Assembly (NCBI GenBank): GCA_947628855.1
Contig: CANRBM010000005.1
Span: 1-45,246 of the forward strand
From: an uncultured Clostridia bacterium
GTDB lineage: Bacteria; Bacillota; Clostridia; Christensenellales; CAG-917
DNA length: 45,246 nucleotides
Direction: 5' to 3'
The notes beneath the pieces are model-generated. The model saw only the letters and a list, made by a program, of their open reading frames with translations. It was not told the origin of the DNA and searched no databases. The position numbers and the translations under genes were made by a program. Below are positions 1 through 45,246 of this stretch, piece after piece. How positions within the stretch are numbered: position 1 is the stretch's first letter; every line of letters starts with the position of its first letter.

Positions 1-540
<540 letters not shown>

Positions 541-552
541 AGGAGATAGAGT

Positions 553-3500
553 ATGTACGAACTCAGCAATTTTGACGCGATCCAGATCGGTATTGCCTCT
601 CCCGAAAAGATCAAAGAGTGGTCTTACGGCGAGGTCACAAAGCCCGAGACTATAAATTACCGTACGCAAAAGCCCGAAAGAGACGGTCTCTTCTGCGAGA
701 GGATATTCGGGCCCACAAAGGATTGGGAGTGCCACTGCGGCAGATACAAGAGGATACGCTATAAGGGCGTCATCTGCGAGAAGTGCGGCGTCGAGGTCAC
801 AAAGTCGAAGGTGCGCCGCGAGAGAATGGGGCATATCGAGCTTGCCGCGCCCGTCACGCACATTTGGTATTTGAGAGGCGTGCCCTCGCGCATAAGCATT
901 TTACTCGACATCTCCCCCAAGGATCTTGAACAAGTCGTGTACTTCGTCTCCTATATCGTGCTCGACCCCGGCAAGGCGGAGGAGATAGTCAAAAAACAGG
1001 TCATCACGGACAAGGAGTACCGCGATCTGCTTGAAAAATATGACGCAAAGGACTTCAGAGTCGGCATGGGCGCGGAAGCCGTGCAGGAGCTCCTGCAGGA
1101 GATAGACCTCGAGAGCGAGAGCAAACAGCTCAAGGACATTATCGAGAATTCTACGGGTCAAAAGCGCATGAAGGCGGTCAAGAGGCTGGAAGTCGTCGAG
1201 GCTTTCCGTCAATCGGGCAACAGACCCGAGTGGATGGTGCTCACCGTACTTCCCGTGCTGCCTCCGGAGCTCAGACCTATGGTCCAGCTTGACGGCGGAC
1301 GTTTTGCGACGAGCGACCTCAACGATCTGTATCGTCGCGTCATCAATCGCAACAACCGTCTCAAAAAGCTCAAGGAACTCGGCGCGCCCGAAATAATCGT
1401 GCACAACGAGAAGAGGATGCTGCAGGAAGCAGTTGACGCGCTCATAGACAACGGTCGCAGAGGAAAGGCTGTAGCAGGTCCCGGCAACAGGGACCTCAAG
1501 TCGCTCTCGGGCATGCTCCGCGGCAAGCAGGGACGTTTCCGTCAGAACTTGCTCGGCAAGCGCGTAGACTATTCGGGACGTTCCGTCATCGTCGTCGGAC
1601 CCGAGCTCAAGCTGTATCAGTGCGGCTTGCCCAAGGAGATGGCGCTCGAGCTGTTCAAACCCTTCATAATGAATAAGTTGGTGGAGCAGAACCTTTGCCA
1701 CAACATCAAGAGCGCAAAGCGTTTCGTGGACACGGGCAAAAATCAAGTATGGGATATCCTCGAGGAGATAATCAAGGATCACCCCGTACTGCTCAACCGC
1801 GCGCCCACCCTTCACCGTCTCGGCATACAGGCGTTCGAGCCCGTGCTCGTCGAGGGCAGAGCGATAAAGTTGCACCCCCTCGCATGCGGCGCGTTCAACG
1901 CGGACTTCGACGGCGACCAGATGGCTGTCCACGTCCCGCTGTCCATAGAGGCGCAGGCGGAGGCGAGGATACTCATGCTTTGCACAAACAACATACTTAA
2001 GCTAAGCGACGGCAAGCCTATCGTCTCGCCTACGCAGGACATGGTCATAGGCTCCTACTATCTGACGATAGTCAAGCCGGGCGCGGTCGGAGAAGGCAAT
2101 TATTACACCTCTTTCGACGAGGCGGTACTCGCCTATAACGAGCATGCGCTCACGCTGCAATCGCTGTGCTATATCCGCGTTCCCGTTGAACACGAGGACG
2201 GCACGAAGGAAAATCAGCTTTTGCACACCACCCTCGGACGTTGCATCTTCAACAACAACATTCCGCAGGACCTGCAATTTGTGGACAGAAGCGTGCCGGA
2301 ACTCAGAGGTCAACTCGAAGTCGAGGGCATACTCGGCATACACGCCAACATCGACCAAAAGCAATTCCACGCCATAGTGGAGCTGTTCCGCAGCGGCCGC
2401 GAGGATGGAGCATACGCGTACGCGCGTTCAATATTAAAGAGGCAGGACCTCTCCGACGCGCAGGTAGAGACCATCAAGAACGCCATACTCGAGGCGGGAG
2501 AGCTTGATATCGACGATACGAAGCACAGCCTTAGGGAGATCACCGCGCTCAGAGAGAGCATACAAAAGGTGCTCGGCAAGAAGGCGATGGCTATCGGCAA
2601 GAAGCAACTCAGCATGATCGTCGATAACTGCTTTAAGTATCACGGCGCGACGGAGACGGCGGCGATGCTGGACAACATCAAGGCGCTCGGCTACAAGTAT
2701 TCGACTATAGGCGCTATCACGGCGTCCGTATTCGATATGCACATCCCCGGCGACAAGAAACAGATAATTGCCGACGCTGAGGCGCAGGTGGTCAAGATAG
2801 AAAAACTGCATGCCCGCGGCGTGTTCTCGGACGAGGGCCGCTACAAAGAGGTCATCAAAGTCTGGAAAGAGGCGGCGGACAAGGTCGAGGAAGAGCTCAA
2901 GAAAGGACTTGACGATTTCAACCCCATATGGATGATGGCAAACTCCGGCGCGCGCGGAAGTATGGGACAGATAAGACAGCTTGCAGGTATGCGCGGACTT
3001 ATGGCGGACCCGTCGGGCAGAACGATAGAGTTGCCCGTGCGCTCCTCCTTCCGCGAGGGACTGTCCGTCCTCGAATACTTCATTTCTTCGCACGGCGGCA
3101 GAAAAGGTCTTGCGGACACCGCTCTTAAGACGGCGGACTCCGGCTACCTCACAAGACGTCTCGTGGACGTTTCCCACTCCGTCATCGTGCGCGAGCAGGA
3201 TTGCCACGACAACAAGGGCACGTTCATCACCGCGATACGCGACGAAAAGAGCGTCATCGAGGCGCTTGCGGACAGAATTGCGGGCAGATACACCATAAAC
3301 GACGTCATCGACCCCGAGACGGGCGAAGTCATCTGCGAAGCGGACACCCTCATCTCCACGGATAAGGCGAAAGAGATCGACAACATCCTCACCGCGCATT
3401 GGGAGAAGAATGGCTCGGATATGCACCATCAACCGGGCGTGCTCATCCGCTCCATACTCACTTGCAGGACGAGAAACGGCGTGTGCGTCAAGTGCTACGG

Positions 3501-4422
3501 CAAGAACATGGCGTCGGGCAATCCCGTCAAGATAGGCGAGGCGGTCGGCATCATAGCCGCGCAGTCCATAGGCGAGCCGGGCACCCAGCTCACGATGAGA
3601 ACCTTCCACTCGGGCGGCGTTGCGACGGACGACGACATCACGCAAGGTCTGCCCCGCGTCGAGGAGCTTTTCGAGGCGCGCAATCCTAAAGGTAAAGCCG
3701 TCATCACGGAGAACAGCGGCGCAGTCACGATTTCCGACGACAGGCGCGAGATCACGGTCACGTCCTCGGACGGCGACACAAAGACGTATGCGATACCCTA
3801 CAACGCGAACATACTCGTGCAGCAGGGCGAGATAATAGACGCGGGCGATCCGCTCACCAAGGGCTCCATAAATCCGCAGGATATGCTCAAGGCGAAGGGC
3901 GTCAAGGGCGTGCAGGAGTACATCGCGAAGGAAGTTCAATCCGCCTACCGCACCGCGGGCGTCGAGATCAACGACAAGCACGTCGAGGTCATCGTCAGGC
4001 AGATGCTGAGGAAGGTAAGGATAGAAAATCAAGGCGACACCAACATGTTGCCGGGTCAACTCGTAGACCTGTTCACTTATGAGGACGAAAACGAAAAGGC
4101 GATAGAGGCAGGCGGCAAGCCCGCAAGCGCAAAGAGAACTCTGCTCGGCATCACGAAAGCCGCGCTCGCGACGGAATCCTTCCTGTCCGCGGCGTCCTTC
4201 CAGGAGACGGCGAAAGTGCTTGCGGAGGCGGCGATCAACAACAGAGTCGACCCGTTGCTCGGACTCAAAGAGAACGTCATCATAGGCAAGCTAATCCCCG
4301 CAGGTACGGGCATGAAGTGCTATAAAAACATAAGTACCGTGCACGCCACTCCCGAAAAGACGGAAGAGGAGATAATGGCGGATCCCGAGCTCGCGGACAT
4401 AGACGACGAGGACGCAGAATAA
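553..4422 (+). CDS. rpoC: DNA-directed RNA polymerase subunit beta'
   Basis: 1289 aa; [16 protein letters not shown] catalytic motif, Zn-binding [26 protein letters not shown] aaggagat upstream. Confidence 0.99.
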
Positions 4423-5606
4423 TGGATAAGAGGTTTTTTACATCCGAAAGCGTGACTGAGGGACATCCCGACAAGGTGTGCGATCAGATAGCCGACGCTA
4501 TACTTGACGACATCATGGCGGCGGATCCCTCCGCGCGCGTCGCGATAGAAGTTTGCGCGACGACGGGCGTAGTCATGGTTTTCGGCGAGGTCTCCACGGA
4601 CACGCACTATTCGGACATACCCGCAATAGTGCGCGAGGTGATAGAGGACATAGGCTACAACGACAGCTCTCTCGGCTTTGACTTCAAGACGTGCGCTGTG
4701 CTCACCTCGATAGACGAGCAGTCGAAGGATATCGCGCAGGGCGTGGATATGGCGTCCGACGCGGAAAGTTCGGACGAATTCGATCTTAGAGGCGCGGGCG
4801 ATCAAGGCATGATGTTCGGCTATGCGACGGACGAGACTCCGGAGCTTATGCCCATGCCCATAATGCTTGCGCATGCGCTCACAAAGCGCCTCACGGACGT
4901 GAGAAAGCTGGATCTTCTCGATTGGTTGCGTCCCGACGGAAAGGCGCAAGTCACGGTGGAATACGAGGGCGGCGCGCCAAAGCGCGTGGACACTGTAGTG
5001 GTCAGCTGTCAACACTCCGAAAATGTGGAGCTCGAGGAGATTGAGAGCGCTATCATCGAGACAGTCATAAAACCCTCCATACCCAAGGAGCTCATCGACG
5101 ACGACACCAAATTCTACATCAATCCCACGGGACGCTTTGTGATAGGCGGACCCGCAGGCGACAGCGGAGTCACGGGCAGGAAGATAATTGTGGACACCTA
5201 CGGCGGTTTTTGTCCTCACGGCGGCGGCGCGTTCAGCGGCAAGGATCCCACGAAAGTGGACAGGAGCGCGTGCTATATGGCGCGTTACGTGTGCAAAAAC
5301 CTTGTTGCTGCGGGCATTTGCAAGAGGGTAGAGCTGCAGCTCGCGTATGCGATAGGCATGTCGCACCCGGTGTCGATATATGTCGATACGTTTGGGACGG
5401 GCATAGTGGACGACGAGACCATTGTCAAGATAGTGCAGGATGTGTTCGATCTCAGACCGCTTGCCATCATAAACGAGCTCAAACTCGACCGCCCCATCTA
5501 CAGGAGGACGTCCAACTACGGACACTTTGGCAGAGAGGGCTTCACTTGGGAGAACACCGACAAGGTAGAGCAGTTGCGAGAGGCTCTCGAGAAGTACAAA
5601 TTTTGA
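4422..5606 (+). CDS. metK: S-adenosylmethionine synthetase
   Basis: [41 protein letters not shown]; start codon overlaps rpoC stop (TAATG). Confidence 0.98.
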
Positions 5607-5621
5607 ATGAGCAAGAAAAAG

Positions 5622-5646
5622 CGGCAGGAGAAGTCTGCCGTTTTTT
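5622..5646 (+). terminator. Rho-independent terminator after metK
   Basis: CGGCAG-gagaagt-CTGCCG followed by TTTTTT. Confidence 0.8.
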
Positions 5647-5728
5647 ATACCCGCGCGAGAGAGCTGGGGGAGCGATATTTTTCCGCCCCCATATGCGGAA
5701 AACGCGGAGATGAACAAACTTTTTCGGA

Positions 5729-7951
5729 GTGAAAATGCAGCTTAAGGGCGAAATCAAGACCGTAATATTTCAAAGCCCGGAAACGGGATATACCGTACTC
5801 GACGTAAGGAGCGAGGACGGCGTGTTTACCGTAGTCGGGCTCTTCCCTCCCGTAAGCGAGGGCATGGTCGTCGAGGTGGAGGGCAAATTTCAGCAAAAGA
5901 CCCTCTACGGCAGGCAGTTCGCCGCGGAAAAGATAAAATTGCACCAGCCCTCGAGACTGGACGGTATAAAGAAATTTCTCTCCAGCGGGCTCATCTACGG
6001 TTTGGGACCCGTCACGGCGGAGGCTATCGTAGCGCGTTTCGGCGTGGACAGCCTCGAGATGATGAAATACCCAATGGAGCTTGCGAAGGTGCGCGGCATA
6101 TCCCTCAAAAAGGCGACGGAATTCGGCATGGGCTATGTCAAGTTGCAAAAGATGCAGGACGCCATAATGTTTTTGCAGGAGCTGGGCATCACGATAAACA
6201 TGGCTCTTCGCATCTACAAGGTGTATGAAGAAAAGACGGTAGACAACATTCGCAAAAACCCGTACATGCTCGTTGACGACATTGACGGCATAGGTTTTGC
6301 CACCGCGGACAGGATAGCGGGCGAGCTGGGCGTGGACAAAAACAGTGATTTCAGGATAAGCGCGGCGATAACGTACGTCCTCAAGGACGCGTCGCTCAAG
6401 TCGGGGCACAACTATCTGCCCGAGGGCGAGCTTATAGAGGCGGCAAAGACTCTGCTCGGCATTGACGATGTGGAGCGCATAAGCGACGTGCTGGGCGATA
6501 TGGTCTTGCTCAAGGAACTTATACGCTACGACGCGGGCGAGCATATTGCCATACTGCTCAAACGCAACTACCTCACCGAAAAGAATATCGCAAAAAGGCT
6601 GCTGAGGCTAAGCGGCGAGGCGTCCGACTTCAAGGTCAACGCGGAGCACGAGATAAAGCGCTTCGAGCAGGAGGCGGGATTCGAGCTGCATCCCAACCAA
6701 AAAGAGGCGGTACGCGCCGCGATAGAAAACGGGGTGCACATCGTCACGGGCGGGCCGGGCACGGGCAAGACGACCATAGTCAAGTGCATTCTGCGCGTGT
6801 TCAAGGATCTGAATCAGCGGGTAGCGCTGTGCGCGCCTACGGGAAGAGCGGCAAAGAGGCTAAGTCAAGCGACAGGCGAGGACGCAAAGACGATACACCG
6901 CCTTCTCGACCTCGATTGGAAGGGCGGCGAGGGACACTTTACATACAACGAAAACATGAAATTGCCGCTCGACGTCGTCATCGTGGACGAAGTCAGTATG
7001 GTGGACGAATACGTGTTTTGCGCGCTGCTCGGCGCGCTCGAGAGGGGCGCGAGGCTCGTGCTCGTGGGGGACAAGGACCAGCTTGCGTCCGTAGGCGCGG
7101 GCAATGTGCTCGGCGACCTCATAAGATGCGGGCATTTCACGGTGAGCTATCTCACGCACATATATAGGCAGTCCGCAAAGAGCAAGATAGTGCCAAACGC
7201 GCACAAGATCAACAACGGACAGATGCCCGACCTCGACAACAAGAGCGACGACTTCTTCTTCGAGGAGAGGAATACCTCGGAGGCGATATGCCAAAGCACG
7301 CTCGCGCTCGTCACCAAGCGCTTGCCCAAATATCTGAACATGCAGCCCAAGGACATACAGGTGCTGTGTCCCATGAAACGCAGCCTTGCAGGCACCGTGA
7401 ATTTGAACAGGGAACTTCAACGCCTCATCAATCCGCCCACTGCCGCAAAGAAGGAATTGAAGCGCGGGGACATACTTTTCCGCGAGGGCGACAAAGTCAT
7501 GCAGACGATCAACAATTATCAGCAGGAATGGTCGCAGACGCAGGGCAACAGAGTGGAGCGCGGCACGGGAGTTTTCAACGGCGACATCGGCGTCATCGAG
7601 AGCATAAATGTACAAATCATGCAGTTTACCGTGCGATTTGATGATGATAAAGTGGCGATTTATCAATATGGCGACATCGACCAACTGTCGCTCGCGTACG
7701 CGATAACAATACACAAATCGCAGGGCAGTGAGTTTGACGCGGTCGTCATCGCGCTTGACAGCAACTATCTTTTGCAGACGCGAAACCTGCTTTACACAGC
7801 GGTCACGAGGGCGAAAAAACTTGTCGTCATCGCGGGCGCGAAGGAGACGGTGGCGCGCATGGTGCGCAACAACCAGACCGCGAGGCGCTACTCTTTGCTT
7901 GTACAGCTCATAGATGAGGAACTTGCCGGAGGCGGGTATGACGGAGCATAA
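5729..7951 (+). CDS. recD2: RecD2/YrrC-type ATP-dependent DNA helicase
   Basis: 740 aa; Walker A GGPGTGKTTIVKCIL, DEVSMVDEY, VGDKDQLASVGAGNVL, C-terminal AITIHKSQGSEFDAVV and LLYTAVTRAKKLV; N-terminal OB/HhH region typical of RecD2. Confidence 0.93.
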   Translation: MKMQLKGEIKTVIFQSPETGYTVLDVRSEDGVFTVVGLFPPVSEGMVVEVEGKFQQKTLYGRQFAAEKIKLHQPSRLDGIKKFLSSGLIYGLGPVTAEAIVARFGVDSLEMMKYPMELAKVRGISLKKATEFGMGYVKLQKMQDAIMFLQELGITINMALRIYKVYEEKTVDNIRKNPYMLVDDIDGIGFATADRIAGELGVDKNSDFRISAAITYVLKDASLKSGHNYLPEGELIEAAKTLLGIDDVERISDVLGDMVLLKELIRYDAGEHIAILLKRNYLTEKNIAKRLLRLSGEASDFKVNAEHEIKRFEQEAGFELHPNQKEAVRAAIENGVHIVTGGPGTGKTTIVKCILRVFKDLNQRVALCAPTGRAAKRLSQATGEDAKTIHRLLDLDWKGGEGHFTYNENMKLPLDVVIVDEVSMVDEYVFCALLGALERGARLVLVGDKDQLASVGAGNVLGDLIRCGHFTVSYLTHIYRQSAKSKIVPNAHKINNGQMPDLDNKSDDFFFEERNTSEAICQSTLALVTKRLPKYLNMQPKDIQVLCPMKRSLAGTVNLNRELQRLINPPTAAKKELKRGDILFREGDKVMQTINNYQQEWSQTQGNRVERGTGVFNGDIGVIESINVQIMQFTVRFDDDKVAIYQYGDIDQLSLAYAITIHKSQGSEFDAVVIALDSNYLLQTRNLLYTAVTRAKKLVVIAGAKETVARMVRNNQTARRYSLLVQLIDEELAGGGYDGA

Positions 7952-8756
7952 GGGCAATGCAAAGTTAAAAGCGTTCATGAGCGGCGCTATCGCGGCGCTG
8001 AGAAGGTGCGGTGCGGCTTTAGAGGACGCTCTGTATCCAAAAGAAACGACTTGCGACATATGCCTGGGCGAGCTCGAGACGAGGGGCAGATACAGGGTGT
8101 GCGCGAAGTGCCTCGAAGAACTGCCGTACGTAGGCGACAAAAGGTGCTTGAATTGCGGCGCGCCCATGAGCGACGAGAGCGACTATTGCGATCGCTGTCA
8201 AAACACCGAGAGCAGTTTCAAGCTGTGTCGCGCGCCATTTGAATATCGGGACCTCGCGGTGAAGATGATACACGAGCTCAAATTCGGCGGGAAAAAGTAC
8301 ATAGCCGAGACGCTCGCGGCGTTTATGACGGACGAGTTTTTGAAAGACGGCATGAGCGCGGAGATAGTATGCTTTGTGCCGATGGCGCCAAAAGAGGAGA
8401 AAAAGCGCGGTTTCAATCAAGCGGAATTGCTTGCGCGAGAGATAGCGGACAGGCTGAATATGCCTTTGCTCCCCGCGCTCGTCAAGCGCAAGGACACGAC
8501 GGAGCAAAAGTCTTTGAGCGCGCGCGACAGGGCGAAAAACCTCGAAGGCGCCTACGAGTGTGTAGTGTCGCAGGTGAAAAAGCGCAGCGTATTGCTTATA
8601 GACGACGTATTTACGACGGGCGCCACTTCAAACGAGTGCGCCAAGGCCCTGCTCAAAGCGGGCGCAAGGGAAGTGAGCGTGCTCACCGCCGCGATAACAA
8701 GGCAAAAAATGTCTTTCGAGCGCGACGACCGACTTGTCAGCGACGACAAAAAGTAG
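7938..8756 (+). CDS. comF: ComF family protein (phosphoribosyltransferase-like)
   Basis: CDICLGE...C..CLEELPYVGDKRCLNCGAPM Zn-finger, PRPP motif VLLIDDVFTTGATSNEC; start overlaps recD2 end. Confidence 0.9.
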   Translation: MTEHKGNAKLKAFMSGAIAALRRCGAALEDALYPKETTCDICLGELETRGRYRVCAKCLEELPYVGDKRCLNCGAPMSDESDYCDRCQNTESSFKLCRAPFEYRDLAVKMIHELKFGGKKYIAETLAAFMTDEFLKDGMSAEIVCFVPMAPKEEKKRGFNQAELLAREIADRLNMPLLPALVKRKDTTEQKSLSARDRAKNLEGAYECVVSQVKKRSVLLIDDVFTTGATSNECAKALLKAGAREVSVLTAAITRQKMSFERDDRLVSDDKK

Positions 8757-8847
8757 TATGATGAAATGTATGGCAACTTCTTGAAGTTGCAGCCCGTTAC
8801 GGGCGAAATAAAAAAAGAAAAGCGCGACCGCGCTAAGAGAGGGATAT

Positions 8848-11800
8848 ATGTCAATTTTCAACGAAAACGACAGGAAACTCAAAAAACTTCGCAAGCTAGC
8901 CGTCAAGATAGCTCCCGACGACAGCGTGCATCCCAAAAAAGGCGAGACCGAGGAAGAAGCGAAAGCTGCAGCGGCAAGAAGAGTCGAACAAGAGTTGAAA
9001 AGAGCCGAAAGCACGGAAAAACCGAAGTTTCTTGAACAGAAATATGCCAAAATGAAAAACGAAGAGTTGATGGGCATGACGGCGGTGTTCAAGAAAAAGC
9101 TCGCTGACGGCGCGAAGCTTGACGATATAATGCTTGACGCCTATGCCGTCGTTATGGAGGCGAGCAAGAGAGTGCTCAACATGAAGCACTTTTTCGTACA
9201 GCTCATGGGCGGTATCGCGCTACACCAAAGCAGGATCGTCGAGATGGCTACGGGCGAAGGCAAAACGCTTGTTGCAACTCTTCCCGCCTATCTCAACGCG
9301 CTTGAGGGCAAGGGCGTGCACATCGTCACCGTAAACGACTACCTTGCGCGCCGCGACGCGGATTGGATGGACAACCTCTTCCGTTTTCTCGGGCTTACGG
9401 TGGGCGTCGTCGTACACGGTATGACGAGAGAGGAAAAGCAGAAAGCATACGCCGCGGACATCACGTATTGCAGCAACAGCGAGTTGGGCTTTGACTTTTT
9501 GCGCGACAATATGGCGCTCAAAAAAGAGGACGTAATGCAGCGCGAACTCAACTTTGCCATAATCGACGAGGTGGACTCCATATTGATAGACGAGGCAAGG
9601 ACGCCGCTCATCATTTCAAACGTCTCCAAAGTCGAAAAAGAGGATCTGCTTGCCGTGGCGCGCTTTGTGGACGGATTGAAAGAGGCTGCTCCCGTGCTCG
9701 ACGTAAAGGGCGCGCCCGTAAAGGACGAGGACGGCAACGAAAAGACGCAAGGCGAAGTCGAGGTAGACTATGAAAAGCGCACCGCCATTTTGACGGAAGA
9801 GGGCTTGAGCAAGGCGGAAAAATATTTCAAGACGACAGGCTTTTTCGGCAAGTCCGAGGACGGCAAAGAGGCGGACGGCACGGGCGATATCGACGACGCG
9901 GGCGACGCGGTGCTTTACAACAGGATAGAGGCGGCGCTCAAAGCGAAATTCCTATTTTTGCGGGACAGGGACTATCTTGTCGATGAGGGAAAGAAGGTAG
10001 TCATAATCGACCACAACACGGGACGCGCTATGCCGGGGCGCCGTTTCAACGACGGCTTGCATCAAGCGATAGAGGCGAAAGAAGCTCTGCTCGACAGCGG
10101 AGTCAAGATACTCGGCGACAACAAGATCGCCGCGACGATAACCTATCAAAACCTCTTCAGGCAGTACGCCAAGATATCGGGCATGACGGGTACTGCAAAG
10201 ACGGAAGAGACGGAGTTCAAAAACATCTATAAACTCGACGTCGTGAAGATCCCTCCTCATGCGGATTGCCGAAGAGAGGACAAAAACGACAAGATGTTTT
10301 TGAGCAAGGCGGCAAAATTCGACGCGCTCATCTTAGATATATCCGAAAGATATGCAAAAGGCCAGCCCATGCTCATCGGCACCACGAGCGTAGAAGAATC
10401 CGAAATGTTGAGCGCAAAGCTCGCGGAAAAGAAAATACCCCATGAAGTGCTAAACGCCAAAAACAACAAAAACGAGGCGTACATCATAGCGCAGGCGGGC
10501 GCTCCGGGCGCGGTCACGATATCGACGAATATGGCGGGACGCGGCACGGATATTTTGCTCGGCGGCAATCCCGAATATCATGCCAAAAAGAATTTGGAGG
10601 ACAAGCTCGACGGCATGTTCAAGGACAAATTGCTCAAATTCGACAATGCGGAAGAGGGCAGCGAGCGCTACAGCGACCTCGCCAAGGAAGAGCTCGAGAG
10701 AGTTCTCGCGGCGGACAGGGAGGTGAAGGAGCAGCGCTATGAGACATTCAAGTCAGCTATTATCGACAGCGCAACCACAAAATATCCCGTAAAATTCGAA
10801 ATGTCGGGACAATACGCCTTCGAGGGCGAGACTTACGAAGTTAATATAAAGAATTTGAGAGATGAGTACGAAAAAGACCTGCAAGAGATAAAAGCTGTCT
10901 GCGACGTCAAAAAGCAGGACGTCATCTCGAAGGGCGGGCTTTGCGTCATAGGCACGGGGCGCAACGAGAGCAGGCGTATAGACAACCAGCTCATCGGTCG
11001 TGCGGGCCGTCAAGGCGATATCGGTCAAAGCGAGTTTTACGTTTCGCTCGAGGACGACATACTGCGTTTCAACAACAGCGAGAGGCTTGCGCAGTTGCTC
11101 ACTTACCTTAAGATGAGGATACCCGAGGATCAGCGCGATCTGCCCTTGCAACTCAAGGTTATCACAAACTTCATCAAGAACACCCAAAAGAAGATAGAGG
11201 GTCTGCACTTTGCCGCAAGAAGGGACTTGCTGTATTATGACGAGGTGCTTGAGGTGCAGAGGAACGACATCTACTCCGCGCGCAAAATGCTACTCAACGA
11301 CGAAGATGATATCCACGCGCAAGTCGAGGAGATGTTCGAAAGGCTTGCCCGCTCCATTTTGGAAAAGCATATCGACCCGAACGAGGGCTACGACAAGTGG
11401 GACATCGAGGGCTTGACGGAAGAGATAGAAAAGCGCATGATGCCAAAGCGCGGCGAGAGCGAGGAGCCCGACTTCGACGAGGACGCAGAAGAGGATGACG
11501 AGGCGTTTGACGAGGAAGATGAGTTCGACGAGGACGAGAGCGAAGAAAATATCGTTGTCGAGCATGAGGATGACGACGATTACACCTTCGAGAAAGAGGA
11601 CCCCGAAAGCAAGAAGCACATATTTAAGAAGGGCAGCGTTATAACGCAGGAGCTTTGCGAGACGGGCGACGTGGACGCGATCGTAAAAGCCATATGCGCC
11701 GCCGCGTCCGCGGAATATGCCAAGAAGGCGGAATTTTACAAGGAGAGGAATTTCGACTACGGCAGGGAGGAAAAATTCGTATTGCAGACGAACATCGACA

Positions 11801-12732
11801 GGATGTGGCCGGACTTCCTCGACAAAAACAACTCCCTGCGGGAGAGCGTACGGCTCAGAGCGTACGGACAGCACGACCCGCGCATTGTTTTCAGAAAGGA
11901 ATCCATGGATATGTTCGACAAGCTGTTGGACAAGATATATTTGGAGACGGCGGGAGTTTTGCTTACGGAAGCCGTCCCGCGCAGTTTCTATATGATCAAT
12001 TTGCGCGAGGCGGAGGCGCGCGCAAGCAGGCTTAGGTCGGATATAAACGTCATCTTCAACGACCCGAAGGGCTGGGCGCCTTCGGACAGATCCGAGATAA
12101 AACAGGCAACCGGGGACGAATTTTTGCTTGATATATTCTCAAAACGCGCGGAGCAGATAGTGGCAATGACCGTCGCCGCCGCGGCGCAGGACAGGACAGT
12201 AGTCAAACCCGTCGAGATAGACAGGCTCGCAGATATGACGCTGTTTGTGAAGAAGGGCGAATATTTCATGCAGAAGCACGCCTCCGCGGACGCCTCGCGA
12301 GAGGAGCTTGTCTCCATGCTCGGCGAGGAGGCGAAAAAACAGGCCAGAGCGGCGCTCATATCAAAGAGACAGGCGGGCGGCGAGAGACGCGTGGACGCGC
12401 TCATTGCGATGATACTCGGCGACATTGTCGCGAAGAGCTTTGTGAGGTGCGCAAACGATCTCAACCGCAGAAATACCGAGATCGCGCTCGACGGCAAGGA
12501 AGTGGACAAATTTCTCAATGATTGCGAGCAGATTTACGACATTTTCTACAAGGTCTTTGTCGCGACGACGTGCATAAATCTCTTCGGCGCGCTTGAGGCG
12601 GAACTTCGCGTGAGGCAGGGAAAGAAGTCGGGAGGAAACACCATCGTCGGGTCTCGCACCCCGGGCAGGAACGATCCGTGCCCCTGCGGCTCTGGTAAGA
12701 AATACAAAAACTGCTGCGGTAAAAACGCTTGA
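8848..12732 (+). CDS. secA: Protein translocase subunit SecA (unusually long, 1294 aa)
   Basis: [62 protein letters not shown], C-terminal SEC-C [19 protein letters not shown]. Confidence 0.97.
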   Translation: [1294 protein letters not shown]

Positions 12733-12789
12733 TAGCCCGAGCGGTCCAATAAAATGCGATAACAATAAGGAAATTCAACGGAGAATTTT

Positions 12790-13899
12790 ATGCTGGATTA
12801 TAATGAGATAAGATCAAAGCTCAAGGATATGAAGAGCGAGATGACGCGCGCATACGAGAGTATCAATCCCTCAAAGCTCAAGGCGCGCGCGGACGAGCTT
12901 GCCGAGCAACAGAACGCCGAAGGATTTTGGGAGGACGCCGAAAACGCGCGCAAGGTCTCCAAGGAGATAAGCCAAATTCAGAGCAAGCTTGAAAAATTCG
13001 AGAAGATGATAGCGCGCATCGACGACGCCATAGAGCTTGTGGACATCGTGGAGCTCGAGGCTAGCGCGGAAGAGGACGCGAATCTCGTCGGTATGGTGGA
13101 CGAGCTTGCCGAGCATGTGGAGAGCTTGTCCCTCGCGACGCTGCTCAGTGGCAAGTATGACAGCCTCAACGCCATACTCACTTTGCACGCGGGCGCGGGC
13201 GGCACGGAGGCGCAGGATTGGTGCTCCATGCTGTACCGCATGTACACGCGCTATGTGGAGCGCACGGGGTGGTCGTATACAGAGCTTGACTATCTCGCGG
13301 GCGACGAGGCGGGCATAAAGAGCGTGACTTTCAGGGTGGAGGGCGACAACGCCTATGGCTATCTCAAGGCGGAAAAGGGAGTGCACAGGCTCGTGCGCAT
13401 ATCCCCCTTTGACGCCAACGCGAGGCGGCACACCTCCTTTGCGTCCCTCGAGGTCATGCCCGAGATAATAGACACGTCCGAGATAGAGATACGCCCCGAG
13501 GATCTCAAAATAGACACCTATCGCAGCGGCGGCGCGGGCGGACAGCACGTCAACAAGACGGAGAGCGCAATACGCATCACGCACATTCCGACGGGCATAA
13601 TCGTAGCTTGCCAAAACGAGCGCAGTCAGATACAAAACAAGGAAGTCGCGCTGCAAATGCTCCGTTCCAAGCTCATCGAGAAGAAGGAGCGAGAGAGAGA
13701 GGAAGAGGCGGCGGCGATAAGCGGACAGCTCAAAAAGATAGAATGGGGCAGCCAAATAAGAAGCTATGTATTCTGTCCCTACACCATGGTCAAGGATCAC
13801 CGCACCAACTATGAGACGGGCAACGTGCAGGCGGTCATGGACGGAGACCTCGACGGATTTATCAACGAATACCTGAAGCTCAGCTCCATACAAAAATAG
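12790..13899 (+). CDS. prfB: Peptide chain release factor 2
   Basis: SPF motif (RISPFDANARRHTSFASLEVMPE) and GGQ motif (RSGGAGGQHVNKTESA); continuous ORF without frameshift site. Confidence 0.97.
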   Translation: MLDYNEIRSKLKDMKSEMTRAYESINPSKLKARADELAEQQNAEGFWEDAENARKVSKEISQIQSKLEKFEKMIARIDDAIELVDIVELEASAEEDANLVGMVDELAEHVESLSLATLLSGKYDSLNAILTLHAGAGGTEAQDWCSMLYRMYTRYVERTGWSYTELDYLAGDEAGIKSVTFRVEGDNAYGYLKAEKGVHRLVRISPFDANARRHTSFASLEVMPEIIDTSEIEIRPEDLKIDTYRSGGAGGQHVNKTESAIRITHIPTGIIVACQNERSQIQNKEVALQMLRSKLIEKKEREREEEAAAISGQLKKIEWGSQIRSYVFCPYTMVKDHRTNYETGNVQAVMDGDLDGFINEYLKLSSIQK

Positions 13900-13998
13900 C
13901 GACGGCATTTTGCGGGGCGGCGACAGATAAAGTCGCAATATCTGCAAAAAACGGGTGTTGATATGTGCAAAATGCGGCGATAAAGCGCGGAATTTGAT

Positions 13999-15021
13999 AT
14001 GAACAGCCTTTTTGACAAACAAAATATTACGGTGCTCGCGATAGAGTCCAGCTGCGACGAGACGGCTTGCGCGATAGTGAGAAACGGCAGGGAGGTGCTC
14101 TCGAGCGTCATTGCGACGCAGATAGAGATACATCGCCGTTTCGGGGGCGTCGTGCCAGAGATCGCAAGCCGCAATCACACTCTCGCCATAGAAAACGTCG
14201 TCGCGGAGGCGATGACAAAGGCGGGAGTCACAAGGGACGATATCGACGCCGTTGCGGTCACTTACGGCGCGGGGCTGCTGGGCGCCTTGCTCGTGGGCGT
14301 GAACTTCGCAAAGGGGCTGGCATACGCGTGGGGAAAGCCGCTGTTTGGCATATCTCACATCAAAGGTCATATCGCGGCGAATTATATCGACAGCGCGCTC
14401 GAGCCTCCCTATCTCTGCTTGCTTGCCAGCGGGGGACATACCGCGGTCGTAAAAGTGGAGGACTATGAAAGGATAACTCCGCTTGCCACAAGCCGCGACG
14501 ACGCGGCGGGCGAGGCGTTTGACAAAGTCGCGCGCGTGCTGGGATTGCCATATCCCGGCGGTCCAGAGATAGAAAAGCTCGCGCGGGAGGGCAAGCCCGT
14601 TTTTGATATGCCGAAGGTCAAGCATGGCGAGGAGCTGTATTTCAGCTACAGCGGCATAAAGACGTTTGTGATAAACCTCGTTCACAAGCTCGAACAAAAG
14701 GGCGAGCCCCTGCCAAAGGCGGACATCGCGGCGAGCTTTCAACAGGCGGCGGTGGATCAGCTTGTGGATATGGTATCCCTTGTCTCAAAGCGCACGGGAA
14801 TAAAAAAACTCGCCGTCGCGGGAGGCGTAAGCGCAAACGCGCTCCTTCGCGCGCGCTTTGACGATATGAAAAAGCAGGGTTGCGAAGTGTACTATCCCAA
14901 ACTCTGCTATTGTACGGACAACGCAGCGATGATAGGATCCGCGGCATACTTCCTCATAAAAAGCGGCGCAGACGAGAGCCCCTATTCGCTTGACGCGAAG
15001 GCTACCGTTGGTATACAATAA
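13999..15021 (+). CDS. tsaD: tRNA N6-threonylcarbamoyladenosine transferase TsaD
   Basis: VLAIESSCDETACAIV, RRFGGVVPEIASRNH, SHIKGHIAANY, CLLASGGHTAVV, AVAGGVSANALLR. Confidence 0.97.
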   Translation: MNSLFDKQNITVLAIESSCDETACAIVRNGREVLSSVIATQIEIHRRFGGVVPEIASRNHTLAIENVVAEAMTKAGVTRDDIDAVAVTYGAGLLGALLVGVNFAKGLAYAWGKPLFGISHIKGHIAANYIDSALEPPYLCLLASGGHTAVVKVEDYERITPLATSRDDAAGEAFDKVARVLGLPYPGGPEIEKLAREGKPVFDMPKVKHGEELYFSYSGIKTFVINLVHKLEQKGEPLPKADIAASFQQAAVDQLVDMVSLVSKRTGIKKLAVAGGVSANALLRARFDDMKKQGCEVYYPKLCYCTDNAAMIGSAAYFLIKSGADESPYSLDAKATVGIQ

Positions 15022-15441
15022 GAAAAAACGACGAGCATCGCGCAAAAGCGAGAGTCGATTTGTGAATATTTTCAAAATGCCTTGCGTGAACAGCGAGGAC
15101 TAAATGATTTGTTAATTGTCTGAAGTAGCGATTTACAAATCAAAAAAGTAAAAACTGTGTACAACAAACACACGGAGCAAAAAAACTAAAGTTTGAAAAA
15201 ACGTTGGCGAAGCCGACGAACCAAGCGCAAAAAATAGCGAGCTATACGAGTATCTTGGAGCGCCCTCTTGCGCCTTCTTGCATACGAAGTATGTGAAGCG
15301 TTAAGTTTTTTGTGCGCGGAGCACGGAGCAAATCGATGTGCGCTTAGGGGCGAATTGCTTTAGCAATTTGGTAAAGCGCGACTCCGATTTGCGTAGCGGT
15401 GTCCTCACCCGCTATTAAAATAATAAAAAGGAGTTTTTTTC

Positions 15442-16263
15442 ATGGAAAAATTCAAAACGTGGTTTTTGAAAGAGGCGCGGGAGACAAAGGCTTTGTTGCA
15501 AGGCGTCCCCGCCATCACGATGGTGCTTTTTGTCATCTCCGTCATAGGCATGAATCTGCTCGCAAACAAGAGCATAAACACGGGCGTAAGTTGGCTTGCG
15601 CTTGACGCGGGCATGCTGATAAGCTGGCTGAGTTTCCTCACTATGGACGTTACAGTCAAGCGTTTCGGCCCCAAGGCGTCCATAAAGCTGTCCTTTGTAG
15701 CGGCGTTCATCAACCTTATGCTGGCGCTCATAATGTTTGCGGCGGCGAAAGTCCCCGGCGTATGGGGCGAGTCCTTTGTGGACGAGGGCGGAGAGCTCAT
15801 CAATACCGCGCTCGACAACACTTTCGCGGGCACGTGGTATGTCGTGACGGGCAGTACGATAGCCTTCCTCGCCTCGTCTGTAGTCAACAACGTCACAAAC
15901 TGGGGCATAGGCAAGCTGTTCAAGCGCAACAATTTCGGAGTGTTCGCCGCGCGCAGCTACATCTCCACGATGATAGGGCAATTTGTAGACAATTTCCTGT
16001 TTGCCATAATCGTCAGCCACAACTTTTTCGGCTGGAGCATGTTGCAATGTATCACGTGTTCGCTCACGGGCATGGTTTTCGAGCTTGCATGCGAGATGGT
16101 ATTCTCGCCCATAGGCTACAGGATATCCCGCAAGTGGGAGCGCGACAACATAGGCGCAAATTATATCCGCATACTCTCCGAAGACGGCGAGGAAGGGAGC
16201 TCAGTCTACCGCCGCGAGGAGAAGGAGCCTGGCGCGAGCGAGGCGCAAGAGGACGTCGCGTAA
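15442..16263 (+). CDS. VUT family (YhhQ-like) membrane protein, putative queuosine precursor transporter
   Basis: Multi-TM; SWLSFLTMDVTVKRFGPKASIKLSFVAAFINLM and ARSYISTMIGQFVDNFLFAIIV resemble the VUT/DUF165 family; RBS aaaaggag. Confidence 0.75.
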   Translation: MEKFKTWFLKEARETKALLQGVPAITMVLFVISVIGMNLLANKSINTGVSWLALDAGMLISWLSFLTMDVTVKRFGPKASIKLSFVAAFINLMLALIMFAAAKVPGVWGESFVDEGGELINTALDNTFAGTWYVVTGSTIAFLASSVVNNVTNWGIGKLFKRNNFGVFAARSYISTMIGQFVDNFLFAIIVSHNFFGWSMLQCITCSLTGMVFELACEMVFSPIGYRISRKWERDNIGANYIRILSEDGEEGSSVYRREEKEPGASEAQEDVA

Positions 16264-16468
16264 GCCTGTACATTCGGCGATTTTGACGGTCGCGCAACAT
16301 TATATGTCCTCCGCCGCGGGCAGCGCTCCATGTCCGCCGCGCGCAGCGTAAAAACGCCGCTTATTCCATGTGAAACGCAAAAGCGCGGCGCGCAGTTTAA
16401 GCGCCGCCAAGGCTTGCGAAGCGAATTTGCGCAAACAACAATAAATATGACAAATATAGGGGTTTATT

Positions 16469-17137
16469 ATGGCTAAAAGCAATGATAAAACGCTTGTTTT
16501 GATTACGGGCACGTCGTCCGGGATAGGACTTGCGACGGCGAAAAAGTTTTTGGATATGGGCTGTGACGTCGTCGGCATAGACCTAAAAGCCGCGGCTATC
16601 ACGCATGCGAATTACACTCACTATGTCGCGGACATCTCAAAACCCGAGACATTGCCCGACGTCGAGGGCGTGAATATCCTTGTCAACAACGCGGGCGTGC
16701 AAAACGCGAACGATATCGACGTGAACCTGCGCGGCACGATAAATGTCACAGAGAAGTACGCCTTTCAGCCCGCAATACGTGCGGTCGTCAACGTCGCATC
16801 CGCAAGCGCGCATACGGGGGCGGAATTTGCGGAGTACTCCGCGTCGAAGGGCGGGGTGCTCGCCTACACAAAGCACGTCGCGCTGAATGTCGCAAAGTAC
16901 GGCGCGACCTGCAACAGTCTCTCCCCGGGCGGGGTCTTGACTGAGCTCAACAAACCCGTCATAGAGGACGAGGGCAAGTGGGCGCGGATAATGGCGCTCA
17001 CGCCCCTCAAAAAGTGGGCGACCGCGGACGAGATCGCCGAGTGGATATATTTTATCGCCGCCGTCAACAAGTCCATGACCGCGCAGGACATCCTCATCGA
17101 CAACGGCGAATCCTCCGACGCCCACTTTGTCTGGTAA
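16469..17137 (+). CDS. SDR family NAD(P)-dependent oxidoreductase
   Basis: TGTSSGIGLATAKKFL cofactor motif, NILVNNAGVQN, YSASKGG catalytic Y-x3-K. Confidence 0.92.
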   Translation: MAKSNDKTLVLITGTSSGIGLATAKKFLDMGCDVVGIDLKAAAITHANYTHYVADISKPETLPDVEGVNILVNNAGVQNANDIDVNLRGTINVTEKYAFQPAIRAVVNVASASAHTGAEFAEYSASKGGVLAYTKHVALNVAKYGATCNSLSPGGVLTELNKPVIEDEGKWARIMALTPLKKWATADEIAEWIYFIAAVNKSMTAQDILIDNGESSDAHFVW

Positions 17138-17165
17138 ATCCCGGACTGTTGCAAAATATTTTTAT

Positions 17166-17195
17166 GCGGACGAAATGTTGCGGTCGTCCGCTTTT
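17166..17195 (+). terminator. Rho-independent terminator after SDR gene
   Basis: GCGGACGA...TCGTCCGC followed by TTTT. Confidence 0.7.
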
Positions 17196-17332
17196 GCTTT
17201 AATTTTCAATATAAAAAGTTGTAAAAACCGCCTTTGACAAATTTTATTATATTTGCGACGACTTTTTATTCATATTTTAAAACGAGAAATTTTGAAGTTT
17301 TAAATTTTTATCTATGCTTAAGATAAAGTCGA

Positions 17333-17959
17333 TCACGGGGTGCGGAGTTTGCCGTTTATGCCTTTTATCAGGAAGCATTTGCCTTCGACGCAGCTTAAGG
17401 GAATAGGGCCGCCGACTCGGCTGTCCAAAGAATTGTTGCGGTTGTCGCCCATACAGAATATCTCGCCGTCCCCGACCGTCCATTTGCCGTCTATGGCGTC
17501 CATAACGCCGTTGATATACGGCTCGTCAAGCGGCTCGCCGTTGAGGTAGACCTTATTGTCGCGCACTTCCACGGTGTCGCCCGCGACGCCTATGACGCGT
17601 TTGACGATAGAACGGCGGTCGCCGTTCTTATCCTTCAAAAACTCCCAATCGGGAGTGCACACGATTATATCGCCGCGCTTTATTTCGGCGAGTTTGTTGA
17701 GGTATAATATTTCGCCGTTGGCGAGGTCGTTGTCGTCCTGCGCCCCTGCGCCGCCGTCGAGGGTGGGCCACATGGACGTGCCTTGCACGACGAAAGTTGA
17801 TATGACGTAAAATTTTACGACGAGCGCGCTTGTGACTGCCAAAACCACGACCAACAACAAAACGATCACCGTGACGATGACCTTCTTTTTGCGCAATGAG
17901 GGAGTGGACATATCCATAAGCTCCGAGTTTTCGATGTCGTAAGGATCGGACATATTCAA
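17333..17959 (-). CDS. lepB: Signal peptidase I
   Basis: N-terminal TM, GTSMWPTL nucleophile box, RSIVKRVIGVAGDTVEV, GDNRNNSLDSR. Confidence 0.95.
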   Translation of the reverse strand: MNMSDPYDIENSELMDMSTPSLRKKKVIVTVIVLLLVVVLAVTSALVVKFYVISTFVVQGTSMWPTLDGGAGAQDDNDLANGEILYLNKLAEIKRGDIIVCTPDWEFLKDKNGDRRSIVKRVIGVAGDTVEVRDNKVYLNGEPLDEPYINGVMDAIDGKWTVGDGEIFCMGDNRNNSLDSRVGGPIPLSCVEGKCFLIKGINGKLRTP

Positions 17960-17980
17960 ATTATATGGCGCATTTTGTCG

Positions 17981-19630
17981 CTATATCCACAAAAAGTTGT
18001 TGAAGATCAAGCCTTTTGCGTTCCAAAGCGAGATGACTTTTGCTCCTCCGAATTTGGTGAGAGTGCGTCCCTCTTCTGACTTGAAATCCGTGGCGGAGAC
18101 GAACACTTTTTGCCAAAAATCGCCGCCAATGAGCTGCGTCCTTGCTATGTAACAGTTCTCGTCGGGGACGGTGTAGACCCTTATCTCGAGGTCGCCTTCC
18201 TTTGGCGAATATACGTCGAAGTGCAACGCGGATGTACGCGCGAAAGCGTTGAGCTCCCGCTCGCTGCGGCAAAGCATCAGCGAGCCGTCCGAAACGCTCA
18301 CGCCGTCTATGCCGAAGGGCCCTTTTTTCTTGCTTAGCAGCCCGCTTTCGAGCACGGCGTCCTCCGTCTTGACGGAGAATATGTCGATGTCCATTCTGTT
18401 GTCGAAGATGATACGCGAGCATTCGTTGCCCGTCTCCACATTCACCGCGCCGAGCTTTTGCGGTATCGCGCCTATCACGGGAGTGGAGCAGGCGTCCTCG
18501 TCGTCATAGGACACGCTTGCGTACGCGACGGTGAGGGACTCGGGATCGTAAACGGGCACGTGTACTGTGTATTCGTGCGCGCCCACCTGCTGTAACCCTT
18601 CGAGTTTTGTCCAATTTCTCGCAAAAACATACGCCTCGCCATAGCTCGAGTACACCTGCACTGAATTTGCCTCTTTATTCGTATCCAGCCTCAGATACAG
18701 CTCCCCGTCGGCGCACTCGAAAGCCATTGTAGGGATAGTAGCCGTTTGTATGCCTGCGAAGGTGTTTCTCAGCCACCCCAACATTGCTTTGAGACCCTTC
18801 TTTGTGATCTGCATGTCTATACTGCGCATTATGAGGAGCTTTTTGTTGTCTGATTTGACAAAGCTCAATATATCGCCCGCGCGGTCCACGTCGCAAAACT
18901 GGGACATTCTCGTGGTGAGATAAAACGTGGGACAGGTCACAAATTTCGCGTACGTTTCCGCCCCGACGCCCGTAGAGTAGGCGATCTCCTCTTCCGTTTC
19001 GGGCACGTTGCCGTGCGTGAAGCGAGGTTTATCCTTTGCCCAGCGGTAGCCTCCGCCGCATATGGGGATGAGCGCCTTGACGCGCTTGTCCATAGCCGCC
19101 ACCTGCCACGATATGTGCCCGCCGACGCCCAAACCTATCACCGCTATACGCGCCTTGTCCACGAGGGGCAGCGACGCAAGCAGGGTCATAGCGCGGCGCA
19201 CTATCTTGCACCATACGTACCACGGCGAGCGCCAAGCCGAGCTTTCCAAAACGTCGAGATGCTGCCTGCAACCGTCGTTTGTGGCAAAGGAAAGCGAGGG
19301 CGGTATTTCCGTGCCGTCCTTGCCTGAGTAGTCGGGGACTCCGACTACATATCCCTCCTTCAACAGCGTATCGATAAGCGTATCGACCGGGATATCGTCC
19401 AAAGTGGGCAACAGTATGACCGCGCTGCGGGCGTCCTGCCACCTCTTGTCATAGTGGACCGAGACGCGCGCCTTGAAATGCGTCTGTTCTGAGTAGTCTA
19501 CGTCAAAAGCGTACACTGAGTGCACCTTGTTCGAGCTCTCTTTAGACGAGACCGTTGATTTTTCTAAAGGCGCAAGCGACGGGTCGTAATCCTCCCAGAC
19601 CTCGCTGGGCGTCATAAATTTGAGTTCCAT
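17981..19630 (-). CDS. Alpha/beta-hydrolase-fold protein with altered nucleophile elbow
   Basis: 549 aa; SAVILLPTLDDIPVDTLIDTLLKEGYVVGVPDYSG, then IAVIGLGVGGHISWQVAAMDKRVKALIPICGGG in nucleophile-elbow position; C-terminal beta-rich region. Confidence 0.65.
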   Translation of the reverse strand: MELKFMTPSEVWEDYDPSLAPLEKSTVSSKESSNKVHSVYAFDVDYSEQTHFKARVSVHYDKRWQDARSAVILLPTLDDIPVDTLIDTLLKEGYVVGVPDYSGKDGTEIPPSLSFATNDGCRQHLDVLESSAWRSPWYVWCKIVRRAMTLLASLPLVDKARIAVIGLGVGGHISWQVAAMDKRVKALIPICGGGYRWAKDKPRFTHGNVPETEEEIAYSTGVGAETYAKFVTCPTFYLTTRMSQFCDVDRAGDILSFVKSDNKKLLIMRSIDMQITKKGLKAMLGWLRNTFAGIQTATIPTMAFECADGELYLRLDTNKEANSVQVYSSYGEAYVFARNWTKLEGLQQVGAHEYTVHVPVYDPESLTVAYASVSYDDEDACSTPVIGAIPQKLGAVNVETGNECSRIIFDNRMDIDIFSVKTEDAVLESGLLSKKKGPFGIDGVSVSDGSLMLCRSERELNAFARTSALHFDVYSPKEGDLEIRVYTVPDENCYIARTQLIGGDFWQKVFVSATDFKSEEGRTLTKFGGAKVISLWNAKGLIFNNFLWI

Positions 19631-19985
19631 ACTTGCTATTATACCCCAAAACTTTTATAAAGTAAAGATATAAAAGCGCGTATGCCGCGGCATTTTGCCT
19701 CGAGATAGAGTATTGCTCGCTGTTCTCCTCCGCGTTTTCAGAGGATGAGGGCGTTTGTATTTCGTCTTGCTCCTCTTTGGGCGGAGCGGTTTCTTCGTCC
19801 GAAACGCCATTTTTGTGCAAACGTAGTGAGTTTTGTGCCTCTTCATTGCTTTTTTTGCCGTATGTATTCGTCATGCAAGCGGCGATCGCACCCGTCATAG
19901 CCCGCGCTCTCACGCCGATGTCCAGATCCTCAAATTCTTGTCGCATGATATCCATTGTCCCCTCGTCGGGCAATAAAAAATCCAT
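19542..19985 (-). CDS. Hypothetical protein (147 aa) overlapping start of the downstream hydrolase gene
   Basis: ATG preceded by strong SD (aggagggacatATG on minus strand); 3' end overlaps the 17981..19630 CDS by 89 bp. Confidence 0.5.
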   Translation of the reverse strand: MDFLLPDEGTMDIMRQEFEDLDIGVRARAMTGAIAACMTNTYGKKSNEEAQNSLRLHKNGVSDEETAPPKEEQDEIQTPSSSENAEENSEQYSISRQNAAAYALLYLYFIKVLGYNSKYGTQIYDAQRGLGGLRPVACAFRKINGLV

Positions 19986-20149
19986 ATGTCCCTCCTGGCG
20001 ATTCTCCTGCGGTATTTTATGTATCGCGCCCCTTTAAAGTGAAAGGGGAATATTTTCTCCCGAACAATTTAAATATTTCAAAAAGATACGACGTTAGACG
20101 TTAAAAATTTTCAAAAAATTTCACTATCGAATTTTTGGTCGCATATCGC

Positions 20150-20178
20150 TTGACAGGGGACTGTATTTTTTTTATAAT
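20150..20178 (+). promoter_or_regulatory. Consensus sigma-A/sigma-70 promoter for rpmH-rnpA operon
   Basis: TTGACA (20150-20155), 17-nt spacer, TATAAT (20173-20178); perfect consensus. Confidence 0.85.
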
Positions 20179-20272
20179 ATCTAAGCAATTTTATATCTTA
20201 ATAGTTTTAAACAATTAAGAATAAAAGCGAAAAACAGTCAAAATAAGTCTTTAAGACGGAGGAAATAACATC

Positions 20273-20407
20273 ATGAAGCAAACTTACCAACCCAAAAAGA
20301 GACAGAGAAGCAAGGTGCACGGATTCCGCAAGAGAATGAGCACAAAGTCCGGCAGAAACGTTTTGAAACGTCGTCGCAATCGCGGCCGCAAGCAACTGAC
20401 GGCATAA
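20273..20407 (+). CDS. rpmH: 50S ribosomal protein L34 (missing from supplied ORF track)
   Basis: [44 protein letters not shown], 44 aa, preceded by acggagga SD. Confidence 0.98.
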
Positions 20408-20409
20408 GC

Positions 20410-20745
20410 ATGAAGAGGCAACTTCGGCTCAAGCGGCGGGCGAGTTTCGCGTATGTATTTCGCAAGGGCGAAAGGACGGGGGCTCCCGACCTGACGCTTT
20501 TGAGCGCCCGTTCGCGCGAAGGGCTGAAGATCGGTCTGTCCGTGTCCAAAAAAGTGGGCGGCGCCGTCGTGCGCAATCGCGTGAAACGGCTTTTGCGCGA
20601 GGCGATACGCCCGCTTGAAGGCAGCATTTTTAAGGGCCGTATGTACGTTATCGTGGCGCATCCGTCGCTTGCGGGCAAGCCGTACGACGAGGTGTGCAGA
20701 CAAGTTAGGCTCGTATTCGAGCGCGCGGGGAGGTTGACATGCTGA
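20410..20745 (+). CDS. rnpA: Ribonuclease P protein component
   Basis: GLKIGLSVSKKVGGAVVRNRVKRLLREAIR; position after rpmH. Confidence 0.96.
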   Translation: MKRQLRLKRRASFAYVFRKGERTGAPDLTLLSARSREGLKIGLSVSKKVGGAVVRNRVKRLLREAIRPLEGSIFKGRMYVIVAHPSLAGKPYDEVCRQVRLVFERAGRLTC

Positions 20746-20984
20746 AGAAGATATGTCACGCCATGCTCAATTGGTACAAGAGGACGCTCTCTCCCATATT
20801 CGGCAGGCACTGCGCGTACACCCCGACATGCTCTATGTACAGTTATGACGCCATAGAAAAGTACGGCGCGATCGTCGGCATATTTTTGACGGCGGGCAGG
20901 CTTTTGAGATGCAATCCCTTCTCGAAGGGAGGTTTCGATCCCGTGAGGGAAAATTATAGAGGACGTATCAAATGGTTGATTTGA
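20739..20984 (+). CDS. yidD: Membrane protein insertion efficiency factor YidD
   Basis: WYKRTLSPIFGRHCAYTPTCSMYSYDAIEKYG...CNPFSKGGFDPV. Confidence 0.96.
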   Translation: MLKKICHAMLNWYKRTLSPIFGRHCAYTPTCSMYSYDAIEKYGAIVGIFLTAGRLLRCNPFSKGGFDPVRENYRGRIKWLI

Positions 20985-22198
20985 GTTTTATGCGCAGGCG
21001 TAAGTTGCAGATATATCTGCTTGCGGCACTTCTCGCCATATGTTGCCTTATGCTTGTCGCGTGCAACACCGACATATCCTACAGCGTGACGGGAGAGAAC
21101 GTCTCTGAGCCCACGCATTTTATGGCGAAGTTCATGCTCACGCTCAACAACGCCATAGAGGGCGGCAAGGGCAGTTTCGGATGGACGGTCGTGGTTTTCA
21201 CAATCATTTTGCGACTCATCCTCTCTCCTCTCGACATATGGCAGAAGGTCATAGGGCGCAAAAACAGCAAGGCGATGGAGCGTATGCGTCCCCAGCTTGA
21301 AGCACTTCAAGCCAAGTACGGCGATGACAAGCAGCGTCTGCAGCAGGAGCAGATGGCGCTCTACAAAAAGGAAAAATATTCGACGATGGGCATGTGTTTG
21401 CCCACGATAATCACTATGGTGGTGTTCTTCGTCGTGTTCGCGGGTTTCAGACAGATGGTGGGCTATCAGTTCGCGAAGGACTATCGCGCAAGCCTCAACA
21501 CTTTCAACGAGTCCATAAATATGCAAATAGAGGACGCCGGCTATACCGACCTTGACGGCAACGGCACGCTTGACGTGTACGACGTTCCCAACGAGGACGC
21601 CGCGTTTTTGGCGACAGCGCTCGACAAGGCGCAGACCGACGTGTTGAACGCCTACAACTCCGAAGAGCAAAAGGGTATGCGCAAGTGGCTTTGGATACAC
21701 AATATATTCGTGGGCGACAATTGGTCCAAAGCAGTGCCCGATTTTACCACCGTCACGGGTCAAAAGGGCTGGGCGACGTCGAGGCTCACGGGCATAACAA
21801 AGGACGAATACGAGCGAGTCATGGCAAAGGTGCTCAACAACAAGGACGCGGGCGGCTACGGCAAAAACGGCAGTTGGAACGGGCTCCTGATACTTCCCGT
21901 GCTGTCCATAGTGTTGAGTTTCCTCTCCACAAAGCTGCTCAGCGGCTCGCAGGGACAGCCTCCCACCCCTCCCTCGGGTGACGCCGCCGCGGCGCAAGGA
22001 CAGTCCATGAAGGCGATGCAGTGGGTGATGCCTGTGATGATGGGCGTGTTCGGATTGCTGTATTCGGGCGCGTTTGCGCTATACATGTTTACAAGCTCGC
22101 TCACGGCGATACTTTTCTCGCTGGTTTTCAACATCATAGGCAAACTCATAGACAAGTCAAGATCAAAAGGAGCCAATCCCAATATCGCTGTCAGATGA
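20972..22198 (+). CDS. yidC: Membrane protein insertase YidC/OxaA (lipoprotein-type signal, enlarged extracytoplasmic loop)
   Basis: Lipobox-like LMLVAC, YidC core FGWTVVVFTIILRLILSPLDIWQ, KYSTMGMCLPTIITMVVFFVVFAGFRQM, C-terminal TM pair; gene order. Confidence 0.93.
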   Translation: MVDLSFMRRRKLQIYLLAALLAICCLMLVACNTDISYSVTGENVSEPTHFMAKFMLTLNNAIEGGKGSFGWTVVVFTIILRLILSPLDIWQKVIGRKNSKAMERMRPQLEALQAKYGDDKQRLQQEQMALYKKEKYSTMGMCLPTIITMVVFFVVFAGFRQMVGYQFAKDYRASLNTFNESINMQIEDAGYTDLDGNGTLDVYDVPNEDAAFLATALDKAQTDVLNAYNSEEQKGMRKWLWIHNIFVGDNWSKAVPDFTTVTGQKGWATSRLTGITKDEYERVMAKVLNNKDAGGYGKNGSWNGLLILPVLSIVLSFLSTKLLSGSQGQPPTPPSGDAAAAQGQSMKAMQWVMPVMMGVFGLLYSGAFALYMFTSSLTAILFSLVFNIIGKLIDKSRSKGANPNIAVR

Positions 22199-22218
22199 CG
22201 GCAGATCAGGAGTCATAA

Positions 22219-23076
22219 ATGGAAAAATATATCGAAACTCAAGCTACAAGCGTGGATCTCGCTATAGAGAAAGCGCTTTTGGAGCTGGGCGCAACAAAGG
22301 AGCAGGTAGAGATAGAGGTGCTCTCAAAGGGCGGATTGTTCTCAAAGGCGTCAGTCAAAGTGACCCTCAAGGAGACGCTTGCGGATAAGCTCGGCGAGTT
22401 TATCAACGGCACGCTCGCGCGTATGGGGCTTGCCTCGCGCGCGACGACGAAGGACGAGGGCGGCACTATCTATGTGGAGATCGAAGGCGAGGACAGCAGC
22501 GTGGCGATAGGCTACCGCGGAGAAGTGCTTGATGCCTTCCAATATCTTGCGCTCACGTTTTTAAACGAGCATAAGGGCGATTTCAAAAAAGTCGTCATAG
22601 ATTGCGAGGGCTACCGCGACAAGCGCAAGGAGACGCTCACCGCGCTCGCGCTCCGTCTTGCGGACAAGGCATACAGGTTGAGGCGCAAAATAGCGCTCGA
22701 GCCCATGAACCCCTTCGAGAGGCGCATCATCCACAGCGCGCTTGCGGACAGCGCCATAGCCCAAACGGAGAGCGAAGGAGAGGAGCCCAATAGGTATGTC
22801 GTCATCACGCCCGTAGGCGTGGAGCTCAAGGACAGCCGTCCTATCAAGAACGGCGAGCATGAGCACGACCGTCGCGACAGAGAGCGCAAGGACGGCCGCC
22901 GCGGCCTAAGGGGAAGGGGCGAAAAGCGCGAGCGCAAGCCCCGCCGCGAGGAAGAGGAAGCTCCCGACGGCAAGGTGTACAGAGGATATCTCACGGGAGA
23001 GGACGACTTTGTCAAGCCCGCTCCCATGCAAGGTCCCCCCAAATACAAGAGTTTCGGAGGCAAAAAGAGGTTCTGA
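22219..23076 (+). CDS. jag: Jag/KhpB RNA-binding protein (Jag-N, KH, R3H)
   Basis: N-terminal VDLAIEKALLELGATKEQVEIEVLSKGGLF; KH IGYRGEVLDAFQYL; R3H MNPFERRIIHSAL; charged C-terminal tail. Confidence 0.92.
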   Translation: MEKYIETQATSVDLAIEKALLELGATKEQVEIEVLSKGGLFSKASVKVTLKETLADKLGEFINGTLARMGLASRATTKDEGGTIYVEIEGEDSSVAIGYRGEVLDAFQYLALTFLNEHKGDFKKVVIDCEGYRDKRKETLTALALRLADKAYRLRRKIALEPMNPFERRIIHSALADSAIAQTESEGEEPNRYVVITPVGVELKDSRPIKNGEHEHDRRDRERKDGRRGLRGRGEKRERKPRREEEEAPDGKVYRGYLTGEDDFVKPAPMQGPPKYKSFGGKKRF

Positions 23077-23078
23077 AA

Positions 23079-24389
23079 ATGAGCACGATTGCGGCTATCT
23101 CGTCACCGATCGGAGTGGGTGGTATCGGCATAGTGCGCGTCTCGGGCGACGAGGCGCTGCGCATTGCGGATGCCATTTTTGATTTTGAGCGCAAGGGGGA
23201 GTGGCAACCCCTGCACATGCATTTCGGCACCTTTGTCGCGCGCGATTTTTGCGACAGAGGCTACGCCGTATATTTTCCCGCAAAACAGGCATATACGGGC
23301 GAGGATACCGTGGAATTTTATTTGCACGGCGGCGTACGTATCATGCAGGGCGCGCTTGAGACCATACTCTCAAAAGGAGCCGTGCTTGCGGGCAAGGGCG
23401 AGTTCACAAAGCGCGCGTTTCTTGCGGGCAGGATGTCGCTTGCGGACGCCGAGGGCGTTATGGACATGATAAGCGCCTCGAGCGCGGCGGGCATACGCGC
23501 GGCGTACGCGCTCATGGAGGGCGAGGTGTCGCGGCGCATAGACGCGTTGCTCGAGAGCCTTGGCGCGCTCATAGCGGGGCTGGAGGCGACCCTCGATTAT
23601 CCCGACGAGATGGAGGACGAGGTGCTGCCCTCTCTCCCCGACGGCATAAGAGCGGCGCTTGAGGAGACGGAGGCGCTATTGTCCACCGCGAGGCAGGGCA
23701 AGATCGCAAAATACGGCGTTACTTGCGCGCTTGTGGGCGCGCCGAACGTGGGCAAGTCCTCTCTCATGAACGCCATGCTCGGGCTGAAAAGAGCGATAGT
23801 CGCGGATGTTGCTGGCACCACGCGCGATACCGTTGAAGCGAGCCTCGAACATAACGGCGTGCGCATAAACCTTATAGACACCGCGGGCATACGCGAGAGC
23901 GCTACGGACGGCATAGAGCAAGAGGGCATAGAGCGCGCAAGGCGGGCGGCGGATGAGGCGGACGTCGTCTTGCACGTCATAGATCGCGGCAGCGAGACGG
24001 ATGACGGCATAGAATTCGGCTTTAAAAAAGTGTTCAGCGTATACAACAAGTGCGACATATACGGCTTTAATATACCGCGCATGATGTACGCCTACGGCGT
24101 GAGCGCGACGACGGGCGAAGGGGTCAAAGACCTGCTTGACGGCATAGCCTCCCTCTACAAGTCCGAGGGCGGCGACAGCGGCGAGCTCATCACCAACGAA
24201 CGACACATTTCCGCACTTTATCGTGCAAAAGAGGCGCTTAAAGGCGCGATATCGTCACTTGACAGCACAATCGACCTTACGCTCGTCGATTTGAGAGAGG
24301 CGTACGACGCGCTGGGAGAAATTACGGGAAAGACGGCGAAAGAGGATGTAGTAAACTCCATTTTCGACCGATTTTGCGTGGGCAAATGA
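23079..24389 (+). CDS. mnmE: tRNA modification GTPase MnmE
   Basis: TIAAISSPIGVGGIGIVRVSG; GAPNVGKSSLMNAMLG; DVAGTTRDTVE; C-terminal FDRFCVGK. Confidence 0.97.
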   Translation: MSTIAAISSPIGVGGIGIVRVSGDEALRIADAIFDFERKGEWQPLHMHFGTFVARDFCDRGYAVYFPAKQAYTGEDTVEFYLHGGVRIMQGALETILSKGAVLAGKGEFTKRAFLAGRMSLADAEGVMDMISASSAAGIRAAYALMEGEVSRRIDALLESLGALIAGLEATLDYPDEMEDEVLPSLPDGIRAALEETEALLSTARQGKIAKYGVTCALVGAPNVGKSSLMNAMLGLKRAIVADVAGTTRDTVEASLEHNGVRINLIDTAGIRESATDGIEQEGIERARRAADEADVVLHVIDRGSETDDGIEFGFKKVFSVYNKCDIYGFNIPRMMYAYGVSATTGEGVKDLLDGIASLYKSEGGDSGELITNERHISALYRAKEALKGAISSLDSTIDLTLVDLREAYDALGEITGKTAKEDVVNSIFDRFCVGK

Positions 24390-24390
24390 T

Positions 24391-26235
24391 ATGGAAAAAT
24401 ACGGCGTTATCGTGATAGGCGCGGGACACGCGGGCGTGGAGGCGGCGCTTGCCTCGGCAAGGCTTGGCATATCCACGCTGCTTTTGTGTACGGATGTGCG
24501 CTCCGTCGCGAATATGCCATGCAATCCCTCCATAGGCGGCACCGCAAAGGGACATCTCGTGCGCGAGGTGGACGCCCTCGGAGGGCAGATGGGACTTACC
24601 GCGGACAGGGCGCTCTTGCAAATAAAACAGCTCAATCTGACAAAGGGTCCCGCCGTCTATTCCTTGCGCGGGCAGGAGGACAAGGCGCTCTATCACGCGC
24701 TTATGCTCGAGGAGATAGGCGCGCAACAAAACTTGACCCTTCGCGAGGCGGAGGCGGCAAAGCTCCTCGTCGAGGACGGCGTCGTTTCGGGAGTGGAGCT
24801 TGCGGACGGGGAGAGGATAGGTTGCGAGGCGGTCATACTCGCGACGGGAGTGTATCTGAACAGCCGCATAATCACGGGCGACGAGATAAAGACGCAGGGT
24901 CCGAGCGGGCTTAAAGGCGCGAATTTGCTCACAGACAGCCTTGTATGGCTCGGACTGCCCATGCGTAGATTTAAAACGGGCACGCCCGCGCGCATATATC
25001 GCGACAGCATAGACTTTTCAAAAATGCAGGCGGAGTGGGGCGGCGCTACGGACAGATTTTCCTTTATGTCGCCGACGTCCGTTTTTGAGGAAGAGCCCTG
25101 CTATCTCACCTATACCAACGCCGAGACCCACCGCATAATAGAGGAAAACATAGCGCGCAGTCCGCTTTACAACGGCACTATTTCGGGCATAGGTCCCAGA
25201 TATTGCCCGTCCATAGAGACAAAAGTTATGCGTTTTCGCGACAAGGAGCGACATCAAGTCTTTATCGAGCCGGAAGGTCCCGCGAGCGAGGAGATGTACA
25301 TACAGGGTATGTCCACGTCCCTGCCGCGCGACGTGCAGGAGAAGATGTACCGCACGATCCCGGGGCTTGAAAATTGCCGCTTTGCAAAGTACGGCTACGC
25401 GATAGAGTATGACTGTCTCGACCCACTTTCGCTCAAAGCAACTTTGGAGAGCAAGCTCATAGGCGGATTGTTCTGCGCCGGACAGTTCAACGGCAGTAGC
25501 GGCTATGAGGAGGCGGCGGCGCAGGGCATTATCGCGGGCATAAACGCCGCGACGCGCATTTTGGGCAGAGAGGCGCTAGTGCTGAGACGGGATCAAGCGT
25601 ACATAGGCGTACTCATCGACGACCTTGTCACCAAGGGCACAAACGAGCCGTACCGCATGATGACTTCGCGCGCGGAGCACCGTATTATGCTGAGACAGGA
25701 CAACGCGGACATGCGCCTCACCCCGATAGGGCGTGAGATAGGCCTTGTCAGTGACGCGAGATATGAGCGCTTGCTCTTCAAAAAACAGCAGATGGGGTGC
25801 GTTTTTGCCGTGAAGGACAGAGCGGCGGACAGAGAGGGTAGCAAAAAACTGTTGCAAAAAACAGGCGAGGAGATTTCAGAGCGAACTCCCACTTTGGCGG
25901 AGCTATGCAGGCGTCCCGCAGTCACCGCCGCGGACATCGCGCCCTTGCTCGGCTTTGACGTGGACTCCGAAGCCCTCGAGGCGGCGGTCATAGAGATAAA
26001 GTACGAGGGGTACATAAAAAAGGAGCTCGCCGCCGTGAATGAGCAAAAGCGCCTCGAAAGCAAGCTCATCCCAAGCGATTTCGATTATTCCGCCATATCC
26101 GCGCTCAGGCTGGAGGCGAGGGAAAAACTCACCCTCATCCGTCCCGCAAATTTGGGACAGGCGTCGCGCATATCCGGCGTTTCGCCCGCCGATATCGCCG
26201 TGCTCATCGTCGCGCTCAGAGGTACAAGCGCTTAA
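24391..26235 (+). CDS. mnmG: tRNA uridine-5-carboxymethylaminomethyl(34) synthesis enzyme MnmG
   Basis: GAGHAGVEAALASARLG; NPSIGGTAKGHLVREVDALGG; GLFCAGQFNGSSGYEEAAAQG. Confidence 0.97.
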   Translation: MEKYGVIVIGAGHAGVEAALASARLGISTLLLCTDVRSVANMPCNPSIGGTAKGHLVREVDALGGQMGLTADRALLQIKQLNLTKGPAVYSLRGQEDKALYHALMLEEIGAQQNLTLREAEAAKLLVEDGVVSGVELADGERIGCEAVILATGVYLNSRIITGDEIKTQGPSGLKGANLLTDSLVWLGLPMRRFKTGTPARIYRDSIDFSKMQAEWGGATDRFSFMSPTSVFEEEPCYLTYTNAETHRIIEENIARSPLYNGTISGIGPRYCPSIETKVMRFRDKERHQVFIEPEGPASEEMYIQGMSTSLPRDVQEKMYRTIPGLENCRFAKYGYAIEYDCLDPLSLKATLESKLIGGLFCAGQFNGSSGYEEAAAQGIIAGINAATRILGREALVLRRDQAYIGVLIDDLVTKGTNEPYRMMTSRAEHRIMLRQDNADMRLTPIGREIGLVSDARYERLLFKKQQMGCVFAVKDRAADREGSKKLLQKTGEEISERTPTLAELCRRPAVTAADIAPLLGFDVDSEALEAAVIEIKYEGYIKKELAAVNEQKRLESKLIPSDFDYSAISALRLEAREKLTLIRPANLGQASRISGVSPADIAVLIVALRGTSA

Positions 26236-26543
26236 AACCCGCCCAAACAGTACAAAAAAGACGAGTTTTTGCCTCTATTGAGTACGGTGGCGCAAGAAAT
26301 TTTTTACAAAAATCGTCATTTTCGCATTTTAACGGTGTGTTTTGAAAATGCCCGTTTAGAATGCCGATTTTTTATTTTTACGCGCTCTAAATGAAGCGGG
26401 CGCGGAGCAAAAATGTGAAAATTTGCAAGATTTGCAAATGCAAAATCCACAAATCTGACGTTTTTGACAAAAAGTTATTTGCACTTTTGTAGGCAATTTT
26501 CGGGGGTTTTAAAAAATTTTTCAAAAAAACTTACAAAAAACAC

Positions 26544-26572
26544 TTGACGAGCATAAAATGTAGTGATAATAT
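26544..26572 (+). promoter_or_regulatory. Orphan sigma-A-type promoter upstream of a non-coding repeat array
   Basis: TTGACG (26544-26549), 17-nt spacer, TAATAT (26567-26572); no convincing + strand CDS before 28003. Confidence 0.55.
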
Positions 26573-26666
26573 GTAGGCGAAATCAAGGAACGCGTCAGAC
26601 GCAAGTACTTGTTTCACTCACATAGCTCATAATTTTCCCCCTTATTATAGCAAGCGGCTTTGGTGC

Positions 26667-26895
26667 ATTTTCGCCCGGGGCCGCTTGCATTTTGTCCAAA
26701 AATGCAAGCGACGGCACCGTATTTACCAAAGCCCGCGGCAGAACAAAGCCATTTTCGCCCGGGGCCGCTTGCATTTTGTCTCGAAATGCAAGCGATGGCA
26801 CCGTATTTTCCAAAGCCCGCGGCAATACAAAGCCATTTTCGCCCGGGGCCGCTTGCATTTTGTCCCGAAATGCAAGCGACGGCAAGAATTTGCCT
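26667..26895 (+). repeat. 84-bp tandem repeat, about 2.7 copies, each containing an 11-bp-stem hairpin
   Basis: Unit starts ATTTTCGCCCGGGGCCGCTTGCATTTTGTC at 26667, 26751 and 26835 (period 84); hairpin CGCTTGCATTT-N7-AAATGCAAGCG in each. Confidence 0.92.
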
Positions 26896-26973
26896 GGCTC
26901 GCGTTTTTAGCTTGGGATCGCAAAGGGCAAAACACCCTTTGCCGGGGAGTGGGGGGCGGCGCCCCACAAAAAC

Positions 26974-27014
26974 ATAGACGATTATGCGAGGCAGCGTCTC
27001 ACATAATCGTCTAT
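26974..27014 (-). terminator. Long inverted repeat downstream of VanW gene (probable terminator)
   Basis: ATAGACGATTATGCGAG-gcagcgt-CTCACATAATCGTCTAT, 17-nt arms with one mismatch; on the minus strand followed by GTTTTTG. Confidence 0.65.
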
Positions 27015-27027
27015 ATGCGCGTAGCCA

Positions 27028-27816
27028 TCAATCAGTGGCGACGCCTCTCAGTATGATTTGTTTTTGCGGGGCGTAGCAGTCGCGGCGGATGAGGACGGAG
27101 CGGACGAGTTTGCCGTTTTCAAAGTAATCCAGCCAGCCTTGGGACTTTATGCCGTTTTTGCCGTAGGTGTCGATCTTCTCCTCGCCGAAGGGAAGGGTCG
27201 CGTCCTCTCTGAACTCGGTCTCGTAGGGCAGTGTGCCCAGCGTTTCGCTGCGCCGACGTATGGATACGGAGTCAACGCCGTAAATTTCCGCGCGCAGGTA
27301 TTTTCCGTCTGCCGACATTTTGATCTTGACGGGCGCGGACAGCGTATTTACAAATCTCAAGTCGCTCGCGCTTGAGACCATAGCGTCGAAAGATGGCGCG
27401 ACATAGCTCACGGGCAGGGAGTGCGCCCTGACGCAGGTGACGTCCAGCCCCGCGAGGAGGGCGCAATTGTAGAGCGTACTGCTCACCTGGCACACGCCTC
27501 CGCCTATACCTTCTTTAAATTCGCCGTCAACGATTATATAGGCGGACTTGAACCCGTTTGCCTCCGTACGCCTGCCCACGGCGTCGTTGAAGGAAAATTC
27601 GTCCTCGGGATAGAGCACCGTGCCGTCTATACGTCTTGCGGCGAGCGCGACGTTGCTTTTTCTGCCCTCCGAACTCTCGCCGTAGTAAGTTGTAAAATGG
27701 GCGATAAGCCTCACATCGTATTCGCTCGCATGGGCGACGTTCACCCTCATTATGACTCCTCCGAACATTGCCGCAAGCACAGCCGCGAGCAGCAAGACCA
27801 CTGCATATTTTCTCAT
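27028..27816 (-). CDS. VanW family protein
   Basis: TMD at N-terminus; RKSNVALAARRIDGTVLYPEDEFSFNDAVGRRT, GIGGGVCQVSSTLYNCALLAGL. Confidence 0.9.
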   Translation of the reverse strand: MRKYAVVLLLAAVLAAMFGGVIMRVNVAHASEYDVRLIAHFTTYYGESSEGRKSNVALAARRIDGTVLYPEDEFSFNDAVGRRTEANGFKSAYIIVDGEFKEGIGGGVCQVSSTLYNCALLAGLDVTCVRAHSLPVSYVAPSFDAMVSSASDLRFVNTLSAPVKIKMSADGKYLRAEIYGVDSVSIRRRSETLGTLPYETEFREDATLPFGEEKIDTYGKNGIKSQGWLDYFENGKLVRSVLIRRDCYAPQKQIILRGVATD

Positions 27817-28002
27817 ATATATAGTATGCGCACAAAAATTTTTTGCAACTGCTCCTGCCTCAAAGAATGGACGGCGACTTTGCCAAATTTTGTAATAAAT
27901 TGCAAAATGCGCACTTTATAATGTCGAAAAAGCGCGGTAAAGTGGCAAATATGTCAAAATTCGTCATGTTTGAACAAGTCGGAAGCCGCATATATTTGAG
28001 AT

Positions 28003-28797
28003 ATGGACGCTGTAGGTTTGACTCTCGTTTTGTCGCTGTCCGCGGGCGTTGCGGGCACGGGTATAGGCGGCGCGTTGGGCGCGCTGTTTGCAGACAAGGG
28101 AGAAAGGGTGACGTCAAGCGTGCTCTCGTTTGCCGCGGGCGTCATGCTTGGCATATCCCTTCTTGAAATGCTGCCCGAAACCATGGAGTGTTTTTCGGGC
28201 TTGGGGAGATGGATGGGGAGCGCGACTTTCGGCGCGCTTATGGCGGGCGCGGCGGTCACGGGGATATTGTCCGCGCTCATAGGGCGTTTGAAAGTGAGAC
28301 ACATAGGTTCAAACGCGCTTGCGACTATTGCCGCGCTCGACAGGGGAGAGGACAAGGGGAGGATGTTCAAGGCGGGGCTCATAATGCTTATAGCCATTGC
28401 GCTGCACAACTTTCCCGAGGGCATGGCTATCGGCGGAGCAGGCTCGCATGAGACGGCAATGGGCGTGAGCGTGGCGATCGCCATCGCCGTACACAATATT
28501 CCCGAGGGCATGGCGATATCCGCGCCGCTTGCGGGAGGAGGTATGCGCGCGTGGAAGGCGGTAGCGCTGTCCTGTCTTGCGGGGAGCGCGACGGTGCTTG
28601 GCGCGATAGTAGGGCTTTTGATAGGCGCGATAGGCGGCAGCGCGGCGGGCGCGTGTCTTGGGATATCCGCGGGCGCTATGACGTATGTCGCCGCGGGGGA
28701 GCTGCTCAAAGAGGCGATCGCTCCGTACGGCAAGTTGCCGTGGCTCAGCTTGCTTGCGGGAATAATGTGCGCGGCGGCGTTTACGTATCTTTTTTGA
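28003..28797 (+). CDS. ZIP family metal transporter
   Basis: IAIALHNFPEGMAIGG and IAIAVHNIPEGMAISAPL (HNxPEG motifs), multi-TM. Confidence 0.93.
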   Translation: MDAVGLTLVLSLSAGVAGTGIGGALGALFADKGERVTSSVLSFAAGVMLGISLLEMLPETMECFSGLGRWMGSATFGALMAGAAVTGILSALIGRLKVRHIGSNALATIAALDRGEDKGRMFKAGLIMLIAIALHNFPEGMAIGGAGSHETAMGVSVAIAIAVHNIPEGMAISAPLAGGGMRAWKAVALSCLAGSATVLGAIVGLLIGAIGGSAAGACLGISAGAMTYVAAGELLKEAIAPYGKLPWLSLLAGIMCAAAFTYLF

Positions 28798-28828
28798 TTT
28801 ACAAAATTTTCAAACATGCGAAAGGCTG

Positions 28829-28857
28829 TTGCAATGGCGCGCGAAATATGTTATAGT
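28829..28857 (+). promoter_or_regulatory. Putative promoter for GH127-like/PH-domain genes
   Basis: TTGCAA, 17-nt spacer, TATAGT. Confidence 0.45.
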
Positions 28858-28899
28858 TATCGTACGATATTATGCGCGTATGCGTGAGAAGGCGATAAA

Positions 28900-30864
28900 T
28901 TGGCACGTTCGGTTGACAAAAATCTGAAAAAACTTCCGCTTGGCGCGGTCCGTCCCACGGGTTGGCTGCTCGATCAAATGAAGCTTATGAACAGCCTGCA
29001 AAAGAGATTGGGCGGGCTTATGAAGAGCGGCGAATGGGAAAGAGGAGAAAATCTGCCCCGCTACATACGAGGGGTTGTTTTGCTTGCGGCGGCGCTTGAC
29101 GACAAAGTGCTCCGCGACAAGGCGGCAAGCTGTGTGCAGACCATTTTGAACAGCGGGCGCGAAGGCGGCGATTTCGGTCCCGCCGATTATCGCGCGCTCT
29201 CCCCGAGGATAGAGGCGTTGAAGGCGCTGTTGAGTTACTATGAGATGCTTTCGTATTACGAGCTCCCGGGAGGGGAGAGGATAATGGCGTTTTTGAAGCG
29301 CTATTTCAAGCATCAATTCAACAATTTCGACGTCACGCCAAGCTGGTTCAACTCCCGCGCGCGTCTGCTTGACGAGATCATGGCTATGGAGGCGGTGTAC
29401 AGAGAGTCGGACAAGGAGTGGCTGCACGACCTCGGCGAGAAGCTGAGGGACGCCACGACGGAGTGGTTCAAGCTTGCCGAAAAGTTTCCGTACAAAAAGC
29501 CCGCAAGCAAGTACATATCGCAAAACGCGCTCAAGCGCCTTGAAAAGACCGTGCTCGCCTACGACAAAGTCAGCTCTGCGCCGTCGAGGAAACTCAAACC
29601 TTTCACGCCCGAGCTTGTCGAGAAGCAGTGGAAAAAGCAGTCCGTAGCGGTGGAGACGGACGGCGTCAACATTGCCAAAGCCATCAAATATCCCGCGACG
29701 TACGGCAGGTTCATAGGCGACGATTCGCTCAAACATCTTTCGCTGAAATTCTTGAAGCAGGTCATGAAATATCACGGCACGCCCGCGGGCATGTTCACCT
29801 GCGATATGCACCTCGCGGGGGCGTCTCCGTCGCGCGGCATAGACGTGCAAGCCGCGGTGGAGATGATAGAGTCGCTTGTCGAAGTGATGAGGGAGACGGG
29901 GGACCACTCATGCGCCGATATGCTTGAGCGCATAGTGTTCAACGTCATTCCGGGGGCGTGTTTCCCCGATTGCTCCGCGGTGCAGGACGTCGTGCTGATA
30001 AATCAAGAAGAGGCGTCAAAAACGAGGCAGTTGCCGGGAGAAGAAGAGGAGTTTTCAAACGCCTTCATTCAAAAGAAACTCTCCCGCGGCGCCATCGCGG
30101 TGCTCAGCGCGTATCCGCTCTATCTCGAGGCGGCGTGCCTTGTCAAAGACAACGAGCTCAATTTCTTCACATACACGCCTTGCACTATGGAGCTGTCTAT
30201 AGACGGCGCGGCCATAACTTTGAGCGAAAAGACGGGTTATCCTTTCCGCAACACCGTAGTTTACAAAGTGGAGCAGGCGACAAGCGAGACGGAGGTCAAG
30301 ATAAACTTCCGCGTCCCCAAAAACACATCCATGCAGGTGATATCGGGCGGACAGGTCGTCGCGAGCGGCACAAAGGAGATATCCGTCAAATGCGTACTTC
30401 GCACGGGCAGTACGTTTATGCTCAAGATGGGGATCCCGCTCACGGTGGAGGACAACGAGGACGGCACGGTCAGTCTGTTCAAGGGCAATCTGCTCATGAG
30501 CTACAAGCTGCCCTTTGACGCGGTGCCCGATCCCGAGGACAGGCGCTTGATAAACGTCAACTTTGCCAAGAAGTGGAACATTGCGCCCCTGCTTTCAAGG
30601 CGTATGCTCGGAGGTATGCGCACCCTTCACGAGACGGAGACGACGATAGTGCACGACTTCACTTCGCTGCCTTTCTCGTACGACGTCCCGCCATTCGAGT
30701 TGCAGATCCGCGCAAAAAACGTCATGAATTGGGACTATGACGTCAACGGATTCACGCAGATCCCCAAACGCCCGAGCTTTTCCGAGGAGAGTTTGGAGCG
30801 CACCTTTATCCCGTTCGGCTGTACGCTGTTGCACATAGCACAATTTCCAAGATGTAATAAGTAG
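28900..30864 (+). CDS. GH127 / beta-L-arabinofuranosidase-like (DUF1680-like) protein, probably divergent
   Basis: RPTGWLLDQMKLMNSLQ, GGMFTCDMHLAGASPSRG-like block (GMFTCDMHLAGASPSRGIDVQAAVEMIESLVEVMRETGDHSCADMLERIVFNVIPG), C-terminal beta domain; TTG start. Confidence 0.7.
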   Translation: MARSVDKNLKKLPLGAVRPTGWLLDQMKLMNSLQKRLGGLMKSGEWERGENLPRYIRGVVLLAAALDDKVLRDKAASCVQTILNSGREGGDFGPADYRALSPRIEALKALLSYYEMLSYYELPGGERIMAFLKRYFKHQFNNFDVTPSWFNSRARLLDEIMAMEAVYRESDKEWLHDLGEKLRDATTEWFKLAEKFPYKKPASKYISQNALKRLEKTVLAYDKVSSAPSRKLKPFTPELVEKQWKKQSVAVETDGVNIAKAIKYPATYGRFIGDDSLKHLSLKFLKQVMKYHGTPAGMFTCDMHLAGASPSRGIDVQAAVEMIESLVEVMRETGDHSCADMLERIVFNVIPGACFPDCSAVQDVVLINQEEASKTRQLPGEEEEFSNAFIQKKLSRGAIAVLSAYPLYLEAACLVKDNELNFFTYTPCTMELSIDGAAITLSEKTGYPFRNTVVYKVEQATSETEVKINFRVPKNTSMQVISGGQVVASGTKEISVKCVLRTGSTFMLKMGIPLTVEDNEDGTVSLFKGNLLMSYKLPFDAVPDPEDRRLINVNFAKKWNIAPLLSRRMLGGMRTLHETETTIVHDFTSLPFSYDVPPFELQIRAKNVMNWDYDVNGFTQIPKRPSFSEESLERTFIPFGCTLLHIAQFPRCNK

Positions 30865-30872
30865 GTAGAAAT

Positions 30873-31430
30873 ATGAAAACCTTAGAAAGAAAATTTTCAA
30901 GTTCGGAACGCATAATTGCCAAGGCGAAATTCTCCGCCTGGGTGTACACTTCTCCCGTGATCGTCGCGATAGTGCTGGGAGGCATCATAGCCGTTCTCTG
31001 GATATTCGGCGGAAAGATAGAGGGGCTTTTCGGCGTCGAAGGCGCGCCCAAATATCTTACGGAACAAAACTTGAGATGGGCATTGGTCGGCGCGGCGGGA
31101 GTCGTGTTGATCGCCACGCTCATCGTGTCCCTCAAGCTTTACAGTAAGGAGCTCATCGTGACGGAGGACAAGATCGTATATCGCGAGGGCATTTCGAGCG
31201 TACACAACGTCGTCATCCCGCTCAAAGAGGTGCGCATACTCGAGAGCCATCAGACAGGCTTTCAGCGCCTGTGCGGCACGGGCACGATAACTATAATTTC
31301 CGACGCGGAGAAACCCTACAACATCAAGGGCGTCAAAAGCGCGGACAGGTTTTCCCGCCGCATAATCCGCCAGATGAGCGAGGTGCGCCGCGCGCAGGAG
31401 TCCACGAGATTCATCCTCAAACTCAGCTGA
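30873..31430 (+). CDS. Bacterial PH domain-containing membrane protein
   Basis: Two TM segments then KELIVTEDKIVYREGISSVHNVVIPLKEVRILESHQTGFQRLCGTGTITIIS, as in bPH (YdbS/YdbT-like) proteins. Confidence 0.8.
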   Translation: MKTLERKFSSSERIIAKAKFSAWVYTSPVIVAIVLGGIIAVLWIFGGKIEGLFGVEGAPKYLTEQNLRWALVGAAGVVLIATLIVSLKLYSKELIVTEDKIVYREGISSVHNVVIPLKEVRILESHQTGFQRLCGTGTITIISDAEKPYNIKGVKSADRFSRRIIRQMSEVRRAQESTRFILKLS

Positions 31431-31481
31431 CGAACGCCCGCGCTTTAGCGCAGGGAGAAGGTCTAGGCAAAGTCGAGATCT

Positions 31482-31506
31482 GCGTCGGACAAAACCGACG
31501 CTTTTT
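31482..31506 (+). terminator. Rho-independent terminator after PH-domain gene
   Basis: GCGTCGG-acaaaa-CCGACGC-TTTTT. Confidence 0.85.
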
Positions 31507-31624
31507 ATGTCTTTTAATGTAGAATTTAGGCAAATTTTGGGTGTTTACAAAATGTAATTAATGATTTAATATTATCTTAATTAAATCTATTAAAAATGTT
31601 TCGTATCGGGGATGACAAGGGGCT

Positions 31625-32473
31625 ATGGAAAAGATACGCTATTCTCAATTTGTACGCTTGAAATTCAGAAGCAATAAGGCTTACTTTGCGTTGTTGTCGC
31701 TTTTTGAGGCATTTTATTTTGCGTCGATGGTATATTTTGCCGTTATCGGGCAGCCGAGGGACGCCATACTTGCCGCGGCGTTTTTGCTCATTCCGCCCAC
31801 TATGCTGGCGCTTGAAAAGAGCTTGCGCCTGGAAATAAAAGTCCCGTTTGCCATCGGCGCCGTGATCTTGATAGTAGGCACTACGATAGGTTCGGGCTAC
31901 AACGTGTACACCACCTTTCCGCTTTGGGACGACATATTGCACCTATATTCGGGCTTTGTTTTCGGATGCATTGGCTTTGCGCTTTGTGAGGCGTTTATGG
32001 GCGAGCCGAAAAACAAACGCGGTTTTGCAATGGCGCTCTTTTTCGGATTCTGTTTCTGCCTTATGGTCGCGCTCGTTTGGGAGCTTTTTGAATATCTTGC
32101 CACGGAACTTGTAGGCGCGGATATGCAGGAGGACAAGTTGATAAACGGGTTCAACTCCTATTTCCTCAGTGGCACGCATGTGCAGGCGCAGGAAGTGGAC
32201 GGCATCGTCAAGACGGTGATATATCTCGAGAACGGGCAAACCATCGAGCTGAACGGCTATCTGGACATCGGGCTCTACGACACGCTCAACGACATGCTCA
32301 TATGCTTGATAGGCGTGACCTCCTATTTGATAATAGCGCCCATTATGTATTTAAAGAGCAAGCGGGTGTTCGCCGAGTTCGTGCCTCAACCCGTCACATT
32401 GCTTGGCAATATGCAGGAGGAATACGCCCGCGACACGGTGGAGGACGACGTGCTCAAAAGCAGCGCCGCTTGA
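31625..32473 (+). CDS. YjdF/DUF2238-like integral membrane protein
   Basis: DDILHLYSGFVFGCIGFALCE, WELFEYL, DTLNDMLICLIG pattern of the family. Confidence 0.6.
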   Translation: MEKIRYSQFVRLKFRSNKAYFALLSLFEAFYFASMVYFAVIGQPRDAILAAAFLLIPPTMLALEKSLRLEIKVPFAIGAVILIVGTTIGSGYNVYTTFPLWDDILHLYSGFVFGCIGFALCEAFMGEPKNKRGFAMALFFGFCFCLMVALVWELFEYLATELVGADMQEDKLINGFNSYFLSGTHVQAQEVDGIVKTVIYLENGQTIELNGYLDIGLYDTLNDMLICLIGVTSYLIIAPIMYLKSKRVFAEFVPQPVTLLGNMQEEYARDTVEDDVLKSSAA

Positions 32474-32552
32474 CTTTTGGCAAGCCGCGCTCGGACGTAT
32501 AACGTTGTCTTGCGCCGCGGTTGTCGCGTCATATAAGTAAAACAAAAAATAA

Positions 32553-32574
32553 GGCTGTCGTTTGACAGCCGTTC
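32553..32574 (+). terminator. Hairpin terminator
   Basis: GGCTGTC-gttt-GACAGCC then T-rich tract (gttcgtttaatttt). Confidence 0.6.
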
Positions 32575-32654
32575 GTTTAATTTTCGTCGTCGTCCAAATC
32601 GTTGAAGTATTCTCGGTCGAAAAACTCCGACATTGAATTTTGAATGTAATTGAT

Positions 32655-33366
32655 TCAGTCCGGATCATAAATTATTACATTACGATTTTGCTTGTCGTAT
32701 TCGAATTTGGCTTTTTCTTGCCAATTCAGATTTTTTGTCCACTCATAGGCGGTCGGAAGTATATATTTTATATTGCCTTTCATCTCGTCAAACGGCTCGT
32801 CATAACAAATGATAGCGCTTGGTTTGATGACTTCCAGCATCTTGTTATATCCGTACATAAACGGGCCTTTGTCGTGTTCTCTATAATATGTGCATACGGC
32901 AACGATGGATCCTTCTTCTATTCCGTCAAAGCAGAATTCAAAACTCCGCTCATCGCCCCATGCAACGGTAGGGATAACTTTTGCGCCACGGCTTTGCCAA
33001 TACGCCCCGCACCAACGATTTTTAAAAACGCTGTGTATTTGTAGCGCCAACGGCATATCAATGAACAGACTGAAATCCGGCGAGAACAGAGCGTGATATT
33101 GTTTCAAACGCTCAAACGAATCGTCCGCTTTGGTGTAAACCTTTTCAAACAACCAATCGTGGGTAAAAAAGTGAACGGTTTTATGCTTATTCTGTTCATC
33201 GTCGTTTTTTGTATCCACGAAGCTTATCGGCTCGATTTTGTCAACGTCTATGTCTTGCTTTTTGATCAAAGGCGTTATATTTGCCTACGACCTTAAATTC
33301 GTTTCGCACAAGCTCTTTTTTGTGTTGCGCTTTTTCTTTTTCATATTCCGATGAAAAAAATCTCAT
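32655..33366 (-). pseudogene. DUF4417 domain-containing protein, disrupted by an apparent frameshift near 33270
   Basis: Downstream frame: IKKQDIDVDKIEPISFVDTKNDDEQNKHKTVHFFTHDWLFEKVY...FSLFIDMPLALQIHSVFKNRWCGAYWQSRGAKVIPTVAWGDERSFEFCFDGIEEGSIVAV. Upstream frame starts at 33366 with good SD (gaggtggatttATG): MRFFSSEYEKEKAQHKKELVRNEFKVVGKYN. Joined they form one family-like protein. Confidence 0.75.
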
Positions 33367-33375
33367 AAATCCACC

Positions 33376-33837
33376 TCATCTGCAAATCATATAGTCCGCG
33401 TTTGTCACATCGTCCCATATGTCCTTGAGCAATTTGCCGCCTATATGCGCTTTTTGTTTGAACTCCTCAAAGTCGTCAAAATATTGCCATTTGGCGGGAT
33501 CTTTTTCGAAATATTCGCCCAATTCAATAATGTTTCTTGACCATAACACCCCATAAAGCATGCCGTCGTATTCAAACTCCATTTCCTTGTAATATCTCAA
33601 GCCTGCAATGAAGTCGTCCAAAGACGGTTTGAGAGGCAAGCCCTGCTTATACAGCGACTTTGCCTTGTTGTATGACACCATATTCGGGTATGCGACCGTA
33701 TCAGGATATTTAAGGCAAGTTTCACTCTGATGCCAACCGCAATGTTTGCAATCCCCATGCCCGAAGTTGTTAACATCCACAAGCTGCCCGCACACGGCGC
33801 AGGGTATTACAGTAAATTTAGCTTTATAATCCGACAT
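33376..33837 (-). CDS. Zn-ribbon (CPCC-like) protein, putative immunity protein, copy 2
   Basis: 153 aa; CAVCGQLVDVNNFGHGDCKHCGWHQSE; tandem paralog of 33847..34308 at protein and DNA level. Confidence 0.7.
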   Translation of the reverse strand: MSDYKAKFTVIPCAVCGQLVDVNNFGHGDCKHCGWHQSETCLKYPDTVAYPNMVSYNKAKSLYKQGLPLKPSLDDFIAGLRYYKEMEFEYDGMLYGVLWSRNIIELGEYFEKDPAKWQYFDDFEEFKQKAHIGGKLLKDIWDDVTNADYMICR

Positions 33838-33846
33838 AAAGTCACC

Positions 33847-34308
33847 TCATCTGCACATCATATAGTCTGCGTTTGTCACATCGTCCCATATGTCCTTGAG
33901 CAATTTTCCGCCTATATGCGCTTTTTGTTTGAACTCCTCAAAGTTGTCAAAATATTGCCATTTGGCGGGATCTTTTTCGAAATATTCGCCCAATTCAATA
34001 ATGTTTCTTGACCATAACACCCCATAAAGGACGCCTAAATATTCAAACTCCATTTCTTTATAAAAATCCAGTCCTTCTATGAAGTCGTCCAAAGACGGTT
34101 TGAGTGGCAATCCCTGCTTATACAGCGTCTTTGCCTTGTTGAATGAAACCATGTTTGGATATGCGACCATATCTGAATATTCAAGGCAGATCTCGCTCTG
34201 ATGCCAGCCGCAATGTTTGCATTTTCCTTGCCCGAAGTTGTCCACGTCTACAAGCTGCCCGCACACGGCGCAGGGTATTACAGTAAATTTAGCTTTATAA
34301 TCCGACAT
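33847..34308 (-). CDS. Zn-ribbon (CPCC-like) protein, putative immunity protein, copy 1
   Basis: 153 aa from ATG at 34308 (SD ggaggattggatATG); CAVCGQLVDVDNFGQGKCKHCGWHQSE; overlaps upstream cargo gene. Confidence 0.7.
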   Translation of the reverse strand: MSDYKAKFTVIPCAVCGQLVDVDNFGQGKCKHCGWHQSEICLEYSDMVAYPNMVSFNKAKTLYKQGLPLKPSLDDFIEGLDFYKEMEFEYLGVLYGVLWSRNIIELGEYFEKDPAKWQYFDNFEEFKQKAHIGGKLLKDIWDDVTNADYMMCR

Positions 34309-34607
34309 ATCCAATCCTCCAATTTGTCCTCCATTTCATAGAGCTTGATATCTTCTCCTCTGGGTTTTTGACCTAATTTTACTTTTGACCAATCCCACAT
34401 ATGTATGTGTGGAAAAACATGATTTTCGCCACTATGTGTGAAATCGATGTTTAGCCATGCATAACCATTGGCGTCATATAGCCTAATCTGTTTCAGCGTA
34501 TTGTCCGGTTTATAGAGACAATATTTAGAGTTCGGCTGACCTTTGCCTTCAAGATGTTCTGCCCACACCTCAAATGTTCCGCCGCTCATTGCGCCTCCTG
34601 CACCCAT
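34278..34607 (-). CDS. Orphan polymorphic-toxin-like C-terminal cargo domain (109 aa)
   Basis: SD AAGGAGG 8 nt before ATG at 34607; MGAGGAMSGGTFEVWAEHLEGKGQPNSKYCLYKPDNTLKQIRLYDANGYAWLNIDFTHSGENHVFPHIHMWDWSKVK... resembles PNS...LKQ.R.YD..G....DIDF.H......FPH.H.WDW cargo domains; overlaps immunity-like gene by about 31 nt. Confidence 0.55.
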   Translation of the reverse strand: MGAGGAMSGGTFEVWAEHLEGKGQPNSKYCLYKPDNTLKQIRLYDANGYAWLNIDFTHSGENHVFPHIHMWDWSKVKLGQKPRGEDIKLYEMEDKLEDWICRIIKLNLL

Positions 34608-34873
34608 TATAAATGCCTCCTTATGATTTTTCAAGAATTTGAAAACGAGTTTTCTCTTTCGCTCTTGCTATATCACGACAAACCTCAAAAATGCAAGATT
34701 TTATGACGCAGATTTTAAAAAATTTCCGAATTTAGCAAATTTTCTCTCGCGGACTCTCTCGGTATCGGCTTGTCTTTGCACTGTCGAGTGCGAAAATTTT
34801 TTATTGGCTTTTGGATATTCACACATAAGGAGTCGAGAGGGATCGCGGCGGCGTAAATTTTCAAATGTTTTTG

Positions 34874-34902
34874 TTGAGATTTCGGCTCAATGGTGTTAAT
34901 AT
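34874..34902 (+). promoter_or_regulatory. Putative promoter for Fe-ADH
   Basis: TTGAGA, 17-nt spacer, TAATAT. Confidence 0.55.
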
Positions 34903-34948
34903 ATTAGTTGTATAAATTATAAAGCGGTTTATGCCGCTCGGAGGAAAA

Positions 34949-36169
34949 ATGAATTGCTTCACAAAATTCGGTTACCGCGTCTTTCAAAAAGCTATGTGGT
35001 GCGCAATGTGGTTCTTGCCTTGGAATCAAAACAAGGCTACGCTTTCGGGCGCAGGCAGCATAAAGGAGTTGCCGCGTTTTCTCAAGGATAAAGGGTTCAA
35101 GAGCATCCTCATCGTGACGGACGGCGGGCTTTTCAAGCTGGGCATGGCGGATCCCATCCTTGCCGCATGCGAGGCGGAGGGCATGAAGGGCGTGGTGTAT
35201 CACGACGTCGTCCCCAACCCCACAATAGGCAACATCGAGGACGGGCTCAAGATGTACAATGACAATGGCTGCGACGTCATAGTCGCGCTCGGCGGCGGCT
35301 CCGCTATGGACTGCGCGAAGGGCATAGCGGCAAGAGTGGCGCGTCCCAAGAAATCCATTCCGCAGATGAAGGGCGTGCTCAAAGTCATGCACAAACTTCC
35401 TCCGCTTGTGGCGATACCCACGACGTCGGGCACGGGCTCCGAGGCGACGCTGGCGGCGGTCATATCCAACCCCGAAACGCACGAGAAGTATCCCATCAAC
35501 GACCCCGTCCTCATTCCACGTTACGTCGTCATGGACCCCGAGCTCACAAAGTCCCTTCCCAAACATATCACCTCTACGACAGGTATGGACGCGCTGACCC
35601 ATGCGGTAGAGGCGTACATAGGCGGCGAGAATACGTCGCAGACGAAGAAGGATGCCGTTGAGGCGGTCAAGCTCATCAACGAGAACCTCAAAAAGGCGTA
35701 CGACAACGGCGAGGACCTCGACGCGCGCAACAAGATGCAACAGGCGGCATATCTCGCGGGCAAGGCGTTCACAAGAGCGTACGTCGGCTATGTCCACGCG
35801 GTCGCGCATACTTTGGGCGGCGAGTACGGTGTGCCCCACGGGCTTGCAAACGCCGTAATCCTGCCATATGTGCTCAAAGCGTACGGCAAGAGCGCGCATA
35901 AGAAACTTGCCCAGCTTGCGGACGTCATAGGCTTGAAGGGCAATACCAAAGAGGAAAAGGCAAACGCTTTCATCGCCTGGATAGAGAATATGAACGCCGA
36001 AATGCAGATCCCCACAAAGATACTCTCCCGCGAGGGCGGTCCTTTGATACAGGAAGAGAGGCTCCCCATCATGATACAGCACGCGCTCAAAGAGGCAAAT
36101 CCCCTCTATCCCTGCCCGCAAGTCTGGGGCAAGGCAGAGATCGAAAAGATCTACAGACAGATCATGTGA
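34949..36169 (+). CDS. Iron-containing alcohol dehydrogenase
   Basis: GGGSAMDCAKGIA, PTTSGTGSEATLAAVI, GMDALTHAVEAYIG, HAVAHTLGGEYGVPHGLANAVILP; SD cggagga before ATG 34949. Confidence 0.95.
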   Translation: MNCFTKFGYRVFQKAMWCAMWFLPWNQNKATLSGAGSIKELPRFLKDKGFKSILIVTDGGLFKLGMADPILAACEAEGMKGVVYHDVVPNPTIGNIEDGLKMYNDNGCDVIVALGGGSAMDCAKGIAARVARPKKSIPQMKGVLKVMHKLPPLVAIPTTSGTGSEATLAAVISNPETHEKYPINDPVLIPRYVVMDPELTKSLPKHITSTTGMDALTHAVEAYIGGENTSQTKKDAVEAVKLINENLKKAYDNGEDLDARNKMQQAAYLAGKAFTRAYVGYVHAVAHTLGGEYGVPHGLANAVILPYVLKAYGKSAHKKLAQLADVIGLKGNTKEEKANAFIAWIENMNAEMQIPTKILSREGGPLIQEERLPIMIQHALKEANPLYPCPQVWGKAEIEKIYRQIM

Positions 36170-36261
36170 AAAACATGCGGGCGCATCATGTGAAACGCTA
36201 TACAAACCTGCCATGTAAAAAAATACACACAGGTCGTGAGTTTTGCGCAAATTGCGTCTGA

Positions 36262-36297
36262 AACAATATCCCGCGGTAAACACCGCGGGATATTGTT
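36262..36297 (+). terminator. Strong hairpin downstream of Fe-ADH
   Basis: AACAATATCCCGCGG-taaaca-CCGCGGGATATTGTT, perfect 15-bp stem; TTGTTGTT follows. Confidence 0.75.
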
Positions 36298-36325
36298 GTT
36301 CATATATGAAGCGTACTGAAATCGC

Positions 36326-36700
36326 GCTCGGACAGAGGTTAATAGAGTTCAAGGACGAAAAGCGTTAGTATCTCAGACAAACTTATTGAAATGACCCGCC
36401 CTCACTGCGTACGTGGGTATATCCCGCTCGCTCCGCGGAGTCGCTCGGACAGGGCGTACGGCGGGTATGAGGTAGCTCGGACAGAGGGTGCGTTAAACGC
36501 TCGGACTAGGGGATTCCTCGACGTTGCTCGGAATGACATTATAAATATTCTGTCATGTTGAGCGAAGTCGAAACATCCCCCTGTTATACCCCACAAAATC
36601 ACTGCGTAATTTTGCGGGGACCCCGATGTCGCTCAGACAAAGGTTGCGTTGATCACTCATACAAAACGTCCATCAATATCAAGCTATCACGCAGGAGTTC
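36326..36700. repeat. Composite intergenic repeat region with GCTCGGAC motifs and palindromes
   Basis: GCTCGGAC at 36326, 36443, 36475, 36499; variants GCTCGGAA at 36536 and GCTCAGAC at 36631; related sequence at 45116. Confidence 0.75.
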
Positions 36701-36717
36701 ATACCATACACACAACC

Positions 36718-36763
36718 AAAACGCGCGAACTAGTGACAAAAGTCACGACGTTCGCGCGTTTTT
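36718..36763. terminator. Bidirectional terminator-like hairpin
   Basis: AAAACGCGCGAAC ... GTTCGCGCGTTTT, perfect 13-bp outer stem with inner GTGAC-aaaa-GTCAC. Confidence 0.65.
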
Positions 36764-36870
36764 AGCTTGGAGTGCAGGGGCTGAAAGCCCTTGCCGAGGT
36801 GCAGGGCTCGAAGCCCTGCGTGGGGCGACGAAGTCCCTTGCCGGGGAGTGGGGCGGAGCCCCACAAGAAT
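36764..36870. repeat. GC-rich hairpin-array element B (related to element A at 26900-26967)
   Basis: Shares CGCGTTTTTAGCTTGG at left end and CCTTGCCGGGGAGTGGGGCGGAGCCCCACAA at right end with 26900-26967. Confidence 0.7.
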
Positions 36871-36874
36871 AAAT

Positions 36875-36905
36875 CCACTTCGTGGAGCGTTGCTCCACGA
36901 AGTGG
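36875..36905 (-). terminator. Terminator hairpin of DagK-type kinase gene
   Basis: CCACTTCGTGGAGC-gtt-GCTCCACGAAGTGG, perfect 14-bp stem immediately after the minus-strand stop. Confidence 0.7.
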
Positions 36906-36909
36906 GATG

Positions 36910-37779
36910 TTATCTATAAACCTTTAAAGTATGGGGGACGAGGTGGCAATTGATCTCTTTGCCGCCAAAGATCTCGCCGTCGGCTTCGAACATACTGTCG
37001 TCAAGCACTTCGATCTTTACGGACGTACCTTCAAAGACCTCGGTGTAGGGTTTTTTGACGTGTTTGGCTTTGAGGAAACCGGGGAGTTCGAGGGGGATAC
37101 GGCTCTTTTTCATCTCGTTTACGACAACGATGCTTAGTTTACCGTCGTCCACAACGCCGTCGGGGCAGATGGGGATGCCTCCGCCTATGCTCTTGCCGTT
37201 GCCTATGCCGATCATAAACACGCTGCGTTCGCCGAGTTCTTTGCCGTCTATGGTGAATTTCATATGGTGCCACTTGGGGTGAGCAAGAACATAGAAGAGA
37301 GACGCATAATACTTGACTTTGCCGTGGAAAGGTTTCATAGTCGCGTACTTTTGCAGCACGTCCACGTCCATACCCGCGCCGAGCACGTTGAGACAGCGGC
37401 GGTCATCGAGCTGTATGAAGTCTATATATTGCTCATTGCCGTTGAGAATGATCTTCACTGCGTCCTCGACTTTTTTAGGGTGTCCCGAGGCGGCGACAAA
37501 ATCGTTGCCCGTGCCGCAGGGGACGAGTCCCAGCGTGACGTTTTCAAAATGTTCGATGCCGTTGAGCACCTCGTTGAAAGAGCCGTCTCCGCCGAGCACT
37601 ACAAGTTTCGTGTCCGGAGTGTTGCTGAGTTCTCTCGCTATCTCGGTCGCGTGACCTTTGCGCTCCGTCTCGTGCACTTCGAAGGGGACTTTTGCGTCCG
37701 AGAGCATAGTTTTGACCTTTTCCAGAGCTTTCAGGCTTTTACCCTTGCCGCCCGTGGGGTTAACGATTATATGAAACAT
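36910..37779 (-). CDS. Diacylglycerol kinase family (YegS/DgkB-like) lipid kinase
   Basis: MFHIIVNPTGGKGKSLK, VLGGDGSFNEVLNGI, GLVPCGTGNDFVAA. Confidence 0.92.
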   Translation of the reverse strand: MFHIIVNPTGGKGKSLKALEKVKTMLSDAKVPFEVHETERKGHATEIARELSNTPDTKLVVLGGDGSFNEVLNGIEHFENVTLGLVPCGTGNDFVAASGHPKKVEDAVKIILNGNEQYIDFIQLDDRRCLNVLGAGMDVDVLQKYATMKPFHGKVKYYASLFYVLAHPKWHHMKFTIDGKELGERSVFMIGIGNGKSIGGGIPICPDGVVDDGKLSIVVVNEMKKSRIPLELPGFLKAKHVKKPYTEVFEGTSVKIEVLDDSMFEADGEIFGGKEINCHLVPHTLKVYR

Positions 37780-37993
37780 ATAATTACCTCCTTAGCTACT
37801 TACTATTTTAAAGAATATATCCGCCAAAGTCAACCGTGGCAGAAAAAATATCAGACAAAATGTCCGATATTTTTGTGGATATTGTATGTTTATATGCCAA
37901 GTGTCCGAAAACCCGATGCGTATAAGAGGCGGCGTGTATCTCGAAAAACGCGGTCGGATCTTTGGCTTACAAGCCAAAGAAGCGCAAACGGGG

Positions 37994-39586
37994 TCACTTT
38001 TTGTACTCTTTTGCGGCGGCAACGAAGTCGCGGAATATGGGGTTTGCGCGGTTGGGGCGAGAGGTGAATTCGGGGTGGAATTGTACGCCTATGAAGAAGC
38101 CTTTCGAGGGCGCCTCGACGGTCTCCACGATATTGCCGTCGGGGGAAGTGCCGCTTATCGTAAGTCCCGCCTCCTCAAGCTTTGCGCGGAAGGAGTTGTT
38201 GAATTCATAGCGATGGCGGTGGCGCTCCTCGATGAGCTGTTTGCCGTATGCCTTTGCCATTCTCGTCCCTTCCTTTATCACGCAGGGGTAGGCGCCGAGG
38301 CGCATTGTGCCGCCCATACGCTTGCCGTTTTGGTCTGGCATGAGGTCGATGACGTGGCTGCCTGTTTTTGAAAACTCGCCGCTCGTCGCGTCCTTTATCC
38401 CCGCGACGTTGCGGGCGAACTCTATGACCGCTATCTGCATGCCCAGGCATATACCGAAGTAGGGCACGTCGTTTTCGCGCGCGTAGCGACACGCCTCGAT
38501 CATACCCTCCGTGCCTCTTGTGCCGAAACCGCCCGGGATGAGCACGCCCTGTACGCCTTCGAGTTTTTCGGCGACGTTTTCGCGGGTGATGCCCTCGCTG
38601 TCGATCCAATGCAGTTGTACGTTTATGTGGCATGCGTACGAGGCGTGGTTGAGTGACTCGACTATGGACAGGTAGGAGTCGTGCAGGGATACGTATTTGC
38701 CCACAATGGCGATGTGCACGGTGCCTTTGCGGGAGTAAATATCCTTCACCATAGCCTTCCACGGGGAGAGGTCGCACTTGTTTTTCAGCCCAAGCTCGCG
38801 GCAGACGACCTTATCAAGCCCGTTATTGTGCAGCATTAAGGGGACCTCGTACAGGCAGTCCGCGGTGGTGTTGGCGATGACGCAGTCCTCTTTGACGTTG
38901 CAAAACAGTGCTATTTTTTTGCGTATCGCCTCGCCGCAGTCCGCGTCCGAGCGCGTAATGATGATGTCGGGGGAGATGCCCATAGCTTGCAGCTCCTTCG
39001 TGGAGTGTTGCGCGGGCTTTGACTTGTATTCGTCCGAGCCGCTTATGTAGGGCACGAGGCATACGTGTATGAACAGGCAATTTTTGCGCCCCACTTCAAG
39101 CGAGAATTGACGTATCGCCTCGAGGAAGGGCTGCGATTCGATGTCGCCGATTGTGCCGCCTATTTCAGTGATGAGCACATCTGCGCCCGTCTCTTCGACG
39201 TTCTTTTGGATAAAGCTCTTGATCTCGTTTGTAACATGCGGGATTATCTGCACCGTCTGTCCGAGATATTCGCCGTTGCGCTCCTTGTTGAGGACGTTCC
39301 AATACACCTTTCCGGTGGTGAGATTGGAGAATTTATTGAGATTTTCGTCGATGAAGCGCTCATAGTGGCCGAGGTCGAGGTCGGTCTCCGCCCCGTCTTC
39401 GGTGACGAATACCTCGCCGTGCTGCGTGGGATTCATAGTGCCCGGGTCGATGTTCATGTAGGGGTCGAACTTCTGCGCCGCCACTTTGTAGCCTCTCATC
39501 TTCAACAGTCTTCCCAATGACGCCGCCACGATGCCTTTGCCAAGACCGGAAACGACGCCGCCCGTTACGAAAACATATTTTGTCAT
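37994..39586 (-). CDS. pyrG: CTP synthase
   Basis: MTKYVFVTGGVVSGLGKGIVAASLGRLLKMRGYKV, QKFDPYMNIDPGTMNP, glutaminase PYFGICLGMQIAVIEFARN. Confidence 0.98.
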   Translation of the reverse strand: MTKYVFVTGGVVSGLGKGIVAASLGRLLKMRGYKVAAQKFDPYMNIDPGTMNPTQHGEVFVTEDGAETDLDLGHYERFIDENLNKFSNLTTGKVYWNVLNKERNGEYLGQTVQIIPHVTNEIKSFIQKNVEETGADVLITEIGGTIGDIESQPFLEAIRQFSLEVGRKNCLFIHVCLVPYISGSDEYKSKPAQHSTKELQAMGISPDIIITRSDADCGEAIRKKIALFCNVKEDCVIANTTADCLYEVPLMLHNNGLDKVVCRELGLKNKCDLSPWKAMVKDIYSRKGTVHIAIVGKYVSLHDSYLSIVESLNHASYACHINVQLHWIDSEGITRENVAEKLEGVQGVLIPGGFGTRGTEGMIEACRYARENDVPYFGICLGMQIAVIEFARNVAGIKDATSGEFSKTGSHVIDLMPDQNGKRMGGTMRLGAYPCVIKEGTRMAKAYGKQLIEERHRHRYEFNNSFRAKLEEAGLTISGTSPDGNIVETVEAPSKGFFIGVQFHPEFTSRPNRANPIFRDFVAAAKEYKK

Positions 39587-39624
39587 AAAACTCTCCTATT
39601 GCCCGATTTTGCCCCTATAAAAAC

Positions 39625-39670
39625 AAAAAAAGGCGTTTTTTTTTAGGTGTTTTTCACCTAAAAAATCGCC
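39625..39670 (-). terminator. pyrG leader intrinsic terminator (probable attenuator)
   Basis: Minus strand: GGCGATTTTTTAGGTG-aaaaa-CACCTAAAAAAAACGCC-TTTTTTT between promoter and pyrG start codon. Confidence 0.8.
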
Positions 39671-39699
39671 GATAGACATTTTTTTCAAAAACAGGAATA

Positions 39700-39728
39700 A
39701 ATATACCACACCCTATCCCGCTTGTCAA
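39700..39728 (-). promoter_or_regulatory. pyrG promoter
   Basis: Minus strand TTGACA (39728-39723), 17-nt spacer, TATATT (39705-39700). Confidence 0.75.
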
Positions 39729-39783
39729 CATTTATGGGGAATTTTCTTGCGCGAAATTTTTGTGCCATGCATATAAATATTGT

Positions 39784-41511
39784 ATGTGCGGAATTGTCGG
39801 TTACTCGGGATCTCAAAATGCGAAAAACATAGTTATGGACGGGCTCAGGACGCTGGAATATCGCGGCTATGACAGTGCGGGCGTCGCTCTGGGCGGGGAC
39901 AAAATAGCGGTGTACAAGACGGCGGGGCGGGTGAACGCGCTTGATGCTATGTTGCCCTCTGGTAGCGAATGCCATACGGCGATAGGTCACACGAGGTGGG
40001 CGACGCACGGCAAGCCAAACGCGGTCAACGCGCATCCGCACTTGTCGTATGACAAGCAAATAGCCGTCGTGCACAACGGCGTACTCGAAAATTGCGCGGA
40101 GCTCAGGCGCGAGCTTTCGGACAGGGGAGTGATCTGCGTTTCCGAGACGGACAGCGAGATACTTGCGCATCTGCTCGCGCTCGAGGGAGGGGAGATGCTC
40201 GAGGCGGTGCGGCGCGTAGGAGACAGGGCAAAAGGCTCTGCGACGTTTCTCGCGATAAGGGCGGGCGACCCCGCCGTTTACGTATACCGAAAGGGCGCGA
40301 GCATGCTTGTGGCAAGCGGAGAGGGCGGAAGTTTTGCCGCGAGCGACGGGCTTGCGCTTGCGCGTTACGTAGGAGAGGCGACGGTGCTCGAGGACGGCGA
40401 GTATGCGCGCATAACTTACGACGTTTGTGCGATTTTCAAGGATGGAGCGCAAATTTTCAAGGTTCCGACGCCCCTTAGAGTATCTCCGCCGAGGGAGTGC
40501 GCTTGCCATATGCGCGCCGAAATAGACGAGATCCCCGCTGCGCTTGAAAGGACGTATTTGAGTGTGCGGGAGGCGCCGGACGACGAGCTTACAAACAGGG
40601 TGAAGAGGGCAAAGCGCGTTGTGCTTGCGGGGTGCGGGACGGCGTTTCACGCTTGCAGATACGGAAAGATATTGCTTGAGCAAAGCGTGGGCATATGCGC
40701 GGAGGCAGTGGCGGCGAGCGAGGCGGACGGCGGCGCGCCCGTAGACGGCAATACGCTTGCAATATTCATCACGCAGAGCGGCGAGACGGCAGATACTTTG
40801 CTGGCGATGAAGAGGTGCGCCGAGATGGGCGCGTATACCGTTGCGGTGACCAATGTCGAGGGCAGCAGCGCGGCGTATCAAGCGGACAAAACGCTCTTTT
40901 TGGACGCGGGCGCGGAAGTAGCCGTCGCGGCGACAAAGAGCTATTGCTGTCAGTTGCTTGCCCTCTATATGCTCGTGAGGCGCGTATCGGGGGACGAGAT
41001 GCGCGCAGATGAGCTGAAAAGACTGAAAGACAGCGTATGCGAATGCCTTGAAAAGTGCGCGCTGTTTGAAAAGCGCATGCTCACGGACAAGCTTTTTCTC
41101 GTAGGTAGGGGACAGGACCTCGTTACGGCAAAGGAGGGCGCGCTCAAGCTCAAGGAAATTACATACAGACAGGCGGAGGCGTATGCGGCGGGCGAACTCA
41201 AGCACGGCCCCATCGCGCTCATCGACTCCGAGAGCACGGTCATCGCGCTTGCGACAAGGGAGGAGTATATGCCGAGGATGCGCGCTACTGTCAGCGAGCT
41301 CAGATCCCGCGGCGCGTATACGGTGGGACTTAGCAGCGCGGGCGACCTCGGCGCGGACAGGAGCGTATTTTTGCCGAAACTCGAGGACGCCGTATTGCAA
41401 CCCATATTGTCAGTTTTACCCCTGCAAGAGCTGGCGCTTTGCTCTTCGCTGTGTCTTGGGCTCGACCCCGACAAGCCGCGCAACCTCGCGAAGAGCGTGA
41501 CCGTAATATGA
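39784..41511 (+). CDS. glmS: Glutamine--fructose-6-phosphate aminotransferase (isomerizing)
   Basis: MCGIVGYSGSQNAKNIVMDGLRTLEYRGYDSAG (ATG 39784), HTRWATHGKPN, SGETADTLLAM, ELKHGPIALID, C-terminal NLAKSVTV. Confidence 0.98.
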   Translation: MCGIVGYSGSQNAKNIVMDGLRTLEYRGYDSAGVALGGDKIAVYKTAGRVNALDAMLPSGSECHTAIGHTRWATHGKPNAVNAHPHLSYDKQIAVVHNGVLENCAELRRELSDRGVICVSETDSEILAHLLALEGGEMLEAVRRVGDRAKGSATFLAIRAGDPAVYVYRKGASMLVASGEGGSFAASDGLALARYVGEATVLEDGEYARITYDVCAIFKDGAQIFKVPTPLRVSPPRECACHMRAEIDEIPAALERTYLSVREAPDDELTNRVKRAKRVVLAGCGTAFHACRYGKILLEQSVGICAEAVAASEADGGAPVDGNTLAIFITQSGETADTLLAMKRCAEMGAYTVAVTNVEGSSAAYQADKTLFLDAGAEVAVAATKSYCCQLLALYMLVRRVSGDEMRADELKRLKDSVCECLEKCALFEKRMLTDKLFLVGRGQDLVTAKEGALKLKEITYRQAEAYAAGELKHGPIALIDSESTVIALATREEYMPRMRATVSELRSRGAYTVGLSSAGDLGADRSVFLPKLEDAVLQPILSVLPLQELALCSSLCLGLDPDKPRNLAKSVTVI

Positions 41512-41516
41512 AAACC

Positions 41517-41543
41517 CGCGCGGAGCACGCTCTGCGCGACTTT
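41517..41543 (+). terminator. glmS terminator
   Basis: CGCGCGGAGCACGCTCTGCGCG followed by ACTTTT. Confidence 0.65.
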
Positions 41544-41619
41544 TATACAAAGAACCATAATAAACGGTAGTCGATTTTTTGATTTATCCTTCAATGTCTT
41601 TTAAAGGCGCCCCTTAAAA

Positions 41620-41653
41620 TCCCAAAAAAATCATTACGCAATTATTTTGGGGA
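41620..41653. repeat. Palindromic intergenic repeat, copy 2
   Basis: TCCCAAAAAAATCATTACGCAATTATTTTGGGGAC, related to 36589-36620 CCCCACAAAATCACTGCGTAATTTTGCGGGGAC. Confidence 0.6.
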
Positions 41654-41747
41654 CGCATATGGGGCTGTTTGCATAAAAAGGCTCTTGCCTGCTTTTTGCA
41701 GTTGTGCTAAACTGATCGTGTCTCAATTTGGGGCATAGAGGCGAATT

Positions 41748-42287
41748 ATGCAAAATTACGAAATAGACGGCGAAAAATACTATTTGATAAAGGGGAAGAT
41801 ATACGACTCCTCTTTTCTCGAACCGGACAAGATGACCTTGGAGAAGGTCGCGCCTATCGTTTTACGCGAGGCATACGGCGCTGACGAAATGGGCAAGGAA
41901 GAGACTCTTCAATACATCAAGACCGCAAAAGCATGCGAGCAATATGCCGCGGGTATAAATGCTTGTATTACGGGGCTGCAAAAATTCGGGCAAAACGAGT
42001 ATTTTGTCGATATGACATTGCCTATATTGACAAGCATGTACAGGCTTATCGGGAAACCTCGGCTTGCAATCGATGCGGCGGAGGAGTATGTCCGCAAACT
42101 TGACGTATCCTATTCCGTCGCGCTCCTCACGTCCGTTGCCGCCGCCTATTGCGATCTCGGCGACTATGCCTCCGCAAAGAAATTTGCGGATCTCGCATAC
42201 GTGACGCAGGGAGGAGGGAAAGGAGAAAAGACTGAGCTCTCACTTGTATATGCCCGTATCCGAAAGCTGTCCACAGGCGAATTTTAA
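41748..42287 (+). CDS. Hypothetical protein, TPR-like helical repeats
   Basis: 179 aa; YCDLGDYASAKKFADLAYV and YRLIGKPRLAIDAAEEYV resemble TPR helices; SD gaggcg. Confidence 0.6.
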   Translation: MQNYEIDGEKYYLIKGKIYDSSFLEPDKMTLEKVAPIVLREAYGADEMGKEETLQYIKTAKACEQYAAGINACITGLQKFGQNEYFVDMTLPILTSMYRLIGKPRLAIDAAEEYVRKLDVSYSVALLTSVAAAYCDLGDYASAKKFADLAYVTQGGGKGEKTELSLVYARIRKLSTGEF

Positions 42288-42308
42288 GAGGTTTAAAAAA
42301 ATTTAAAT

Positions 42309-42336
42309 CCGCGCGGAGCACGCTCTGCGCGGGTTT
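42309..42336 (+). terminator. Terminator, same hairpin sequence as at 41517
   Basis: CCGCGCGGAGCACGCTCTGCGCGGGTTTT. Confidence 0.7.
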
Positions 42337-42491
42337 TACAATTTTTATGCGCTCATTTTATGCCTGCTCTCAATAATATGCGGCATATAAGGAAGTCGCT
42401 TGGTGAGGAGCGGCTCCCATACGGATTTAAAACGTTTGATTTCAAGCGTTAAAATGATGACGCTTTGCTGCAAGCGAGTTGCATTTAAATA

Positions 42492-43175
42492 TCAAAAGAA
42501 TACGTCGCGGGCGGCTTGTTTGGTCTCGGCGTCGGCGATGAAGGGGATACGCGTGGTGTAGCCCTCTTTTGCGGCGACGATCTGGCGCGTGGGCCAGTGG
42601 AAGATCTCGCGGTTCCACGTATTGACGGTGTCGTTGTAGACCTCGCGCGCGGCGGTTATTTCGCGTTGCAGATAGGAGTTTTGCTGCATTGCGTCCGCAA
42701 GCTCCTGATGCGCTCTGAGGTCGGGATAGTTTTCAAACGCGATGTTGACGTTGCGGCTGATACGCTCGAGCTCCGACGCGATCTCGTTTCTTGCGGCGTC
42801 CGCTTCCGCTCCTCCGCTTGCGCCGCGCCCCGAGCGCAGTTCCGCGATCTTCGTGAAGGTGTTTTGGTCGAGTTCTATCGCTTTATCCACGAGGCGGGCG
42901 CAGTTTTTGAGTATCTGCACGCGCTGTTCGAGATAGTTGTCGATCTGCGAGGCGTCGTGTTGCAGCTTTTGCTGAAGTTGTTGAAAATAGTTTTTCGCCT
43001 TGACCTTCAGAATGCTCCACACCACTCCGCCGATGATCGGGGGCAGCAGCCACCACACCACGTCGAAGATCTTCGAGCCTATCCCTATCTTGACTTCGAG
43101 CTGTTTTGCGATGACTTTCGTATCGTTGCCCGCGTCGAGCGTTACGGGGTTCATTTCATCCAATTCGTTTGCCAT
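42492..43175 (-). CDS. lemA: LemA family protein
   Basis: N-terminal TM then FQQLQQKLQHDASQIDNYLEQRVQILKNCARLVDKAIELDQNTFTKIAELRS; FENYPDLRAHQELADAMQ. Confidence 0.88.
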   Translation of the reverse strand: MANELDEMNPVTLDAGNDTKVIAKQLEVKIGIGSKIFDVVWWLLPPIIGGVVWSILKVKAKNYFQQLQQKLQHDASQIDNYLEQRVQILKNCARLVDKAIELDQNTFTKIAELRSGRGASGGAEADAARNEIASELERISRNVNIAFENYPDLRAHQELADAMQQNSYLQREITAAREVYNDTVNTWNREIFHWPTRQIVAAKEGYTTRIPFIADAETKQAARDVFF

Positions 43176-43199
43176 AAGTGACCTCCATACAGGGTAAAT

Positions 43200-45014
43200 T
43201 TATTTCATAACCTCGGTTATTTCTCTGTCAAAGCTGTCGTCCGTAGCGTCCACGAGACAGCACAGCAAGCCGTGGGCGTAGGCGTTTTTGCCGTATCTCG
43301 AAAGCAATTCGCCAAGCGGGGAGGAGCTAAGCTTGCTCTCGTATTCTCTGCCCGACAGCCCAAGCTCCTTCAGCTTGACGGTGGAGCGGTTTTCTATGGG
43401 GATATATTCCTTCCAAGGCACGGGCACGCTGTGCATAAACCCGTCCATGCCGAGCACGGGGACAAAGTCCACTCTGTTCTCCGTCCGATAGGAGTATGCG
43501 GTGATCTCCACGTGGTCCGAGGCGCCGTCCTTGTTTATTATAGCCGTCTTGAGTATGCTGTTCGTCGCCGACAACGGGTGTGCAAACGCCGACTGTCCTA
43601 TCGCGTTCGCCATATACTCAGCCTCGTATGGGGTGTAGTTGCGCCCATAAGTCTCTTGATATATGTATTCATGCGGTTTCATCTGCTGGTAGAGCGGTAT
43701 GGACAGTAGCGGGGCGAGATCGAAATACAGCGACTTGAAATATTGCTTGTTGAAGGATGTGAATTTTGCTCGAGCCATATCTATGTCGTACGAGTAAAAC
43801 TTCGACGGATCGTCATCCATATCCCAGCTTGCGGAGTGTTCCGACGATATATAATTGACGCACCCGCGCTTTGAAAAGGTGAAGTCGTCGCCAAAGCCGT
43901 AGTCGTCCTTCATGAGCTCCAGCATATTCTTTTGCGCAAGAGGGGTGAACAGCAGGCGAAATTGCACTTCGTTCGTGCGGTCCGTCGCGCCAAAGAGCAC
44001 GTCGAACTCCTCATTGCCCATCTCCGTAAAGTTGCTGCCGCCGTTTTTAAGCGCTTTCTCCTGTTTTTTGCGTATTTTTTTCGTGCCGCGCTTGACGTGC
44101 TTTTCAAGCTGATCTTCGCTCATATCCTCCGCGTGGGAGGGCGTATGCGTAAAGCATAAGTCGGGCGCCGCCTCGTTGCCGTAAATGAGGCGGGTCTCCT
44201 CTTTGAATCGAGGCATAGGCTTCGTGACGGAGGCGGTGAGCGTTTGCGTATGCGTCTGAGTATGCACGTGCCCTTCCGAGTCCGTATACGTCGTCGTCCA
44301 GGTGATGAGCAGGTGCCCCCAATACGTCTCGCTGCCCACAAAGGAGACGAGCTCCCTGTCCACTACAAAAGGATTGCCCAGTATCTCGCCCGTGAGTATG
44401 CCGATCGTGGAGCGGTTTTGGGGCGCGTCGCAGGGAAAACCGTACTTGCCGCTCAAATAGTCGTATCTGCGTATGCCAAAGTTGTCGTCGATCTCAAGCA
44501 GGGGGACAGTCTTTTCGATGAGCCGCTTTGTCATCTTCGTGTCGAACAGGCTGTTGAAGGGCGCCATTTGCCGGTTGCACTTGTCAAGCAGTACCTCTGC
44601 TTTTTCGCGATGTTTTGTTTGCGCCTTTTCAAAATTCTTTATCTTCGGTTTCATAACGCCCAAGATGACGCCCAACATAACGCCCGCTACGGCAAGCCCA
44701 ATGCCTACGCACAGCCCGCCCGCAAGCGTGACGCCCGACACAAGCAGGTATACGCCGACCAACGCGGCGACAATGCCCGCGACTGTCAAAAAAATAAAAA
44801 ATCCGTTCAGTGCCTTGTGGGAAGAAAGTTTGTCCCCGATTTTTTTTGCAATGTCAAGCTCCGCGCGATACGCCTTTGCGGTGGCGCGGTTTGCGACAAC
44901 GTCTATCCCCGAGCGCTTGACCATATCGTCAAGCATGGCGTTCGCGTTGTCCGAAAATTGCCTTTCATATTGTGTTTTAAAAGCCTTCACAGGCTCGAGT
45001 ATAGCGTCATCCAT
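43200..45014 (-). CDS. Large membrane protein of unknown function adjacent to LemA
   Basis: 604 aa; two TM segments (GFFIFLTVAGIVAALVGVYLLVSG, GGLCVGIGLAVAGVMLGVILGV); 24 nt upstream of lemA. Confidence 0.65.
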   Translation of the reverse strand: MDDAILEPVKAFKTQYERQFSDNANAMLDDMVKRSGIDVVANRATAKAYRAELDIAKKIGDKLSSHKALNGFFIFLTVAGIVAALVGVYLLVSGVTLAGGLCVGIGLAVAGVMLGVILGVMKPKIKNFEKAQTKHREKAEVLLDKCNRQMAPFNSLFDTKMTKRLIEKTVPLLEIDDNFGIRRYDYLSGKYGFPCDAPQNRSTIGILTGEILGNPFVVDRELVSFVGSETYWGHLLITWTTTYTDSEGHVHTQTHTQTLTASVTKPMPRFKEETRLIYGNEAAPDLCFTHTPSHAEDMSEDQLEKHVKRGTKKIRKKQEKALKNGGSNFTEMGNEEFDVLFGATDRTNEVQFRLLFTPLAQKNMLELMKDDYGFGDDFTFSKRGCVNYISSEHSASWDMDDDPSKFYSYDIDMARAKFTSFNKQYFKSLYFDLAPLLSIPLYQQMKPHEYIYQETYGRNYTPYEAEYMANAIGQSAFAHPLSATNSILKTAIINKDGASDHVEITAYSYRTENRVDFVPVLGMDGFMHSVPVPWKEYIPIENRSTVKLKELGLSGREYESKLSSSPLGELLSRYGKNAYAHGLLCCLVDATDDSFDREITEVMK

Positions 45015-45115
45015 AGCACATATAGGGCACGCTTGCGCGCCTCGATATCTTAATAATTATATTATGCGCAATAAAATTTGTCAATTGAATGTATGTCCGC
45101 GAGTTATGTGACATC

Positions 45116-45246
45116 GCTCGGACAAAGGGTATTAGAGTTCAAGCACGTCGGGCGTTAGTGTCTCAGACATTGGAGTGAAAGACCCAACCTCTCCCTTCGT
45201 TACGTGCAGCGATGAGTAGGGTATTAGTATGAACGTAACGTTCCGC
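45116..45246. repeat. Second copy of GCTCGGACA intergenic repeat, truncated by window end
   Basis: GCTCGGACAAAGGGTATTAGAGTTCAAGCACGTCGGGCGTTAGTGTCTCAGACATTGGAGTGAAAGACCC parallels 36326 onward. Confidence 0.7.

What the first reader, a model, noticed from the sequence alone, without database searches (positions are those of the whole stretch)
32655..34607. Orphan toxin-cargo / immunity-like island with tandem immunity paralogs and DUF4417
Four minus-strand genes with tight SD-coupled junctions form an AT-richer island between housekeeping genes. First is a 109-aa free-standing cargo-like domain (PNS...LKQIRLYD..GYAWLNIDFTHSGENHVFPHIHMWDW) without any delivery domain but with its own strong SD. 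Next are two CxxC...CxxC Zn-ribbon proteins, the first overlapping the cargo gene by about 31 nt. Last is a DUF4417 gene. From memory such cargo domains cap RHS/LXG or phage-head toxins and CPCC-like proteins occur as immunity partners. As an autonomous operon this could be a captured cassette acting as a new toxin-antitoxin or anti-phage module, or a prophage relic.
Basis: partly seen in the sequence, partly recalled or inferred. Interest (0 to 1): 0.65.

Follow-up and report, generated by a model that had tools for sequence, protein, structure and literature searches.

The report
Mobile toxin–immunity cassette with phage-type partner
A gut Clostridia genome carries a small mobile gene cassette, probably a toxin with two copies of its antidote plus a partner gene (DUF4417) that in this genome has a 2-base frameshift; the same partner gene sits next to many unrelated toxin-like genes in phages, which suggests an undescribed way of handling such toxins.

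Summary
The island is real: P1 (109 aa), two CPCC Zn-ribbon paralogs, then DUF4417, on the minus strand between housekeeping genes. One correction: DUF4417 starts at ATG 33366 and has a 2-bp deletion near 33272, so 32655-33269 is only its C-terminal piece. P1 is homologous to the C-terminal domain of RHS polymorphic toxins. Its conserved partner is the CPCC protein's second domain. The cassette is a mobile unit of about 2.1 kb: an empty site exists, the same unit sits at other loci in sister species, and it carries its own promoter. A related operon is patchy across the order (P1 in 32 of 396 genomes). Profile comparison shows that P1 and CPCC each have homologs paired in other toxin/immunity-like pairs. 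The wider result is about DUF4417. In phages and gut Clostridia it precedes a gene bearing a Gly-rich (M)GGRG tag and a variable, often polymorphic-toxin, domain (65 of 80 viral loci downstream, 1 of 42 upstream). I found no description of this link. Most likely reading: an orphan polymorphic toxin-immunity cassette of a DUF4417-linked, phage-derived class. Toxicity, immunity and DUF4417's role are inferred, not shown.

The parts
34665..34705 (-). Conserved leader/promoter-like element (TTGCAT-N18-TATAGC with TG before the second hexamer)
   Evidence: Occurs once in each of the 6 genus genomes that carry the close form of the cassette and in none of 14 others; conserved at different loci. Promoter role inferred.
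34278..34607 (-). P1: free-standing toxin-like domain, 109 aa, start MGAGGAMSGG, motif PHxHxW
   Evidence: Homologous to C-terminal domain of RHS toxins; no Pfam/NCBIfam/PDB match above cut-off; predicted all-beta (on natural homolog L038)
33847..34308 (-). CPCC1: CxxC..CxxC Zn-ribbon plus second domain, probable immunity protein; overlaps P1 by 31 nt
   Evidence: PF14206 borderline (24.3 bits vs 24.5; 25.2); phrog_3711 for second domain
33376..33837 (-). CPCC2: tandem paralog of CPCC1
   Evidence: PF14206 24.0 bits; dS to sister species 0.39 against 0.04-0.09 for neighbours, so exchanged by recombination
33241..33366 (-). DUF4417 N-terminal piece, up to and past the frameshift (to its premature stop)
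   Evidence: Frame open in L014, L015, L016, L020
33270..33273 (-). Site of 2-bp deletion that frameshifts DUF4417
   Evidence: AACGCCTTTG here, AACATGCCTTTG in L014
32655..33269 (-). DUF4417 C-terminal piece
   Evidence: PF14386 E=4.7e-49
32637..32649 (-). Distal edge of the mobile unit (TTACATTCAAAAT)
   Evidence: Homology between non-syntenic copies stops here
32553..32570 (-). Intrinsic-terminator-like hairpin after the operon
   Evidence: consensus match only

Best explanation
A mobile, chromosomally located orphan polymorphic toxin-immunity cassette. P1 is a toxin domain of the kind found at the C-terminus of RHS proteins, here with its own start and a Gly-rich N-terminus. CPCC1 and CPCC2 are tandem immunity proteins that neutralise P1 or its variants, most likely by direct binding through their second domain. 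DUF4417 is the constant accessory of a phage-linked class of Gly-tagged effectors, probably acting on their trafficking, loading or maturation; in this genome it is frameshifted, so the cassette is at present a toxin-immunity pair that may serve as an immunity reservoir or addiction module. Shown: homology, linkage, mobility, constraint, frameshift. Inferred: toxicity, binding, delivery, DUF4417's role.
For: P1 homologs sit C-terminal to RHS core domains (TIGR03696 in L027, L033, L049, L050). Free-standing P1 is nearly always followed by a CPCC two-domain protein, in 1-3 copies, with DUF4417 adjacent; 32 of 396 genomes of the order have P1. P1 and CPCC are fused in L038 and L150; DUF4417 and CPCC in L041, L048, L140, L141, L143, L145. 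Co-homologous pairs: P1 vs the GGRGTFASG family (hhalign 94.6%, 6.5e-8), CPCC second domain vs that family's neighbour (83.9%, 7.7e-6) and vs the planctomycete neighbour of P1 (75.5%, 2.4e-5); cross-pairs and shuffled decoys negative. Same position filled by other toxins next to DUF4417: Ntox50 (3.6e-26) and, in Mycobacterium phage Luchador, a papain-fold toxin domain (6e-12) followed by an annotated 'immunity protein'. Mobility.
Against: No toxicity or binding data. RHS-linked P1 genes are followed by other small genes, not CPCC. The related phage KYG family (DUF4417 neighbour) has no obvious immunity gene in DO134P1 or phiNJ2, so not every relative need be a toxin. The fusion model shows no confident interface (pTM 0.45).
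Confidence: 0.66

Rival explanations
1. Self-contained toxin-antitoxin or abortive-infection module: P1 is held inactive by CPCC in the same cell and released when a phage attacks; DUF4417 (or HNH in other clades) senses or amplifies.
For: Free-standing genes with own promoter; compact operon; HTH-ImmA/IrrE-DUF4417-toxin-immunity order in L135, L137, L167, L173, L177; patchy distribution.
Against: No PADLOC match; neighbours are mainly housekeeping, not defence islands; DUF4417 lost or broken in some copies while P1-CPCC stay.
Confidence: 0.2
2. Phage-derived non-toxic protein pair: P1 belongs to a phage superfamily (KYG, TFASG) with a role in virion assembly or early infection, and CPCC is a chaperone or partner.
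For: Profile homology to DUF4417-adjacent phage proteins encoded just upstream of terminase, some without immunity gene.
Against: P1 as the C-terminal domain of RHS proteins is a classic toxin position; tandem, recombining CPCC copies look like immunity arrays.
Confidence: 0.1
3. Decaying prophage remnant with no present function.
For: DUF4417 frameshift here; DUF4417/CPCC fragments elsewhere (L138, L139).
Against: No phage gene among the ten flanking proteins scanned; purifying selection on all genes; own promoter and repeated gain at different loci.
Confidence: 0.04

Closest known systems
RHS / CDI orphan toxin-immunity modules (PMC3150448, PMC7043789)
   Same: Toxin domain without delivery part, next to an immunity gene; same domain as RHS C-termini
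   Different: Not next to a parent rhs gene; own start, promoter and Gly-rich N-terminus; a third constant gene, DUF4417
DUF4417-toxin-immunity trio of Mycobacterium phages (Luchador gp1-gp3, Piro94)
   Same: DUF4417, then Gly-tagged toxin, then immunity protein
   Different: Phage genome, different toxin domain (Gln_amidase papain fold), gene order DUF4417 first
MuF polymorphic toxins of temperate phages (PMC5576092)
   Same: Toxin domains linked to the phage packaging region of Firmicutes phages
   Different: No MuF domain; separate small Gly-tagged gene with DUF4417 instead
Cys_rich_CPCC immunity protein, PDB 8EY3/8EY4
   Same: Same Zn-ribbon (E=9e-4); called a toxin-immunity protein in PMC13068155
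   Different: Here about twice as long, with a second domain (phrog_3711-like)

Membership tests
Polymorphic toxin C-terminal domain (RHS class) | Domain occurs at the C-terminus after an RHS core | tested here: met
   Met for homologs L027, L033, L049, L050; the window protein itself is free-standing
Polymorphic toxin-immunity pair | Adjacent small immunity gene, often in tandem | tested here: met
   CPCC adjacent in nearly all free-standing loci, 1-3 copies
Polymorphic toxin-immunity pair | Toxicity alone and rescue by partner | not testable with these tools
   needs experiment
Cys_rich_CPCC (PF14206) | Score over curated cut-off | tested here: inconclusive
   24.3 and 24.0 bits vs 24.5; 25.2 and 24.8; four Cys invariant
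DUF4417 (PF14386) | Score over curated cut-off | tested here: met
   166.8 bits vs 28.9, but gene frameshifted in this genome
Ntox24 (PF15529) | Score over curated cut-off | tested here: not met
   12.5 bits vs 24; not filed as member
MuF phage toxin | MuF domain in the toxin protein | tested here: not met
   No Pfam domain in P1
Prophage / remnant | Phage structural or integration genes nearby | tested here: not met
   Ten flanking proteins scanned: GH127-like, PH, Fe-ADH, DAGK, CTP synthase etc.
Known anti-phage defence system (PADLOC) | Match to a defence model | tested here: not met
   P1, CPCC1, DUF4417: none
Type II toxin-antitoxin system | Antitoxin neutralises toxin in the same cell and autoregulates | not tested
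   No data

The most novel reading that the evidence does not exclude
DUF4417 defines an undescribed class of polymorphic effectors: proteins bearing a short Gly-rich (M)GGRG-type tag are handled by DUF4417 (a TIM-barrel-like, possibly TGT/DpdA-like protein) for loading into phage particles or for maturation, with exchangeable toxin and immunity genes; the window cassette is a chromosomal descendant.
Probability: 0.4. Interest if true: 0.82.

Novelty: new variant of a known kind. Interest (0 to 1): 0.57.

Why it matters
DUF4417 has no known function (only three papers in the library mention it, none with a function). Its tight linkage to Gly-tagged genes with very different effector domains, from mycobacteriophages to gut Clostridia, makes a question testable: how do phages carry or control free-standing toxin domains that lack a delivery module? 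It also gives a genetic handle (the DUF4417 neighbour) for finding new toxin and immunity families, of which P1 and the CPCC second domain are two without a Pfam entry.

Tried and rejected
Ntox24 membership of P1: weak hits only; the RHS-linked P1 domains do not hit it either, and too few Ntox24 loci were found for a profile test. PDB by sequence for P1, the CPCC second domain and DUF4417: nothing convincing. PDB by fold for DUF4417 and for the P1-CPCC fusion: nothing below E=0.03. Prophage relic: rejected on flanks. Mobile-element ends as repeats: the shared edge at 34665-34705 looks like a promoter, not an inverted repeat. Mixed P1/CPCC alignments with misplaced Zn ribbons or short tails were discarded. 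In one search protein 9 had a mistyped tail; its null result is not used.

Full report
Observation. The minus strand of 32655-34607 holds P1 (109 aa), two CPCC paralogs and DUF4417, in an AT-rich patch (GC about 0.41 against 0.5-0.6). P1 and CPCC1 overlap by 31 nt. The coordinates of the fourth gene need correction: DUF4417 begins at ATG 33366 with its own SD. In the window it has lost two bases (AACGCCTTTG against AACATGCCTTTG in the sister species), so the reading frame breaks near 33272 and 32655-33269 is only the C-terminal piece. That piece shows the same constraint as the intact copies (dN/dS 0.04 against the sister), so the loss is recent or is an assembly error.

Recurrence. P1 has homologs in 9 of 43 genomes of the family and in 32 of 396 of the order. 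The free-standing homologs are almost always followed by a two-domain CPCC protein, with DUF4417 down- or upstream. Other arrangements exist: DUF4417-HNH-P1-CPCC, P1 followed by a DUF4417-CPCC fusion protein (L041, L048, L140, L141, L143, L145), and P1-CPCC fused in one frame (L038, L150). The fused ORFs are natural readings of those contigs, not constructs.

P1 is a toxin-type domain. A scan of about 85,000 species genomes found P1 at the C-terminus of long RHS/YD-repeat proteins in L027, L028, L031, L033, L049, L050, L057, L059 and L069. The RHS core domain was confirmed by TIGR03696 in the four that were scanned. These are followed by other small genes, not CPCC. P1 has no Pfam, NCBIfam or PDB family above cut-off. 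The modelled domain is all-beta. The conserved residues are PNS, QxR, D, and PHxHxW.

CPCC as partner. The Zn ribbon (four invariant Cys) matches the CPCC proteins 8EY3/8EY4 at E about 1e-3; one paper calls 8EY4 an E. coli toxin-immunity protein (PMC13068155). The second half matches phrog_3711. CPCC copies number one to three. CPCC2 of the window has dS 0.39 to the sister species, while neighbouring genes have 0.04-0.09, so this copy was exchanged.

Co-homologous pairs. Three toxin-like families (P1; GGRGTFASG; KYGTEY) are related by profile comparison: P1 to GGRGTFASG 94.6% (E 6.5e-8), P1 to KYGTEY 77% (2e-5), KYGTEY to GGRGTFASG 96% (2.5e-9). The CPCC second domain is related to the gene next to GGRGTFASG (84%, 7.7e-6) and to the gene next to P1 in planctomycete contigs, which lacks the ribbon (75.5%, 2.4e-5). 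Thirty column-shuffled decoys per pair never did better, and four toxin-versus-immunity cross-pairs were negative. The best reading is that toxin and immunity have diversified together.

Mobility. In G013 the same flanking genes (ORF282 and Fe-ADH) are separated by only about 260 bp without the island, and a close copy sits elsewhere in that genome (L020). Homology between non-syntenic copies runs from about 32637 to a conserved leader at 34665-34705, which has promoter-like hexamers (TTGCAT, 18 nt, TATAGC). The leader occurs once in each of six genus genomes that carry the close form and in none of the other 14. In L020 and L017 a gene weakly similar to DUF6883 (E=0.009) and a 166-aa gene lie at the P1 position or between P1 and CPCC, consistent with cargo exchange. 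Flanks in the window and in other genomes are housekeeping genes.

DUF4417 as the constant gene. In other genomes of the family and order, DUF4417 is followed by different small effectors: Ntox50 (3.6e-26), GGRGTFASG, zincin- and MPN-like proteins read by eye, and P1. Upstream there is often HTH plus an ImmA/IrrE-like protein (L135, L137, L167, L173, L177; read by eye). In phages the same holds: Luchador and Piro94 (DUF4417, 'VIP2-like toxin', 'immunity protein'; the Luchador toxin is Gln_amidase papain fold, 6e-12), Dorea phage DO134P1, Streptococcus phage phiNJ2, Roseburia phage Jekyll (next to terminase) and a Christensenellales phage (among tail genes). In 80 viral loci the gene after DUF4417 carries a G[GAST]RG motif near its start in 65 cases; the gene before it does in 1 of 42 (Fisher p=1e-18). 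By unrelated downstream protein clusters it is 30 of 41. Exceptions exist: Javan394, some ParB-type fusions and Rubrobacter plasmids show no such gene. The chromosomal cassettes carry a degenerate form (MGAGG.., MGMCKPSGG..). DUF4417 is modelled with high confidence (pLDDT 89, pTM 0.81), but it has no PDB neighbour below E=0.03. The only named viral neighbours near significance are queuine tRNA-ribosyltransferase-like proteins (E 0.016, prob 0.98), so a TGT-like TIM barrel is a lead, not a result.

Mechanism. Most likely P1 acts on a cytosolic target and is kept in check by CPCC binding; DUF4417 acts on the Gly-tagged effector before or during transfer. With DUF4417 frameshifted, this genome's copy would work only as a toxin-immunity pair. 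The steps 'P1 is toxic', 'CPCC binds it' and 'DUF4417 handles the tag' are inferences.

Literature. The open library has three papers with DUF4417: a ParB-CTPase fold survey that finds DUF4417 fused to ParB in prophages, an S. pyogenes phage table, and a termite-gut phage genome. A search for GGRG with phage gave nothing relevant among the papers listed. MuF toxins (PMC5576092) and orphan rhs modules (PMC3150448, PMC7043789) are the nearest described kinds. Absence from this library is not proof of novelty.

Noticed in passing
Viral loci L204-L283; phage loci L192-L199: DUF4417 is followed by GGRG-tagged genes with many unrelated effector domains (papain-like, ART-, MPN- and zincin-like).
   Followed up: yes
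L020:667-2000; L017:5770-6500: A DUF6883-like gene and a 166-aa gene (weak KOW/DUF4926 hits) occupy the P1 slot or lie between P1 and CPCC.
   Followed up: partly
G000:C9:19948-20079 (L139): A second, degraded DUF4417 fragment (44 residues matched) lies elsewhere in the window's own genome.
   Followed up: partly
window 36395-36801: Interspersed repeat with several copies near the same flanks in L014 and L127.
   Followed up: no
L060:5087-5914 and relatives: A 275-aa gene with weak HNH match (E=0.027) lies between DUF4417 and P1 in another clade of the order.
   Followed up: partly
L172:3124-3510; L174:3-881: By eye, a serine-recombinase-like and a Mob-relaxase-like reading frame adjoin two cassettes, suggesting carriage on integrative elements.
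   Followed up: no
L052, L067: Planctomycete contigs encode P1 at the C-terminus of about 240-aa proteins with another N-terminal domain, in tandem with immunity-like genes.
   Followed up: partly
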